Both the position numbers and the translations under genes were made by a program. Under the pieces are notes generated by a model. The model had not been told where the DNA came from, did not search any database, and saw only the letters and a list, made by a program, of their open reading frames with translations. This document shows positions 1 through 64,000 of a DNA stretch of 64,000 nucleotides, piece after piece. The DNA comes from Blastococcus colisei. Its GTDB lineage: Bacteria; Actinomycetota; Actinomycetes; Mycobacteriales; Geodermatophilaceae. The DNA lies in the NCBI RefSeq assembly GCF_006717095.1, contig NZ_VFQE01000001.1, forward strand, positions 372,001-436,000. The letters are read 5' to 3'. The stretch's first letter is position 1, and every line of letters starts with the position of its first letter.

Positions 1-1308
<1,308 letters not shown>

Positions 1309-1323
<15 letters not shown>

Positions 1324-2100
1324 CCGACGCCCGAGCAGCTCGTCCAGCGACTGGGTCGCCAGCCAGCCGCTGATCACGACGAGGTGCAGCAGGAAGAGCC
1401 ACAGCCCGAGCGCGACCACGCCGCCGACGACGTCGAGGCCGCCGAAGGGTGCGCCGAGATCCAGCGGCAGGGCGAGGAAGAGCACGAAGCCCTGCAGGAA
1501 GCCTGACACGCACGCCGCCGTGAACATGGCGCCGGCGACGAGCGCAGGCCAGCGCACCCGCCCGGCAGCCACCACACGGAAGCCCCAGGCCAGGGGCACG
1601 GTAAGCGCGGCCAGGACACCGTAGAAGCCGATGGCGATCCGGCCCACCGTCGGTCCCACCCCGCCGGTCTCGGCCAGATCGGCCATGACCGGCACCGTCA
1701 GCAGCAGCGGATAGAGCAGCAGCGGGGTCATGACGACGACCGGCAGGGCCGCCAGCCGTCCCTTCCAGCCCGTCAGGCCCTCGCGGCGGCCGCTGAATCG
1801 CAGCAGCGCGCGGCGCAGGCCCTCGCCGTAGAACGACATGGGCAGCAGCGCCAACAGCCCGCCCAGCAGCGACAGCTCCACCCCCGCGGACACCAGCCGC
1901 TCGACGGCGTCGGGAGCGCCGATGTCGGGGGGCAGCAGCTCGGCCAGGCGACCGCCCAGCTCGGTCACCCGCTCCGGCGAGGTCAGCCAGGTGGTGAGGG
2001 CGAAGGCCAGCACGAGCACCGGGACGACGGCGATGCCGGCGTAGAAGGTGAGCCCTGCGGCGATCAGCGCGAGATCCCGGCCCTCCAGCCGGCGACGCAC
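1309..2100 (-). CDS. YihY/BrkB family inner-membrane protein
   Basis: About 263 residues with repeated long hydrophobic segments and the family's opening pattern of a conserved membrane helix after a polar stretch (ALIAAGLTFYAGIAVVPVL). YihY/BrkB proteins are six-helix membrane proteins of uncertain function; older RNase BN labels are wrong. The start is uncertain. GTG at 2100 is the nearest standard start, with a GGAG about 14 bases before it; a non-standard CTG near 2166 would make it follow directly on the oxidoreductase upstream. Same strand as that gene, so probably co-transcribed. Confidence 0.8.
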
Positions 2101-2159
2101 GCCGCCCAGGAGCTCCGCGGCACCGCCCCGCGGACGGCGCGAGCCCGCAGGGCGCCCCG

Positions 2160-3722
2160 TCAGCGCACGTCCAGCAGGTGCCGGGCGGCCGCGTAGCCAC
2201 CGAGGCCGCTGACCGCGCCGCCCCGGACGGTCCCGCCGGAGGACGCCGCCACGATCCTCGGGTGTCCGGTCGCGACGCCCCAGGTGCCGACCTCGTCCGT
2301 CGTCGCGGCCACCGGCCACGCCAGGTCGCCGTGGAAGATGTGCCCGCCCGGCATCGCGAGGGACTCCTCGACGTCCAGCGGGGAGGCGGCCTGCAGGCAC
2401 GGCTCGCCGGCGGCGTCGGAGGCCAGGCAGTCCAGCAACGGCTCCTCGAGGTGCGCGTCGAGCTGGGCGACCACCCGGCGGACCGCCTCCCGGCGCGTGC
2501 CCACGGGGTCGGCGCGGAAGAGCTCGGCCGGGGTGTGCAGGCCGAAGAGGGTCAGCGTGTGATGGCCGGTCGCCCGCTCGACCGGGCCCAGGATCGACGG
2601 ATCGCTCAGCGAGTGGCAGTAGACCTCGAACGGGATGACGTCGGGCAGCCGGCCGGCCGCGGCCTGCGTGTACGCGGCGTCGATCTGACCGGCCGCCTCG
2701 TCGACGTGGAGGGTCCCGGCGAACGCGGCCGCCGGGTCGGCCCCCGACCGCAGCCGGGGCAGCCGAGCCAGGACCATGTTGATCTTCAGCTGTGATCCCG
2801 ACGGGCGCGTACCAGGCTCGCTGCCCGTGAGCTCGGCGAGGACGGTGGGCGCGGCCCCGCAGACCACGTGGCCGGCATCGACGGCCCGGGTGCCGCCGTC
2901 CCCGTCGGTCCAGTGCACCGTGACCCCGGACGTCGTCGTCTCCAGGGCCGTGACGGTGGCCCGGGTGACGATCTCCGCGCCGTCCCGGCGGGCGGCGGCC
3001 GCCATGGCGCCGCTGACGGCGCCCATGCCACCCACCGGCACCCGCCAGCGGCCCGTGCCGTTGCCGACGAGGTGGTACAGGAAGCAGCGGCCGGCGAGCC
3101 CGTCGGCGGCGTGCACGTCCGCGAACGTCCCGATCAGCCCGTCGGTGAGTGCGATCCCCTGGACGACGTCGTCGGCGAGGTGATCGCCCACCACGTCGGC
3201 GAGCGGCCGTTCCCGGAGGTCGTGCCACAGCTCCGGGTCGCGGAGTCGCCCGGTCAGCTCGCCGGGGGAGAGCAGCGGCTCGGTCAGCGTGGGCGCGAGG
3301 TCCTCGGCCAGTGCCGCCAGGCGGCCGTAGAACCGCTGCCAGCCCTCGAACTCCGCGTCGGACCCGGTCAGCTGCCGGAAGGAGGTCGCGGTGGCCGGGC
3401 CCTCGTCGCGCTCGACCAGCAACCCGGTGGAGCGGCCGTCCCGCTGGACCGCGGTGTAGGAGGCGACCGCCCGGTCGGCCAGGCGGACGTCGAGGGCGAG
3501 GTCGTCCACGATCCGGTCCGGCAGCAGGCTGACCAGGTAGGAGTAGGCCGACAGGCGGACGTCGACGCCGTCGAAGACCTGCCGGCTCACCGCCGCCCCG
3601 CCCACCTGGGGAAGCCGTTCCAGCACGAGCACGGACCGGCCGGCCCGGGCGAGATAGGCGGCGGCCACCAGGCCGTTGTGGCCCCCGCCCACGACCACGA
3701 CGTCGTATCTGCTGCGCGTCAC
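2160..3722 (-). CDS. NAD(P)/FAD-dependent oxidoreductase, phytoene-dehydrogenase-like
   Basis: 520 residues. The N-terminus has a textbook Rossmann FAD site (VVVGGGHNGLVAAAYLARAG then LERLPQVGG). The remainder fits the CrtI/phytoene desaturase-related flavoprotein group, and the C-terminal end (GLGGYAAARHLLD) is the usual second FAD-contact segment. No carotenoid genes are nearby, so the substrate is unknown; many such proteins are not desaturases. The GTG start at 3722 is supported by a -10 box (TACCGT, 3729-3734) only six bases ahead, which suggests a leaderless mRNA. Confidence 0.85.
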   Translation of the reverse strand: MTRSRYDVVVVGGGHNGLVAAAYLARAGRSVLVLERLPQVGGAAVSRQVFDGVDVRLSAYSYLVSLLPDRIVDDLALDVRLADRAVASYTAVQRDGRSTGLLVERDEGPATATSFRQLTGSDAEFEGWQRFYGRLAALAEDLAPTLTEPLLSPGELTGRLRDPELWHDLRERPLADVVGDHLADDVVQGIALTDGLIGTFADVHAADGLAGRCFLYHLVGNGTGRWRVPVGGMGAVSGAMAAAARRDGAEIVTRATVTALETTTSGVTVHWTDGDGGTRAVDAGHVVCGAAPTVLAELTGSEPGTRPSGSQLKINMVLARLPRLRSGADPAAAFAGTLHVDEAAGQIDAAYTQAAAGRLPDVIPFEVYCHSLSDPSILGPVERATGHHTLTLFGLHTPAELFRADPVGTRREAVRRVVAQLDAHLEEPLLDCLASDAAGEPCLQAASPLDVEESLAMPGGHIFHGDLAWPVAATTDEVGTWGVATGHPRIVAASSGGTVRGGAVSGLGGYAAARHLLDVR

Positions 3723-3781
3723 CGGCGGACGGTACCGAGCGGACGCCTCCACGTCATCGCGTGGTCGGGCCGGGGGAGGGC

Positions 3782-3946
3782 TCAGTCCTCCGGGCCTTCC
3801 TCCTCGCACTCCTCGTCGTGCTGGTTGGACGCCTCCTCGCCGGCGGCGTCGCAGTTGGTCTCGCCCCGGTCGAGGTCGGTGTTGTCGCCGCACGCCACGA
3901 GGGAACCGGCGACGAGGAAGGCCACCAGGGGTCGCTTCAGATTCAT
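3782..3946 (-). CDS. Small acidic secreted lipoprotein
   Basis: 54 residues. The N-terminus is a short lipoprotein signal (MNLKRPLVAFLVAGSLVAC) with a lipobox LVAC. The mature part is only about 35 residues, very acidic, with two further Cys residues and a Glu/Asp-rich end. Function unknown; acidic micro-lipoproteins may bind cations, but that is a guess. The ATG at 3946 is chosen because the signal peptide starts there. Confidence 0.7.
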   Translation of the reverse strand: MNLKRPLVAFLVAGSLVACGDNTDLDRGETNCDAAGEEASNQHDEECEEEGPED

Positions 3947-4275
3947 GCCCGGGGTATCGGCCGGGCAGCGCCTTCCGAAACGGATCCGCGCGGCGCGGTC
4001 GCGGGCTGGGACGCGGCCTCCGCGACGCGTGGGGCAGCTGGGGCAGGAGCCGATCCGCCGACCTGCCGGTGAAGTGGAACACCGAACAAAAAACATCATT
4101 GTCATTGTCACGAGCCGGTCACGACGCTTACGGTCTGTGTGTCCGTCGGGGCGTTCAGTCACTGGCAGCTCGACCCACCGGACGCCGTCGCGCCGGGTCC
4201 GTCCGGGATCCGAACTGGTCGGACGACCCGACGGGCAGCCCGTGGAAGAACCGGAGAAACGGAGAGCGCCGCGTC
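3947..4275. other. 329-base intergenic region with promoter and long leader
   Basis: No coding sequence is credible here. An AT-rich tract (about 4085-4100), rare in this genome, sits just upstream of a recognisable promoter, and about 135 bases of GC-rich leader separate that promoter from the NlpC/P60 start. I looked for the c-di-AMP (ydaO) riboswitch often found before such hydrolases and could not match its conserved blocks. Confidence 0.5.
4105..4134 (+). promoter_or_regulatory. Sigma70-type promoter of the NlpC/P60 gene
   Basis: A -35 box TTGTCA (4105-4110), an 18-base spacer and a -10 box TACGGT (4129-4134). An AT-rich stretch directly upstream resembles an UP element. Transcription would start near 4141, leaving a leader of about 135 bases. 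Confidence 0.5.
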
Positions 4276-5331
4276 ATGGCGTCCCCCCTCGGCCGTGCGT
4301 CCCGCACGTCGTCCCGCCCCGCGCTCGTCCGTCGCGCAGGCCTCGCCCTGCTCGCCGTCCTCGGCACGCTCTTCGTCACGGTTCCCGCCCAGGCTGCGCC
4401 CGCCGACTCCGCCGAGGCCGCGCAGCTCATCGCCGCTCGCGGGCACGAGCTCGAGGTGGTCACCGAGCAGTTCAACGATGCGCGGGTCGCCCTCGAGGCG
4501 CAGCAGGCGGGAGCCGAGGCCGCCGTCGCGACGATGGAGCAGGCCACGGCAGAGCTCGCCGCCGCCCAGCAGTCCGTCCGCGGCCTCGCCCGGACCGCCT
4601 ACACCGGCGAGGGGCTCGGCTCCGTCCATGCCCTGCTCACCAGCGACTCCGCGGATGCGTTCGTCGACCGCATGGCCACCCTCCAGCTAATCGCCGGCCA
4701 CCAGGGCGAGATCCTCGAGCGCGCCGCCGCGGCCAACGTCGCCGCCGCGCAGGCGCAGGCCGCCGCCCAGCAGGCCGCCGCCGAGGCGCAGTCCCAGTAC
4801 GACTCGGTGATGGCCCAGCAGACCGCGCTGCAGGCGGAGGTCGACAGCTACCGGGCCGCCTTCTCACAGCTCAGCGCCCAGGAGCAGCAGACCGCGATCG
4901 CCGGCCACCACGGTGAGGACCGGGCCAGCCGCTCGGAGGAGCGCGAGCCCGCGGCCGCCGGCGCTCCCGTCGTGGCCAACAGCAACGCGGCGCAGATCGC
5001 CATCGACACCGCCATGGCCCAGCGCGGAGACCCCTACGTCTGGGCGGCCGGCGGCCCGAACTCCTTCGACTGCTCGGGCCTGACCGCCTACGCATTCCGC
5101 GCCGCCGGCATCGACCTGCCGCACTCCAGCCGGATGCAGGCCCAGATGGGCCAGCCCGTCTCCCGGGACCAGCTGCAGCCCGGTGACCTGGTCTTCTTCT
5201 ACAGCCCGGTCAGCCACGTGGGCATCTACATCGGCGACGGGCAGATGGTGCACGCGCCGACCTTCGGCGACGTCGTCAAGGTCGCCCCGCTGATGAGCGG
5301 GTTCAGCGGCGCCCGGCGCATCGCCGTCTGA
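4276..5331 (+). CDS. Secreted NlpC/P60 peptidoglycan endopeptidase
   Basis: 351 residues. A twin-Arg-poor classical signal peptide ends near AQAAPA. A long Ala/Gln/Glu-rich coiled coil follows (about 40-215), then the NlpC/P60 domain at the C-terminus. The catalytic Cys is in FDCSGL, the His in SHVGIYIG, and the third polar residue is the His of VHAPT. These enzymes cleave D-Glu-meso-DAP bonds in cell-wall peptides, and the coiled coil resembles that of RipA-type division hydrolases. The ATG at 4276 has GGAGAG 10-15 bases ahead. It stands alone downstream of a strong-looking promoter. Confidence 0.93.
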   Translation: MASPLGRASRTSSRPALVRRAGLALLAVLGTLFVTVPAQAAPADSAEAAQLIAARGHELEVVTEQFNDARVALEAQQAGAEAAVATMEQATAELAAAQQSVRGLARTAYTGEGLGSVHALLTSDSADAFVDRMATLQLIAGHQGEILERAAAANVAAAQAQAAAQQAAAEAQSQYDSVMAQQTALQAEVDSYRAAFSQLSAQEQQTAIAGHHGEDRASRSEEREPAAAGAPVVANSNAAQIAIDTAMAQRGDPYVWAAGGPNSFDCSGLTAYAFRAAGIDLPHSSRMQAQMGQPVSRDQLQPGDLVFFYSPVSHVGIYIGDGQMVHAPTFGDVVKVAPLMSGFSGARRIAV

Positions 5332-5346
5332 TCACCCCTGCTCGGA

Positions 5347-5418
5347 GTCGATCATCGGCTGAGCGACCGCCGGCGCGGCGTGTCCGGCCGGGTCCCGTGC
5401 GCACAGGCGATGATCGAC
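5347..5418. repeat. Inverted repeat with 11-bp perfect arms
   Basis: GTCGATCATCG (5347-5357) and its exact complement CGATGATCGAC (5408-5418) are separated by 50 bases. It lies between the NlpC/P60 stop and the next gene. It could be the base of a transcript stem or a remnant of a mobile palindromic unit. Confidence 0.5.
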
Positions 5419-5508
5419 CAGGGCAGACGCGCGGCCTGCCCGTGGGGTACGAGATCTCACACCGCGGGCGGGCGTACCTCGGCTGACACCTCGGGGAGGA
5501 TCGCAGGC

Positions 5509-5832
5509 GTGAACCCCCGCACCGCCGCCACCGCGTTCCGCATCGTCGCCGTCGCCGAGGCCCTCTCCTGGATCGGCCTGCTGATCGGCATGTTCGTGAA
5601 GTACGTGCCCCGGACGACCGAGCTGGGCGTGCAGATCTTCGGTCCGATCCACGGCGGAATCTTCGTGGCCTACGTCGTCGTCGCGCTCGTGACCGCACGG
5701 GTCCTCCGCTGGTCGGGCGGGACGACGCTGCTCGCGCTCGTGGCCTCTGTCCCGCCCCTGGCGACCGTCTGGTTCGAGCGCCGGGCGACCCGCACGGGGC
5801 AGCTGCCGCAGGGCGAGGCCGTTCCCGCCTGA
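5509..5832 (+). CDS. DUF3817 family membrane protein
   Basis: 107 residues with three predicted membrane helices. The family pattern is visible: an N-terminal FRIVAVAEALSWIGLLIGMFVKY segment, then GPIHGGIFVAYVV in the middle. DUF3817 proteins are small integral membrane proteins of unknown role, common in actinobacteria. The GTG at 5509 is preceded by GGGGAGGA (5493-5500) at ideal spacing, which fixes the start. Confidence 0.85.
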   Translation: MNPRTAATAFRIVAVAEALSWIGLLIGMFVKYVPRTTELGVQIFGPIHGGIFVAYVVVALVTARVLRWSGGTTLLALVASVPPLATVWFERRATRTGQLPQGEAVPA

Positions 5833-5857
5833 CCTGCGGCATGCCGGGGCGGCTCGC

Positions 5858-5863
5858 TACGGT
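5858..5863 (+). promoter_or_regulatory. -10 box TACGGT for a leaderless mRNA
   Basis: TACGGT ends seven bases before the ATG at 5871, with no ribosome site between them. This spacing is the usual actinobacterial leaderless layout. Confidence 0.55.
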
Positions 5864-5870
5864 CGCCGTC

Positions 5871-7193
5871 ATGCCCGAGCCCGTCCTCGCGACCACCGCA
5901 CGCGCCCTCCTGGCACGCACCGCCCGCGCGCAGCGGGAGGGCCGCGCGCCGAGCCTGGTGGCCGGGGTCGTCCGCGACGGCGGACTCGCCTGGTCGGCCG
6001 GGCGCGGGGCGGTGTCCGAGCTGCACACCGACGTGCAGTACCGCCTCGGCTCGATCAGCAAGACCGTCACCGCCGTCGTCGTGATGCGGCTGCGCGACGA
6101 GGGCCGGCTGCACCTCGACGACCCGCTGGACAGGCACCTGCCCGGCACGCCGTTCGGCGACCGGACCGTCGGCCAGTTGCTCTCGCACCTCGCCGGGGCC
6201 TCGGCCGAGAGCCCGGGCGGCTGGTGGGAGCGCACGCCGGGCGGCTCGCTGGCGGAACTCGGCCTGAGTGCGTACGACGTCGTCCTCGGCGCCGCCCGCC
6301 GCTTCCACTACTCCAACGTGGGCTTCGGCGTCCTCGGTGAGCTGGTGGCCCGGATGCGCGGCACGTCATGGGAGCAGGCCGTCACCGCGGAGGTCCTGGC
6401 CCCGCTGGGCATGGTCCGGACGACGCCCCGCCCGGTGGCGCCGGCGGCCGACGGCACCGCGGTGCACCCGTGGGCCGACGTCGTCCTGCCCGAGCCGGAG
6501 CACCACGCCGGGGTCATGGCCGCCGCCGGTCAGCTCTGGGCGCCCCTCGACGACCTGGCGAGATTCGCGGCCTTCCTCGTCGGGGACACCGGCGACGTCC
6601 TGGATTCCGCCACCCTCGAGGAGATGACCGTGCCGGCCGGCGTGGACTCCTCGGCGCCGGGCTGGTCGGCCTACGGCCTGGGTCTGCAGGTGCTGCGGAT
6701 GGACGGCCGGACGCTGGTCGGGCACGGTGGGTCGATGCCGGGCTTCCTGGCCGGGGTGTTCGTCGACCGCGACGAGCAGACCGGAGCGGTGTCGCTCGCG
6801 AACGCGACGTCCGGGGTCGATGCGGTGGTGTTCGGGCTGCTGGCGGACCTTCGGGCGGCGGAGCCGCGGATCGTCGAGCCCTGGCGGCCGTCGCCGTCCC
6901 CCATCGAGCTCGACCTGCTCGGCGTCTGGTTCTGGGGGCCGTCGCCGTACGTGCTGCGGGCGTGCGGTGGCGGACTGCTGCACCTCGGCCCGCTGCCCGG
7001 CCGCACCGGCCGGGCCAGCCGGTTCACCGCGCGGGACGACGGCACCTGGGTCGGCCTGGACGGCTACTTCGCCGGGGAGACGCTGCGCATCGCCCCGGAC
7101 CACCTCAACCTGGGCACGTTCGTGTTCACCCGCACCCCGTACGACCCCGAGGCGCCGGTACCGGGCGGGGTCGACGAGCGCGGCTGGCGCTGA
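5871..7193 (+). CDS. Serine hydrolase of the class C beta-lactamase / EstB family
   Basis: 440 residues. SxxK is seen as SISK (GSISKT, about residue 61), the YxN motif as YSN, and the third motif as HGG (VGHGGSMPGF). The C-terminal 100 residues form the extra lipocalin-like domain typical of these esterase/D-aminopeptidase relatives. No signal peptide, so it is probably cytoplasmic and more likely an esterase or peptidase than a resistance beta-lactamase. The ATG at 5871 is preferred over an in-frame ATG at 5841 because a -10 box lies in between. Confidence 0.88.
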   Translation: MPEPVLATTARALLARTARAQREGRAPSLVAGVVRDGGLAWSAGRGAVSELHTDVQYRLGSISKTVTAVVVMRLRDEGRLHLDDPLDRHLPGTPFGDRTVGQLLSHLAGASAESPGGWWERTPGGSLAELGLSAYDVVLGAARRFHYSNVGFGVLGELVARMRGTSWEQAVTAEVLAPLGMVRTTPRPVAPAADGTAVHPWADVVLPEPEHHAGVMAAAGQLWAPLDDLARFAAFLVGDTGDVLDSATLEEMTVPAGVDSSAPGWSAYGLGLQVLRMDGRTLVGHGGSMPGFLAGVFVDRDEQTGAVSLANATSGVDAVVFGLLADLRAAEPRIVEPWRPSPSPIELDLLGVWFWGPSPYVLRACGGGLLHLGPLPGRTGRASRFTARDDGTWVGLDGYFAGETLRIAPDHLNLGTFVFTRTPYDPEAPVPGGVDERGWR

Positions 7194-7214
7194 TGTTGTT
7201 CCCTCTGCCCCGGA

Positions 7215-7733
7215 TCAGGGGCGGTCGAACGCGTCCATCGTGGTCTTCACGACGACGCCGTACGCCAGGTGCGGGACCAGGTCGCTGATCCAGTCGGTGG
7301 CCGACCAGGTGCGTGGGTCCGTGACCCCCATGACCGTCATCGGCCCGTTCGCGGCGACCAGCACGCCGGCCGTGGTGAGCAGCGTCCCGACCAGCGGCTG
7401 CGAGCGGAAGCCCGCCGTACGCACCAGTCCGACCACCACCCCGACGCCGACGCCTGCGACGAGCCCCATGAGAGGGCCGAGGCCCTGCTTCCGGTTCTTC
7501 CGCGTCTCGTCGTCCCCCGGGATCGACACGTGTGCGGTGTCGGCCAGCTTCTCCACCGTCTTCTCCGGGGTCGAGCTGCTGCCGCGCCCCCGCACGGCCA
7601 TGTCGAGGTAGGTGACCGCGTTGAGCGCGGTGCTGCCGGCGGCGCCGGCCGCAGCGCCGCGCAGCATCCAGCCGGCCGTGCTGATGCCGCGCTTGCCCTT
7701 GCCGAACGTCCCGATCGGGGTCTTCTTCGCCAT
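7215..7733 (-). CDS. Unknown membrane protein, Gly/Ala-rich helices
   Basis: 172 residues, not recognised. A basic N-terminus (MAKKTPIGTFGKGKRG) is followed by a Gly/Ala-rich helix, a polar middle (about 70-95), a long Gly/Val helix (LMGLVAGVGVGVVVGLV) and a final hydrophobic segment near the C-terminus. Similar small proteins occur across actinobacteria. The ATG at 7733 is chosen since the upstream open frame belongs to a decayed peptidase gene. Confidence 0.65.
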   Translation of the reverse strand: MAKKTPIGTFGKGKRGISTAGWMLRGAAAGAAGSTALNAVTYLDMAVRGRGSSSTPEKTVEKLADTAHVSIPGDDETRKNRKQGLGPLMGLVAGVGVGVVVGLVRTAGFRSQPLVGTLLTTAGVLVAANGPMTVMGVTDPRTWSATDWISDLVPHLAYGVVVKTTMDAFDRP

Positions 7734-7778
7734 GTTCGGGCTTCTACCCGACGCGCCGGCCGGCACGCGCCGATCAGT

Positions 7779-7997
7779 CATCGAGAGCTCGTCCATGTGC
7801 GCCATCACCCGGATCGCCGGAGCGCTCTCGTCGGAACCGCGCAGCAGGCCGACCAGGTTGCCGGAGGCGTCGACGTCGATCTCGTCCGTCAGCGGCGCGA
7901 GCTCGCGGCGGCAGACCTCCCGCACCTCGTCCTCCTGCCCACCGGGGCCCTAGGCGTGCAGGAACTCCTGGAGCAGATCGCGGTCGGCGGGGGACAC
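7779..7997 (-). pseudogene. Decayed M42-family aminopeptidase (N-terminal remnant)
   Basis: From a GTG at 7997 with an intact AGAGGAGA ribosome site ahead, the frame reads VSPADRDLLQELLHA, then TAG (7950-7952), then GPGGQEDEVREVCRRELAPL and onward to AHMDEL. This is the typical N-terminus of M42 (FrvX-type) metallo-aminopeptidases, including the AHMDE metal-site motif. Homology stops after AHMDELSM, about 60 residues in, where intact members run about 350. So there is both an in-frame stop and a large 3' deletion; the unknown membrane protein gene now begins where the rest should be. Confidence 0.75.
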
Positions 7998-8079
7998 GGG
8001 TCTCCTCTGTCGGCGGACGGGACGGTGCAGCCCCTACCCCCGCGCCACGGGCGGGTAGTCCTCGCGCCGTCGGACCCGG

Positions 8080-8700
8080 TCAGCCCCGCCGTCGTCTCTG
8101 GAGGAGGAGCGCGCCCGCCGACAGCACGGCCAGGAGCGCGGCCAGCGCCCCGGCCGTGACGGGTGAGACGGCTGGTCCCGAATCCGCGGTGACGGTCCCG
8201 GCGGCGCCCGGGCGCGGACTCGCCGCCGGTGCCTCCGGAGGGCCGGCCAGAGCGGCGAGCTCGGCTTCCAGCGCCGGCGTGGCGGGTCGGCTGCCGTCGC
8301 AGAGGAGTGACGCGTACTGGTCGTCGGCCAGCGTGGCGAACGCCGTCCCACCGAGGTCGGCCGATCGGGTGGCGAAGACGACGAACGGGCCCTCGCCGGA
8401 CAGCTCCAGCCCGCACGTCGCACCGGAGACGGGGGACACCACCTCCTGCTCGGCGGCGACGGTGCCCTTGAAGACGGTGTCCACCGCGAAGACGTGCAGC
8501 GCCGGATCGGCGCTGCTGACGACCGTCCCCCGGGGCTCCTCCCGGGAGACCAGCCGGGCGGTGAAGACGGCGTCGGCCCGCTCGACGTACTGCTGCGTCG
8601 TCTGCGGCACGCAGCTGCAGGCCGACGCGGGCGCCGCGGCCACGAGGCCGAGGGCCGTGAACAGGCAGCTCAGCAGCAGGATGGCGACGGGCCGGTGCAC
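8080..8700 (-). CDS. Secreted TIMP/NTR-like protein with C-terminal membrane anchor
   Basis: 206 residues. A signal peptide ends at PASA, directly followed by CSCVPQTT, so the mature chain begins with CxC as in tissue-inhibitor-of-metalloproteinase (NTR fold) proteins. The core is a beta-rich domain ending near LLCDG. A Pro/Ala linker, a transmembrane helix (about 180-198) and a basic QRRRRG end follow, giving a cell-surface protein. Bacterial members have no proven inhibitor role. The GTG start at 8700 is chosen because the signal peptide begins there. Confidence 0.75.
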   Translation of the reverse strand: MHRPVAILLLSCLFTALGLVAAAPASACSCVPQTTQQYVERADAVFTARLVSREEPRGTVVSSADPALHVFAVDTVFKGTVAAEQEVVSPVSGATCGLELSGEGPFVVFATRSADLGGTAFATLADDQYASLLCDGSRPATPALEAELAALAGPPEAPAASPRPGAAGTVTADSGPAVSPVTAGALAALLAVLSAGALLLQRRRRG

Positions 8701-8778
8701 GGGCGAAGCATCCTCCGGGCCGGCCCGCCTGGCCAGGACCGCCTCGCGGTACCCGTGGACGGCGGTCAGGCTGGGGCC

Positions 8779-9030
8779 GTGGACGACGTCGACGCCCGGC
8801 TGCAGCAGATGATCGAGGGCCTGCTCGACCAGCGGCGCCCGGACGCGTCGATCTGCCCGTCGGAGGCGGCTCGGGCGGTCGATCCGGACGGCTGGCGCGA
8901 TCTGATGCCCGCCGCCCGTGCTGCGGCCGGCCGGCTGGCGGCGGCCGGAGAGGTCGAGGTCACGCAGGGCGGCGCGGTCGTCGACGTCACCGTCGCGCAA
9001 GGGCCGGTGCGGGTCCGCCGACCGCAGTAG
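8779..9030 (+). CDS. DUF3253 domain protein
   Basis: 83 residues. The family signature is clear: ICPSEAARAV, WRDLMPAARAAAGRLAAAGEVEVTQGG, then VRVRRP at the end. DUF3253 proteins are tiny cytosolic proteins with a winged-helix look and no known function. It is divergent from the TIMP-like gene, with starts 79 bases apart. The GTG at 8779 has no ribosome site, so translation may be leaderless. Confidence 0.78.
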   Translation: MDDVDARLQQMIEGLLDQRRPDASICPSEAARAVDPDGWRDLMPAARAAAGRLAAAGEVEVTQGGAVVDVTVAQGPVRVRRPQ

Positions 9031-9152
9031 GACTCCGCGGTCCGGCGTCGATCCCGCGATCCCGCGACACAGGAAAACCGGAACGGAATCTGTACGGAAA
9101 ATGGTTCCGGATCACTCCTTTCTCCCGAACACTTCGGGTCGGGGGTAGCGCC

Positions 9153-10676
9153 ATGGACATCCGGTCCTTCTCGCGGGCAGCGGTGGTGAGCGTCGTCGGC
9201 GCCGTGCTGCTGCTCGTCCCCCTCGCACAACTGCCCGCGCAAGCCGCAGGGTCGCTGACCGTCACGCCGAGCCGGGTGACCGAAACGCCCGCGCACGTGC
9301 AGCTCAGCGGCCAGTGCCCTGGGTTCCATGACGACGGCGAATCCTTCTATCCCCCGACGCTGACCGTCACGCTGGTCGGCCAGGGGCTGTCCAAGGACAT
9401 CGACCTGGTGGAGGGGGCGTTCGCCGACGAGCCGTTCGACCTGCCTGCCGCACTGACTCCCGGGGTCTACGACTTCAGCGGCCAGCTGCCTGCCGATCCC
9501 GAAGGCGGATCCAGTGCTGACTCCGACTTTCCCGCGTGCGACCCGACGGCGACGCTGACGGTCCTCCCGCGCCCCGACCCGGCGACGCTGACCGTGGACC
9601 CGGACCGCGGCGAGGCGGGTGACACCGTGGCCGTGGCGGGTTCCTGCCCGGACCCGGGGTCACGTGAGCTCGTCACGTTGTCCTTCGATGGCAACCCCGT
9701 GCAGCGCGCCGTCGCGGTGGACAGCTCGACGGGCGAATTCGGTCCCGTCGACGTCACGGTCCCCGACGTCTCCCCGGACAGCTACGAGGTCACCTCCGAT
9801 TGCGGCGGTGAGCGATCGTTCGAGGTGCTCGCCCCCGAGATTCCCGCGACCTTGGAGCTCGATCCGCTCAGCGGAACGGTGGGCGGTGCCGTCACCGCGA
9901 CCGGCACCTGCCCGGTGGCCGGCGAGCAGGTCACGGTCTACTTCGGCGACCGCGCCGTGGGCTCCGGCGCGATCGGGGCGGAGACCGGCGCGTTCGGACC
10001 CGTCGGGTTCGCCGTCCCGGACGCCGGCGTCGGCCCGGTCACCGTCCGGACCGACTGCGGAGCCGAGCGGACCTTCACGGTGACGCTGACGACGGTCGTT
10101 CCGAGCAGCCCCACGCCGTCCGTCGCCCCGGAGACACCGGAGACGCCGGAGACACCGGCGACACCGGAGACACCGGCGACACCGGCGACGCCGGCGTCAC
10201 CGGCGACCGGGGGCGGTCCCTCGAGCCCGCCGACCACCGCCGTGCCGACGGACACCCCGGACGGGGTGCGCGTCGTGGTGCCTGATCTCCGGGGGATGAC
10301 CGAGGACGAGGTGATCGGGGCCCTGGGCGGCCGGCTGGTGCTGGGCAATCCGACGGGCGGGGACGGACGCGTGCGCGAGCAGCTTCCGGCGCCCGGCACG
10401 CTGGTGGAGCCCGCCAGCGCGGTCCGGGTGCTGCTCGCCGACGATCCCCCGGCTCCCTTTCCCTGGTGGCTCGTCCCGCCGGTGCTCCTCGCCGGTCTGG
10501 CGGCGGCCGAGCGGACGCGCCGGGTCCGGCGACGGGCCCGCGAGGAGCGCTGGCTCGAGGAGCAGGTGCGGACGGAGCTGCAGCCACGGGGTGGTCTGCC
10601 GTCCCAGGTCCCCGGCCAGGCCGTGCCGGGGTTCGATCTCCGGGTCGAGGTTCGACGCCATCCGGCCCAACTGTGA
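9153..10676 (+). CDS. Cell-surface protein: three Ig-like repeats, Thr/Pro stalk, PASTA domain, membrane anchor
   Basis: 507 residues. Order: signal peptide (1-32); three related beta-rich repeats (about 33-125, 140-225, 230-310), each with a Cys pair in the pattern GxCP ... DCGxER; a stalk of TPE/TPA repeats (about 325-350); a PASTA domain (about 370-425, VVPDLRGMTEDEVIGAL); a transmembrane helix (about 432-450); and a basic cytosolic tail. Topology puts PASTA next to the membrane on the outside. The domain order matches no named family I know. It is likely a wall-sensing or wall-anchoring protein, co-transcribed with the next gene. Confidence 0.85.
   Translation: MDIRSFSRAAVVSVVGAVLLLVPLAQLPAQAAGSLTVTPSRVTETPAHVQLSGQCPGFHDDGESFYPPTLTVTLVGQGLSKDIDLVEGAFADEPFDLPAALTPGVYDFSGQLPADPEGGSSADSDFPACDPTATLTVLPRPDPATLTVDPDRGEAGDTVAVAGSCPDPGSRELVTLSFDGNPVQRAVAVDSSTGEFGPVDVTVPDVSPDSYEVTSDCGGERSFEVLAPEIPATLELDPLSGTVGGAVTATGTCPVAGEQVTVYFGDRAVGSGAIGAETGAFGPVGFAVPDAGVGPVTVRTDCGAERTFTVTLTTVVPSSPTPSVAPETPETPETPATPETPATPATPASPATGGGPSSPPTTAVPTDTPDGVRVVVPDLRGMTEDEVIGALGGRLVLGNPTGGDGRVREQLPAPGTLVEPASAVRVLLADDPPAPFPWWLVPPVLLAGLAAAERTRRVRRRAREERWLEEQVRTELQPRGGLPSQVPGQAVPGFDLRVEVRRHPAQL
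10130..10208 (+). repeat. Short tandem repeat coding for TPE/TPA stalk
   Basis: Nine-base units of the type GAGACACCG / GCGACACCG repeat in frame about eight times within the surface protein. Copy number is likely to vary between strains because the DNA units, not just the peptide, are nearly identical. Confidence 0.7.
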
Positions 10677-10692
10677 TTCCAGGAGGTGCCCC

Positions 10693-11388
10693 GTGCCCGT
10701 GCTCGAACTGACCTACCCGACGAGCGTCTTCCGCCTGTTCTGCGGTGACGCCGACCAGGACGTCGCCCTCCGGTCCATGGCCGATCGGCTGCCTTCCGAC
10801 GGGCTGTCGCAGCGTCGCGTGCGCCGGCGGTTCGACCTCCGGCGAGCGACCTGCCGGCTCCTCGACAGCCGGATCCTGGAGGCTGCGGCCACGGCCCTGA
10901 ACCAGGACGTGGCGAAGCCCCTCGTCGCGTGGCTGGGCACCTACCAGAACCTCCGCGAGGCGGCGGCGGAGACCCGGGGCGGCGAGGGGGAAGTGGTCGT
11001 CGTCCTCACGGAACCGGTCCCCTTCACGTCGGTCCAGGGCTCGGACGTCGCGGTGTACGTGGGCGAGGACGAGGTCGCGTCGTTCGCCTTCCGGCTGGAG
11101 CTCCACGTGGAGCTGGGCAAGACCTCGGTCGCGGTACGGGACGGCGCGATCGAGGAGGTCGTCTGCACCGTCTGCTGCGCCTCGGCCACGTTCACCCTCG
11201 AGGGGTGCCCGAAGCCGCTGTGGAAGCCGGAGCCCGTGTCCCTCCCCGACGTGCACCTGCCGGTCCGGCCGCCGTTCGTCGTCCCGCTGGGAACGGTGCC
11301 ACCGCCCCGGACGCCGGCCGAGGAACCGATCCGACGGGCCGCCGGGCGCCCACCCGTGCCCGGGCGGGCCCGGCCCACGACGGGTTAG
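10693..11388 (+). CDS. Unknown cytosolic protein paired with the PASTA surface protein
   Basis: 231 residues, not recognised. No signal peptide or membrane helix. A Cys pair occurs in VCTVCCAS (about 155-162) with another Cys in LEGCP, and the last 50 residues are Pro/Arg-rich and probably disordered. The GTG start at 10693 has a perfect AGGAGG (10681-10686) six bases ahead and lies 16 bases after the surface-protein stop, so the two form an operon. It may act on the basic cytosolic tail of that protein; this is inference only. Confidence 0.75.
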   Translation: MPVLELTYPTSVFRLFCGDADQDVALRSMADRLPSDGLSQRRVRRRFDLRRATCRLLDSRILEAAATALNQDVAKPLVAWLGTYQNLREAAAETRGGEGEVVVVLTEPVPFTSVQGSDVAVYVGEDEVASFAFRLELHVELGKTSVAVRDGAIEEVVCTVCCASATFTLEGCPKPLWKPEPVSLPDVHLPVRPPFVVPLGTVPPPRTPAEEPIRRAAGRPPVPGRARPTTG

Positions 11389-11867
11389 GGCCGGGGGGCG
11401 CCCCCGGCCGCGCGCTCCAGCAGCGGGCCGAGGCGGTGGTCGACGAAGCGGCGCAGGGCGAGCGCGGTGTCGGTGCGCTGCACACCCGGGATGGCGAGCA
11501 CCTGCTCGGTGATCCGCCAGAGGTCGTCGGCGTCGGTGGCCACGACCTCCACCAGCAGGTCGGCCACCCCGGACAGGCCGGTGACCTCGACGACCTCGGG
11601 GATCTGGGCGAGCGCGCCGCTGACGTCGGCCAGGCTGCGCTGCACCACCTGCACGGTGACGTAGGCGCTCAACCGGTAGCCGAGCGCCTCGGGCCGTACC
11701 CGCCGGTCCAGCGGGGCCAGCACGCCGTTGGTCTCCAGGCGGGTCAGCCGGGCCTGCACCGTGTTGCGGGCGAGGCCGAGCCGCTGGGAGAGCGCCATCA
11801 CGCTGGCGCGGGGGTCCTCGCCCAGGGCGAGCAGCAGTCGGGCGTCGGTGGCGTCCACATCGGCCAT
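11385..11867 (-). CDS. Lrp/AsnC family transcriptional regulator (BkdR-like)
   Basis: 160 residues. An N-terminal helix-turn-helix (about 8-60: LLLALGEDPRASVMALSQRLGLARNTVQARL) is followed by the RAM/effector domain with the expected DLLVEVVATDADDLWRI segment. Lrp-type regulators bind amino or keto acids. Its gene diverges from the branched-chain oxoacid dehydrogenase operon, the usual arrangement for BkdR, so it most likely controls that operon and itself. Its stop overlaps the convergent gene by four bases. Confidence 0.9.
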   Translation of the reverse strand: MADVDATDARLLLALGEDPRASVMALSQRLGLARNTVQARLTRLETNGVLAPLDRRVRPEALGYRLSAYVTVQVVQRSLADVSGALAQIPEVVEVTGLSGVADLLVEVVATDADDLWRITEQVLAIPGVQRTDTALALRRFVDHRLGPLLERAAGGAPRP

Positions 11868-11908
11868 GGTGCTCAGTCTGACATGCGTGGACGTCCCACT
11901 ACTGCCTC

Positions 11909-11942
11909 TTGTGCGCAACCATTCCGGGGGATCTTGCGCAGA
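11909..11942. promoter_or_regulatory. Candidate Lrp-type operator
   Basis: Two related half-sites, TTGTGCGCAA (11909-11918) and TCTTGCGCAGA (11932-11942), are about two helical turns apart in the divergent region between the regulator and the bkd operon. Both contain a TGCGCA core. Spacing and place suit an Lrp octamer, but the match is by eye. Confidence 0.4.
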
Positions 11943-12086
11943 TCGATTCGGGAGTGGTGTTGTCCTCCCACCGGGGTGTCGTGCCACCATGTGTGAGTGG
12001 CGCCACACCCTGGCGCCCGCGACACGTCCACCGACCGCAGTCCGCCGGAGACCCCGGCCACCGCGGGAGACGGCGAGGAGACCACC

Positions 12087-13226
12087 GTGACAGCGTTGAG
12101 TCAGGCCACCGAGGTGGTCGATCCGGTACCCGGGGCATCGTCCCCCCATCTGCCCCGTCAGCCGGATCTGGTCCAGCTGCTCACGCCGGAGGGCGAGCGC
12201 GTCGAGCATCCCGACTACTCCCTCGACATCTCCGACGAGGAGATGCGCGGCCTGTACCGCGACCTCGTCCTCGTGCGCCGCTGGGACATCGAAGCCACCG
12301 CGCTGCAGCGCCAGGGCGAGCTCGGCATCTGGGCCTCGCTGCTGGGGCAGGAGGCCGCGCAGGTCGGGGCCGGCCGCGCGCTCCAGGACGGCGACATGGC
12401 CTTCCCGACCTACCGGGAGCACGGCGTGGCCTGGACGCGGGGCGTGGACCCCCTGCACGTCATGGGCCTGTTCCGGGGCGTCGACAACGGCGGGTGGGAT
12501 CCCGTCGAGCGCAGGTTCAACCTGTACACGATCGTCATCGGCTCCCAGTGCCTGCACGCGACCGGCTACGCCATGGGCGTGCAGCGCGACGGTGCGGAGG
12601 ACGCCGTCCTCGCCTTCCTGGGCGACGGCGCCACCAGTCAGGGCGAGGTCAACGAGGCGATGATCTTCGCCGCGAGCTTCTCCGCGCCGGTGGTCTTCTT
12701 CTGCCAGAACAACCAGTACGCGATCAGCGTCCCGCTCGAACGGCAGACCCGGATCCCGCTCTACCAGCGGGCCGCCGGCTTCGGCTTCCCCGGCGTCCGG
12801 GTCGACGGCAACGACGTGCTCGCCGTCCTGGCCGTGACGCGGGCGGCGCTGGCCGCCGCCCGCGAGGGGCAGGGACCCACCTTCATCGAGGCGTTCACCT
12901 ACCGGATGGGCGCCCACACCACCTCCGACGACCCCACCCGCTACCGGCTGGCCAGCGAGCTGGAGGAGTGGAAGCTGCGCGATCCCATCGCCCGGCTGAA
13001 GGCACACCTGTCGCGCAGCGGCATCGCCGACGCGGAGTTCTTCGCCGGCGTCGACGCCGAGGGCGACGAGCTGGCCGCGCGCATCCGCAGCGGCACGGTC
13101 GACATGCCCGACCCTGCACCCAGCTCGATGTTCGACCACGTCTACGCCGAGCAGACGCCGCCGCTCGCCGCCCAGAAGGCCGAGTTCGAGGCGTACCACG
13201 CGTCGTTCGAGGGGGGCGAGCACTGA
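12087..13226 (+). CDS. bkdA: 2-oxoisovalerate/pyruvate dehydrogenase E1 alpha subunit
   Basis: 379 residues. The thiamine diphosphate-binding motif is complete (GDGATSQGEVNEAM ... QNNQYAIS). The N-terminal LVLVRRWDIEATALQRQGELGIW matches the actinobacterial branched-chain type. With E1 beta it decarboxylates branched 2-oxoacids from Val, Leu and Ile and passes the acyl group to E2 lipoate. GTG 12087 is chosen because GAGGAG (12075-12080) sits six bases ahead; a longer frame upstream lacks such a site. Its stop overlaps the next ATG by one base. Confidence 0.95.
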   Translation: MTALSQATEVVDPVPGASSPHLPRQPDLVQLLTPEGERVEHPDYSLDISDEEMRGLYRDLVLVRRWDIEATALQRQGELGIWASLLGQEAAQVGAGRALQDGDMAFPTYREHGVAWTRGVDPLHVMGLFRGVDNGGWDPVERRFNLYTIVIGSQCLHATGYAMGVQRDGAEDAVLAFLGDGATSQGEVNEAMIFAASFSAPVVFFCQNNQYAISVPLERQTRIPLYQRAAGFGFPGVRVDGNDVLAVLAVTRAALAAAREGQGPTFIEAFTYRMGAHTTSDDPTRYRLASELEEWKLRDPIARLKAHLSRSGIADAEFFAGVDAEGDELAARIRSGTVDMPDPAPSSMFDHVYAEQTPPLAAQKAEFEAYHASFEGGEH

Positions 13227-14203
13227 TGGCCGAGACGTTCACCATCGGCAAGGCGCTCAACCTCGGCCTGCGCAGGGCCATGGAGGACGACGCCAAGGTC
13301 GTGCTCATGGGCGAGGACATCGGCAAGCTCGGCGGTGTCTTCCGGATCACCGACGGCCTGCAGAAGGACTTCGGCGAGGACCGCGTCGTCGACACCCCGC
13401 TGGCCGAGGCCGGCATCCTCGGCACCGCCGTCGGCCTGGCCATGCGCGGCTACCGGCCGGTGTGCGAGATCCAGTTCGACGGGTTCGTCTTCCCCGCCTA
13501 CAACCAGATCGTCACCCAGGTCGCCAAGATCCACGCCCGCTCCAAGGGAAAGCTCCAGATGCCGATCGTCATCCGGATCCCGATGGGCGGGGGCATCGGC
13601 GCGGTGGAGCACCACAGCGAGAGCCCCGAGGCCTACTTCGCGCACACGGCCGGGCTGAAGGTCGTCGCCGTCAGCAACCCGGTCGACGCCTACTGGGGCA
13701 TCCAGCAGGCGATCGCCCACCCCGATCCGATCGTCTTCCTCGAGCCGAAGCGGCGGTACTGGGAGAAGGCGGAGGTCGACACCGCCGCGACGCCGGAGCC
13801 GCTGTTCCGCTCCCGGGTCGTGCGCGGCGGAGACGACGTCACGGTGCTGGCCTACGGCCCGATGGTGAAGACCGCGCTGCAGGCGGCGAAGGCCGCGGAG
13901 GAGGAGGGCCGGTCGCTGGAGGTCGTCGACCTGCGCACGGTCTCGCCGCTCGACCTCGATCCGGTGTTCGAGAGCGTCCGGCGCACCGGCCGTTGCGTCG
14001 TCGTCCACGAGGCGGCCGTGACGCTGGGTCTGGGCGCGGAGATCGCCGCGCGCGTGACCGAGACCTGCTTCCACTCGCTGGAGGCGCCGGTGCTGCGCGT
14101 CGGTGGTTACGACACCCCGTACCCCCCGTCGAAGCTCGAGGAGGAGTACCTGCCCGACCTGGACCGGGTGCTCGACGCCGTCGACCGCTCGATGGAATTC
14201 TGA
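13226..14203 (+). CDS. bkdB: 2-oxoisovalerate/pyruvate dehydrogenase E1 beta subunit
   Basis: 325 residues, the usual length. The start MAETFTIGKALNLGLRRAM and the segment MGEDIGKLGGVFRITDGL are typical of transketolase-type beta subunits, with the conserved VEHHSESPEAYF and the C-terminal transketolase domain (LEVVDLRTVSPLD). It forms an alpha2beta2 E1 with the preceding gene; TGATG coupling supports equal translation. Confidence 0.95.
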   Translation: MAETFTIGKALNLGLRRAMEDDAKVVLMGEDIGKLGGVFRITDGLQKDFGEDRVVDTPLAEAGILGTAVGLAMRGYRPVCEIQFDGFVFPAYNQIVTQVAKIHARSKGKLQMPIVIRIPMGGGIGAVEHHSESPEAYFAHTAGLKVVAVSNPVDAYWGIQQAIAHPDPIVFLEPKRRYWEKAEVDTAATPEPLFRSRVVRGGDDVTVLAYGPMVKTALQAAKAAEEEGRSLEVVDLRTVSPLDLDPVFESVRRTGRCVVVHEAAVTLGLGAEIAARVTETCFHSLEAPVLRVGGYDTPYPPSKLEEEYLPDLDRVLDAVDRSMEF

Positions 14204-14205
14204 GG

Positions 14206-15708
14206 ATGGGCATGCTCAAGCAGTTCAAGCTGCCCGACGTCGGCGAGGGGCTGACCGAGGGCGAGATCCTGCAGTGGCTGGTCGCCGTCGGGGACACGGT
14301 CACGGTCAACCAGCCGCTGTGCGAGGTGGAGACGGCCAAGGCCGCCGTCGAGCTGCCCTCGCCCTTCGCCGGCACGGTCACCGAACTGCTGTTCGAAGCG
14401 GGGACGATGGTCGACGTCGGCACGCCGATCATCACGATCGACACGTCCGGCGGATCGGTCCCGGCAGCCGCCCCGGCTCCGGAGCCGGCCGCCGGCGCCC
14501 CGGTCGCCGAGGCCGAGCCGGCCGCCGGGCTGATCGGTGGGTCGGCTCCGGGCGGGCGGACCGCGGTGCTGGTGGGCTACGGCCCCCGCACCACCGAGGC
14601 CCGCCGCCGCCCCCGCCGCGTCGACGCCCCGGCTGCCGGCGGCGCGTCCCCTGAGGCCCCGCTGCCCGGCGCCGACTACGGCTCGGGCGGCGGCACCCAC
14701 CCGCCGCTGCTCGCCACCGCCCCCGACGCCGGCACCAAGCCGGTGCGGCACGGCGGTCTGGAGGTGGGCCGGCAGGCCGAGGCGCACGCCCTGCGCGGCG
14801 ACGCCGCGGCCTCAGGCGGTGCCGCACCGGGCCGGGGTCGCCTGCGGCCGCTGGCCAAGCCCCCGGTGCGCAAGTACGCCAAGGACCTCGGCGTGGACCT
14901 CGCCGCCGTCACGGGAACCGGCAACGGCGGCGTCATCACCCGGGCCGACGTCGACGCGGTGGCCTCCCCCGAGCCCGGGGCAGTCATGGCCATGAACGCA
15001 CCTCCGGGGGGTGGCGAGCAGCGGATCCCGATCAAGGGCGTCCGCAAGCACACGGCGGCAGCCATGGTGGCCAGCGCCTTCACCGCGCCACACGTCACGG
15101 AGTTCCTCACCGTCGACGTGACGCGGACGATGAAGCTGCGCACCCGGCTCGCCCAGCGGCCGGAACTGGCCGGCGTCAAGGTCAGCCCGCTGCTCTTCGT
15201 CGCCAAGGCGTTGCTGCTCGCGGTCCGCCGGCACCCGATGGTCAACAGTTCCTGGGACGAGGCGGCGCAGGAGATCGTGGTCAAGGACTACGTGAACCTC
15301 GGTATCGCCGCGGCCACCCCGCGCGGCCTCGTCGTCCCGAACATCAAGGACGCCGGACGGCTCTCCCTGCCCGAGCTGGCCGGCGCCCTGGCCGATCTGA
15401 CGGCCACGGCCCGCGAGGGGAAGACCGCACCGGCGGACATGAGCGGCGGCACGATCACCATCACGAACGTGGGCGTCTTCGGCGTCGACACCGGGACCCC
15501 GATCCTCAACCCGGGGGAGTCGGCGATCCTGGCCTTCGGGGCGGTCCGCGAGATGGCGTGGGTGCACAAGGGGAGAGTGGTCCCGCGCCAGGTGACCCAG
15601 CTGGCGCTGTCCTTCGACCACCGGATCGTCGACGGCGAGCTGGGGTCGCGGTTCCTGGCCGACATCGGTGCGCTGCTGCACGATCCGGGGGCGGCACTGG
15701 CGTTCTGA
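14206..15708 (+). CDS. bkdC: Dihydrolipoamide acyltransferase E2
   Basis: 500 residues. One lipoyl domain (about 4-80) with the lipoylated Lys in VETAKAAVE (Lys45); a very long Ala/Pro/Arg linker; the E1/E3-binding domain (about 218-255, LAKPPVRKYAKDLGVDL); then the catalytic acyltransferase domain ending with the active-site SFDHRIVDGE. It moves the acyl group from E1 to CoA. It follows E1 beta by two bases. No E3 gene is present here, so the shared lipoamide dehydrogenase must come from elsewhere. The linker holds an odd basic stretch, TTEARRRPRR. Confidence 0.95.
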   Translation: MGMLKQFKLPDVGEGLTEGEILQWLVAVGDTVTVNQPLCEVETAKAAVELPSPFAGTVTELLFEAGTMVDVGTPIITIDTSGGSVPAAAPAPEPAAGAPVAEAEPAAGLIGGSAPGGRTAVLVGYGPRTTEARRRPRRVDAPAAGGASPEAPLPGADYGSGGGTHPPLLATAPDAGTKPVRHGGLEVGRQAEAHALRGDAAASGGAAPGRGRLRPLAKPPVRKYAKDLGVDLAAVTGTGNGGVITRADVDAVASPEPGAVMAMNAPPGGGEQRIPIKGVRKHTAAAMVASAFTAPHVTEFLTVDVTRTMKLRTRLAQRPELAGVKVSPLLFVAKALLLAVRRHPMVNSSWDEAAQEIVVKDYVNLGIAAATPRGLVVPNIKDAGRLSLPELAGALADLTATAREGKTAPADMSGGTITITNVGVFGVDTGTPILNPGESAILAFGAVREMAWVHKGRVVPRQVTQLALSFDHRIVDGELGSRFLADIGALLHDPGAALAF

Positions 15709-15731
15709 CCGGGGTCCGCTCGCGGAAGGGG

Positions 15732-16127
15732 ATGCCCGTGGACCGGCGCCGGAGGGCACTCGTCCTGCTCCTGCTGTTCGTCGTGCTCACGGGCGTCTCG
15801 ATCGCGGTGAGCGGGAGCCGGCCGCACCTCGACCAGGGCACCGCGCCGTGGCTGCTCCAGGTGGTCGGTCACCTGTGTGCACTGGCGGGCGGGGTGTTGC
15901 TGCTCGCTCCCGAGGAGGGGCGGGAGGACGCCGGGGTCCGACGGCTCGGCGCCGTCGTCCTCGCGGCGATCGTCGTCCTGGGGCTCGTCGATGCGATGAC
16001 GCTCGCGGCCGACTCCGCAGGGGCGAACATCGGCGCCGGCCTCGTCCGCCTCGTCGGCCTGGTGGCGATCATGGTGGCGACCATCCGTCTCGCGCACGGT
16101 GTCGCTGCATCGAGACGCACCCGGTGA
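15732..16127 (+). CDS. Unknown four-helix membrane protein
   Basis: 131 residues. Four hydrophobic segments (about 8-25, 42-60, 78-95, 103-120) separated by short loops, one acidic (EEGREDAG). No motif recognised. It begins 24 bases after the E2 stop with GGAAGGGG ahead and overlaps the epimerase start as GTGA, so it may be the link in one transcript. Confidence 0.7.
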   Translation: MPVDRRRRALVLLLLFVVLTGVSIAVSGSRPHLDQGTAPWLLQVVGHLCALAGGVLLLAPEEGREDAGVRRLGAVVLAAIVVLGLVDAMTLAADSAGANIGAGLVRLVGLVAIMVATIRLAHGVAASRRTR

Positions 16128-17290
16128 CCGATCTCGACGGGCTGCTCCGCTTCGCCGCCCGGTCGCGACTCGCCGACGGCGGCTTCGGCTACCTCGGCGC
16201 CGACGGGCGAGTGCCGCCCGACCGGCCGGTCGAGACGTGGATCGTCGCGCGGATGACGCACGTCTTCGGGCTGGCTGCCCTGCTGGGCCGACCGGGAGCG
16301 GACGCGCTGGCCCGGCACGGCGTCGCGGCGCTGACCGACGGGCCGCTGCACGACCGCGCGCACGGCGGATGGTCCGCCGCCACCGACGACGACACGAAGA
16401 CCGCCTACGTGCACGCGTTCGTGGTGCTGGCCGGCGCGACGGCCACTGCGGCCGGCATCGATGGCGGCCGGGTGCTGCTCGGCGACGCGCTGGACGTCTG
16501 GCGGACCCGGTTCTGCGACGACGACGCCGGCCTGGCCGTCGAGGAGTGGGACCGGGCGTGGACGCGGCTGGACGGCTACCGCGGCGTCAACGCCAACATG
16601 CACGGGGTCGAGGCGATGCTGGCCGCCGCCGACGCCGTGGACGACGCCGCCACGGCCGAATGGCTGCGCGACCGGGCGCGGCGCGCCACCGAGCGGGTCG
16701 TGCACGGCTGGGCCCGCGAGCGCGACTGGCGGCTGCCCGAGCACTTCACGCACCGCTGGGAGCCCGTGCTCGACTACAACCGCGAGCGCCCGGCCGACCC
16801 GTTCCGCCCCTATGGCGTGACGGTCGGGCACCAGTTCGAGTGGGCGCGCCTCGCGCTGCACGTCCGCGCCGTCGTCGACGACCCGCCGGCCTGGCTGCTG
16901 GACGACGCGGTGGACCTCTTCGACGCCGCAGCCGCGCGCGGCTGGGCGGCCGACGGGCACGACGGATTCCCGTACACCCTCGACTGGGACGACCGGCCGG
17001 TCGTCGGCGCGCGCCTGCACTGGGTGCTGTGCGAGGCCGTGGCCGCGGCGTCCGTCCTGGCGCAGGTGACCGGCGAGCCGCGCTACCGGGAGCTGGCCCG
17101 ACGGTGGCGGGAGCACGGCGAACGCCGCTTCGCCGACCCGACGACGGGCAGCTGGCACCACGAGCTGACCCCGGCCGGTCAGGTCGCGACGGGCACCTGG
17201 ACGGGGCAACCGGACGCTTACCACCTCGCCCAGATGCTGCTGCTCGACGGCCGACCGGTGCGCGGGAGCGTCGCGGCGACGCTGCGCTGA
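16124..17290 (+). CDS. AGE-family sugar epimerase/isomerase
   Basis: 388 residues with the all-helical alpha6/alpha6 barrel pattern of N-acylglucosamine 2-epimerase and YihS-type aldose-ketose isomerases. Features include ETWIVARMTHVF near the start, the NANMHGVEAML segment that holds catalytic residues, and VGHQFEWARL with the active-site His. YihS-like enzymes interconvert mannose, fructose and glucose. A fructose PTS regulon lies just downstream, so mannose-fructose isomerisation is an attractive guess. The GTG start overlaps the previous stop. Confidence 0.85.
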   Translation: MTDLDGLLRFAARSRLADGGFGYLGADGRVPPDRPVETWIVARMTHVFGLAALLGRPGADALARHGVAALTDGPLHDRAHGGWSAATDDDTKTAYVHAFVVLAGATATAAGIDGGRVLLGDALDVWRTRFCDDDAGLAVEEWDRAWTRLDGYRGVNANMHGVEAMLAAADAVDDAATAEWLRDRARRATERVVHGWARERDWRLPEHFTHRWEPVLDYNRERPADPFRPYGVTVGHQFEWARLALHVRAVVDDPPAWLLDDAVDLFDAAAARGWAADGHDGFPYTLDWDDRPVVGARLHWVLCEAVAAASVLAQVTGEPRYRELARRWREHGERRFADPTTGSWHHELTPAGQVATGTWTGQPDAYHLAQMLLLDGRPVRGSVAATLR

Positions 17291-17366
17291 ACTGCTCGTA
17301 CAGGTGTCCGGCGGGGGTGCCCGGGGTAGGGAGCGGCGGTCACCATCGAGATCGAGGAGGGCCCCT

Positions 17367-17828
17367 ATGGCCAGCGTGCAGGAGGCCGTCGACGTCGACG
17401 TGCCCATCCGCGTCGCCTACGACCAGTGGACGCAGTTCGAGTCCTTCCCCCAGTTCATGGGCGGGGTCGAGCGCATCACCCAGCTCGACGACACCCACAC
17501 CCACTGGGTCACCAACATCGACGGCGTGAAGCGTGAGTTCGACGCCGAGATCACCGAGCAGCACCCCGAGGAGCGCGTCGCCTGGACGAGCACGAGCGGT
17601 GAGGCCAAGCACGCCGGCGTCGTCACGTTCCACCGCCTGGACGACGCCAGGACCCGGGTCATGATCCAGATCGACTGGGAACCCGAGGGCCTGGTCGAGA
17701 AGGCCGGCGCCGCCCTGGGCTTCGACGACCGGCAGATCAAGGCCGACGCGAAGAAATTCAAGGAGTTCATCGAGAGCCGCGGCACCGAGACCGGCGCCTG
17801 GCGCGGGGACGTCCAGCGCCCCAGCTGA
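17367..17828 (+). CDS. SRPBCC (START-like) protein, polyketide cyclase/dehydrase family
   Basis: 153 residues. Opens with EAVDVDVPIRVAYDQWTQFESFPQFMGGVERI, the signature of the CoxG/SRPBCC small-ligand-binding fold found in many actinobacterial stress-linked proteins. No catalytic motif can be assigned; ligand unknown. GAGGAGG lies seven bases before the ATG. Confidence 0.88.
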   Translation: MASVQEAVDVDVPIRVAYDQWTQFESFPQFMGGVERITQLDDTHTHWVTNIDGVKREFDAEITEQHPEERVAWTSTSGEAKHAGVVTFHRLDDARTRVMIQIDWEPEGLVEKAGAALGFDDRQIKADAKKFKEFIESRGTETGAWRGDVQRPS

Positions 17829-17847
17829 GCACCGAGCCCCTCACGAT

Positions 17848-17887
17848 CGACGGCGCCCGTCCCCTCTCCGGGGGCGGGCGCCGTCGT
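17848..17887. terminator. Bidirectional terminator hairpin
   Basis: A GC-rich hairpin (arm CGACGGCGCCCG with its complement, joined through a CCCC/GGGG pair and a short loop) fills the gap between two convergent genes. There is no T run, as usual in high-GC actinobacteria. Confidence 0.75.
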
Positions 17888-17907
17888 CGTCCGCGGTTCC
17901 GCGGCGC

Positions 17908-18168
17908 CTATTCCGCGTCGAGGTCCTGGGCCACCAGGCCGGCGATCCGGTCGAGCACGGCATGGTCGTCGCTGCTGACCACGACCTCGGCGCCCTGCTT
18001 GGCGCCGAGCGTCATGATCATCAGGGGCGAGCCGGCATCGACGGGGTTCCCGCCCGGGGTGGCCAGGGTGACCGGCACCCCGGCCTTGCCGACTGCCTCG
18101 GCGATCAGTGCTGCTGGCCGGGCGTGCAGTCCCACCCGCGATCCGACGGTGACGGTCTGACTGGGCAT
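17908..18168 (-). CDS. ptsH: HPr phosphocarrier protein
   Basis: 86 residues. The phosphorylation site is His15 in GLHARPAALI. The regulatory Ser46 region reads SPLMIMTLGA, which keeps the serine position, although HPr kinase is not usual in actinobacteria. It carries phosphate from enzyme I to the fructose permease encoded next to it. GAGGA precedes the ATG. Confidence 0.95.
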   Translation of the reverse strand: MPSQTVTVGSRVGLHARPAALIAEAVGKAGVPVTLATPGGNPVDAGSPLMIMTLGAKQGAEVVVSSDDHAVLDRIAGLVAQDLDAE

Positions 18169-18230
18169 CGATCCTCTTCCTCGCTGCTGGGACGGGTGCT
18201 GGCCGGACGGGGTGGTCGTGAGCATGCCGC

Positions 18231-20342
18231 TCAGGCGCTCGCCGCGCGCGCCGGGACGTGGGCCGGGGTATGGGCGTGCTCCAGGTCGACGGCGTCCTCG
18301 GGAGCCTCCTCCGCGTCGGACCGCCCGATGCTCTTCGCGACGGTGACGGCGATGCCGCCCACGACGGCGCCGATGGCGATCGCCAGCAGCCAGAGCAGGA
18401 AGTTGCTGATCGCGAAGAAGACGAACACCCCACCGTGCGGAGCCCGTGCCTCGATCTCCAGTACCGCCACGATCGCACCGGTGGTCGCGCCGCCGAGCAT
18501 CATCGACGGGATCACGCGGACGGGGTCGGCCGCAGCGAAGGGGATGGCCCCCTCGGAGATGAACGAGAGGCCGAGCAGCCAGGCCGCCTTGCCGTTCTCC
18601 CGCTCCGCGGGGGTGTAGAGCCTCGAGCGGAGGGCCGTGCTGAGCGCCATGGCCAGCGGCGGCACCATGCCGGCGGCCATCACGGTCGCCATGATCACGA
18701 ACGAGCCGCTGGTCTGCGAGGCCAGGCCTGCGGTGGCGAAGAGGTACGCCGCCTTGTTGACCGGGCCGCCCAGGTCGAAGCACATCATCAGGCCGAGGAT
18801 GATCCCGAGCAGGATGGCGGAGGAGCCGCTCAAGCCGTTGAGCCAGTCGCCCAGGCCCTCGAGCGCCGCGGCCAGCGGGCGGCCGAGCACCATCACCATG
18901 ATGCCGCTGGAGATGAGCGTCGCCACCAGCGGGATGATCACCACGGGCTGCAGTCCGCGGACACCCGACGGCAGGCGCCAGCGGCTGATCCACAGCGCCA
19001 CCAGGCCGGCGAGGATGCCGCCCACCAGGCCGCCGAGGAAGCCGGCGCCCACGGTCACCGACACCGCACCGACCACGAAACCGGGCGCGATGCCCGGGCG
19101 GTCGGCGATCGCGTAGGCGATGTAGCCGGCCAGGGCGGGGACCAGGAACGCGAAGGCCGCCTGTCCGAGGACGGTGCAGACCGCGCCCAGGTAGCCGAGG
19201 ACCCCGAAGCGGAGCTCCTCGGTGCTCTGGCCGACCGGGAGGTCGAACAGCGAGTTGTTCAGCACCCAGCTGAGGGCGTAGCTCTGCCCCTCGGCGTCCG
19301 GGTTGCCGTTGACGATCTGGTATCCGCCGAGGGCGAAGCCCAGGGCGATGAGCAGCCCGCCGGCCGCGACGAACGGGATCATGTAGCTCACACCGGTGAG
19401 CAGCCAGCGGCGGATCTCCGAGCCGGTGCGCGCACCTCCGCCGCTCGACACGGAGGAGGTGTCGCCCGAGGCGGTGCCGGAGACGCGGCGGGCGTTCGGG
19501 TCGTCCGCGGCGGCCAGTGCCTCGCGGATCATCACCTCGGGCTCGTTGATCGCCCGCTTCGTCCCGCTCTGCACGAGCGGCTTGCCGGCGAACCGGCCCT
19601 GGTCCCGCACGCCCACGTCGACGGCGAAGATGGCGGCGTCGGCGGCGCGGATGACGGCCGGGTCGAGCGGGGTGGATCCGGAGGAACCCTGCGTCTCGAC
19701 GTGGACGTCCACCCCGGCGGCCTCGCCGGCGGCGGCCAGCTTGTCGGCGGCCATGTAGGTGTGCGCGATGCCTGTCGGGCAGGCGCTGACGACCACGATG
19801 CTCTTCCGGGCGGCTGGTTCCGCGGCGGGACCAGCGGCCGGCGCGGCCGCGGTCGCCCCGCCGGTCGCGCCCGCCGGTCCTGCGGCGGGAGCGGGGGAGA
19901 CGACCTCCTGCACCAGCGCGACGATCTCCTCGTCGGAGGCGGCGGACCGCAGCGAGGCCACGAACTCCGGCCGCACCAGCGCCCTGGCCAGGGCGGTCAG
20001 CAGGGTGAGGTGGTCGGCGTCGCCGTGTGCCGGGGCGGCGATGAGGAAGGCCAGGTCGGCCGGCCCGTCGGGGGCGCCGAAGTCGACCTTCGGGGAGAGG
20101 CGGGCGAAGGCGAGGGACGCCTCGGTCACCGCCGCCGACCGGCAGTGGGGGATCGCGATGCCGCCGGGCAGCCCGGTCGCCGCCTGTGCCTCGCGGGCCA
20201 GGACGTCGGCCTGCAGGGCGTCGGTGTTCGTGGCGCGGCCGGCGGCGGCGACCAGTTCGGCCAGCCGGCGGACGACCGCGGCCTTGTCGGCCCCGAGATC
20301 GGCGTCGAGCGCGACCAGGTCCGGAGTGATCAGTGCGGGCAT
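18231..20342 (-). CDS. fruA: Fructose PTS permease, fused EIIA-EIIB-EIIC
   Basis: 703 residues. EIIA (about 1-150) has its phosphorylated His66 in GIAIPHCRS. After an Ala/Pro linker, EIIB (about 180-280) has the Cys188 site in VVVSACPTGIAHTYMAADKL. EIIC (about 310-685) is the membrane domain with multiple helices. It imports fructose as fructose 1-phosphate. It is 62 bases upstream of the HPr gene and 20 bases downstream of fruK on the same strand, forming fruR-fruK-fruA-ptsH. Confidence 0.96.
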   Translation of the reverse strand: MPALITPDLVALDADLGADKAAVVRRLAELVAAAGRATNTDALQADVLAREAQAATGLPGGIAIPHCRSAAVTEASLAFARLSPKVDFGAPDGPADLAFLIAAPAHGDADHLTLLTALARALVRPEFVASLRSAASDEEIVALVQEVVSPAPAAGPAGATGGATAAAPAAGPAAEPAARKSIVVVSACPTGIAHTYMAADKLAAAGEAAGVDVHVETQGSSGSTPLDPAVIRAADAAIFAVDVGVRDQGRFAGKPLVQSGTKRAINEPEVMIREALAAADDPNARRVSGTASGDTSSVSSGGGARTGSEIRRWLLTGVSYMIPFVAAGGLLIALGFALGGYQIVNGNPDAEGQSYALSWVLNNSLFDLPVGQSTEELRFGVLGYLGAVCTVLGQAAFAFLVPALAGYIAYAIADRPGIAPGFVVGAVSVTVGAGFLGGLVGGILAGLVALWISRWRLPSGVRGLQPVVIIPLVATLISSGIMVMVLGRPLAAALEGLGDWLNGLSGSSAILLGIILGLMMCFDLGGPVNKAAYLFATAGLASQTSGSFVIMATVMAAGMVPPLAMALSTALRSRLYTPAERENGKAAWLLGLSFISEGAIPFAAADPVRVIPSMMLGGATTGAIVAVLEIEARAPHGGVFVFFAISNFLLWLLAIAIGAVVGGIAVTVAKSIGRSDAEEAPEDAVDLEHAHTPAHVPARAASA

Positions 20343-20362
20343 GGGGTCCTCTCCCGGAGGAG

Positions 20363-21403
20363 TCAGAGGGCGCCCCGGCCGGCGGCCGGAACGGGGTTCG
20401 GGGCGGTGGGCGGGGGGGAACTGGTGCTGCCGGGCAGGCCGGCGGTGACCCGTACGGCGGAGCCGTCCACCCGGGCCGGGGTGGGAACGGCGGATCCGGG
20501 GAGCGACGCGCTCGCCGCTCCGTAGGCGACGGCGGTCCGCAGACGCTCGGCGGGGGGAGCGCCGGCGAGCGAGGCGAGCAGGTACCCGGCGAGGCTGCAG
20601 TCACCGGCGCCGACGGTGCTGCGGACGGCGATCTCCGGCGGGCGGGCCGACCACAGCTCGCCGTCGGCCGTGGAGAGGACCGCGCCGTCGCCCCCGAGCG
20701 TGAGGAGCACCTCGGCCACTCCGCGGGCGTGCAGCGTCCGGACGGCCTCGAGCATCGCCGCCGGGTCCCGCAGCACGTCGTCCTCGGTGAGGCCGGCCAC
20801 CTGGGCCAGCTCCTCGGCGTTGGGCTTGAGCAGGTGGGGGGCGGCGTCACGCCCGGCGGACAGCAGCGCGAGCAGCGGCGCCTCGCTGGTGTCCACCGCG
20901 ATGCGCGCCCCCGTGTCCCGGAGCGTTCGGACCAGGTCGGCGTACCAGTCGACCGGGGTCGACGGGGGGAGGGAGCCGGACAGGACGACCCACCGCGCAG
21001 CGGCGGCGTGCCCGTGCAGGATGCCGCTGAGCGCTGTCCGCGTCGCGTCGCTCAGCGCGGCGCCGGGCTCGTTGAGCTTCGTGGTCGTCCCGGCGGGATC
21101 GACCAGCGTGTAGTTCGTGCGCACCGGGCTGTGGACCGGCACGGTGGCGAGCTCCAGGCCCAGGGCCCGGAGAGCCGTGACGATCGGGTCCGACGCCGCT
21201 GCCGGGAGGATCGACACCACGTCCCCGCCCGCGGCGGCGAGGGCACGCGCCACGTTGACGCCCTTGCCCCCGGGCTCGGTGCTGCTGCCCGCCAGGCGGA
21301 CGATGCCGCCCTGGGCCAGCGGCGCGGGCAGGTCCAACGTGCGGTCCAGGCTCGGGTTGGCCGTCAGGGTGACGACCCGGTCCGGCCTCCTCGGGCCGCT
21401 CAC
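20363..21403 (-). CDS. fruK: 1-phosphofructokinase
   Basis: 346 residues of the PfkB sugar-kinase family. The sugar-site motif PGGKGVNVARAL and the catalytic GAGDCSLAGYL are both present. It converts fructose 1-phosphate to fructose 1,6-bisphosphate. Its GTG start overlaps the stop of the DeoR regulator (GTGA). The last 25 residues are a Pro/Ser-rich extension. Confidence 0.95.
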   Translation of the reverse strand: MSGPRRPDRVVTLTANPSLDRTLDLPAPLAQGGIVRLAGSSTEPGGKGVNVARALAAAGGDVVSILPAAASDPIVTALRALGLELATVPVHSPVRTNYTLVDPAGTTTKLNEPGAALSDATRTALSGILHGHAAAARWVVLSGSLPPSTPVDWYADLVRTLRDTGARIAVDTSEAPLLALLSAGRDAAPHLLKPNAEELAQVAGLTEDDVLRDPAAMLEAVRTLHARGVAEVLLTLGGDGAVLSTADGELWSARPPEIAVRSTVGAGDCSLAGYLLASLAGAPPAERLRTAVAYGAASASLPGSAVPTPARVDGSAVRVTAGLPGSTSSPPPTAPNPVPAAGRGAL

Positions 21404-22170
21404 GCGAGCACGACCTCGACGCCGGCCTTCTCCAGCTCGGCGACCAGTCCGGGGTCGGCGCCCGCGTCGGTCACCAGGACGTCGACGTCCTCGATCGCGG
21501 CGTACCGGACCAGGTGCTCGCGGCCCAGCTTGCTGCTGTCGGCGAGCACCACCACGCGCTGCCCGGCCCGCACCATGGCGCGCTTGACCGACGCCTCCGC
21601 CTCGTCGGGCGTGGTGAAGCCGTGCTCGGCGGTGATGCCGTTGGCGCCCAGGAACGCGACGTCGACCCGCAGCTCGGCCAGCGAGCGCACCGTCGTCTCC
21701 CCGACCGCGCACTGGGTGACGCCGCGGACCCGCCCGCCGAGGACGTGCAGCAGGACGCCGCCGGTGACCGAGAGCCGCGACGCGATGGGCACCGAGGAGG
21801 TGACGGCGAGCAGCCGGCGGTCGGCGGGGAGGACTTCAGCGAGGGCGGCCGTCGTCGTCCCGCCGTCGAGGACGATGCTGCCCTCCGCGCCGGGCAGGAG
21901 GCCCAGCGCCGCCGCGGCGATCGCCCGCTTCTGCTCGCTGTGCGACCGGTGCCGCTCGCCGAGCCCCGGCTCGACCAGGGTCAGGGCTCCTGCGGGTACC
22001 GCGCCGCCGTGCACCCGCCGCAGCATCCCGGCCCGCTCCAGGACGGCGAGGTCGCGCCGGACTGTCTCGGTCGTGACGCCGAACTCCTCCGCCAGAGCGG
22101 CGACGGCGAGGCGACCGCGGTCGGTCACCAGGGCCGCGATCGCCTGCTGGCGTTCTTCGGGATAGAGCAC
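21400..22170 (-). CDS. fruR: DeoR/GlpR-family regulator of the fructose regulon
   Basis: 256 residues. N-terminal DeoR helix-turn-helix (about 20-55, VAALAEEFGVTTETVRRDLAVLERAGMLRR cut across two helices) and a C-terminal DeoR sugar-phosphate sensor domain with the conserved DGGTTTAAL. Family members are repressors released by sugar phosphates; fructose 1-phosphate is the likely signal. GTG start with GGAGGA ahead. First gene of the operon and divergent from enzyme I. Confidence 0.93.
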   Translation of the reverse strand: MLYPEERQQAIAALVTDRGRLAVAALAEEFGVTTETVRRDLAVLERAGMLRRVHGGAVPAGALTLVEPGLGERHRSHSEQKRAIAAAALGLLPGAEGSIVLDGGTTTAALAEVLPADRRLLAVTSSVPIASRLSVTGGVLLHVLGGRVRGVTQCAVGETTVRSLAELRVDVAFLGANGITAEHGFTTPDEAEASVKRAMVRAGQRVVVLADSSKLGREHLVRYAAIEDVDVLVTDAGADPGLVAELEKAGVEVVLA

Positions 22171-22251
22171 GCCTGTCCTCCGGCTGGTGCGGCGATGCGT
22201 GTCCGAGCATGTGGCCTTGCGGCTGTGCTTGTGTTGTTTTACGTCCGTTCC

Positions 22252-22290
22252 GTTGACAAGTCAACAGGGATTGGTGACTCTGGTCACCAA
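22252..22290. promoter_or_regulatory. ptsI promoter with paired palindromic operators
   Basis: A consensus -35 box TTGACA (22253-22258) is embedded in GTTGAC-AA-GTCAAC (22252-22265). Seventeen bases on, the -10 area falls inside a perfect inverted repeat TTGGTGACTCTGGTCACCAA (22271-22290, 8-bp arms). A repressor there would block both core elements. FruR is the obvious candidate because its gene diverges from this point. Confidence 0.6.
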
Positions 22291-22334
22291 GCCCGCGGGA
22301 GACCCCCGCCCCTCTCGTCCGCAGCGAGGTCCCC

Positions 22335-24032
22335 ATGTCGAGCACCGTCTCCCCGCCCGCGTCCCTCGGGCCTGCCGTCCTCACGGGCACGCCCGTGGTC
22401 CCGGGGGCCGCCGTCGGTCCGGTGGTGCGCCCCTCGGGCGCGGTCCGCCTTCCGGCCGAGTCGGAGGCCGCGGTGCCGCAGGCCGATCGGGAGGCGGAGA
22501 AGGCCCGCTACAGGGCGGCCGCCGAACTGGTGGCCGAGCGGCTGAGCGCCCGCGCCGCCGCGTCGACCGGGGTGAGTGCCGAGGTGCTCAGCACGACGGC
22601 GGGGATCGCACGGGACCGGGCGTTGCGCACCACCGCCGAACAGCGGATCGAGGAGGGCGTGCCGGCCGCCGTGGCGGCCGTCCAGGCGGCCCAGCAGTTC
22701 ATGGACATGTTCGCGGCGCTGGGTGGCCTGATGGCCGAGCGGGTACCGGACGTGCGCGACGTCCGTGACCGGCTCGTCGCGGAGCTCACCGGGCAGGGGG
22801 AGCCGGGCATCCCGGCGCCCGACGTGCCGTCGGTCCTGCTCGCCGAGGACCTCGCGCCGGCCGACACCGCCGGCCTGGACCCGGCACGGATCCTCGGGCT
22901 GGCCACCCGGCTGGGCGGCACGACGAGCCACACCGCGATCATCGCCCGCCAGCTCGGCCTGCCGTGCGTCGTCGGTGTCGGTGGTCTCGACGACGTCCCC
23001 GTGGGTGCCACCGTGCTGATCGACGGTGAGCAGGGAACGGTCACGGTGGACCCCGAGCCTGCGAAGGCGCGGGCGCAGGTGGATGCAGCGAGACTGGCCG
23101 CCGAGGCGCTGGCCGGTTACCGCGGACCAGGTCGCACGCGGGACGGGCGCGTCGTCCAGGTGCTGGCCAACGTGCAGGACGGTGCGGGTGCCCGCGCGGC
23201 CGCCGACGCGCACGCGGAGGGCGTCGGCCTCTTCCGGACGGAGCTGGCGTTCCTCGGGCGCGCGGCGGAGCCGTCGGTGGACGAGCAGGCCACCGGGTAC
23301 GCCGAGGTACTGGCGGCCTTCCCGGGCCGGAAGGTCGTCGTCCGGACGCTGGATGCAGGCTCGGACAAGCCGCTGGCCTTCGCCACGCCGCCGGACGAGG
23401 CCAACCCGGCGCTCGGCGTCCGTGGCCTTCGGGTGGCCCGCCGGAACCCCCGGCTTCTCGAACGCCAGCTCGACGCCATCGCGGAGGCGGCGGCCCGGAC
23501 GGCGTCGACGCCGTGGGTGATGGCCCCGATGGTCGCCACGGTCCCGGAGGCGGCCGGTTTCGCGGCCGCCGTGCGCGCCCGCGGCCTGGTTCCCGGGGTG
23601 ATGATCGAGGTGCCCTCGGCCGCGCTCCACGCCGAGCGGCTGTTGGCGCACGTCGACTTCCTGTCCATCGGCACCAACGACCTGTCGCAGTACGCGCTCG
23701 CCGCCGACCGGCTCTCCGCCGACCTCGCCGAGCTGACCGACCCCTGGCAGCCCGCGCTCCTCGAGCTCGTCGCCCTGACGGCTGGCGCCGGTCGCCGCGC
23801 GGGGAAGCCGGTGGGCGTCTGCGGCGAGGCGGCTGCCGATCCACTGCTGGGCTGCGTCCTCGTCGGGCTCGGGGTCGGCTCGCTGTCCTGCGCGACCTCC
23901 GCCGTGGCGCGGGTGGGTGCCCGGCTGTCCACCGTCGACCTGACCGCCTGCGAGCGTGCGGCCGAGGCGGCGCTGGCCACCGACGACCCCCAGGCGGCCC
24001 GGGCGGCCGCACGGAGGGTCCTCGTCGGGTGA
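22335..24032 (+). CDS. ptsI: PTS enzyme I (phosphoenolpyruvate-protein phosphotransferase)
   Basis: 565 residues. The phosphorylated His199 is in LGGTTSHTAIIARQLG. The C-terminal PEP-binding barrel shows the usual FRTELAFLGR, the metal/PEP residues in GTNDLSQYALAADR and the catalytic Cys in VCGEAAADP. It takes phosphate from PEP and gives it to HPr. It diverges from fruR, so the window holds a complete set of general and fructose-specific PTS proteins. Confidence 0.96.
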   Translation: MSSTVSPPASLGPAVLTGTPVVPGAAVGPVVRPSGAVRLPAESEAAVPQADREAEKARYRAAAELVAERLSARAAASTGVSAEVLSTTAGIARDRALRTTAEQRIEEGVPAAVAAVQAAQQFMDMFAALGGLMAERVPDVRDVRDRLVAELTGQGEPGIPAPDVPSVLLAEDLAPADTAGLDPARILGLATRLGGTTSHTAIIARQLGLPCVVGVGGLDDVPVGATVLIDGEQGTVTVDPEPAKARAQVDAARLAAEALAGYRGPGRTRDGRVVQVLANVQDGAGARAAADAHAEGVGLFRTELAFLGRAAEPSVDEQATGYAEVLAAFPGRKVVVRTLDAGSDKPLAFATPPDEANPALGVRGLRVARRNPRLLERQLDAIAEAAARTASTPWVMAPMVATVPEAAGFAAAVRARGLVPGVMIEVPSAALHAERLLAHVDFLSIGTNDLSQYALAADRLSADLAELTDPWQPALLELVALTAGAGRRAGKPVGVCGEAAADPLLGCVLVGLGVGSLSCATSAVARVGARLSTVDLTACERAAEAALATDDPQAARAAARRVLVG

Positions 24033-24033
24033 T

Positions 24034-24060
24034 CACTCTCACCCCGAAGAGTGAGAGAAC
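24034..24060 (+). terminator. Candidate hairpin after ptsI
   Basis: CTCTCAC and GTGAGAG form 7-bp arms around an 8-base loop directly after the ptsI stop. The same bases also allow an alternative TCACTCT/AGAGTGA pairing. It may be a terminator or a protein site. Confidence 0.4.
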
Positions 24061-24164
24061 ATCGGCCTTGCTTGAGTTCTACCTGCGATTCGTCGGAATA
24101 GAGTGGAGTAAGCCTGCATTGCTAAGGGAGCAGGCGCACCACTTCGATGAAAGAGGCAGTAGAG

Positions 24165-24296
24165 ATGAGCAGCGTGACGACCCGGTGGCAGCAGCGTCGA
24201 CAGGCGGCGCGTACCCGGCGGGCACTGAACCAGGCGCTCGCTCGCACGAGCAGCCCGGCGATGCGCGACGAGCTCCTCACCATCGCCAACCGCTGA
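24165..24296 (+). CDS. Small basic protein, conserved actinobacterial type
   Basis: 43 residues: a strongly basic first half (RWQQRRQAARTRRAL) and a conserved-looking end SSPAMRDELLTIANR. I have seen this end in other small actinobacterial proteins but know no function. An in-frame ATG at 24147 would add six residues; 24165 is preferred because an AGAGG lies ahead. A local AT-rich stretch upstream (24050-24120) suggests its own promoter. Confidence 0.55.
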   Translation: MSSVTTRWQQRRQAARTRRALNQALARTSSPAMRDELLTIANR

Positions 24297-24384
24297 CGCG
24301 ACGGCGGCCCCGAGCCGCTGACGCGATCGCGGCGCCCGGCCCCTGACGCGGGTGGCCGCCCGGTGCGGCACCGCTCCGGCAACG

Positions 24385-24415
24385 CGACCCCGACCTCCTC
24401 CGGAGGCCGGGGTCG
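24385..24415. terminator. Bidirectional terminator hairpin
   Basis: CGACCCCG-A-CCTCC and GGAGG-C-CGGGGTCG pair with a single mismatch and a three-base loop, between the small-protein gene and the convergent DUF4396 gene. Confidence 0.7.
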
Positions 24416-24438
24416 TCTGCTGTCCGGGGGTGGCGGGT

Positions 24439-24924
24439 TCAGTGCACGGCGTGGACGACGGCGTGCCCCTTGCCGCGGCTCATCAGCGCCCGGTTGATCG
24501 GCAGGGTGACCACGAAGGCCACGGCGAGCGCCCCCGCCAGCGACACCCAGAACACGGCACCGGCGATGCCCGCCTCCATCGCCCCGGGGACCGTCAGCAC
24601 CACCGCGTTGTCGACGATCTCCATGACGGCGATCGACACGGTGTCCGCAGCCAAGGCGACCCGTAGGGCGGCGCGGAACGGCAGGCCGGCCCGGAGGACG
24701 CCCCGCATCGTCAGGGCGTAGCCGAAGACGAAGGCCAGTGTCACCGCCAGGGCCACCGTGGCGGCATCGTGAAGCCCCAGCGACGTGCCGATGACCATGC
24801 CGAGCACCTCGCCGATCGCGCAGCCGGTGAGGCAGTGCAGGGTCGCCTGCCGCGCGGCCGCCCACGACACCCGTTGCGGACTGCTGTCATGCTGTAGCCG
24901 TGAGTGCACGGAATCGCGGTGCAT
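24439..24924 (-). CDS. DUF4396 membrane protein
   Basis: 161 residues with about four membrane helices. The family hallmark HCLTGCAIGEVLGMVIG is present near residue 30, with Cys and His inside the membrane segment, and there are several Met residues. Members often lie by copper genes (family knowledge, not visible here beyond the operator). The ATG at 24924 is chosen since AAGGAGG precedes it; an ATG at 24945 lacks a site. A CsoR-like palindrome sits about 20 bases upstream. Confidence 0.82.
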   Translation of the reverse strand: MHRDSVHSRLQHDSSPQRVSWAAARQATLHCLTGCAIGEVLGMVIGTSLGLHDAATVALAVTLAFVFGYALTMRGVLRAGLPFRAALRVALAADTVSIAVMEIVDNAVVLTVPGAMEAGIAGAVFWVSLAGALAVAFVVTLPINRALMSRGKGHAVVHAVH

Positions 24925-24945
24925 GGAGGCCTCCTTGCGCTGCAT

Positions 24946-24962
24946 GTACCCCTAGGGGGTAT
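24946..24962. promoter_or_regulatory. CsoR-family operator-like palindrome
   Basis: GTACCCCTAGGGGGTAT is a near-perfect palindrome of the form known for CsoR/RcnR-type metal repressors (A/GTACCCC-n-GGGGTA). It lies just upstream of the DUF4396 start, and a second C run (ACCCCC) follows at 24967. Confidence 0.6.
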
Positions 24963-25210
24963 ATGACCCCCGGTGTACTCCGCTGGGCGCCGCCGCGCAA
25001 GGCCCCCGCCGCCCACGACGCCGAGCGGGCCCGAGGGTGCTCGGCGTCACCTCTGCAAGCCCATTCACCCGACCGGGTGACGACGCTCAGGAACCGGTCG
25101 GTTCCTGCCGTTCCAGCACTCGTGCGCATCCACGGGACCTCCCTGCCTCGGGTCGCGTCCGTCCGGCGGGCCGCCCGGCCATCGGGGTCCCCTCCGCCCG
25201 GGCGCCGGCT

Positions 25211-27292
25211 GTGACGGGGCCGCTGGGCGAGGCGCGCGAGACCTCCGGCGCGACCACCGGAGGGCTGCTGCGGTACGTGCGCACGGTCGCGGGTGAGGAG
25301 GGGGTCGACCGCGTCCTGCTGAGCGCGGGACTGCCCTACACGGCCGACCAGCTCGAGGACCAGTCGCTGTGGTGGAGCTACGACACGCGCATCCGGCTCT
25401 TCGCCGCGGCCACCGAGGTCCTCGCCGACCCAGGGCTGCTGTTCAAGGTCGGCACGGCGGCGCTGCACAGCGGGCTGGCCCACTCGATGGTCATCCTGCT
25501 GCGGGCCATGGGCACCCCCCGGCAGGTCTTCCGGCAGCTGCCGCGGGCCGTCGCCAAGTTCAGCACGACGTCGACGATGGAGATCCTGGACGCGTCCGCC
25601 ACCTCCGCGACCATCCGCTACACGCTGCACCCGGGTTACGAGCACTCACGGCTGGACTGCATCTACGCCCAGGGGCTCCTGAGCACGGTCCCGACGATCT
25701 TCGGCCTGTCCGCGGCGCGCATCACGCATGACGAGTGCGAGTCCGACGGGCACCCGGCCTGCCTCTACACCCTGACCTGGGACCGGCGCATCCGGCGGCC
25801 GCGCCGCCGGGAGAGCGAGCGCTCGGCCGACCTGGAGCTCAGGGCCCTGCGTGGGCAGCTGAGCAATCTCCAGTCGGCCGGCGCGGACCTCGTCGGCAGC
25901 GACGACCTCGACAGCGTGCTGCACCGCATCGTCGCCCGCGCCGCCGAAGCAGTCCTCGCGCCGGCCTACCTGCTGGCCGTCGACGCCCCTGCAGGCGGCG
26001 AGCCGCTGGTGCACAGCGTCGGCGTGCCCCAGGACCGGGCCGCCGGACTCGCTGCCACCCTGCTCGCCGGTGGGGACCTCGGTCAGAGCGCCGTCGTCGT
26101 AGAGGTGGCCTCGGCCCGCCGCTCGCACGGCCGGCTGGCCGCCCTGTACGGCACCTCCCCGGACACCAACTACGGCGCGATGGGCGACGAGGCCTCCTTG
26201 CTCACGGCGTACGCCGGCCACGCGGCTGCGGCGCTGGATCTGCTGTTCGCCCTGGACGGCGCTCGCCAGGAGGCGGTCCGCGCCAGTGCCCTGCTCGAGC
26301 TGGCCCACGAGCTGGCCGCTGCCGCGGACGCGGCCGCGGTGACCGAGGTCGTCGCCGAAGCGCTCCCGCGCATCGTCGGCTGCACCCGCTCCAGCCTCCT
26401 GCTCTGGGACCCGGGGGCGGGCGTCCTCCGCGCATCGGCGTCCTTCGGCATGACCGACGAGCAGACCGCCCGGCTGCACGGCGCCGAGCTGCGGCCCGAG
26501 GACACCCCGGAGCTGATCGGGATGCTCACCGACCGCTCGCCGCTGATCATCGACGACAGCACGAGCAGCCCGGCCCTCCGGGCGCTGTTGCAGGCGATCA
26601 GCAGTTCCGACGTCGCGGCCGTTCCGCTGCTGGCCGGCAGCACCTTCCTCGGCGTGGCGACGGCGGGCTGGCAGCCCGGCGAGGCGCCCCCGTCTCTCGC
26701 CGGTGACGTCCTCGCCCGCCTCCGCGGTGTCGGCGACCAGGCCTCCACCGCCCTGCAGAAGGCCCGGCTGCTCGAGACGGTGAGCCACCAGGCCACCCAT
26801 GACGCCCTCACCGGCCTGCCGAACCGCGTGCTCTTCCTGAGCCGGCTGCAGAGCGAGCTGCCCGAGGCCCGGCACGGAGCACACCTGGGCGTGCTCTTCT
26901 GCGACCTCGACCGGTTCAAGGAGGTCAACGACGCGCTCGGCCACGCCGCCGGTGACGAGCTGCTCCGTCAGGTCGCGGCACGGCTGCGGTCGGCGCTGCG
27001 CCCGGGCGACACCGTCGGCCGGCTCAGCGGGGACGAGTTCGCGGTCATCCTGCCCGGCCTCGTCCACCCCGACGACGCCCACGGGTTGGCTGCGCGCGTC
27101 GCCGCGTGCTTCGCCGAGCCGTTCCGGCTCGAGGGCACCGACGTCACGGTGGGCACCAGCGTCGGCGTCGCGGTGCACGGCGACGGTGCGGTACGGACGG
27201 CCGAGCAGCTGCTGCGCGAGGCCGATGCGGCGATGTACCGGCACAAGCAGCGCAGCAGGCGCGGCGCCGGCACTTCCCGCGGCCCCGTCTAG
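25211..27292 (+). CDS. Diguanylate cyclase with N-terminal sensor region and two GAF-like domains
   Basis: 693 residues. The N-terminal 200 residues form a globular domain with a CxxxGHPxC cluster (DECESDGHPACLYTL), resembling helical ligand-binding domains of some cyclases. A short coiled coil and two GAF-like regions (about 225-340 and 365-510) follow. The GGDEF domain (about 525-685) has TGLPNR and FCDLDRFKEVND; its signature reads SGDEF, a variant seen in active enzymes, and an RxxD inhibitory site is not clear. It would make c-di-GMP in the cytosol. GTG 25211 is uncertain. Confidence 0.85.
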   Translation: MTGPLGEARETSGATTGGLLRYVRTVAGEEGVDRVLLSAGLPYTADQLEDQSLWWSYDTRIRLFAAATEVLADPGLLFKVGTAALHSGLAHSMVILLRAMGTPRQVFRQLPRAVAKFSTTSTMEILDASATSATIRYTLHPGYEHSRLDCIYAQGLLSTVPTIFGLSAARITHDECESDGHPACLYTLTWDRRIRRPRRRESERSADLELRALRGQLSNLQSAGADLVGSDDLDSVLHRIVARAAEAVLAPAYLLAVDAPAGGEPLVHSVGVPQDRAAGLAATLLAGGDLGQSAVVVEVASARRSHGRLAALYGTSPDTNYGAMGDEASLLTAYAGHAAAALDLLFALDGARQEAVRASALLELAHELAAAADAAAVTEVVAEALPRIVGCTRSSLLLWDPGAGVLRASASFGMTDEQTARLHGAELRPEDTPELIGMLTDRSPLIIDDSTSSPALRALLQAISSSDVAAVPLLAGSTFLGVATAGWQPGEAPPSLAGDVLARLRGVGDQASTALQKARLLETVSHQATHDALTGLPNRVLFLSRLQSELPEARHGAHLGVLFCDLDRFKEVNDALGHAAGDELLRQVAARLRSALRPGDTVGRLSGDEFAVILPGLVHPDDAHGLAARVAACFAEPFRLEGTDVTVGTSVGVAVHGDGAVRTAEQLLREADAAMYRHKQRSRRGAGTSRGPV

Positions 27293-27364
27293 AGGCTCGC
27301 CCCGAGCTCGCGAGGGCTGATGACCCCGTCCAGAGGCTCGCCGCGAGACTTGCGAGTGGTGAGG
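27283..27364 (+). repeat. Imperfect 41-bp tandem repeat over the GGDEF stop codon
   Basis: Two units (27283-27323 and 27324-27364) share CCCCGTC-AGAGGCTCGCC-CGAG then a GCGAG core. The first unit contains the stop codon of the diguanylate cyclase. The second unit's CGCCGCGAGACTTGCGAG core recurs at 60783-60806. Confidence 0.6.
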
Positions 27365-27391
27365 AGGACGGGAACCTCTCGGGGATGTTCT

Positions 27392-28222
27392 TCAGTCCCG
27401 CAGGCGGGCGCGCAGCGCGGCCTGCTCCTCGGCGCCGAAGCCGTGCGCGTCCAGCCAACCCAGCGGGCCGCCGTGCCGTTCGTCGAGCAGCGTCAGCACG
27501 CGGGCCATCGTCTCGGCCCGCGGCGTGTGGCTGGCGACGTCCCGCGTTCCCATGTCCTCGGCGTAGGTCGGTGACGCGGCCAGCTTCGCGACCAGGGCGT
27601 CGATGATCTCGGCGGTCATGGCGTAGTCGGCCACGATCTCCTCGTGCGGCACCCCCGCGACGGCCAGGGACAACGCGCAGACGACGCCGGTGCGGTCCTT
27701 GCCGGCGGCGCAGTGCACGACCGAGGCGCCGGAGGCCCGGGTGATCGCGCGGAGTGCGCCGACCACGTTGTCGGCACGGTGGTCGAGATAGCCCAGGTAG
27801 GAGCGCACGGCCGGGTGCTCGCCCTGGTCGTGCTCGGCGACCTGCCGGGGGAGCAGCGACTCCGTCCAGCCGGCCGGCAGATCCAGCTCGGCGTCGTCCT
27901 CCTCCACCGCGAAGACGTCGGTGTGGTGGCCGCGCTCGGGCAGCAGGCTGAAGTGCCGGTGTGTGACCTGCGGGACGTCGCGCAGCGGACCGCGGCCCTC
28001 GAGCAGGACCTCCGCGGTGGTGCGCAGGTCGATCACCTGACGCAGGCCGATGTCGCCGACCAGCCGCCGGACGTCGTCCGGGCTGAGGGTCTGCAGGTTG
28101 TCGCTGCGCAGGATCCGGCCGGGCACGGTGCGGCCGCCGTCGGTCGTGGGCAGCCCACCCAGGTCGCGGGTGTTCGTGGTGCCGTCGAGCCGCACCCAGC
28201 GGCCGGTGCGGGTGGAGGTCAC
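27392..28222 (-). CDS. Tyrosine/lipid phosphatase of the PtpB (Y_phosphatase3) family
   Basis: 276 residues. The P-loop is HCAAGKDRTG (CX5R), preceded by NTRDLGGLPT near the N-terminus, both hallmarks of the MptpB-like family that acts on phosphotyrosine and phosphoinositides. No signal peptide is visible. GTG at 28222 is favoured because TACCGT (28229-28234, reverse strand) lies six bases before it; the longer frame from 28300 would cross that promoter. Confidence 0.88.
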   Translation of the reverse strand: MTSTRTGRWVRLDGTTNTRDLGGLPTTDGGRTVPGRILRSDNLQTLSPDDVRRLVGDIGLRQVIDLRTTAEVLLEGRGPLRDVPQVTHRHFSLLPERGHHTDVFAVEEDDAELDLPAGWTESLLPRQVAEHDQGEHPAVRSYLGYLDHRADNVVGALRAITRASGASVVHCAAGKDRTGVVCALSLAVAGVPHEEIVADYAMTAEIIDALVAKLAASPTYAEDMGTRDVASHTPRAETMARVLTLLDERHGGPLGWLDAHGFGAEEQAALRARLRD

Positions 28223-28407
28223 CCGACGACGGTACGACGTCCGCGTCTCCGGCCCCGGCCGGAGCAGGGTGGCCGTCCTCGGGATGTCGGTCACAGCCAC
28301 AGGATTCGACCAGGGTGTGGGGCGCGCCTACATGGGCACCTGATCACGCGCTCCTTACGGTGTGGTCCAGCCCACTTGTGCACTGACGCACACCCGAGGA
28401 GATCGCC

Positions 28408-29631
28408 ATGTCCCGCACCAGTTCCCGGTCCGTTCCGCTCGCCGTGGCGGCGGCCGGCGTCCTCGCCCTCAGTACCGCCTGCGGCAGCCCCGGCGCCCCC
28501 GCCGGCGACACCGGTGGTGGCGGCGGAGGCGAGGAAGGTGCGCCGGTGCAGGTCGGCCTGGTCACGTCCATCTCCGGGCCGCTGGCCGCCTACGGCGAGC
28601 AGTACCTCCAGGGCTTCGAGGCCTGCCTGGACTACGCGACCGACGGATCCGGTGAGGTCGCCGGACGGCCCATCGAGATCATCGAGCGCGACGACGCCGG
28701 AGACCCGGCCAAGGCCGTCGCCGAGGTCACCGATCTGATCGGCCAGGGCGTGCAGATCATCGCCGGCTCGGCGTCCTCCGGCGTCGCCACGCAGGTGGCC
28801 CCGCTGGCCGAGCAGAACGACGTCCTGTTCATCTCCGGTCCGGCCGCCACCGACGCGCTCACCGGGATCAACGACAACACGTTCCGATCCGGGCGGCAGA
28901 CCTACCAGGACGTGCGGACGGCGCAGTCGTTCATCGGCGACGCCGCGGGCCAGACCGTGCTCGTCTTCGCGCAGGACAGCGCGTTCGGCCAGGCCAACGT
29001 CGCCGCGGTGACCGCGGTGCTGGGCGAGGAGGCCGGGGCCACCGTGACCCCGCTGCTGGTGCCGGCCAGCGCGACCGACCTCACGCCGTTCGCCGCCCAG
29101 GCGCGGGATGCCGGGGCCGACCTGACCTTCGTGGCCTGGGCCGGCGAGACCGCGCCCGCCATGTGGCAGGCCATGGGCCAGCAGGGCGTGTTCGACGCGA
29201 CCAGCGTCGTCACCGGCCTGGACCTGCGGGCCTCCTACCCGACCTACGGCGAGCAGGCCTCCCAGCTGAACTTCCTCTCCCACTTCTTCGCCGAGGCGGT
29301 CGACAACGAGGTCAGCCAGGCCATGGCCGAGCGGGTCGAGGAGGCCGGCGGCACGGTCGACATCTTCACCCCCGACGGCTGCAACGCGGCGCAGATGATC
29401 GTGCGCGCCGTCGAGGAGGGCGGCGACGACGTCGCCGGGATGATCAGTGCACTCGAGGGCTGGACCTTCGACGGCGCCAAGGGCGAGATCACCATCCGCG
29501 AGGAGGACCACGCCATGCTGCAGCCGATGTTCACGGCCACGCTCGAGCAGCAGGGCGAGGAGTTCGCCCCGGTCCTGGTCGACACGCTCGACCCTGAGGA
29601 GACCGCGCCGCCGGTCACCGCCGGCTCCTGA
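28408..29631 (+). CDS. livJ: Branched-chain amino-acid/amide-type ABC transporter, substrate-binding lipoprotein
   Basis: 407 residues. Lipoprotein signal with lipobox LSTAC (Cys about residue 29), a Gly-rich linker, then a type I periplasmic-binding domain (VQVGLVTSISGPLAAYGEQYLQG cut across the first strand). Liv-type proteins bind Leu/Ile/Val but also amides, urea or aromatics; the ligand cannot be read. GAGGAG precedes the ATG. First of five co-directional genes. Confidence 0.9.
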   Translation: MSRTSSRSVPLAVAAAGVLALSTACGSPGAPAGDTGGGGGGEEGAPVQVGLVTSISGPLAAYGEQYLQGFEACLDYATDGSGEVAGRPIEIIERDDAGDPAKAVAEVTDLIGQGVQIIAGSASSGVATQVAPLAEQNDVLFISGPAATDALTGINDNTFRSGRQTYQDVRTAQSFIGDAAGQTVLVFAQDSAFGQANVAAVTAVLGEEAGATVTPLLVPASATDLTPFAAQARDAGADLTFVAWAGETAPAMWQAMGQQGVFDATSVVTGLDLRASYPTYGEQASQLNFLSHFFAEAVDNEVSQAMAERVEEAGGTVDIFTPDGCNAAQMIVRAVEEGGDDVAGMISALEGWTFDGAKGEITIREEDHAMLQPMFTATLEQQGEEFAPVLVDTLDPEETAPPVTAGS

Positions 29632-29650
29632 GCCGGGGAGCCGCGTGTCC

Positions 29651-30442
29651 ATGAGCACCCAGCCGGCACCGGCCGCCCGCCCCGCTGCGGGCGCGCCGGT
29701 GCTGCAGGTCGAGGGCCTCACGTGCGCGATCGGTGGGGCGGTCATCGTCGACGGCGTCGGCTTCGACGTCGCCCCCGGTGAGTTCGTCGCCGTCATCGGG
29801 CCCAACGGCGCGGGGAAGACGTCGCTGTTCAACCTGCTCTCCGGCCTGCTGCCGGTGACCGGCGGAACCGTCACGCTGGCCGGTGCCGACATCACCCGCG
29901 AGAGCCCGTCGGCACGAGCCCGCAGAGGCCTCGGCCGGACCTTCCAGGCGTCGTCGGTGTTCGTCGGGCTCACCGTGCGGGAGAACGTCCGGCTCGCCGC
30001 CCAGGCCAAGCTGGGCGGCAGCATGCGGCCGTGGCAGCGGGTGCGGCCCGGCGACGCCGCGCAGGAGGTCGCGGGGCGCTCCCTGGAGCGGGTGGGCCTG
30101 GGCGCCCGGGGCGAGGACCTCGCCGGCGCGCTCTCGCACGGCGACAAGCGCAAGCTCGAGCTGGCCATCCTGCTGGCCACCGACCCCGCCGTCGTCCTGC
30201 TGGACGAGCCGATGGCCGGTGTCAGCATCGAGGACGTCGCGGGGCTGACGGAGGTCATCGCCTCGGTGCACCGCGAGGAGGGCAAGACGGTGCTGATGGT
30301 CGAGCACCACATGGACGTGCTGCTGGGCCTCGCCGACCGCGTCGCCGTCATGCACCACGGCAAGCTGCTCGCGCTCGACACCCCGGCGAAGGTGACCAGC
30401 GACCCCGCCGTGCAGCAGGCCTACCTGGGGGAGTCGCTGTGA
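29651..30442 (+). CDS. livG: Liv-type ABC transporter ATPase 1
   Basis: 263 residues. Walker A GPNGAGKTS, a degenerate signature region (ALSHGDKRKLELAILLA), Walker B VVLLDEPMAG and switch His in EHHMDV. The signature reads LSHGDKR in place of LSGGQ, normal for LivG/UrtD ATPases. An in-frame GTG at 29645 is the alternative start; the GGGGAG at 29635 fits ATG 29651 better. Confidence 0.92.
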   Translation: MSTQPAPAARPAAGAPVLQVEGLTCAIGGAVIVDGVGFDVAPGEFVAVIGPNGAGKTSLFNLLSGLLPVTGGTVTLAGADITRESPSARARRGLGRTFQASSVFVGLTVRENVRLAAQAKLGGSMRPWQRVRPGDAAQEVAGRSLERVGLGARGEDLAGALSHGDKRKLELAILLATDPAVVLLDEPMAGVSIEDVAGLTEVIASVHREEGKTVLMVEHHMDVLLGLADRVAVMHHGKLLALDTPAKVTSDPAVQQAYLGESL

Positions 30443-31254
30443 GTGAGACGCCGCTCCTGCAGATGACCGACGTGCACGTGCGGCTGTCGGGCAGCCACAT
30501 CCTGCAGGGCGTGGACCTCGGCGTCCGGCGCGGCGGGGTCACGGCCCTGCTGGGGCGCAACGGCGCGGGCAAGACGACGACGGTCAAGGCGATCCTCGGC
30601 CTCGTCCCCTCCACCGGCGTCGTCGAGTTCACCGGCGAGGACGGCCGGACCGAGCGGCTGTCGGGCCGGCGGACCCACGAGATCGTCCGCCGCGGGATCG
30701 GCTATGCGCCGGAGGACCGCGAGGTCTTCGCCGGGCTGACCGTCGCGGAGAACCTGACCCTGGCCGAGCGGCGGGACTCCGCCCACCACCAGGACCGCGT
30801 GTTCGAGCTGTTCCCCGAGCTGAAGCAGCGCAGCAAGCAGCTCGCCGGCACCCTCTCGGGCGGTCAGCAGCAGATGGTCGCCATCGCGCGCCTGCTGCTC
30901 AACGACAACCAGCTGCTGCTCATCGACGAGCCGACCAAGGGCCTGGCACCGCTGCTCGTGGCCGAGGTCGCCGACGTGCTGGCCCGCGCGGCCGAGGAGG
31001 TGACGATCCTGCTCGTCGAGCAGAACCTGACCGTCGTCCAGCGGATGGCGCACGACGCCGTCGTCGTCGACCAGGGCCGGGTGGCCTGGACCGGGTCCGC
31101 CGCCGCGCTGCTGGCCGACACCGAACGCACGCGAGAGCTGCTCGGCGTGGCCTCGAGCGGAGGTGCGCACGCAGTGGGCGAGCTCGCGAGCCCACCAGGG
31201 ACGGAGCCACCGGGTGGCATGCGTCGGGCGAGCGCCGGCGAGGCGGGCGCATGA
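30439..31254 (+). CDS. livF: Liv-type ABC transporter ATPase 2
   Basis: 271 residues. Walker A GRNGAGKTT, signature LSGGQQQM, Walker B LLLIDEPTKGLAP. Family length is about 235; the last 35 residues are a Gly/Ala/Pro-rich extension coded by a GC palindrome-rich stretch. The start overlaps the LivG stop (GTGA), and its own end overlaps LivH (ATGA). Confidence 0.92.
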   Translation: MSETPLLQMTDVHVRLSGSHILQGVDLGVRRGGVTALLGRNGAGKTTTVKAILGLVPSTGVVEFTGEDGRTERLSGRRTHEIVRRGIGYAPEDREVFAGLTVAENLTLAERRDSAHHQDRVFELFPELKQRSKQLAGTLSGGQQQMVAIARLLLNDNQLLLIDEPTKGLAPLLVAEVADVLARAAEEVTILLVEQNLTVVQRMAHDAVVVDQGRVAWTGSAAALLADTERTRELLGVASSGGAHAVGELASPPGTEPPGGMRRASAGEAGA

Positions 31255-32135
31255 CGACCGTGGTGCTCCTGACCGTCACCGGGCTGGGCCTGGCGGCGCT
31301 GTACTTCCTCGTCGCGTCCGGCCTCTCGCTGATCTTCGGCCTGATGGGCGTGCTCAACTTCGCCCACGGCGCCTTCCTCACCATCGGCGCCTACGGCACC
31401 TGGTGGGCGGCCGGGAACCTGCCCGGGGCCGGCTCGACGGGCTGGGGCTTCGTGCTGGCCGTCGTCTTCGGCGTCGCCGTCGGCACCCTGGTGGCCGCGC
31501 TGATCGAGCTCTCGCTGATCCGACCGCTCTACGAGCGGCACATCGAGCAGGTGCTGGTCACGGTGGGCCTCAGCCTCGCGCTGGTGGCTCTCGTGCGGGC
31601 CATCTGGGGCGCCGACCCCCGGCCGTTCCCGCGGCCGGAGTGGGCCCAGCGGACGACGTCGGTGCTGGGCGCCAACGTGCCCAACGACCGCTTCCTGCTG
31701 ATCGCCACCGCGATCGTGGTGCTCGTGGCGGTGCTGGCCTTCCTGCGGTTCACCCGCGTCGGCCTGATCATCCGCGCCGGGGTCGAGAACCGGTCGATGG
31801 TCACGGCGCTGGGGATCGACGTCCGCAAGGCGTTCACCCTGGTGTTCGCGATCGGTGGCGCGTTCGCCGCGCTGGCCGGGGCGCTGGGTGGCATCTACCT
31901 CGGCTCGATCTCGCCGGGACAGGGCACGTCGCTGCTGATCTTCGCCTTCATCGTCGTCGTGATCGGCGGGATGAGCTCGATCACCGGCACGGCGGCGGCC
32001 GCGGTGCTGGTCGGCCTGGTGCAGCAGTTCGCGAACTACTACGCCGCGAGTGGAGTGGGTGACCTGTCGGTGGTGCTGCTGCTCGCGGTGGTGCTGCTGG
32101 CCCGTCCCAGCGGTCTGACGGCGAGGATGGCATGA
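31251..32135 (+). CDS. livH: Liv-type ABC transporter permease 1
   Basis: 294 residues with about eight membrane helices. It begins with the family pattern GLGLAALYFLVASGLSLIFG followed by GVLNFAHGAF. It forms the channel with LivM. Overlapping ATGA junctions on both sides mean tight translational coupling. Confidence 0.93.
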   Translation: MTTVVLLTVTGLGLAALYFLVASGLSLIFGLMGVLNFAHGAFLTIGAYGTWWAAGNLPGAGSTGWGFVLAVVFGVAVGTLVAALIELSLIRPLYERHIEQVLVTVGLSLALVALVRAIWGADPRPFPRPEWAQRTTSVLGANVPNDRFLLIATAIVVLVAVLAFLRFTRVGLIIRAGVENRSMVTALGIDVRKAFTLVFAIGGAFAALAGALGGIYLGSISPGQGTSLLIFAFIVVVIGGMSSITGTAAAAVLVGLVQQFANYYAASGVGDLSVVLLLAVVLLARPSGLTARMA

Positions 32136-33277
32136 ACCGGATGGGTGTGCGGCGGCTCGCGCCGCTGATCGTGCTGGTGGTCCTGGCGTTGCTGCCCTAC
32201 TCCACGCTGCAGGTGCCCGGTCTCTTCGACGGGGTGCTCAACAGCCCGGGCACGCTGCAGCTGCTGGCGCTGTGCCTGGTCTTCGGCGGGGTCGCGCTCT
32301 CCTTCGACCTGCTGTTCGGGTTCACCGGGCTGCTCTCCTTCGGGCACGCGCTGTACTTCGCCGCCGGCACCTACGTCGCGAACCTGGCACTGACCGAGCT
32401 CGGCTGGGGCCTGGGGGCCGCGATCGCACTCACCACCGTGGTGGGCATCGCCCTGCCCCTGCTGATCGGCAGCGTCGCCCTGCGCGTGTCGGGCATCGCG
32501 TTCTCGATGGTCACGCTGGCCACCGCCCAGGTCGGGTCGATCATCGTGCTGCAGGACCCGGGCGGTCTCACCGGCGGCGAGGAGGGCCTGGCGGTCGACC
32601 GGAACCCCATCCCGGACGCCCTCATCGGGGTCTTCAACACCGTCAACAAGTACTGGCTGGCGCTGGCCTACCTCGTCCTCGTGTACGTGGTCGTCACCTG
32701 GGTCACCAGCTCGCGGGCCGGGCGGGTCTGGCAGGCGATCCGGGAGAACGAGCGCCGGGTCGAGGTGCTCGGGCTGCGGCCCTACCGCTTCAAACTGCTG
32801 GTCTTCGTGCTGGCGGGGCTGCTGGCCACGCTCGGCGGCATCGTGCACCTGCTCCTGCTCGGTGGCTCGACCCCGCGGGTGACGACCGCCGACTTCACGA
32901 TCGGCCTGCTCGTCATGGTGGTGCTCGGCGGCGCGGGCAGCCGGTGGGGCGCGGTGCTGGGCGGGGTGCTCTACACGTACCTGGACTCGCGACTGACCGA
33001 CCTGGCTCAGTCGCCCGCCGTCCAGGACCTGCCGGCCTGGCTGCAGATCCCGCTGTCGGAGCCGCTGTTCCTGCTGGGGACGCTGTTCGTGCTCGTCGTC
33101 CTCTTCGTGCCCGGCGGCATCGCCGGTCTGGTGGCCCAGCTGAGGGAGCGCCGGGCCGGCCGGCGCCCGAGCGGAGACGACGGCCCCGCTCCGGGTCGCG
33201 TGGTCGAGCAGCTGCGCGACCAGGTCACCGCCGGTACCGGTGTCGGCGCGGGCGCGCGCCCGCACGACGGCGTCTGA
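32132..33277 (+). CDS. livM: Liv-type ABC transporter permease 2
   Basis: 381 residues with about ten membrane helices. The LivM signature region is visible (FGFTGLLSFGHALYFAAGTY, then RVSGIAFSMVTLATAQ). Last gene of the operon. The C-terminal 50 residues are polar and basic and probably cytosolic. Confidence 0.93.
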   Translation: MNRMGVRRLAPLIVLVVLALLPYSTLQVPGLFDGVLNSPGTLQLLALCLVFGGVALSFDLLFGFTGLLSFGHALYFAAGTYVANLALTELGWGLGAAIALTTVVGIALPLLIGSVALRVSGIAFSMVTLATAQVGSIIVLQDPGGLTGGEEGLAVDRNPIPDALIGVFNTVNKYWLALAYLVLVYVVVTWVTSSRAGRVWQAIRENERRVEVLGLRPYRFKLLVFVLAGLLATLGGIVHLLLLGGSTPRVTTADFTIGLLVMVVLGGAGSRWGAVLGGVLYTYLDSRLTDLAQSPAVQDLPAWLQIPLSEPLFLLGTLFVLVVLFVPGGIAGLVAQLRERRAGRRPSGDDGPAPGRVVEQLRDQVTAGTGVGAGARPHDGV

Positions 33278-33300
33278 TCGCACACCCCGCGGCATTCGAC

Positions 33301-33365
33301 CTCGCGGTATCGCCGCCGTCCACGCGGTATACCGCGGGGAGGAGCACTGCATGGCGAGGTCGACG
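33301..33365 (+). promoter_or_regulatory. Orphan control region: palindrome, ribosome site and start codon
   Basis: A half-site CGCGGTAT (33303-33310) precedes a perfect 14-bp palindrome CGCGGTATACCGCG (33323-33336). A strong GGGGAGGAG follows at 33337-33345, then ATG at 33351. The frame opens MARSTTRTGSSGKSAA but runs at once into the antisense of the next gene, so there is no plausible protein behind it. Confidence 0.55.
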
Positions 33366-33389
33366 ACCCGGACCGGGTCGAGCGGGAAG

Positions 33390-34256
33390 TCAGCCGCCCA
33401 GGAGCAGCTGGTCGCAGACGTCGATCAGGCGCTGGCGGAGGACGGCGCCGAGCTCGGCGAATACTCGCTGGGCGGCGACGTATTCGGCCTTGCCCTCGGG
33501 GGTCTCGATCGCGACCGGCTCGTACCCGTGCCCGCTGAGGTCGTACGGCGAGGCCCGCATGTCGAGCTCCCGGACCTCCACGGCCAGCTCGAAGCAGTCC
33601 GCGACCAGGTCACCCGGGGTCGCCGGGCTGAGCTTGTAGGCCCACTTGTAGAGGTCCATGCCGGCGTGCAGGCAGCCGGGCTGCTCCAGCTCCGGCTGGG
33701 TCTCCCGCGTCGGCTGGAGGCGATTGCGGCCCACGGCGTCCGGCGTGAAGAAGCGGAACGCGTCGACGTGCGTGCACCGGATCTGGTGCGCCTCCACGAC
33801 CTCGTCGGTCCCGGCCCGACCGAGCCGGAGCGGTATCGCGTGTCGGGTCCCCGTGTCGCGGTAGACCATCGCCCACTCGTGCAGGCCGAAGCAGCCGGTG
33901 GACGCCGGGCGGGAAGCGGTCGCGGCGAGCAGCCGGCGCACGAAGCGGACGGTGTCGCCGCGGTCGGCGGCGAAGGCGTCGGCGTCGAGGTGCACGGTCG
34001 CGCCGTCGGTCACGTACCAGCGCCAGTCGGAGTGCGGTGCCGGACCGGCGAGGGCGACGCCCGGTCCCGGGTGCCAGCGGCGCAGCCGCCCCGGTGTCTC
34101 GGAGTAGTAGGTGAAGAGGAAGTCCAGGACCGGGTGGGTCCGCCCCTGGCGGCGGCGCTCCCGGTGCGGCGTCGTCCACCGGTCGATCCGCGCCTCGTGC
34201 GCGGCCGCCCGTGCCGTCCAGACGTCCACCGGCAGCTCGCTCAGCAGGACAGGCAC
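33390..34256 (-). CDS. Protein annotated in actinobacteria as 3-methyladenine DNA glycosylase
   Basis: 288 residues, cytosolic. Features include HPVLDFLFTYYSETPGRLRRWHPG, WRWYVTDG, FGLHEWAMVY and the end motif DLYKWAYKLSPATPGDLVADCFELA, all strongly conserved in this actinobacterial family. The glycosylase label is inherited from annotation; I see no helix-hairpin-helix or other known glycosylase motif, so the real function is open. GTG start with TACGCT (34263-34268 on the complement) six bases ahead. Confidence 0.75.
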   Translation of the reverse strand: MPVLLSELPVDVWTARAAAHEARIDRWTTPHRERRRQGRTHPVLDFLFTYYSETPGRLRRWHPGPGVALAGPAPHSDWRWYVTDGATVHLDADAFAADRGDTVRFVRRLLAATASRPASTGCFGLHEWAMVYRDTGTRHAIPLRLGRAGTDEVVEAHQIRCTHVDAFRFFTPDAVGRNRLQPTRETQPELEQPGCLHAGMDLYKWAYKLSPATPGDLVADCFELAVEVRELDMRASPYDLSGHGYEPVAIETPEGKAEYVAAQRVFAELGAVLRQRLIDVCDQLLLGG

Positions 34257-34318
34257 CGGCCCAGCGTAGGAGCCGCCGGAAAGGACGTTCGGCGGTGACC
34301 GATCGGCCAGTCGATCCC

Positions 34319-34324
34319 TAGCGT
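34319..34324 (+). promoter_or_regulatory. -10 box TAGCGT for a leaderless small gene
   Basis: TAGCGT lies six bases before the ATG at 34331, with no ribosome site in between. Confidence 0.5.
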
Positions 34325-34330
34325 TGCTCC

Positions 34331-34495
34331 ATGGCGGAGAAACCGTGGACGTGCAGGCTGGGATTCCACTCCTACGTCCGTGAGCACCCGCGCGACGAAC
34401 GTCCACCCGGTGCGGGCGGTGGTGATGAGGTGTGCCGGCGGTGCGGCAAGCGCCGCGGGGAGCCGGGCATCCCTCTGTCCGTGCTCGGCGGTTGA
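34331..34495 (+). CDS. Zinc-ribbon-like microprotein
   Basis: 54 residues. The pattern KPWTCRLGFHSYV followed about 27 residues later by CRRCGKRRGEPG gives Cys8, His12 and a CxxC pair, a likely single zinc site. The middle is a Gly/Asp-rich loop. Similar short proteins with C-x-x-G-x-H and a late CxxCG are found in actinobacteria without known function. The leaderless -10 box and a stop just before the convergent gene support it as real. Confidence 0.65.
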   Translation: MAEKPWTCRLGFHSYVREHPRDERPPGAGGGDEVCRRCGKRRGEPGIPLSVLGG

Positions 34496-34504
34496 GCGCC
34501 TCGG

Positions 34505-36463
34505 TCAGTCGGGGACGGCGCCGGTGAGCCGGTGCAGCCGCAGCGCGAGCTGCACCTCCAGCGCCCGCTCCGGCGAGGACCACTCCTTGCCCAGGAGCCG
34601 GCTCACCCGGTCCAGGCGCTGGGTGACGGTGTTGACGTGCACCCGCAGTGCCTCGGCGGCCCGCGCGGGGGAGCTCCCCGCGTCGAAGAACGCCTGGAGC
34701 GTGCCCTCGAGATCGGTGCCGCGCTTGACGTCGTAGTCCAGCACCGGCGCCAGGGTCGCCTGCACGAACCCGCGGACGTCCCGGCCGTCGCCGACGAGCA
34801 GGCCGAAGAAGCCCAGCTCCTCGGCGCTCGCCGCCCCCCCGGCCCGGCCGAGCGCGATCAGCGTCGCGGCGCACCGCGCCGCCTCCTCGTGCGCCGGGGC
34901 CATGGACGCCGGACCGCGCGCCGGTCCGGCGCCGCCGACGGTCACGGTCCCGGCCCCGGCATTGCCCAGTTCGCGGCGGACGGTGGCCGCCGCGGCCCCC
35001 GGCTCGAGGTCGGGCAGGCACAGGACGACGCAGCCGTCGTGCGTCCCCGCCAGGCCTCCCCGCGTCGCCGCCAGGTGCGTGGCCGCGGCCAGCGCCCGCG
35101 ATCGGCAACGCTCCTCGACGCGGGCCACGACGACCGCGTGCGGCCGGTCGAGGTCGGCGCCCAGCCGGCGGGCGCGTTCGCGTACCCCGTCGGGATCGCG
35201 GACGGTGGCGCCCAGCAGCTCCTCCAGCAGTTCCCCGCGCACGCGGTTCTCCGCCTCCCCGGCCGTCCGCCGGATGAGCAGGAGCAGCGCGGTCACGAGG
35301 GCCGCGCGCTCGAGGATGCGCTGGTCGGCCTCGGACAGCTCGTCGTCCCGGTGCAGGACGAGGCCGCCGAGCAGCTCGCTGTCCACCGTCACCGCGGCGG
35401 TCCACCAGGTGCCGTCGCGCACGGTGCGCCCGGTGGAACGGGCGAGGGTGAGGGCGCCGGCGGGATCGGGCGGCAGCTCGGCGGCGGCCTCGTCGCCGGA
35501 GATGCCGCCGTCAGCCGGAGTCACCCGCCCCTCCTCGTCGAGGACGGTGATGCTGCCGCCCAGGGCCTCGGTCACGGCGGCCGCGACGTCCTCGACGCCG
35601 CCGCCGCGCAGGACGACGTCGATGAACCGGTCGTGCGCGCCCGCTGCCCGCTCGACCGACGCGGTGTGGGCGCGCAGTTCCCGGCTGGCCGTGGACAGCT
35701 CGTCGAGCGCGGCCCGTGTCTCCTCGAGCAGCCGGGCGTTGTCCAGGGCGATCGCCGCGTGCGCGGCGAGCGACCCCAGCAGCGACACCTCCGACCGGTC
35801 GAAGGTGCGCTCGGTCCGGTCCGCGGCGAACAGCACCCCGATGACCTGCGAGCCGCGGATCAGGGGGACGCCGAGGATCGCGATGAGCCCCTCGTCGTGG
35901 ACGCCGTCGTTGATCTCGCTGGTGTGCCGGAACCGGGCGTCGGTGAAGTAACTCGCCGTCGCGTACGGCGCCGCCGTCTGGGCGACCAGGCCGCCCAGCC
36001 CGACCCCCATCGGCAGCCGCAGCGCCTGGAAGCGGGCGGAGACCGATCCGTCGGTGACCCGCATGTAGGTGTCGCCGGCGGCGGGGTCGTTCAGCGTCAG
36101 GTACGAGACGTCGGTGCCCAGCAGCTGACGGGCGCGCCGCACGATCGCGGTGAGCACGGAGTCCACGCCGCGCAGCGCGGCGAGATCGCTCGCGGTGTCG
36201 AAGAGCGCCGACAGCTCCGACTCACGACGACGGCGCGCCGCGAAGGCCTCCCGTACCTCCAGGGCCAGCAGCTTCACCCGCTCGAGCTCGGCGAGCTCGT
36301 CGCCGTCGGCGCCGGCGGCACGCGCGCGGACCAGCGGGCGCTCGTACTCGATCGCCGCAGCGTCCTCCAGCAGCAGCTCGAAGTACTCGGCCGCCCGGCC
36401 CGCGGCCGGACGTGGTCCGTCGCCGGCAGCGGGCAAGGCCGGGGACCGGGTCACGACCGGCAT
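34505..36463 (-). CDS. GAF-domain PucR-type transcriptional regulator
   Basis: 652 residues. A coiled N-terminus, a GAF domain (about 110-270), a GGDEF-like divergent domain (about 430-550) and the C-terminal PucR helix-turn-helix (ALRVHVNTVTQRLDRVSRLLG). PucR/CdaR regulators sense small molecules and usually activate neighbouring catabolic genes. It sits next to 3-hydroxybutyrate dehydrogenase, its probable target. ATG 36463 is chosen over the upstream frame, which overlaps the dehydrogenase. Confidence 0.85.
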   Translation of the reverse strand: MPVVTRSPALPAAGDGPRPAAGRAAEYFELLLEDAAAIEYERPLVRARAAGADGDELAELERVKLLALEVREAFAARRRRESELSALFDTASDLAALRGVDSVLTAIVRRARQLLGTDVSYLTLNDPAAGDTYMRVTDGSVSARFQALRLPMGVGLGGLVAQTAAPYATASYFTDARFRHTSEINDGVHDEGLIAILGVPLIRGSQVIGVLFAADRTERTFDRSEVSLLGSLAAHAAIALDNARLLEETRAALDELSTASRELRAHTASVERAAGAHDRFIDVVLRGGGVEDVAAAVTEALGGSITVLDEEGRVTPADGGISGDEAAAELPPDPAGALTLARSTGRTVRDGTWWTAAVTVDSELLGGLVLHRDDELSEADQRILERAALVTALLLLIRRTAGEAENRVRGELLEELLGATVRDPDGVRERARRLGADLDRPHAVVVARVEERCRSRALAAATHLAATRGGLAGTHDGCVVLCLPDLEPGAAAATVRRELGNAGAGTVTVGGAGPARGPASMAPAHEEAARCAATLIALGRAGGAASAEELGFFGLLVGDGRDVRGFVQATLAPVLDYDVKRGTDLEGTLQAFFDAGSSPARAAEALRVHVNTVTQRLDRVSRLLGKEWSSPERALEVQLALRLHRLTGAVPD

Positions 36464-36480
36464 TCTCGCCGGTCGCGCGC

Positions 36481-37236
36481 TCAATGTGCGCTCCACCCGC
36501 CGTCCATCACCAGCGAGGTGCCCGTGACCGAGGCCGCGGACGGCGAGCACAGCCAGGCCACGGCGTCGGCGACCTCGGCCGGCTCGATCAGCCGCTTCAC
36601 CGCCGCGGGGGCCAGCATGATCTGTCCGACGACCTGGTCCTCCGAGAGACCGTGGGCCTTCGCCTGATCGGCGATCTGGCCCTCCACCAGCGGCGTCCGC
36701 ACGTAGGCCGGGTTCACGCAGTTGGAGGTGACCCCCTTCTCGGCGCCCTCCAGGGCGATCACCTTCGACAGGCCTTCCAGGCCGTGCTTGGCCGTGACGT
36801 AGGCGGCCTTGTAGGCGGACGCGCGCAGCCCGTGGATCGAGCTGATGTTCACCACGCGGCCCCAGCCCCGCTCGTACATGTGCGGCAGTGCGCCGCGGGC
36901 CAGCCGGAAGGGCACCTCCACCATCAGCCGCAGGATGTAGGCGAACCGGTCGACCGGGAACTCGTGCACCGGCGCCACGTGCTGCAGCCCGGCGTTGTTC
37001 ACGAGGATGTCCACCGCGAGGTCGAGCGCGTCGACAGCCTCGAGGTCGGACAGGTCCACGGCCACGGCCGTGCCCCCCACCTCGGCGGCCACCGCCTTCG
37101 CCGCCTCCGCGTCGCGGTCGACGACGACGACGTCGGCGCCCTCGTCGCCGAGGCGAACGGCGCAGGCCCGTCCGATGCCCGACGCTCCGCCGGTGATGAG
37201 TGCGCGACGTCCGACCAGGGGACCGTTGATCGCCAT
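36481..37236 (-). CDS. bdhA: 3-hydroxybutyrate dehydrogenase
   Basis: 251 residues of the classical short-chain dehydrogenase family. NAD site TGGASGIG (15-22), NNAG (80-83), Ser132/133 in NISSIHG, and catalytic Tyr146-xxx-Lys150. The sequence around SIHGLRASAYKAAYV and the C-terminal end are typical of D-beta-hydroxybutyrate dehydrogenases. It oxidises 3-hydroxybutyrate to acetoacetate with NAD. Start 37236 is supported by TAGCGT on the complement (37244-37249) seven bases ahead. Confidence 0.92.
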   Translation of the reverse strand: MAINGPLVGRRALITGGASGIGRACAVRLGDEGADVVVVDRDAEAAKAVAAEVGGTAVAVDLSDLEAVDALDLAVDILVNNAGLQHVAPVHEFPVDRFAYILRLMVEVPFRLARGALPHMYERGWGRVVNISSIHGLRASAYKAAYVTAKHGLEGLSKVIALEGAEKGVTSNCVNPAYVRTPLVEGQIADQAKAHGLSEDQVVGQIMLAPAAVKRLIEPAEVADAVAWLCSPSAASVTGTSLVMDGGWSAH

Positions 37237-37304
37237 GGACGAGACGCTAGGCCGCGCCTGCGACACCCCCCACGGTCACAGCGCACACAGCTTCCGGCCG
37301 ACCG

Positions 37305-37319
37305 GTGGTGTTCCACCAC
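37305..37319. promoter_or_regulatory. Operator-like inverted repeat between bdhA and the MHS transporter
   Basis: GTGGTG-TTC-CACCAC is a perfect inverted repeat in the 263-base divergent region. The nearby PucR-type regulator is the likely binder. Confidence 0.45.
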
Positions 37320-37499
37320 ACCATGGTCGGGGATGAGGGAGACGACTGATTCGATCGTCGTCAACCCGGTTCGGCACCGGGCATGGCTGATCCCCACATG
37401 GCCTGCGTCACATTCCGGGCGATCCGGCACATGGCCGTGGTGCGGCCAGCGACCTAGCGTCCTTCCGGAACGACACCTGCCCCTCGACGAGGAGAGACC

Positions 37500-38867
37500 A
37501 TGTCCGCACCCGCGCACTCCCCGACGCGCTTCGGCCGCGTCGTCGGCGCGAGCATCGTCGGCACCACCGTCGAGTGGTACGACTTCTTCCTGTACGGCTC
37601 GGCCGCCGCGCTCGTCTTCGGACCGCTCTTCTTCCCGGAGCAGGACGACTTCGTGCAGGTCCTCGCTGCCTTCGCCACCTACGCGGTCGGCTTCTTCGCC
37701 CGACCCGTCGGCGCACTCGTCTTCGGCCACTTCGGTGACCGTGTCGGCCGCAAGAAGCTGCTCGTCATCTCGCTGATGATGATGGGCGGCGCGACCTTCC
37801 TCATCGGCCTGCTGCCCACCTACGCCACCGTCGGCGTGCTGGCCCCGGTCCTGCTGATCGTCCTGCGCCTCGTCCAGGGCTTCGCGCTCGGCGGCGAGTG
37901 GGGCGGCGCGGTGCTGATCGTCTCCGAGCACGGCAAGCCCGAACACCGCGGGTTCTGGGCCTCCTGGCCGCAGGCCGGTGCCCCGGCGGGCAACCTCCTG
38001 GCCACGGGCGTTCTCGCGCTGCTGGCCGCGGTCCAGTCCGAGGAGACCTTCCTCGCCTGGGGCTGGCGGATCCCGTTCCTGCTCTCGGCCGTACTGATCA
38101 TCGTCGGGCTGTGGGTGCGGCTGTCGGTGTCCGAGTCGCCGGTCTTCCTCGAAGCGCAGCGGGCCGCCGCGGCCAAGGCGGCGGAGACCGGAGTGGCCGA
38201 GAAGGCGCCGATCCTCACCGTGCTGACGCGCTACAAGCGCGAGGTGCTCACCGCCATGGGAGCGCGGATCGCCGAGAACGTCTCGTTCTACCTGCTGACG
38301 GCGTTCAGCCTCACGTACCTGGTGAACGTCGGCGGGCTGGACTCCTCGTTCGCGCTCAACGCAGTGCTGCTCGCATCAGCGGTGCACCTGGTGACCATCC
38401 CGATGTGGGGCCACCTCTCCGACCGGATCGGCCGCCGGCCGGTCTACCTGTTCGGCGCCGCGGGCATCGGGGTCTGGGCCTTCGTCTTCTTCGGCCTGCT
38501 GGACACCGGCAGCTTCGGGCTCGCGTTCGTGGCCATCACGGTCGGCCTGCTGTTCCACGGCGCGATGTACGGGCCGCAGGCGGCCTTCTTCTCCGAGCTG
38601 TTCGGCACCAAGGCCCGCTACACCGGCGTCTCGGTCGGTGCCCAACTGGCGTCTCTGGTGGCCGGGGCACCTGCACCGCTGATCGCGCTGGCGCTGCTGG
38701 GCAGCTTCGAGGAGCCCAACGTGCTGGCCGTGGCGTTCTACCTCGTCGCGTGCGCGGTGGTCACCCTGATAGCGGTGGCCTCCTACGGCGAGACGGCCAA
38801 GCGTGACCTCGCCGAGGACAAGGCAGTCGTGCTGCAGAAGGAGCGCCGGTCGGTCGAGTCCGTCTGA
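37500..38867 (+). CDS. MFS transporter of the metabolite:proton symporter (MHS) family
   Basis: 455 residues with twelve helices. It opens with GTTVEWYDFFLYGSAAALVF, the MHS signature, and has the loop 2-3 motif GHFGDRVGRKK and the second GHLSDRIGRRP. MHS carriers import organic acids such as shikimate, ketoglutarate or proline. Divergent from bdhA, so 3-hydroxybutyrate or acetoacetate is a reasonable substrate guess. GAGGAGAG precedes the ATG. Confidence 0.92.
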   Translation: MSAPAHSPTRFGRVVGASIVGTTVEWYDFFLYGSAAALVFGPLFFPEQDDFVQVLAAFATYAVGFFARPVGALVFGHFGDRVGRKKLLVISLMMMGGATFLIGLLPTYATVGVLAPVLLIVLRLVQGFALGGEWGGAVLIVSEHGKPEHRGFWASWPQAGAPAGNLLATGVLALLAAVQSEETFLAWGWRIPFLLSAVLIIVGLWVRLSVSESPVFLEAQRAAAAKAAETGVAEKAPILTVLTRYKREVLTAMGARIAENVSFYLLTAFSLTYLVNVGGLDSSFALNAVLLASAVHLVTIPMWGHLSDRIGRRPVYLFGAAGIGVWAFVFFGLLDTGSFGLAFVAITVGLLFHGAMYGPQAAFFSELFGTKARYTGVSVGAQLASLVAGAPAPLIALALLGSFEEPNVLAVAFYLVACAVVTLIAVASYGETAKRDLAEDKAVVLQKERRSVESV

Positions 38868-38882
38868 CCCGAATCCACGACC

Positions 38883-38912
38883 GGCTCCCCGTGGCGACTG
38901 CCGCGGGGAGCC
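38883..38912 (+). terminator. Terminator hairpin after the MHS transporter
   Basis: GGCTCCCCG and CGGGGAGCC form perfect 9-bp arms 16 bases after the stop. Confidence 0.7.
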
Positions 38913-38950
38913 CGTCGTCCGTGCTGGGCAGGCCCCGGCTGACGAGAGCC

Positions 38951-39076
38951 CCTGCGTCCCTCCGGGGATTGTCCGGTCCCTTCGTGGCGTTGCCGCAGAA
39001 CCCCGAGCTGATGTCGCGGCTCCGGGCGGTGGGTGACCAGCTGCCCTTCGACGGCGCGCTGAGCCCAGAGCTCAGT
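38951..39076 (+). pseudogene. Remnant of a carboxymuconolactone-decarboxylase-family gene
   Basis: The frame reads RGLSGPFVALPQNPELMSRL then RAVGDQLPFDGALSPELSR, the N-terminal core of AhpD-like carboxymuconolactone decarboxylases (GPF-ALLQNPELM-RL-ALGEYLRF-S-LPPRLSE). There is no start codon in place, and the homology ends where the antisense small-protein gene begins, so only about 40 of the usual 180 residues remain. The catalytic CxxC part is gone. Confidence 0.6.
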
Positions 39077-39254
39077 CGGCCTCGTTGCCCGGCCGCACGA
39101 TGCCGTCGTCCTTCTGGGCGTCGTCGTCGGTGGTGAGGGTGGCTCCGCCGTCAGCAGGGACGTCGGCGCCCTCGTGCTGGCTGCCGCCGGGGCCGATGTC
39201 GCTGTCGGTCGTGTCGGGAGAGTCGTTGTAGCCGGTCGAGTCGGACTCGCTCAT
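39072..39254 (-). CDS. Small acidic disordered protein
   Basis: 60 residues, rich in Asp, Gly, Ser and Thr, with almost no hydrophobic residues (MSESDSTGYNDSPDTTDSD at the start). Probably intrinsically disordered. A GAGGA lies before the ATG. It follows a similar gene by 27 bases on the same strand. Function unknown. Confidence 0.6.
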   Translation of the reverse strand: MSESDSTGYNDSPDTTDSDIGPGGSQHEGADVPADGGATLTTDDDAQKDDGIVRPGNEAD

Positions 39255-39281
39255 GGGGTTCCTCGGTCTGTCTCGGTCGGG

Positions 39282-39494
39282 TCAGGAGCTGCCGTCGGGA
39301 TCGGCGCGGTCGAGCAGGCCGACGTCGCTGCCCGGCTTGGCCGGTTGCTCGTCGTCATGGGCCGAATCGCGCTCGACGGCCTCCTCCCGCGTCAGCGGGA
39401 CGTCGTCGAACGAGGAGCCCGAGATGCCGTCGTTCCCGGTGGGGGAGGTGGGCACGTCCTGCTGGATGCGGTCGCTGCCGGTGGGATCGGTCAT
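39282..39494 (-). CDS. Small acidic disordered protein
   Basis: 70 residues, again Asp/Ser/Gly/Pro-rich, with a conserved-looking middle DVPLTREEAVERDSAHDDE that could be a short helix. AGGAGA precedes the ATG. Probably in one transcript with the preceding entry. Function unknown. Confidence 0.6.
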   Translation of the reverse strand: MTDPTGSDRIQQDVPTSPTGNDGISGSSFDDVPLTREEAVERDSAHDDEQPAKPGSDVGLLDRADPDGSS

Positions 39495-39565
39495 CGTCGT
39501 CTCCTGTCGTGCCGTGCCTGCGATCGGTCGCCTCGACCATGCCCGGCCGTGGGACCCCGAAACGG

Positions 39566-39603
39566 CGACTGCCGCCGTCCCCGCGCAGGGACGGCGGCAG
39601 TCG
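39566..39603 (-). terminator. Terminator hairpin of the acyl-CoA dehydrogenase gene
   Basis: CGACTGCCGCCGTCCC and its exact complement form 16-bp arms with a six-base loop, starting 16 bases after the dehydrogenase stop. Confidence 0.82.
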
Positions 39604-39618
39604 GTCGGCGCCCGAGGC

Positions 39619-41463
39619 TCAGAACGCGGCCTCGGGCACCTCCATCAACGCGTTGTCGGTGTTCTCGACGATCGTCCGCTCCGACGTGAGCCGCGGCAGC
39701 ACCTGGGTGCAGAAGAACCGGGTCGCGGCGAGCTTGCCCTCGTAGAAGAACCGGTCCTTCTCGCCGACCTCGCCGGAGAGGGCCGCGAGCGCGACCTCCG
39801 ACTGGCGGACCAGCAGCCAGCCCGTGATCAGATCACCGGCGGCCAGCAGCAGGCGCGAGGTGCTCTGCGCGACCTTGTACAGGGAGTTCATGTCCTGCTG
39901 CGCCGCGGTCAGGTGGCCGAACATCGCGGTGAGCATGCCCTGGACGTCGGACAGCGCGGTACCGAGCAGCGCCCGCTCCTCCTTGAGCCGGCCGTTGCCG
40001 GCCTCGCCGTCCACCGTCGCCTGGATCTGCTCGGCCAGCCAGGTCAGCGCGACGCCGCCGTCCTTGACGATCTTCCGGAAGAAGAAGTCCTGGCCCTGGA
40101 TCGCCGTGGTGCCCTCGTAGAGGGTGTCGATCTTCGAGTCGCGGATGTACTGCTCGATCGGGTAGTCCTGCAGGTAGCCCGAGCCGCCGAGGGTCTGCAG
40201 CGACTCGGCGGTGAGCAGCTGGGTCGCCCGCTCCGACCCGAAGCCCTTCACGATCGGCAGCAGCAGGTCATTGACCCGCCCGGCCAGCGTCGCCTGCTCG
40301 CCGTCGCCCTCGCCTGCGGCTTCGGCCTCGGTGATCTGGTCGCGGAAGCTCGCGGCGTAGAGGTACAGCGCGCGCATGCCCTCGGCGTAGGACTTCTGCA
40401 GCATCAGCGACCGGCGCACGTCCGGGTGGTGGGTGATGGGAACCCGCGGCGCGTCCTTGGACGTCGCGGTGAGGTCGGCACCCTGCACCCGGGTCTTGGC
40501 GTAGTCGCGCGCGACCTGGTAGCCGGCCGAGAGGGTGGCGATGGCCTTGGCCCCGACGAACATGCGGGCGTGCTCGATGACCTTGAACATCTGCGCGATG
40601 CCGTCGTGCACCTCGCCGACCAGCCAGCCCTGTGCCGGGACCGGCCCGTCGCCGAAGGTGAGCTCGCAGGTCGTGGAGACCTTGAGGCCCATCTTCTTCT
40701 CGACGTTCGTGACGTAGGCGCCGTTGCGCTCGAGGAGCTCCCCGGTCTCGAGGTCGACGTGGAACTTGGGGACGACGAACAGCGACAGCCCCTTGGTGCC
40801 GGCCTTCGCGCCCTCGGGGCGGGCCAGGACCAGGTGGATGATGTTGTCGGAGAGGTCGTGTTCGGCCGACGTGATGAACCGCTTCACGCCGTGGATGTGC
40901 CACGAGCCGTCGGCCTGCTGCACGGCCTTGGTGGTGCCGGCGCCGACGTCGGAGCCCGCGTCGGGCTCGGTGAGGACCATGGTCGCGCCCCAGTTGTGCT
41001 CGAGCATCAACTCGGCCATGCGCTTCTGGTCGGGGGTGCCCAGCTCGTCGAGGATCGCGGCGAACGCAGCACCCGATCCGTACATGAACGCGGCCGGGTT
41101 GGCGCCGAGGATCATCTCGAAGGCGCCCCAGGTCAGGGCGTGCGGTGCGCCGAACCCGCCGAGGTGCTCGGGCAGGTCGAGGCGGTACCACTCGCCGTCC
41201 TCGATGGCCTTGACCGACTTCTTGAACGACTCGGGCAGCGTCACCGAGTTCGTGGCGGGGTCGAACACCGGCGGGTTGCGGTCGGCGTCGACGAAGGACG
41301 CCGCGACGGGGCCCTCCGCCAGCCGGCGGACCTCGCTCAGGATCCCCCGGGCGGTCTCGGCGTCCATCTGCGCGAACGGCCCGGTGCCGAAGCGGTCCTT
41401 GGTGTCCAGGAACTCGAAGAGGTTGAACTCGAGGTCCCGGAGGTTGGCGGTGTAGTGCGTCAT
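39619..41463 (-). CDS. Acyl-CoA dehydrogenase, FadE5-like
   Basis: 614 residues, longer than ordinary acyl-CoA dehydrogenases (about 380) and matching the FadE5 class with an added C-terminal helical domain. It starts [17 protein letters not shown]. The core shows [12 protein letters not shown] (FAD/substrate loop), the RFITSAEHD region and, near residue 430-450, the catalytic-base stretch [19 protein letters not shown]. It dehydrogenates acyl-CoA in beta-oxidation and passes electrons to ETF. ATG 41463 is followed by the family N-terminus. A palindromic operator lies upstream. Confidence 0.93.
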
Positions 41464-41506
41464 TGCGCTGGGCTCCCGTGCTCCGATGCCGACGTGCCGC
41501 GTAGTG

Positions 41507-41521
41507 CTACTCGCGAGTAAC
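41507..41521. promoter_or_regulatory. TetR-type palindromic operator upstream of fadE
   Basis: CTACTCGCGAGTAAC contains a perfect 12-bp palindrome (TACTCGCGAGTA, 41508-41519). A weaker TTAC...GTAA element follows at about 41529-41545. A closely matching site stands before the EtfD-like gene at 63300-63314. Confidence 0.6.
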
Positions 41522-41600
41522 AACGCTATTACCCGTCAGTAGTAACGGCAAGCCTCACGGTGCGTTACACGCCGGTGGACGGAGACCTGACCCGGACGGG

Positions 41601-41969
41601 TCAGCGGGAGCGACGCCGCGCCCTCAGGACCAGACCCGCCAGCCAGACCAGCAGCCCGCCGAGGGCAGCGGCGACCAGCAGGGCGACGACCAGCGACGCG
41701 CGGACGTCCGTGAAGACCAGGCTGACGTCGACGGTCTGGGTGTTGAAGACGACGAACAGCACGAGCACGACCGTCACGAAGACCAGCAGCGCCAGCGCGA
41801 GCGTACGGCCGATCGTGCGACCGGCGCCCCCGGACTGCTTGGGCGCAGGCGGCGGTCCGTCAGGGCCGGTACCGGACACCGGTGGCGGGCTCGGGCGGTC
41901 ACTCCCCGGCGAGCTGGGCGTCGGGTCGGATCCGGGGGCGCCGGCGGGGCGCGGGTCGGGAGTGCTCAC
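41601..41969 (-). CDS. LapA-domain (DUF1049) membrane protein
   Basis: 122 residues. The first 50 are Pro/Gly/Ser-rich and disordered. Two membrane helices follow (about 55-75 and 90-112) with the family's FNTQTVDVSLVF between them and a basic RARRRSR end. LapA-type proteins help assemble lipopolysaccharide in proteobacteria; in actinobacteria their role is unknown. GTG start. Confidence 0.85.
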   Translation of the reverse strand: MSTPDPRPAGAPGSDPTPSSPGSDRPSPPPVSGTGPDGPPPAPKQSGGAGRTIGRTLALALLVFVTVVLVLFVVFNTQTVDVSLVFTDVRASLVVALLVAAALGGLLVWLAGLVLRARRRSR

Positions 41970-42038
41970 GCCCTGAGTGTGCTGCTCAGGGCCGGTCGGC
42001 GCAGCCCGTCCGGGCGCCGGGCCTGCGTCGATCCGGTA

Positions 42039-42203
42039 TCAGTTCGCGTCCGGCTCGGTCTCCGCGGGCGGGTAGCTCGGTCCCGCGATGCCGCTGGCCC
42101 GGCCCGGTTCACCACCCTGGGATTCCGGGTCCGCCGGTGGCGCCACCTCGCTGCCGAGGGGCTGGGCGTCCCGGTCGGGGCCGGCGTCGTTCTCGTCAGG
42201 CAT
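42039..42203 (-). CDS. Small acidic disordered protein
   Basis: 54 residues beginning MPDENDAGPDRDAQPLGSEV and ending ETEPDAN; rich in Pro, Asp, Glu and Gly. No ribosome site is seen, so support is composition and likeness to the other small acidic genes in this window. Confidence 0.45.
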   Translation of the reverse strand: MPDENDAGPDRDAQPLGSEVAPPADPESQGGEPGRASGIAGPSYPPAETEPDAN

Positions 42204-42302
42204 GGTCACGATGTCATCGTCGCCCTTCGGGCGACGCCGGGCCAGCTGCCGTCGTCCCCCCGCTGGTCGGCCACACCCCCGACCGCGCCGGGCCGGGCCC
42301 CT

Positions 42303-42390
42303 CGATGATCAGGGAACCTGATCGCGGGGGGTCCTACCTCGCCGTCGACAGTGAGGTAGGACCCCGTTCGATCAGGGAACCTGATCATCG
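42303..42390. repeat. Composite palindromic repeat, copy 1
   Basis: Three nested elements: GATCAGGGAACCTGATC (42307-42323), a hairpin with perfect 13-bp arms GGGGTCCTACCTC / GAGGTAGGACCCC and a 12-base loop (42328-42365), and a second GATCAGGGAACCTGATC (42370-42386). The outer CGAT/ATCG bases also pair, so the whole 88 bp is one large near-palindrome. A second copy lies at 54530. Confidence 0.85.
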
Positions 42391-42394
42391 ATGC

Positions 42395-42820
42395 TCAGTC
42401 GCCGAGTGCCGGGCCGGATTCGTGGCGGGGGTGGCCGGCGGTCCGCTCGCGCTGCTTCATCCGCGCCTCGTACACGTGCCGGTCCCCGTCGGCGAGCTCG
42501 GCGCGGGCGCGGGCGTCGAGCTCGCGAAAGGTCGTCCAGTAGTTCGCGTCGTAGTCCTCGACGATCTGGAACGTCCACCGGTCGGCGATGACGTTGCGGC
42601 CGACCAGGTCGCGGGCGAGGTCGTCGGCGAGGGCGGTGTGCCCGGCCTGTCGGAGGAGTTCGACGGCGTCCTGCAGCAGCAGGTCGGCCTTGCCGGTCAG
42701 CTGGTGGAAGCCGTACAGCAGGCCGCGGGCCTGCTCGACGGTCTCGAGTGCCTCGGAGAGCTTGCCGAGGCCCTCGACGGTGGTGTCGTCGAGGTCGGGC
42801 CGGGTCCGGTCGTTCGTCAC
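42395..42820 (-). CDS. Unknown conserved actinobacterial protein
   Basis: 141 residues, soluble and mostly helical. Strong-looking segments include ARGLLYGFHQLTGKADLLLQ, DDLARDLVGRNVIADRWTFQ and VEDYDANYWTTF. I believe it belongs to a conserved family of hypothetical proteins, with no function I can name. GTG start. Confidence 0.72.
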   Translation of the reverse strand: MTNDRTRPDLDDTTVEGLGKLSEALETVEQARGLLYGFHQLTGKADLLLQDAVELLRQAGHTALADDLARDLVGRNVIADRWTFQIVEDYDANYWTTFRELDARARAELADGDRHVYEARMKQRERTAGHPRHESGPALGD

Positions 42821-42867
42821 CCGCCCATCGTGCGGGCCGGTGCAGTGCGCCGCCCGTCAGGCGGCCG

Positions 42868-43497
42868 TCAGATCTGGGCGATGCCGATGAGGCGCTCGGC
42901 GAGCTGTCGACCGTGGGACGCCGGGCCGTCGGGGCCGAGCAGTCCACCGGAGAGGTACATGCCGTCGATGATCAGGTGGATCTGGGCGGCGAGGTCCTCG
43001 CCGTTGCCCGGGACGACCTGCTCGGCGAGGCGCTCCAGCCGCAGGTGCAGCTCGAACTTGTAGTCCGCGGCAGCACTGCGCGCCGGGTGCTGCGGGTCGT
43101 CGTACTCGCTGCTGACGTTGGTGAACGGACAGCCGCGGAAGCCGGTGCGCGTCACGTCGCGTTCGACGGCGTCCACGACCGAGAGGAGGGCGGCGCGCGG
43201 GTCGCCCTGCAGGCGCACCAGCTCGGCATCGATGAAGGCGAGGACCGTGGCGGCCTTGCGCGAGAGATAGGCCCCGACGAGGTCGTCCTTGCTCTTGAAG
43301 AGCCGGTAGACCGTCATCTTGCCCAGGCCGGTCTCGCGGACCAGCTCGTCCATGCCGACGCTGCGCGAGCTGCGGCCGGCGAACAGGCGCTCGGCGGTGT
43401 CCAGGACGATCGCCTGGCGCTCGGCGCGGCTCCGGCGGACGGGAGCGCCTGCGGCAGCGAGGTCGTCGTCGGCGGCGAGAAGCGGGGCGGCGGTCAC
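42868..43497 (-). CDS. TetR/AcrR family regulator
   Basis: 209 residues. N-terminal helix-turn-helix (about 20-65: AERLFAGRSSRSVGMDELVRETGLGKMTVYRLFKSKDDLV across the recognition helix) and a C-terminal ligand domain with a Cys in RGCPFTNVSSEY. The GTG at 43497 is chosen, six codons inside the longest frame. A target is not evident; the fadE operator is 1.3 kb away and could be a target, but that is speculative. Confidence 0.88.
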   Translation of the reverse strand: MTAAPLLAADDDLAAAGAPVRRSRAERQAIVLDTAERLFAGRSSRSVGMDELVRETGLGKMTVYRLFKSKDDLVGAYLSRKAATVLAFIDAELVRLQGDPRAALLSVVDAVERDVTRTGFRGCPFTNVSSEYDDPQHPARSAAADYKFELHLRLERLAEQVVPGNGEDLAAQIHLIIDGMYLSGGLLGPDGPASHGRQLAERLIGIAQI

Positions 43498-43690
43498 GCA
43501 GCGATGGTGCACCACAGGCGTGACGGAGCAGTTCGCGGCACGCCGACGGTTGTAGCTCTGGGTGACCAGAGGTGTGCGGGTTCCCCGGGGCGCCGGGGAG
43601 CGTTGGGGCCGGTGTGGCTACGGAGAGTGACGAAGGAGCCCTGTCCTCCTCGCACCTCGCGGGCCCGGTGCGAGCCTCGGGACGGGGCCG

Positions 43691-43828
43691 TCAGTTCCGG
43701 CGGATGCGTCGCGGGTTGGCCAGCATGCGGGCGACGGTCACGGTCGCCGGCTCGGGGCTGCGGGACTCCTCGGTCTGGGCCTCGGTGGAGTCGTCGGAAA
43801 CTCGTACGTCGCGCTGGGTGTCCTCCAT
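43691..43828 (-). CDS. Small acidic protein with basic C-terminus
   Basis: 45 residues: an acidic Ser/Glu-rich first half (MEDTQRDVRVSDDSTEAQTE) and a basic end, VARMLANPRRIRRN. The charge split differs from the purely acidic group. No clear ribosome site. Unknown function. Confidence 0.45.
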   Translation of the reverse strand: MEDTQRDVRVSDDSTEAQTEESRSPEPATVTVARMLANPRRIRRN

Positions 43829-43943
43829 GTGCCCCAGCGTGCCCTCCGCAGGCGGTCCCGGAAACGCCCGGAGGCGTGATCTACCTCGCCTTGGCCGAGA
43901 GATGGGTCACTCCAGCTCGGCGTGCCGCGGGGGCGGGAGGCGG

Positions 43944-44960
43944 TCAGCGGAACGACTCGACCAGCGGATCCCAGAGGTCGAGCGGTGTCGGATAGGACGC
44001 GTACACGCTGAAGCGGTCGACCATTCCGTCGTAGCGCCGGCGCACGGCGGCCGCCACGTCCCCCGGCTCCGCCACGACGGCGAACGTGCCGAGGACCTCG
44101 TCGTCGACCAGGTCGCGCATCGCCGTCCACTTGTCCTCCCGGCGGCCCACCGACATTGTGTGCAGCTCGTCGGCGAGGGCGTCCCAGCCGTGCAGTTCGA
44201 GGACCGGCCGGTAAGCGGGAGTGCTCCCGTAGAAGGCGATCGTGGCCTTGACCGCGGCGACGGCCGCGGCGCGCTCCTGCTCGGTCCGGCCGGACACCAC
44301 GAGCCCGGGCAGGGTGACGGCGACCCGGTCGCGGGTGCGGCCGGCGGCCGCCAGCCCCTCCTCGAGGGCGGGCAGCGTGCGCTCGCGCAGGTACCGCTCG
44401 GTGGTGAAGCCGTGCACCAGGAGCCCGTCGGCCACCTCGCCGACCAGGCGCGTCATCGCGGGCCCGACCGCGGCCAGGTAGACCGGAGGCGGCCCCCAGG
44501 TGTGCGGATCCGGCGCGAACATCGGCGTCATCAACGTGTGCCGGTAGTGCTCGCCCTGGAAGCGCAGCGGTGTCCCGTCCTGCCAGGCCGCCCAGATCGC
44601 CCGCAGGGCCGCGACGTACTCCCGCATCCGCGCGACCGGGGGGCTCCAGGGCATGGAGAACCGCCGCTCCACGTGCGCCTTGATCTGGGTGCCCAGTCCG
44701 AGCACGAACCGGCCGCGGGTGTAGCGCTGCAGGTCGTAGGCGGTCGTCGCCAGCGTCATGGGGGAACGAGCGAAGGCGACGGCGATCGCGGTGCCGACCT
44801 GGATGCGCTCGGTCGCCTGCCCGGCCGACAGCAGGGGCAGGAACGGGTCGTGGTCGACCTCGGACGCCCACACCCCGGCGTACCCGCGCGACTCCAGGTC
44901 ACGGGCGGTGGCCGGGATGTCGTCGATCCCGGTGGACAGGAGTGCGGCGTCGAGAAGCAC
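43944..44960 (-). CDS. F420-dependent LLM-class oxidoreductase
   Basis: 338 residues with the luciferase-like barrel. Visible family motifs are WASEVDHDPFLPLLSAGQATERIQ near the start, GRFVLGLGTQIKAHVERRF and PPPVYLAAVGPAMTRLVGE. It resembles the TIGR03617-type F420 enzymes of actinobacteria; substrate unknown. GTG 44960 is the only start just before the first strand. Confidence 0.87.
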   Translation of the reverse strand: MLLDAALLSTGIDDIPATARDLESRGYAGVWASEVDHDPFLPLLSAGQATERIQVGTAIAVAFARSPMTLATTAYDLQRYTRGRFVLGLGTQIKAHVERRFSMPWSPPVARMREYVAALRAIWAAWQDGTPLRFQGEHYRHTLMTPMFAPDPHTWGPPPVYLAAVGPAMTRLVGEVADGLLVHGFTTERYLRERTLPALEEGLAAAGRTRDRVAVTLPGLVVSGRTEQERAAAVAAVKATIAFYGSTPAYRPVLELHGWDALADELHTMSVGRREDKWTAMRDLVDDEVLGTFAVVAEPGDVAAAVRRRYDGMVDRFSVYASYPTPLDLWDPLVESFR

Positions 44961-45218
44961 GGTGCGGGAGCCTGCCCTACCGGTCGCGATGCTGGCCAGA
45001 GCGGGTGGTCCGTGACCGGATGCTGCGCCAGCCGCACGAGGGCTGCATGCGCCGTCGGCTCGCGGAGGTGATGGTGGTTCGGGCGCACGCTGCAGCTCTT
45101 CATGGCCGTGCACCGGATGCGGACCTCCGCCCGCCCGGCCGGCGGAGCCGGCCAGCTGCAAAGATCCGGCGTCGCGACCTGCGGGCGAAGGAGAAGGCCG
45201 CCCAGGCCTGATCCCAGG

Positions 45219-45374
45219 TCAGGTGTCGGGGGTGTCCGCGCCCTCGCCCTGACCGGCGTCCTTGCCCTCGGCCGGTTCCTGCGGGTGCGGGGTTCGGCCG
45301 CCGGTTGCGTCATCGCCGGGCGGGTCGCCCTCGGCCCGTTCGGACGTGTGCGGCGTGCGACCGGGCTCGGTCAT
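45219..45374 (-). CDS. Small acidic disordered protein
   Basis: 51 residues, Gly/Pro/Asp/Glu-rich, with the short repeat GRTPHTSERAEGD / GRTPHPQEPAEGK. A near-perfect GAGGAGG lies ahead of the ATG, which makes this the best supported of the very small acidic genes. Unknown function. Confidence 0.6.
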   Translation of the reverse strand: MTEPGRTPHTSERAEGDPPGDDATGGRTPHPQEPAEGKDAGQGEGADTPDT

Positions 45375-45439
45375 GGTGGTCCTCCTCGATCCGTCGGCTG
45401 TCCGGCCTGTGCCCCCGTCGCCGTCGTGGAAACCCCTGC

Positions 45440-46366
45440 TCAGACCACCGGCGTGGCGGCCGGCACCCGCGGCAGGAGCGCCTCGACGGCCTCGGCGTCC
45501 GGAAGTGCGCCACGGGCGCCGGGGCCGGTGGTGGACAGCGCCGCGGCCGTCACCGCGAACCGCACCGCCGCCGGCAGGTCCCGGTCGGTGGCCAGTGCCT
45601 GCGCCAGCGCGCCGCAGAAGCAGTCGCCCGCTCCGGTGGTGTCGACGGCCGTCACCGGCGGCGGGGGCTGGAGGAGCGCGGGAGAGCCGTCGCGGCGCAC
45701 CACCAGCGCGCCGCGGGCGCCGAGGGTCACCACCACGACCGGGCCGAAGATGCTGCGGGCGAGGGCGACCAGCTCGACGGGCGTCCGGGCGCCGGCAGTG
45801 GCACCGGTGAGCTGCACCAGCTCGTGCTCGTTGGGGACCAGCACGTCAACGAGGGCCAGCAGCTCTTCCGGCAGGGGCTGGGGAGGTGCGGGCGTCAGGA
45901 CGACTCTTCCGCCGGCCGCTGCGGCAGCGGCGTAGACCGTGTCCATCGGCACCTCGAGCTGCAGCAGCAGCACGTCGGCGCGGTGTACCGGATCGACGTC
46001 GACGTCGTCGGGGGTCAGCTCGGCGTTGGCGCCGGGGACGACGACGATGAGGTTCTCGCCGGTGCCCTCCTCCACCGGGATGGTGGCCGACCCGGTCGGC
46101 ACCCCCGGCGTGCGGTGCACGCCGCTGACGTCCACCCGGGAGCTCGCCAGCGCGGCCAGCTGCCGGTCGCCGGCCGGGTCCTCGCCGACGCGGCCCACCA
46201 TGTGCACGCCCGGCCCCAGCAGCCCCGCGGCAGCGGCCTGGTTGGCGCCCTTGCCGCCCGGCGCGAGGGTGGCGGAGCGGCCGATCACGGTCTCGCCGCC
46301 CCCGGGCAGCCGGCCGACGGCGACGAGGACGTCCTCGTTCAGGCTGCCGACGACGGTGCCGGGCAC
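45440..46366 (-). CDS. rbsK: Ribokinase
   Basis: 308 residues of the PfkB family. GSLNEDVLVAVGRLPGGGET and GGKGANQA near the N-terminus, and the catalytic DTTGAGDCFCGALA near residue 240, match ribokinase. It phosphorylates ribose at O5. No ribose transporter is adjacent. GTG start with GGAGGT ahead. Confidence 0.9.
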   Translation of the reverse strand: MPGTVVGSLNEDVLVAVGRLPGGGETVIGRSATLAPGGKGANQAAAAGLLGPGVHMVGRVGEDPAGDRQLAALASSRVDVSGVHRTPGVPTGSATIPVEEGTGENLIVVVPGANAELTPDDVDVDPVHRADVLLLQLEVPMDTVYAAAAAAGGRVVLTPAPPQPLPEELLALVDVLVPNEHELVQLTGATAGARTPVELVALARSIFGPVVVVTLGARGALVVRRDGSPALLQPPPPVTAVDTTGAGDCFCGALAQALATDRDLPAAVRFAVTAAALSTTGPGARGALPDAEAVEALLPRVPAATPVV

Positions 46367-46424
46367 GGGGACCTCCGGGGACGCTGAGCGGGGAGATCAC
46401 CAGTACCAGAACCTCCGTGCCGGG

Positions 46425-46922
46425 TCAGGACCGGTCCGCCCTCCGCTGCAGCAGGGGAACGGCGTACCAGCACACCGCGCCGACCAGCACGACGACGCCG
46501 CAGCCTGCGATGGCCGGCCACCGCCCGAGGACGACGTCCAGCACGAGCAGCACGGCGCTGGTGATGCCGACCAGGAGCAGCCCCAGCCCGACGAGCAGCG
46601 CCCGGTCGGCGAAGGCGACCAGCTGCTCCTTGAGCTGGCGCCGGAACACGGTGCGGTGGAAGGAGACCGGTGCGATGAGCACGACGGTCGCGCAGGCGGT
46701 GCTCATCAGGGTGATCGTGTAGACGGTCGTCGCGAACAGGCCGCGCTCAGCGAGGTCGGCGGTGAAGGCCAGGGCGAGCAGGAACGCGAACAGGATCTGC
46801 ACGCCGGTCAGCACCACGCGGAGCTCCTGCAGCAGCTCGTTCAGGTTCCGGTCCAGGACCTGGTCAGGAGTCTCGCCGCGCGCCTGTGCGGTCTGCTCCA
46901 CTCCTGGCCGTTTGGTCCTCAC
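46425..46922 (-). CDS. DUF6328 membrane protein
   Basis: 165 residues with four membrane helices and the family opening LDRNLNELLQELRVVLTGVQILFAFLL. Function unknown. Start uncertain between GTG 46922 and GTG 46901. Divergent from the DUF3140 gene. Confidence 0.8.
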   Translation of the reverse strand: MRTKRPGVEQTAQARGETPDQVLDRNLNELLQELRVVLTGVQILFAFLLALAFTADLAERGLFATTVYTITLMSTACATVVLIAPVSFHRTVFRRQLKEQLVAFADRALLVGLGLLLVGITSAVLLVLDVVLGRWPAIAGCGVVVLVGAVCWYAVPLLQRRADRS

Positions 46923-46970
46923 AGCGCTGCGGTACCGCGCCGGGAAGGACCTGACACGCGGAGGACAGCC

Positions 46971-47309
46971 ATGGCCAGCGAGGACCCGGACACGGTGCGC
47001 GAGGGGTTCGGCGAGGTGGTGAACATGACCGCGGGCGAGCTGGAGAAGTGGCTCGGCACCGACGAGTCGCAGTCGGTGGGCCAGGATTCCGACGGGTCGG
47101 GTGAGTCGACCGGGCACGCATCCGGGCGGCGCATCGTCGACCTGCTCCGCACGAAGAAGGGCGACCTGACCTCCGACGACCTGGCGCACATGCGCAAGGT
47201 CCACGGCTACGTTCGACGCCACCTGGCCCAGCGACCGCAGAAGGAGGAGGTCGAGACCTCCCGGTGGCGGCATTCCCTGATGAACTGGGGTCACGATCCG
47301 CTGAAGTAG
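46971..47309 (+). CDS. DUF3140 protein
   Basis: 112 residues, soluble. Family pattern is clear: FGEVVNMTAGELEKWLGTDES, SGRRIVDLLRTKKGDLTSDD and the end WRHSLMNWGHDPLK. Members are widespread small proteins of unknown function, some listed as DNA-binding. GGAGGA ahead of the ATG. Confidence 0.88.
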   Translation: MASEDPDTVREGFGEVVNMTAGELEKWLGTDESQSVGQDSDGSGESTGHASGRRIVDLLRTKKGDLTSDDLAHMRKVHGYVRRHLAQRPQKEEVETSRWRHSLMNWGHDPLK

Positions 47310-48043
47310 ACCCGCTGGAGCAGATCCGCCGAGGACGAGGAGACCCCGCCATCCGCCGCAACGATCCCGCGCAGTACGACCAGCTGGCCGACGAATGGTG
47401 GCGGCACGACGGGGAGTTCGCGGCCCTGCACTGGCTGGCCGCATCGCGAGCAGAGCGCGTCCCACCGGCCCCGCACGAGGGGGCGGTGCTGGTCGACCTG
47501 GCGTGCGGCGGCGGTCTGATGGGCCCGCACGTGGCGCGCCTCGGCTACCGGCACGTCGGGGTCGACATCGGCGCCCGCGGCCTGGAGCTGGCCCGCGCGC
47601 ACGCCGTGATCCCCGTGCGCGGTTCGGTCCTGGCGGTGCCGCTCGCCGACGGCTGCGCCGACGTCGTGCTGGCCGGCGAGATCCTGGAGCACGTGGAGGA
47701 CCACGCCGGGGTCCTCGCCGAGTGCGCTCGGCTGCTCCGGCCGGGCGGGATCATCGTGCTCGACGCCCTCGCGGCCGGCTGGCTGTCGACGCTGGTCAAC
47801 GTGCACCTGCTCGAGCGGCTGCCCGGTGGTCCGCCGCGCGGGCTCCACGATCCAGCGCTGTTCGTCGACCGCGAGCGCCTGCTCGAAACAGCCGACCGGC
47901 TGGGCCTGGAACTGCAGCTGGTGGGCCTGCGGCCGTCGATGCGCCAGGCCGTCGCCTGGAAGCTGGGCCGCCGGCGAATGGTGCGGATGAAGCCGATCCG
48001 CTCCACCGCGGTCGTCTTCGCCGGGTACGGGCACAAGCGCTGA
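47264..48043 (+). CDS. Class I SAM-dependent methyltransferase
   Basis: Rossmann methyltransferase: motif I VLVDLACGGGLMG, acidic VGVDIGARGLELA, then VVLAGEILEHVEDH, as in UbiG-like O-methyltransferases. The only standard start, GTG 47264, overlaps the previous gene by 46 bases. The best ribosome site, GAGGAG (47337-47342), instead points to an ATC at 47351, which would give 230 residues and begin IRRNDPAQYDQLADEWW, the usual family N-terminus. It lies 69 bases before the type III polyketide synthase, so it may methylate its product. Confidence 0.85.
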   Translation: MAAFPDELGSRSAEVDPLEQIRRGRGDPAIRRNDPAQYDQLADEWWRHDGEFAALHWLAASRAERVPPAPHEGAVLVDLACGGGLMGPHVARLGYRHVGVDIGARGLELARAHAVIPVRGSVLAVPLADGCADVVLAGEILEHVEDHAGVLAECARLLRPGGIIVLDALAAGWLSTLVNVHLLERLPGGPPRGLHDPALFVDRERLLETADRLGLELQLVGLRPSMRQAVAWKLGRRRMVRMKPIRSTAVVFAGYGHKR

Positions 48044-48068
48044 GGCGGCGGTCGTGTTGGGCGCCACG

Positions 48069-48116
48069 TACCTTCGGGACATGACGCCGAGCCCGTGCGC
48101 CCCGGAGCAACCGTGA
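48069..48116 (+). promoter_or_regulatory. -10 box plus 11-residue leader peptide overlapping the PKS start
   Basis: TACCTT (48069-48074) is six bases ahead of an ATG at 48081. That ATG opens a 12-codon frame MTPSPCAPEQP whose TGA (48114-48116) overlaps the polyketide synthase GTG (48113-48115) as GTGA. A leaderless leader peptide would end exactly at the synthase start and couple its translation. Confidence 0.5.
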
Positions 48117-49141
48117 CAGCGGCGGTCGTGACCGGGGTGGGCTCCGCACTCCCGGCGACCTTCGAGCAGGACGCCGTCTGGGACGGCTTCTTCGCCGATC
48201 ACTACGAGGGCGTGCGTGCGGCGCGGCGCATCTTCCAGAGCGCGGGCGTGCAGCGCCGGCACGCGGTGGCCAGCCCGATGGACGAGGACCTCAGCCAGTG
48301 GGGGACCGGCGCCCGGATGGAGCGCTACGTCCAGGAGGCCCTGCCCCTGGGCAAGCAGGCGGTGGCGGGGGCGCTGGACGTGGCCGGGCTGGCCCCGGGC
48401 GACGTCGGCCTGTTCGCCGTCGCCACCTGCACCGGGTACGCCACCCCGGGGCTGGACATCCGGCTGGCCAGTGACCTCGGCATGCCGCCGGGCCTGCAGC
48501 GGCTGCTGGTCGGGCACATGGGCTGCTATGCCGCGATCCCCGGCCTGGCCGCGGTCAGCGACTTCGTGACGGCGCGGTCCCGCCCCGCCGTCCTGCTCTG
48601 CTGCGAGCTGACCAGCCTGCACGTCCAGCCGGCGCAGCGGGACCTCGAGCAGGTCGTCGCGCACGCGCTGTTCTCCGACGCCGCGGCCGCCGTCGTCCTC
48701 GAGCCGGGTGCCTCGCGCGGGCGCCGGGTGGCCGGGATGGTCGCCCGCACCGACGCGTCGACCGCGGACCACATGACCTGGGACGTCACCGACCTCGGCT
48801 TCCGCATGGGCCTGTCCCCCCGGGTCCCGGACGTGCTGTCCCGGCACGTCGGGGGCGTGGTCGAGGAGCTGCTCAGCGGTGCCGGCCTGCGTACCGAGGA
48901 CGTCGCCGGCTGGGCCGTGCACCCCGGTGGGCCCCGCATCCTCGACGTCGTCCGGGACGAGCTCGGCCTGACCGAGGACCAGATGTCCGCCTCGCGCCGG
49001 GTGCTGGCCGAGCACGGCAACTGCTCGTCGGCCACGGTGCTCCTCGTGCTGGAGGAGATGGCCGACGTCGACGGCCCGGTCGTGGTGATGGCCTTCGGCC
49101 CCGGTCTGACGCTCTACGCCGCGCTGCTCATGCCGATATGA
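48113..49141 (+). CDS. Type III polyketide synthase (chalcone/stilbene synthase family)
   Basis: 342 residues, slightly short for the family. The Cys-His-Asn triad is present: Cys138 in VGHMGCYAAI, His in WAVHPGGPR and Asn in EHGNCSSATV. It condenses a starter acyl-CoA with malonyl-CoA units to make pyrones or resorcinols. Pairing with a methyltransferase suggests a methylated product. GTG 48113 has GGAG seven bases ahead. Confidence 0.9.
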   Translation: MTAAVVTGVGSALPATFEQDAVWDGFFADHYEGVRAARRIFQSAGVQRRHAVASPMDEDLSQWGTGARMERYVQEALPLGKQAVAGALDVAGLAPGDVGLFAVATCTGYATPGLDIRLASDLGMPPGLQRLLVGHMGCYAAIPGLAAVSDFVTARSRPAVLLCCELTSLHVQPAQRDLEQVVAHALFSDAAAAVVLEPGASRGRRVAGMVARTDASTADHMTWDVTDLGFRMGLSPRVPDVLSRHVGGVVEELLSGAGLRTEDVAGWAVHPGGPRILDVVRDELGLTEDQMSASRRVLAEHGNCSSATVLLVLEEMADVDGPVVVMAFGPGLTLYAALLMPI

Positions 49142-49173
49142 CCTGCCACGGGATCCGTGAGGGCTTACGCTCT

Positions 49174-49187
49174 GTGACCTAGGTCAC
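49174..49187. promoter_or_regulatory. 14-bp perfect palindrome before the response regulator
   Basis: GTGACCTAGGTCAC lies about 20 bases before the start, just after a -10-like TTACGCT. It does not resemble the mycobacterial DosR box. It may be the site of autoregulation. Confidence 0.5.
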
Positions 49188-49209
49188 GGAGCGTGGGGAG
49201 GTGCCCCCG

Positions 49210-49866
49210 GTGCAGTCCCCGTCCCGGCTGGTCCGCGTCTTCCTCGTCGACGACCACGAGGTCGTCCGCCGGGGGGTGGCGGAGGTGCTGGAGGACGATC
49301 CCGGGATCACGGTCGCGGGCGAGGCCGGCTCCGTCGCCGAGGCGCTGGTGCGGGTTCCTGCCGTGCGCCCGGACATCGTCCTCATCGACATGCGCCTGCC
49401 CGACGGTGACGGTGCCGATCTCTGCCGCGGCCTGCGCGACCGGGTTCCCGGGCTGCGCTGCCTCGTGCTGACCAGCTTCGCGGAGCAGGAGGCACTGGAC
49501 GCCGCCGTCCGGGCGGGGGCCTCGGGCTTCCTGCTCAAGCAGGTGCGGGGACCGGCCCTCGTGTCCGCCGTGCGCACGGTGTCCGGGGGCGGCACGCTGT
49601 TCGACGACGTGGCACCCGCGGTGTCGCGGGTGCGCGGCCCCGCGGCGGCGGGCAGCGATCGACTGAGGCTGCTCACCGACCAGGAGCGCACCGTGCTGCG
49701 GCTGATCGGTGAGGGGCTCACCAACCGCCAGATCGGTGCCCGCATGGGGCTGGCCGAGAAGACGGTGAAGAACTACACCAGTCACCTGCTGGCCAAGCTC
49801 GGGCTCGAACGGCGCACCCAGGCGGCGATCCTCGCGACGGAGCTGCGGGACCGCGCCGGGGGCTGA
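49210..49866 (+). CDS. NarL/LuxR-family response regulator, DosR (DevR)-like
   Basis: 218 residues. Receiver domain with [10 protein letters not shown], the phosphorylated Asp about residue 60 ([11 protein letters not shown]) and Lys in FLLKQVRG. C-terminal LuxR helix-turn-helix [29 protein letters not shown], nearly the DosR recognition sequence. DosR turns on dormancy and hypoxia genes in mycobacteria. GTG 49210 is chosen since GGGGAGG (49195-49201) is eight bases ahead. Its partner kinase converges from the other side. Confidence 0.9.
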
Positions 49867-49868
49867 GT

Positions 49869-52191
<2,323 letters not shown>

Positions 52192-52444
52192 GAGGCGAAT
52201 CGTGGCGGCGCGTACAGCGATCTCCCAGGGACCAAGGGCCCGAGCCGCAGCCGGAAACGCGTACCGACGTCGTTCCGTTGCTGGCTCCTGCGTGTCCGCA
52301 CGCAGCGTGACTGAACCGGAACACCCGCGATCGCAAACCGCACGGGTTTACCACCGGACCCGTCGGCACACGTGACGTCACCCCGTGGAGGGGATGCACG
52401 ACGGGCGACTCAAGGAAGGTCGTGCCCGACCCGATTGTCCAGGC

Positions 52445-54502
52445 ATGAGCCTTCTCCGACGGCTGCGGGGCACCAGCCTGCTGACCCGCTTCGGTGCGGT
52501 CAGCCTGCTGCTCACGTTCGCCGTGGGGGCGGTGCTCTCCTCCGTGCTGAGCACCGCCATCGAGGAGCGCGCCCGCCAGCAGGCGGAGGACGCGGCCCTG
52601 ATGGCGGTGCGCCTGGGACTCCAGCCGCTGTTCACCCCCGCCGACCTCGCCGGCGGGTTCGAGGCCGGGCGGCTGGCGGACGTGGAGGACGCCGTCGATG
52701 ACGCCGCCGAGGAGCTCGGGACGGCGGGGCTCGCGCTCGCCGCTTTCGATCCGATCGAGCTGAAGATCTTCAACCGCGAGCGGACGATCGTCTACCACTC
52801 GGAGGACCCGGAACTCGTCGGGGAGACGTCGGGTTCGGGTGAGCTGGGCGCCGCGCTCGACGGCTACGTCGTCTCGGGCTTCGCGCACTCCGCCGACGAC
52901 AGCGCCGGCAGCGAGGAGGGCACGCACCAGCTGCTCGAGGTCTACGTGCCGATGCAGTACGACGGCGCAGACCGGCCGGACGGCGTCATCGAGCTGTACC
53001 TGCCCTACGCCCCCGTGGCCGCGGCGGTCGCGGACGACGTCCGCACCATGACGATCGCACTGGCTGCGAGCCTGACGGCCTTCTACCTCGTCGTCTTCCG
53101 CCTCATCGCGTCGGCGTCGAGGAAGCTCCGCCGCCAGACCGAGGCCCTGCAGACCTCCGCCGAGCGGGACCGCCACCAGGCCACGCACGACGCCCTGACC
53201 GGCCTGCCCAACTGGGAACTGCTGCGCGACCGCCTCGACCAGGGCCTGGCCGCGGCCAGCCGCTCGGACGGCGAGATCGCTCTGCTCCTGATCGACCTGG
53301 ACCGCTTCAAGGAGATCAACGACACCCTCGGCCACTCCTACGGTGACAAGCTGCTCTGCCAGGTGGGCCCCCGCCTCGAGTCGGTGCTGCGGGAGGGTGA
53401 CACCGTCGCCCGCCTCGGCGGGGACGAGTTCGCCGTCCTGCTGCCCCTCGTGGACGGGGTCGGCGAGGCCGAGCAGGTGGCCGAGCGGCTGCGGGCGGCC
53501 CTGCACCGGCCCTTCGACGTCGGCGGCCACGACGAGGACCTGGCGCTCGACGTGGAGGCCAGCATCGGCATCGTCGTCTCCCCGTGGCACGGCACCGACA
53601 CGGAGGTGCTGCTGCGCAACGCCGACATCGCGATGTACGTCGCCAAGGAGCTCAAGGCCGGTGCCGTGGTCTTCCAGGCCGAGGAGCACGTCACGGCCCC
53701 GTCGCGGCTGACGGTCCTGGGTGACCTGCGCCGGGCCCTGGAGGGCGACGGCGAGCTGTTCCTGAACTACCAGCCCAAGTACACCCTCGACGGCGAGCGG
53801 ATCGAGGGACTGGAGGCGCTGCTCCGCTGGAAGCACCCGACCCAGGGCCTGATCCCGCCCGGCGACTTCATCCCGGCCGCCGAGGGCACCGGCATCATCC
53901 TGCGCCTCACCGAGCGGGTGCTCGACCTTGCGCTGGCCCAGATGCGCTGCTGGATGGATGCCGGGCACGCTGTTCCCGTCGCCGTCAACCTGTCCACCCG
54001 CTGCCTGCTCGACGCCGGCCTGCCCGATCTGGTCCAGCGGCTGCTCACCGAGCACCGGGTGCCGGCCGAGCTGCTGCGGCTCGAGGTGACCGAGAGCGCG
54101 GTCATGGGCGACGCAGCCCGCTGCATGGCGGTCCTGCAGCGCCTGCACGACCTGGGCGTGAAGCTCTCGATCGACGACTTCGGCACCGGCTACACCTCCA
54201 TGGCCCACCTGCGCCGGCTCCCCGTCGACGAGCTCAAGATCGACCGCTCCTTCGTGCTGGGCATGACGACCACCGCGCACGACGCCGTCCTGGTGCGCAC
54301 GGCGATCGACCTGGGGCACAACCTGGGGCTGACCGTCGTCGCCGAAGGCGTCGAAGGGGCCGAGCACGTCACGGCGCTGCGCGAGCTGGGCTGCGACATC
54401 GCGCAGGGCTACCACTACGCCCGGCCGATGGCCGGTGAGCAGATGAGCGAGCTGCTGGAGCGCGTCGGCACGATCCACGACGGGACGCTGCCGGTCGCCT
54501 GA
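52445..54502 (+). CDS. Membrane GGDEF-EAL protein (c-di-GMP turnover)
   Basis: 685 residues. An N-terminal helix, an extracellular CACHE-like region (about 40-195), a second helix (about 200-220), a GGDEF domain with intact GGDEF (LGGDEFAVLL) and an EAL domain with intact EALLRW, NLST and DDFGTGYTS. Both catalytic sites look complete, so it could make or degrade c-di-GMP. ATG 52445 is chosen by the position of the first helix; an in-frame GTG at 52385 exists. Confidence 0.92.
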   Translation: MSLLRRLRGTSLLTRFGAVSLLLTFAVGAVLSSVLSTAIEERARQQAEDAALMAVRLGLQPLFTPADLAGGFEAGRLADVEDAVDDAAEELGTAGLALAAFDPIELKIFNRERTIVYHSEDPELVGETSGSGELGAALDGYVVSGFAHSADDSAGSEEGTHQLLEVYVPMQYDGADRPDGVIELYLPYAPVAAAVADDVRTMTIALAASLTAFYLVVFRLIASASRKLRRQTEALQTSAERDRHQATHDALTGLPNWELLRDRLDQGLAAASRSDGEIALLLIDLDRFKEINDTLGHSYGDKLLCQVGPRLESVLREGDTVARLGGDEFAVLLPLVDGVGEAEQVAERLRAALHRPFDVGGHDEDLALDVEASIGIVVSPWHGTDTEVLLRNADIAMYVAKELKAGAVVFQAEEHVTAPSRLTVLGDLRRALEGDGELFLNYQPKYTLDGERIEGLEALLRWKHPTQGLIPPGDFIPAAEGTGIILRLTERVLDLALAQMRCWMDAGHAVPVAVNLSTRCLLDAGLPDLVQRLLTEHRVPAELLRLEVTESAVMGDAARCMAVLQRLHDLGVKLSIDDFGTGYTSMAHLRRLPVDELKIDRSFVLGMTTTAHDAVLVRTAIDLGHNLGLTVVAEGVEGAEHVTALRELGCDIAQGYHYARPMAGEQMSELLERVGTIHDGTLPVA

Positions 54503-54529
54503 CCCGCGGATCGACGCCGCCGCCCCCGT

Positions 54530-54612
54530 CGATGATCAGGTTCCCTGATCGAAACGGGTCCTCCCTCGCGGTCGATGCTGAGGTAGGACCCCACACGGTG
54601 AGGGAGGATGCT
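54530..54612. repeat. Composite palindromic repeat, copy 2
   Basis: GATCAGGTTCCCTGATC (54534-54550) is followed by a hairpin with one arm mismatch, GGGTCCTCCCTC / GAGGTAGGACCC, and a 12-base loop (54556-54592). The third element is decayed (GTGAGGGAGG). Order and spacing match copy 1 at 42303. Confidence 0.8.
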
Positions 54613-54645
54613 CCGACGGCCGTTCTCGGACCATGGAGGACGACG

Positions 54646-54687
54646 AAGCGCGAGGGCCCCGGTCGGTCGACCGGGGCCCTCGCGCTT
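54646..54687 (-). terminator. Strong terminator after tRNA-Gly
   Basis: A perfect hairpin with 20-bp arms (AAGCGCGAGGGCCCCGGTCG and its complement) and a two-base loop starts ten bases after the tRNA 3' end. It can also end transcription from the GGDEF-EAL side. Confidence 0.88.
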
Positions 54688-54697
54688 GCTCGCACAC

Positions 54698-54771
54698 TGG
54701 AGCGGGTGACGAGAATCGAACTCGCACTGTCAGCTTGGGAAGCTGATGTTCTACCATTGAACTACACCCGC
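54698..54771 (-). tRNA. tRNA-Gly (anticodon CCC)
   Basis: The complement folds as a full cloverleaf: acceptor GCGGGTG pairing with CACCCGC, D arm with AATGGTAGAA, anticodon stem TCAGC/GCTGA around loop TTCCCAA, T arm GTTCGATTC. The anticodon is CCC and reads GGG codons. The CCA end is encoded. Confidence 0.95.
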
Positions 54772-54825
54772 GGACGCCGGCCAGAGTACCTGGTAGCCGT
54801 CGGAGAGCGGGAGCAGACCCCCTGA

Positions 54826-55720
54826 TCAGCGGCGCATCCCGGCGAGGAACCCGGTCGCCTCCGACCGCAGTTTCTCCCGCGATCTGCGACAGCCCCGTGA
54901 TGTCCTCGCCGCCGGTCGCCAGGGACCACGACCCGTCCAGCGCCGCGGCGATCGGCGTCGACCAGGCTGTTCATCTCCCCGACCGTCGTCCCGACCGTGC
55001 CCATGCCCGCGGTGACGGCGTCGGCGGCCTGCCGGATCTGCTCGACCTGCCCGGTGACCCGCTCGGTGGCCCGAGCGGTCTGGTCGGCGAGATCCCCGAC
55101 CTCCGACGCGACGACGGCGAAGCCCTTGGCGGCCCCACCGGCGCGGGCGGCCTCGATGGTCGCGTCGAGGGCGAGCAGCCGTGTCTGGGCGGCCACGTCG
55201 TCTCACCGCGATGATCTCCGTGATCGCGGCCGACGACTGCGGCAGCGAGGCGATCGTCTGCTGCGCCGTCCCGACCTCGGTGCTCGCGGCGGCCGCCGCC
55301 GCCCTGGGGCCGGACGCCGGCGAGCTCATCTCCGTGGAGGCCACCTGCTCCGACATCGCGAGGACGACGGAGTCGAACTCGTCGGCCAGGCGGAGACGGG
55401 AGGTCTGGGCCTCGGTCACCCGGCCGGCCGTCTCCTTGCATCGCCCCCCGTGCCCTGTTGACGTCCTGGGCGCTGGTGCGCAAGGCGCCCGGCAGGCCGC
55501 CCTCGAGCAGCGCCGGCGATGGAACCGCCCCTCGGCCGCCGACGGGAAGCGCCGCGGAGCACTACCGCGCGAAGGCGCCGGAGACGTCGAGCGTCCGGTT
55601 CGGCGCATCGTGCAGCGTGGGGAGCTCCGGCACGGTGTCCATCGCCGGGTCCAGGCAGCTGCGGGCCTCGAGGTCGCCGCGGGCCGCCGCCTCGCAGGTC
55701 GGGGTCAGCGCGCGGACGAA
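54826..55720 (-). pseudogene. Decayed methyl-accepting chemotaxis protein
   Basis: Pieces of one receptor lie in order but in different frames: VRALTPTCEAAARGDLEAR; SAAEGRFHRR; RLADEFDSVVLAMSEQVAS; SSAAITEIIAV; then the signalling tip [20 protein letters not shown] with [30 protein letters not shown]; and [16 protein letters not shown] at the stop. At least four frame changes and an internal stop near 55562 break it. The remaining order matches a soluble or short-anchored actinobacterial receptor. No other chemotaxis gene is near. Confidence 0.85.
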
Positions 55721-55840
55721 ACGATCCGGGTGGGTTCCGTCGGAGTCGTCGGCAGCCGCCTGCCCGGAGGGGACGTGCACGACCCACTGCGCCCCGTCCG
55801 CATGGGGAAGTCGGACGGGGCGCAGCAGCTCGGGGCGGGG

Positions 55841-58546
55841 TCAGATCGCGACCCCGGTACAGGACGACGAGCAGTCGGTCGACCAGATCGAGCCGAGCCG
55901 GCCGAACTTCGCCGAGCTGACCAGCCGCTCACCCGCGGGTCCGGACTGCACGACCGGCGAGGTGTCGGGCGTCGAGCCGCTGTCCGACGCCCCGTCGTCC
56001 GGGGTGGCGCCACCCGGCGTGCTCCCACCCGGCGCGCTGTCCCCGGGCGACGTGCCGCCCGGCGTGGAACCACCCGGCGTGCTGCCCGACCCGTCGGGCG
56101 CGGTGCCGACGGTGGCCGCGTAGGTGAGCGCGTCGCTCAGCACCGTGGACCGGCCGTCGGGGGCGAAGACCGACACGTCGTAGACACCGGCCACCCGCGC
56201 AGGAACCCGGAAGGTCACCTCGGTGGTCGTCGCGCGGATCACCGTCGCGGCGGCCGTGTCGCCGATGCGCACCGAGGGGCCGGCCGGCAGCGCCTCGCCG
56301 GTGATGGTGACGATCGTGCCGCCGGCGACATCCACCACGTTCGGGCTGAGCGAGGTGATCCGGAACTCGCCGACCGAGGGGTAGGTCGTGGTCCCGGGGA
56401 CCGGTCCGCCGGGCGTCGAACCGCCGGGCGTCGAGCCGCCAGGGGTGGAGGTGTCCGGGTTGGAGGTGTCCGGCGTCGGACCCGAGCCGGGCGACGTGCC
56501 GCCGGGCGCCGTCGGCGCGAGGGGCGCGGACGGCGTGCCGGTCCCCGGGTCGGAGCCGTCCGAGCCGCTGTCCGGGGAGGCGCCCGGCGTGGTCCCGGGT
56601 GCGGTGCCCGGCGTAGTCCCGGGGGCGGTTCCGCCACCCGAGCCGCCACCCGAGCCGCCCGGCGTGCTGGCGCCGGAGTCCCCGGTGCCCGGGTCGCCCG
56701 GGGCGGTGCCCCCGCCCGGCGAGGTCGGGGTGGTGTCGGTACCGGGCGGCGTGGTGGCGCCGGGGGTGCTCCCACCCGGCGTCGACCCGTCGGGAGCCGA
56801 CCCGCCGGGAGCGCTGCCCGGCGTCGATCCGCCCGGTGTCCCCGGAACGGGCACGGCGGTGCCCACCAGCAGCGGAGCGGCGTACATGCGGCCGACCGGG
56901 CTGCCGTCGCGGAGGGTCTGGACGGTGAGGACGTAGCGGCCGTCGCCGAGCTCCATGCTGGGCGAGAGACCCACGCCGTCCAGCCCGGCGAGGGTGCCGA
57001 GCGGGAACACCGCGTCGCCGGCGTCGTCGGTGGTCACGGTGACCCCGTCCAGGGTCACCGGCTTGTCCGACAGCGCCCAGATCGAGCCGCCGTACTCCAT
57101 GCCGAGCCCCAGGACGACCTCGTAGTCACCTGCCGTGGTCGGGCCCGTGACCCCGATGGCCGGGGTGACCACGCCGGCCGGTGCGGTCATGGAGGCGAAG
57201 GCGTAGGTCGCCTTCTCCTCGGCGACGGCGGACAGCCGGGCGAGGCTGAGCCGGCCGCCGGTGACCGACTTGCCGGTGAAGGCCGGCTTCGGGTCGACGT
57301 CGGCCAGCAGGGCGCGCTTGATCTCGGCCGCCGTCGCGGTCGGCATCGCCTCGCGGTACAGGGCGACCGCGGCGGCGACGATGGGGGAGGAGAACGAGGT
57401 GCCGTCCGCCAGGGCGTAGCCGCCGGTGTTGGAGGTGACGACGACCCGGGAGCCCGGGGCGAACAGGTCGACCGATGCCGCGCCGTAGCCGGAGAAGGAG
57501 CTGACCGTGTCGCCGGCGGTCGAGGAGCCGACGGTGACGAGGTTCCAGTCGGGGAGGCTCGCCGGGTACACGAGGTTGGTGTCGCGGTTGCCGCTGTCGT
57601 TGCCGGCCGCGGCCACCACGAGCACGTCGTGCGCCGCCGCGTAGGCGACCGCCGACCGGAGCGCGTCCAGCGCATAACCGGAGATGTACCCGCCCCAGGA
57701 GGCGTTGATGACGTCGGCGCCGTGGTCGACGGCATAGCGGATCGCCTCGGCGCCCGCCAGCACGTCCACGGTGCTCCCGCCGCCGATGACCAGCGGCATG
57801 ATCGTGACGTCCGGTGCCACGCCGGCCAGGCCCTCGCCGTTGCCCGCGCGCGCCCCCACCGTGCCCGAGACGGACGCGCCGTGGCTGCCGTAGCTGCCGT
57901 TGTCGATGTCGGCGCTGTTGGTGTACCAGTTCCAGCCGTGGCAGTCGCCGGCCTTGCCGTTGCCGTCGGTGTCCGCGGACCCGCAGGACTCGTCGGGGTT
58001 GACCCAGAGCGAGCCGGCGAGGTCGGGGTGGTCGGAGTCGAAGCCGGAGTCGACGACGGCGACGATCATCCCGTCGCCGGTGCCGGTGTCCCAGCCCTCG
58101 GCGGCGTCGACGTCGGCGTCCGCGACCACGGGGCTCTGCCCGTAGGCGTTGGTGCCGGTGTTCTCCAGGTGCCAGCCGTAGGAGGGGAAGAAGGGGTCGG
58201 TGACCGTGGCGGCGACCGGGACCTGCGGGGAGAGCTCGACCGCCGAGACGCCGCTGACGGCGGCCAGGTCCTGCGGGACGAGGCCGTCGGTGGCGACGAG
58301 CGCGCGGCCGTCGGACAGCGTCTGGGCGCTGACGACGCCGTCGACGCCCCCGAGACCGGCCAGCAGCTCCGGCGACGTCGTCCCGGAGGTGGCGGTGAGC
58401 ACGTAGCGGGTGAGGCCGTCGCCCGGCCCCCAGTCGGTGATGACCGGCAGGGCCGGGGCAGCCACTGCGGAGAAGGCCGCAGCGCCCCCGTAGCCGGCGA
58501 CGGCAGCCGTTGCCAGGACCATCGCCTGGACCCGCTTGCTCTTCAT
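55841..58546 (-). CDS. Secreted S8 (subtilisin-like) protease with long Gly/Pro/Thr linkers and IPT/TIG domain
   Basis: 901 residues. Signal peptide (about 1-35), propeptide-like region (about 40-110), S8 catalytic domain (about 125-420) with Asp in [13 protein letters not shown], His in GSHGASVSG and Ser in [12 protein letters not shown] beta domain follows, then a linker of GGSTP-type repeats (about 565-700), an IPT/TIG domain (about 705-790), a second repeat linker, and an end with a Cys pair (CSSSC). Catalytic motifs deviate from DTG/HGTHVAG/GTSMAAP but keep the triad. GGGAG precedes ATG 58546. Confidence 0.9.
56390..56850 (-). repeat. Degenerate 15-bp tandem repeat coding the protease linker
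   Basis: Repeated units translating as [15 protein letters not shown] run through the linker, interrupted by variant blocks. A shorter stretch of the same units lies at about 55985-56100. The high DNA identity between units suggests recent expansion. Confidence 0.65.
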
Positions 58547-58702
58547 GCTGTCTCCCGGACGTCTTCCCGCCGGACCGTCCGGTGGCGCCCGCCCCCGTGC
58601 ACGGGGGCGGACCTGCGTCTTCCCGGCTCCAACGGCGCGTCCGGGACGGCGGTTGAGAGGCCTGACCGGAGGTTCGCCCGGAGGAGTGAGGACGGCGGTC
58701 CC

Positions 58703-58708
58703 TAGACT
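58703..58708 (+). promoter_or_regulatory. -10 box TAGACT for leaderless dcd
   Basis: TAGACT ends seven bases before the ATG of dCTP deaminase; no ribosome site is present. Confidence 0.6.
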
Positions 58709-58715
58709 CCGCGCC

Positions 58716-59300
58716 ATGCTGCTGAGCGACCGCGACATCACGGCCGCGATCGCCGAGGGCCGCCTCGGGATCGAGCCCTACGACAAGGCGCTGGTGCAGC
58801 CCTCGAGCATCGACGTCCGGCTGGACCGGTTCTTCCGGGTGTTCAACAACGCCCGGTACACCCACATCGACCCGGCCCAGCAGCAGGACGACCTCACCAC
58901 CCTGGTCGAGCCCGTCGGGGACGAGCCCTTCGTGCTGCACCCGGGGGAGTTCGTGCTCGGGTCGACGCTGGAAGTCGTGAGCATCCCCGACGACCTGGCC
59001 GCGAGGCTCGAGGGAAAATCGAGCCTAGGCCGTCTCGGATTGCTCACCCATTCGACGGCCGGCTTCGTCGACCCGGGCTTCTCCGGGCACATCACCCTGG
59101 AGCTCTCGAACGTGGCGAACCTGCCGATCACGCTCTGGCCGGGGATGAAGATCGGCCAGCTCTGCCTGTTCCGGCTGACCAGCCCGTCGGAGCACCCGTA
59201 CGGCTCGGCCGTCTACGGCTCCCGCTACCAGGACCAGCGCGGCCCGACGCCGTCCCGCTCCTACCGGAACTTCAGCCGCGCGGAGACGCGGCGTCCCTAG
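58716..59300 (+). CDS. dcd: dCTP deaminase
   Basis: 194 residues, the expected length. It starts [19 protein letters not shown] and has the nucleotide site [11 protein letters not shown], the catalytic Glu in HITLELSNV and the C-terminal lid [16 protein letters not shown]. Actinobacterial enzymes of this type are usually bifunctional, turning dCTP to dUMP; residues cannot settle that here. A 25-bp tandem duplication covers its stop codon. Confidence 0.95.
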
Positions 59301-59335
59301 CCGCGCCGCGGCGCTGCGTCCCTAGCCGCGCGGCG
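59286..59335 (+). repeat. 25-bp tandem duplication over the dcd stop
   Basis: GCGTCCCTAGCCGCGC occurs twice 25 bases apart; the first copy holds the dcd stop codon. Confidence 0.65.
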
Positions 59336-60659
59336 GCGCGGTGTCCGAGCTGACGTGGGCGATGACCGGCGCCTCGGCCCCCGCCGACTCCAGCACGTCC
59401 GTGCCGGTCGGGGATCCACCCGGGACGGGCCGGTCCACCTCGTCGTCCACGTACACCTGCCGGGTGGCGAACCAGCCGGCCACGGCCAGCACGGCGACGC
59501 CCGCCAATACCAGGACGAACATTCCGGTGTAGCCGCCGGTGACGCCGCGCAGGACGCCGACCAGCAAGGGTCCGAACCCCGCGAGGACGTAGCCCCAGCC
59601 CTGGACGACGGTGGACAGGGCAGCGGTCGTCTCCGGGGTGCGGGCCCGCAGCCCGATGAGGGTGAGCACCATCGCGAAGGTGCCCATGCCCACGGCGATG
59701 AGGGTCATCCAGAGCCAGGGCGCCGTCGTCGGTGACCGCCACAGGCCCAGCCAGCCGACCACGTAGGCGACGACGAACGCGACGAGCAGGGGCCGCTGCA
59801 GGCGTGGGCGCACGGTCAGGGACGGGATCACCGCGCTGAGCGGAAGCCCGACGACGGAGTTCAGGCCGAGCAGCAGGCCGGCCGTCGCCGCGCTCAGTCC
59901 CGAGTCGCGCAGGTACTGGGCCGACCAGCCGATGACGATGTAGGCCTGCAGTGCCTGGACGCCGAAGAACACCGTCAGGGCCAGCGCCGTCCTGCTGTGC
60001 ACCAGCGCCCGCATGCGGACGGCGGTGTGCGTGCTCCGTGAGGCGCCGGGCGTGGCCCGGATCCCGAGCCACGCGGCCGCGGCGACCAGTGCCGGGACCG
60101 CCCACACCCCGAGTGCCCAGCGCCAGCCCCCTCCGCCGGCCGCGTCGGCGATCGGCTGGGCGGCGACGGCCGCGGACGCGCCGCCCAGGCCCAGGGCGGT
60201 GCTGTAGGCGCCCACGAGCAGTCCCGTGCGCCCGGGGAAGTACCGCTTCACCAGGCTGGGCAGCAGGACGTTGCCCAGCGCCCCGCCCACCATGGCCACC
60301 ACCGTGCCGGCGAGGAACAGGGAAAATTCGCCGGCGAGGCTGCGCAGGACGAGTCCCGCCGCCATCGCGGACAGTGCCCCGGCCAGCACGTGGGAGTCGC
60401 GGAACCGGGCCGACAGCGCCGGCCCGGCGAAACCGATGGCGGCGAAGCACAGCACCGGCATGGAGGTGATCAGGCCCGCGAGCCCGCTGGAGATGCCGAG
60501 GCCGTTCTCGATCTCCTCGAGCACCGGGCCGACGCTCGTGACCGCCGTCCGCAGGTTCAGCCCGGTCAGGACGATCGCGACGGCGATCAGCGCGAGACCC
60601 CGGCGATGGCTCGTCTCGGACGGAGGAGCGGTGCGGGTCACCGGAGGATCGTCCTCCAT
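59322..60659 (-). CDS. MFS transporter, CynX/NimT family
   Basis: 445 residues, twelve helices. The first helix carries LIAVAIVLTGLNLRTAVTSVGPVLEEI, typical of the cyanate/nitroimidazole exporter CynX-NimT group. The substrate is unknown. A polar C-terminal tail of about 45 residues is likely cytosolic. Confidence 0.88.
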   Translation of the reverse strand: MEDDPPVTRTAPPSETSHRRGLALIAVAIVLTGLNLRTAVTSVGPVLEEIENGLGISSGLAGLITSMPVLCFAAIGFAGPALSARFRDSHVLAGALSAMAAGLVLRSLAGEFSLFLAGTVVAMVGGALGNVLLPSLVKRYFPGRTGLLVGAYSTALGLGGASAAVAAQPIADAAGGGGWRWALGVWAVPALVAAAAWLGIRATPGASRSTHTAVRMRALVHSRTALALTVFFGVQALQAYIVIGWSAQYLRDSGLSAATAGLLLGLNSVVGLPLSAVIPSLTVRPRLQRPLLVAFVVAYVVGWLGLWRSPTTAPWLWMTLIAVGMGTFAMVLTLIGLRARTPETTAALSTVVQGWGYVLAGFGPLLVGVLRGVTGGYTGMFVLVLAGVAVLAVAGWFATRQVYVDDEVDRPVPGGSPTGTDVLESAGAEAPVIAHVSSDTAPPRG

Positions 60660-60723
60660 CCGCGCCGTCCGTCGTCCCCCGGGTCGTGAGCCGGCGTAAC
60701 GATCTTTCCGGGGCCGGAACGAC

Positions 60724-60760
60724 GACGGCGCGCGCTCCCGAGGGAGACGCGCGCCGCCGT
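60724..60760 (-). terminator. Terminator of the Fe-S oxidoreductase gene
   Basis: GGCGCGCG-TCCC pairs with GGGA-CGCGCGCC around a short loop, about 65 bases after the stop. Confidence 0.6.
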
Positions 60761-60782
60761 TCTCGGCCTCCTCGCAGGGGCC

Positions 60783-60806
60783 CGCCGCGAGCTTGCGAGC
60801 GGTGGG
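60783..60806 (+). repeat. Short dispersed repeat with CCGCGAGCTTGCGAG core
   Basis: Matches 27339-27364 at most positions and is followed there and here by a GAGGAGG run. A related GCGAGCTCGCGAGC palindrome occurs inside the LivF tail at about 31170. Confidence 0.5.
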
Positions 60807-60824
60807 GGGCGAGGAGGTCCTTTC

Positions 60825-63125
60825 TCAGGCGGTCGGGCCGTGCTCCGTCGCCGCGGAACGGTTGCCGGCGACGTCGTCGACCGCCGTCCCGACGTCGGGA
60901 CCGGACTCGGCGCCCTGTGCCCCGACGGCGACCGGGGTCATCGAGCGCAGCAGGATCTGGCTGACGTCGAGGACCTCGACGTGCTCGCCCGCCTCGCCGT
61001 TCTGCTTCTTGGATGTCAGCGCGTCGCTCAGCATCGTGATGCAGAACGGGCAGGCCGTGGAGATGACGTCGGGGTCGAGCTCGAGGGCCTCCTCGGTGCG
61101 CTCCATGTTGATCCGCTTGCCGATCTTCTCCTCCATCCACATGCGCGCGCCGCCGGCGCCGCAGCAGAAGCCGCGGTCCTTGCAGCGGTGCATCTCCTGG
61201 GTGGAGAGGCCCTGGACGGAGTCGAGGATCTCCCGCGGAGGCGTGTAGACCTTGTTGTGCCGGCCCAGGAAGCACGGGTCGTGGTAGGTCACCTTGCGAT
61301 CGACCGGCGTGACGGGCGTGAGCCGGCCCTCCTCGATCAGCTGACCGAGCAGCTGCGTGTGGTGCACGACCTCGTAGTGGCCCTCGAGCTGCGGGTACTC
61401 CCTGCCGAGGGAGTTGAAGCAGTGCGGGCAGGTGGCGACGATCTTGCGCATCCCGGGCACGCGACCCTCGAAGACGCCGTCGAGGGTCTCGACGTTCTGC
61501 TGCGCCAGCATCTGGAACAGGAACTCGTTGCCCATGCGGCGGGCCGGGTCGCCCGAGCAGCTCTCCCCGTTGCCGAGGACGGCGAACTCGACGCCGGCGA
61601 TGTTGAGCAGCTCGGCGACGGCCTTGGTGACCTTCTTGGCACGGTCGTCGATGGCGCCGGCGCAGCCGACCCAGAACAGGTACTCGATGTCGTAGTCGAG
61701 CGGGCCGTCGGCAACCGTCACCTCGAAGTCGAGCTCCTTGATCCAGTCCTCGCGGACGTTGCCCCCCATGCCCCAGGGGTTGCCGCGGTTCTCGAGATTC
61801 TTCAGCATCACGCCGGCCTCGGAGGGGAAGCTCGACTCGATCAGCACCTGGTAGCGGCGCATGTCCATGATGTGGTCGACGTGCTCGATGTCGACCGGGC
61901 ACTGCTCGACGCAGGCGCCGCAGCTGGTGCAGCTCCACAGGACGTCGGGGTCGATGACCCCGCCCTCCTCGAGCGTGCCGACCAGCGGGCGGTGGGCCTG
62001 GGCGTCGTTGGTGCCCTCGATGCGGGCGTACCCGGAGGCCCAGACCTGCTCGTCGCTGGGCTTGAGGACGTCGTAGTCCGGTGCGGTCTCGGACGCGGTC
62101 TTCTCACCGAGGAGGTAGGGGGCCTTCGCGTAGAGGTGATCGCGAAGATCCATGATCACCATCTTGGGGCTGAGCGGCTTGCCGGTGTTCCAGGCCGGGC
62201 ACTGGCTCTGGCACCGCCCGCACTCGGTGCAGGTGGTGAAGTCCAGCATCCCCTTCCAGGTGAAGTCCTCGATCTTGCCGCGGCCGAAGACATCGTCCTC
62301 GCCCGGATCCTCGAAGTCGATGGGCTTGCCGCCGCTGGTCATCGGCTGCAGCGGGCCGAGGGCGACGCTGCCGTCGTCCTCGCGCTTGAAGTAGATGTTG
62401 AAGAAGGCGCTGAACCGGTGCCAGGCGACGCCCATGTTCAGGATCCGGCTGATGACGACCAGCCAGGTCAGGCTCACCACGATCTTGACGAAGGCGACGA
62501 CCGTGAGCAGGTCGGGGCTGTCGGGCAGGACCGTGGCCAGGGCGCCGGAGACCGGGTGCGACCAGGCGGGGGCGTCGGTCAGGTCGGAGGAGACCTTCAG
62601 GGCGCGGATCAGCAGGATGGCGACGCCGACGGTGAGGACGACGGCCTCGACGAAGTAGCCGCGGCCCTCGTTGGTGCCGGCGAAGCGGCTCTTCCGGCCC
62701 TGGCGGCGCGGGTGGTCCTTCTGGCGCCGGTAGATCAGGTAGAGGATCCCGAGGATCGTGCCGGTGCCGATGAGGTCGGCGAAAAGGTTCCACAGGAACC
62801 ACTCGCCGATGATCGGCAGGTGGAAGGCCGGGTTCCAGACCTCGCCGAACGCCTCGACCAGGGTGAGGAAGAGGCCGTAGAAGCCGACGAAGACGAACCA
62901 GTGGGCGGCGCCGATGGCCGACCACTTGAGCATCCGGGTGTGGCCCAGCGACTCGATCGCGAGCGTCTTCAGCCGGTTCTTCACCGGGCCGAACCGCGTG
63001 CCGTCGGGCTGACCGGTGCGGATGATCCGCACCATCGCCCGGACGGCCCGATAGGCCATCACCGACGAGACGATCAGGAACAGGACGCTGATCGTGCCGA
63101 GGACGATCTGCAACGGGCCCGTCAT
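60825..63125 (-). CDS. etfD: Membrane Fe-S oxidoreductase, EtfD-like (ETF:menaquinone oxidoreductase type)
   Basis: 766 residues. N-terminal membrane domain with about five helices (to about 250), two 4Fe-4S ferredoxin motifs (CTECGRCQSQCP and CTSCGACVEQCP), then two CCG domains, with the second showing HDPCFLGRHN and CCGAGGARMW. This layout is that of heterodisulfide-reductase-like proteins and of mycobacterial EtfD (Rv0338c), which takes electrons from ETF during fatty-acid oxidation to menaquinone. A strong GGGAGGAAGAGA precedes the ATG. It shares an upstream palindrome with the acyl-CoA dehydrogenase gene. Confidence 0.9.
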   Translation of the reverse strand: MTGPLQIVLGTISVLFLIVSSVMAYRAVRAMVRIIRTGQPDGTRFGPVKNRLKTLAIESLGHTRMLKWSAIGAAHWFVFVGFYGLFLTLVEAFGEVWNPAFHLPIIGEWFLWNLFADLIGTGTILGILYLIYRRQKDHPRRQGRKSRFAGTNEGRGYFVEAVVLTVGVAILLIRALKVSSDLTDAPAWSHPVSGALATVLPDSPDLLTVVAFVKIVVSLTWLVVISRILNMGVAWHRFSAFFNIYFKREDDGSVALGPLQPMTSGGKPIDFEDPGEDDVFGRGKIEDFTWKGMLDFTTCTECGRCQSQCPAWNTGKPLSPKMVIMDLRDHLYAKAPYLLGEKTASETAPDYDVLKPSDEQVWASGYARIEGTNDAQAHRPLVGTLEEGGVIDPDVLWSCTSCGACVEQCPVDIEHVDHIMDMRRYQVLIESSFPSEAGVMLKNLENRGNPWGMGGNVREDWIKELDFEVTVADGPLDYDIEYLFWVGCAGAIDDRAKKVTKAVAELLNIAGVEFAVLGNGESCSGDPARRMGNEFLFQMLAQQNVETLDGVFEGRVPGMRKIVATCPHCFNSLGREYPQLEGHYEVVHHTQLLGQLIEEGRLTPVTPVDRKVTYHDPCFLGRHNKVYTPPREILDSVQGLSTQEMHRCKDRGFCCGAGGARMWMEEKIGKRINMERTEEALELDPDVISTACPFCITMLSDALTSKKQNGEAGEHVEVLDVSQILLRSMTPVAVGAQGAESGPDVGTAVDDVAGNRSAATEHGPTA

Positions 63126-63299
63126 TCTCTTCCTCCCGCGTACGCCTGACGGCGTCGGCCGACTCCCGTCCGCCCTGCGGCGGCGGGGGCACCAGGTGGT
63201 GCGCGAGCCGTCGTCCGCACCGGCCGGAGCCGGGGGGCGGATCGCATGCGGGCACTGCTGTCCCGCACTGGGTCGCACGATAGCTGGCGCGCTGCGAGG

Positions 63300-63314
63300 C
63301 TACTCGCCGGTAAC
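63300..63314. promoter_or_regulatory. TetR-type operator upstream of etfD
   Basis: CTACTCGCCGGTAAC agrees with the fadE site CTACTCGCGAGTAAC at 13 of 15 positions. It lies about 175 bases before the etfD start, which implies a long leader or a distant promoter. Confidence 0.5.
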
Positions 63315-63521
63315 CATGGGCGCCGCGCCCAGAGATCGCCGGCGCCCGCGGGCGTCCTGCCCACCGGCGGCTCGTGGCTCCGTTCCTGATCGCCGTCGCC
63401 GGCTCCGGGCCGCCGTCCTCGGGCTGCATCCCGGGGACGGTGATCCGAGGGTGAGGACGGCGGAACCGCGGGGCCCCCCGTCGCACTCGGCGCCGACACA
63501 CCGGTTCTCGCCCGCCCGTAC

Positions 63522-63540
63522 TACTGCGCATCGTGCAGTA
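63522..63540. promoter_or_regulatory. Inverted repeat upstream of the PadR gene
   Basis: TACTGC-GCATCGT-GCAGTA, with 6-bp perfect arms, lies about 45 bases before the PadR start. PadR proteins commonly bind such sites in their own promoter. Confidence 0.55.
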
Positions 63541-63583
63541 CCGTTCGCTCCGCCACAGCGGAACGGGACGTGGAGGTGCGGCA

Positions 63584-63916
63584 GTGGACGCCAGTCAGCT
63601 GCTCAAGGGCGTGCTCGACGTGGCCGTGCTCGCCGTCGTGCGCGATGCCGACGGCTACGGCTACGACGTCGTGCGCCGGTTGCGCAACGCCGGGCTCGAC
63701 GAGGTGGGTGACGCGTCGGTGTACGGCACGCTCCGCCGCCTCTACCAGGCCGGGGCGCTGACCTCCTACGTCGTCCCGAGCGACGAGGGACCGCACCGCA
63801 AGTACTACGCGATCAACGACAGGGGGCGCACGGTGCTCGAGGACTCGACCAAGACGTGGAGGACGTTCGCCGACACCGTCGACGCTCTCCTGGCCGGCCC
63901 GGGGGTGGCGGCATGA
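63584..63916 (+). CDS. PadR family transcriptional regulator
   Basis: 110 residues with one winged-helix domain: LLKGVLDVAVLAVVRDADGYGYDVVRRL, VYGTLRRLYQAGAL and the wing PHRKYYAINDRGR. The GTG at 63584 is set by GGAGGT (63572-63577) six bases ahead. It overlaps the next gene as ATGA, as usual for PadR regulators of membrane partners. Confidence 0.92.
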   Translation: MDASQLLKGVLDVAVLAVVRDADGYGYDVVRRLRNAGLDEVGDASVYGTLRRLYQAGALTSYVVPSDEGPHRKYYAINDRGRTVLEDSTKTWRTFADTVDALLAGPGVAA

Positions 63917-64000
63917 CCACGGCGACCGACTCCGCGGTGACCCGGCAGACCCAGGACTACCTCGCGGCGGTCGAGCACGAGCTCGCCGATCTGCCCGCGG
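63913..64000 (+). CDS. Start of PadR partner gene (HAAS/DUF1700-like), truncated by window end
   Basis: 29 residues are visible: TQDYLAAVEHELADLP resembles the helical HAAS domain that begins many membrane proteins encoded after PadR regulators. The identity is a guess from context. Confidence 0.6.
   Translation, partial: MTTATDSAVTRQTQDYLAAVEHELADLPA

Follow-up and report, generated by a model that had tools for sequence, protein, structure and literature searches.

In mycobacteria, as the RicR/CsoR regulators illustrate, one repressor controls unlinked copper genes, the targets of RicR (mymT, lpqS, mmcO, Rv2963) being other proteins than DUF4396. For Streptomyces lividans, the available part of PMC3902906 reports that CsoR binds the copZA1 (GGGTACCCCCTAGGGGTATAC) and copZA2 (TTTATACCCCCTAGGGGTAAG) operators in vitro, that Cu(I) abolishes its binding at the csoR operator and that the type-2 consensus reads ATATACCCCTNAGGGGTATAT, i.e., a TAC/GTA dyad spanning 9 bp with C/G tracts. 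Further CsoR targets have been predicted in S. coelicolor (SCO1044, SCO3280, SCO4137, SCO6710 and SCO7265; available part of PMC6414726). The Firmicutes CsoR meta-regulon, as presented in the accessible text of PMC4938975, has a core of csoR and copA and includes a membrane DUF (DUF2318) among its minor targets, while DUF4396 is not named there. Regarding DUF4396 itself (PF14342, pfam14342, IPR025509), a literature search from which subscription journals were mostly absent returned PMC7760498 only, the available text of which mentions the family a single time, bordering a metal-resistance cluster, and assigns it no function. Much is already established about CsoR, its operator and its regulon. 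To us, the steady membership of DUF4396 is new, in a comparison that left aside the families of the five SCO targets, and it may have been predicted earlier in subscription journals, e.g., in the S. lividans copper-stress study cited by PMC6414726.

The window, i.e., the whole stretch of 64,000 nucleotides analysed here, carries a DUF4396 gene preceded by a palindrome of this kind (Table 1). The sequence GTACCCCTAGGGGGTAT lies at positions 24946-24962, within which TACCCCTAGGGGGTA (24947-24961) forms the dyad TACCCC-N3-GGGGTA with 0 mismatches, no other match in the window being perfect; on the minus strand, ATATACCCCCTAGGGGTAC has 12/12 dyad bases of the CsoR type-2 operator. A half-site spacer of 4 did not describe the site, the correct spacing being 3. 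The S. lividans regulon has operators of the same class, both copZA operators showing the 15-bp core of the window (TACCCCCTAGGGGTA) in the available text of PMC3902906, and a Cu(I) sensor of the family to which the CsoR of the window's genome belongs; unlike here, the three operators named in that text serve csoR and two copZA operons. On the minus strand, TTGCGC is followed after 17 bp by TACACC, then by ATATACCCCCTAGGGGTACAT with the dyad, AAGGAGG and the ATG of DUF4396. If these predicted promoter elements are correct, the operator starts 10 bp downstream of the -10 element and would lie over the expected transcription start. The open reading frame list begins the gene at the ATG at 24945, but the ATG at 24922-24924 is the likely start codon because AAGGAGG precedes it, which leaves 22 bp between operator and gene. 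The original prediction of a CsoR-like operator directly upstream of a DUF4396 gene is confirmed and stands on stronger evidence than it claimed.

At face value, such a palindrome might have arisen by chance in G+C-rich DNA, and sites with two mismatches are indeed expected in a window of 64 kb (1.47 expected by chance, two found, which is unsurprising). Against this, the exact dyad has one occurrence in the 5.16-Mb genome, a search of 41 genomes gave 57 places for it and 0 for the reversed control pattern, and it is conserved before DUF4396 in distant families. A chance origin is already contradicted by these comparative counts, and we give it practically no credence. The other CCCCTAGGG-like places in the genome (L036 and L038) turned out to be imperfect dyads. 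At the second of these (L038:1501-1726, C2), a small frame (MENYEAPQIVEIGSLHELTLQDKDFSGNDG...), which we take to resemble a lasso-peptide precursor, follows the near-CsoR-like palindrome GCACCCCTAGGGGTTA at a distance of about 100 bp.

Table 1. Features of the DUF4396 locus, in window coordinates.
Feature	Position	Strand	Basis
CsoR type-2 operator, dyad TACCCC-CTA-GGGGTA	24947..24961	.	Motif scan; core as in S. lividans copZA1/copZA2 operators
Predicted -35 element TTGCGC	24995..25000	-	By eye; TTGCG-17-TA layout, by eye, also in L047, L048 and L064
Predicted -10 element TACACC, 17 bp from -35	24972..24977	-	By eye
Ribosome-binding sequence AAGGAGG	24930..24936	-	Sequence
DUF4396 gene, 161 aa, four predicted membrane helices	24439..24924	-	PF14342 profile; AlphaFold2
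HCLTGC motif, helix 1, residues 30-35	24820..24837	-	Alignment; His30, Cys31 and Cys35 in 57/57
DTVSIAVMEIVDN motif, helix 3, residues 94-106	24607..24645	-	D94, T95, S97, M101, E102, D105 and N106 in 57/57
C-terminal tail GHAVVHAVH	24442..24468	-	Alignment

The exact motif is unique in its own genome, where the original prediction suggested looking for other copies. Across actinobacteria, the site is kept upstream of HCLTGC-type DUF4396 genes. Among 41 relatives, at least 11 of the 12 dyad bases were found upstream of 17/17 HCLTGC-type genes scanned (15 perfect; the window's own gene included, as well as L060 and L069, which are gene pieces), and the site was found upstream of 0/5 genes of other DUF4396 types. 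This sample lists 31 DUF4396 matches, of which 23 were scanned, i.e., the 17, the five of other types and L067, a broken copy that has a perfect site and was kept outside the 17 since its HCLTGC part is not visible; the remainder corresponds to seven loci with domain pieces (several being second pieces of a gene) and one match without a locus. When named actinobacterial loci were considered (the best 80 of 586 by similarity), 54/80 had a perfect site and 67/80 at least 11 dyad bases. The 13/80 loci of this best 80 of 586 that score at most 10 between -250 and +30 include seven from Nonomuraea, while in three of the 13 a perfect site occurs farther upstream, at -284, -774 and -902. Finally, an even sample of the class was drawn (196 genomes, at least 90% complete), 49 of which match the PF14342 profile; 53 matches were listed and 50 read (three fragments left out), of which 1/50 has no HCxxGC motif. 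The HCLTGC-like type is carried by 47/196 of these genomes, and its 47 HCL(T/L/A)GC genes (own copy included) comprise 33 with a perfect site, 40 with at least 11 dyad bases, one at 10 and six at 9 or less, while the site was found for 0/2 HCGAGC-type genes. The reversed motif peaked at 10, in 2/80 loci (best 80 of 586) and 1/49 of the class sample. The three samples, with 16, 74 and 44 comparable upstream stretches, hardly overlap: the first has one stretch in common with the second and one with the third (the window's own gene belongs to the first and third samples), and the second and third have none in common. Altogether, the operator is kept upstream of orthologues, as a CsoR regulon would have it (17/17; 67/80 of the best 80 of 586; 40/47).

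The position of the site relative to the promoter also varies. By eye, the group to which the window belongs (L047, L048, L052, L064) has it about 10 bp after the -10 element, and in L045, L179, L181 and L136 it falls within the -35/-10 spacer. Varying distances and two promoter layouts therefore fit a selected repressor site, rather than common descent alone. As the site stands between DUF4396 and a divergent GGDEF gene to its right, it might serve the latter instead, all the more as L079 also has a homologue of this GGDEF neighbour beside a site; but the site is only 22 bp from the DUF4396 start codon and accompanies DUF4396 in 67/80 loci (best 80 of 586) where the neighbours are mostly different, which makes this reading extremely unlikely and DUF4396 the preferred target. 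At L079 (G008, 1080-1501), the perfect site and a DUF4396-like N-terminus (MDPEHGHAQRQHDSTAKPVSWAVARQAT) stand beside the GGDEF homologue, the rest of DUF4396 being gone there and the profile search giving no PF14342 match in G008; L079 is the remnant of a DUF4396 gene with its operator. Viral contigs and phage records yielded one relative each, and L210 has no CsoR-like site.

We then turn to what the exact dyad marks across the 41 genomes. Out of the 57 perfect sites, 16 lie at most 300 bp upstream of a match to DUF4396, a membrane protein family devoid of assigned function, and 13 at most 300 bp upstream of a CsoR match. For the 28 sites located elsewhere, the genes of 10 loci were scanned with Pfam, yielding seven P-type ATPases (six with an HMA domain), one DUF305, one MFS and one rhodanese/metallo-lactamase gene; L099, one of these 10 loci, is also 643 bp before a CsoR match, and in L097 an HMA chaperone gene stands first, ahead of the P-type ATPase. 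Among the places scanned, the exact dyad marks mostly, yet not exclusively, copper genes. Tandem operators were observed at L070 (G026, 1501-1552), where a His-rich P-type ATPase is preceded by two perfect sites lying 37 bp apart. At L085 (G012, 1501-2938), a perfect site precedes the metallo-lactamase/rhodanese gene, which is of the persulfide dioxygenase kind and points to recognition of the same motif by a CstR-type regulator. Since the dyad precedes this gene as well as the MFS gene of L078 (G006), the motif alone cannot separate CsoR from CstR.

This separation can be sought in the regulator. A profile search of PF02583 (CsoR family) gave one match in the genome (C1:1717126-1717368), 1.3 Mb from the window, and none in the window itself, in agreement with the claim that no CsoR gene is nearby. 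A genome lacking any CsoR homologue would have refuted the original prediction; there is, instead, exactly one such gene, of Cys-His-Cys type and beside copZ and copA. Its product has the copper-type residues (...EKYC...EEHMSHC...), and the gene adjoins an HMA chaperone gene, a 334-codon frame without Pfam match and a P-type ATPase gene scoring above the NCBIfam cut-off for copper-translocating ATPases. Both a His between two Cys and a copper gene context, which distinguish CsoR (copper) from CstR (persulfide), are therefore present. Among NCBIfam models, that of RicR comes closest to this CsoR, with a score below the cut-off of the model (145.7 vs. 175 bits). With one CsoR taken per genome, Cys-His-Cys was found in 26/26 CsoR sequences read (26 of 30 loci read).

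The promoter of csoR holds TATACCCCCCTAGGGTTTA (L001:1871-1887), with 10/12 on the dyad against 12/12 for DUF4396, which therefore has the better dyad of the two. An imperfect csoR operator (AACCCTAGGGGGGTA, 10/12), weaker than the DUF4396 operator, is seen in many genomes of the genus and may set a graded copper response. As for the 334-codon frame beside copZ/copA (L209:4893-5897, C1), its relatives occur near DUF4396 in 7/80 loci (best 80 of 586); in L156 and L203, they do so without CsoR, CopZ or CopA.

If a CstR-like persulfide sensor owned the operator, DUF4396 would respond to sulfane sulfur instead of copper. The available part of PMC7533328 describes a CsoR-family sulfane-sulfur sensor of S. 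coelicolor with a similar site (ATACC-N6-GGTAT), and the perfect site of L085 points the same way; the site of the window, however, is TAC-N9-GTA, like the copper operators of S. lividans in the accessible text of PMC3902906. Moreover, the only PF02583 gene of the window's genome is of Cys-His-Cys type and adjoins copZ and copA, and the recognisable neighbours of DUF4396, where present, are mostly copper genes. An HCLTGC-type DUF4396 (with a broken copy in G007) occurs together with just one PF02583 match in 11/41 genomes (own included; G004 and G007 are less than 90% complete), and the CsoR of 10 of these 11 was read, with Cys-His-Cys in 10/10. As a second family member is absent from the genome and copper residues are found in 10/10 CsoR read, a persulfide sensor is a weak rival that we judge improbable, and copper-sensing CsoR is retained as the regulator.

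The protein matches PF14342 over the whole domain (E 2.9e-42; 144.8 bits vs. a cut-off of 27; profile positions 1-141 of 141). In the AlphaFold2 model (mean pLDDT 76.7, pTM 0.66), helices span residues 21-48, 53-78, 83-111 and 123-149. Arg and Lys are found at the N-terminus, around the 79-82 loop and at the C-terminus, and none in the 49-52 and 112-122 loops; both ends are therefore predicted to be cytosolic. The Cys, His and Met that had been noticed in the helices fall into two patterns, HCLTGC..E...M in helix 1 and DT-S---ME--DN in helix 3, where E39 is kept in 57/57 members and M43 in 55/57, in addition to the residues listed in Table 1. The last 12 residues contain three or four His in 14/14 aligned members. 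Helix numbering would place H30-C31-C35 level with D94-S97, and E39-M43, at a different depth, level with M101-E102-D105. Foldseek found no structural match to the model at E 0.001, NCBIfam had no model matching the protein at E 1e-5, and the best VIA match (Z 7.6) was a dynamin-like protein, which is uninformative for a helical bundle. Guessing the function from the fold failed, helical bundles having middling scores against unrelated proteins.

Most DUF4396 copies have no copper gene nearby, while a minority, on plasmids and chromosomes, adjoin copper genes. Within at most 6 kb (best 80 of 586 loci), CsoR was found in five cases (weakly in L161), CopZ in seven, CopA in five and any of them in eight. 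A DUF305 gene is located near 11/80 of these loci (best 80 of 586), all confirmed by Pfam (11/11). Like DUF4396, the DUF305 and Csp-type (DUF326) proteins are small and copper-linked, and they share neighbourhoods with some DUF4396 copies; unlike it, they belong to other Pfam families and are not known to be four-helix membrane proteins. The CopM protein of Synechocystis, for its part, is presumably a DUF305 protein. It is described as a copper-binding protein in the available part of PMC4335983. In G000, a DUF326 (Csp-type) match adjoins a DUF305 match at two places (C1:2623745-2624507 and C1:3698628-3700203). MFS-type transporter clusters were observed near DUF4396 in 9/80 loci (best 80 of 586), i.e., L154 (for which Pfam was checked), L159, L163, L170, L180, L186, L198, L199 and L202.

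Plasmids were surveyed through 10 of 33 records, two of which come without annotation. On pKRAD01 of K. radiotolerans, the order is DUF305, csoR, copZ, copA, a hypothetical frame on the opposite strand and DUF4396; two perfect tandem sites precede csoR, and DUF4396 has no site in the preceding 400 bp, so that it would rely on the csoR promoter. The accessible text of a copper proteomics study of this organism (PMC2928746) contains none of CsoR, DUF305, P-type ATPase or Krad_46. Two Streptomyces plasmids display a perfect site, DUF4396 and then a Csp-type copper-binding gene (DUF326 in both), while a third has DUF4396 within a CopC/DUF305 island, with the site at -184. By annotation, no copper gene appears in the contexts of L213, L216 and L220, though L213 and L216 still have a perfect site; L215 has only HMA and DUF302 genes, some 5-6 kb from DUF4396, and L218 has neither a site nor a CsoR/CopZ/CopA match. 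Outside actinobacteria, Ensifer canadensis shows the order HMA chaperone (copZ), DUF4396, HMA P-type ATPase (41% identical to CopA of the window's genome) and MerR-family gene. No CsoR-type site was found at this locus, where each of the first three genes is preceded by a box resembling what we take to be the CueR consensus (at 7568, 7916 and 8542, with 14, 13 and 16 of 16 positions). Judging from the one genome read, two unrelated copper regulators seem to hold the same DUF4396 gene.

Taken as a whole, we strongly favour the view that DUF4396 is a four-helix copper protein of the inner membrane, repressed by CsoR and induced by Cu(I). That the gene is under CsoR control, presumably as a repressed gene, is highly probable, and a role in copper handling, which would involve copper binding, is likely. 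Since a copper-sensing switch precedes DUF4396 across many actinobacteria, the protein very probably belongs to actinobacterial copper defence. The original prediction of a metal-responsive, possibly copper-handling protein under a distant repressor is supported by the distant single CsoR, the conservation of the site and some copper neighbourhoods, copper binding being proposed from the residues. Briefly, when copper is scarce, CsoR would occupy the dyad over the expected transcription start and block the transcription of DUF4396. By analogy with S. lividans CsoR in vitro, Cu(I) bound at the Cys-His-Cys site would free CsoR from the operator, and DUF4396 would then be made together with the unlinked csoR-copZ-copA genes. 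Copper would most likely be bound as Cu(I) by His-Cys-x3-Cys, Glu and Met of helix 1, Asp, Ser, Met, Glu, Asp and Asn of helix 3 and the His-bearing tail, and the protein might carry Cu(I) outwards or keep it at the membrane, forming a second line next to CopA. Transport, with an outward direction presumed, and sequestration or service to CopA appear to us about evenly balanced.

Under the same CsoR control, the protein could also act outside detoxification, by importing copper, by taking part in its delivery to cuproenzymes or as a redox protein. Its invariant Cys pair, acids and Met would suit uptake, delivery or thiol chemistry equally well, and the fold search is uninformative as to function; however, the genes released by CsoR under copper excess in S. 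lividans are chaperone and efflux genes (available part of PMC3902906), and some genomes have DUF4396 in linkage with copA, copZ, Csp-type and DUF305 genes. We regard such a role as unlikely, though less so than the other alternatives, and keep to a role in copper defence. A bolder proposal, which we advance tentatively and with the balance somewhat against it, is that HCLTGC-type DUF4396 proteins are small Cu(I) transporters forming a new family, with four helices and no ATPase of their own, which would export Cu(I) or pass it to CopA, be widespread in actinobacteria under CsoR and also have been recruited under CueR in an alphaproteobacterium. DUF4396 would add to the copper-defence components listed for soil, stone and radiation-resistant actinobacteria, and its function is directly testable, since a regulator, an inducer and candidate ligand residues can be named. 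Besides, the plus strand of the window has a 43-codon open frame (MSSVTTRWQQRRQAARTRRALNQAL...; 24165-24296), flanked by the PTS enzyme I gene and DUF4396, that may represent a small gene.
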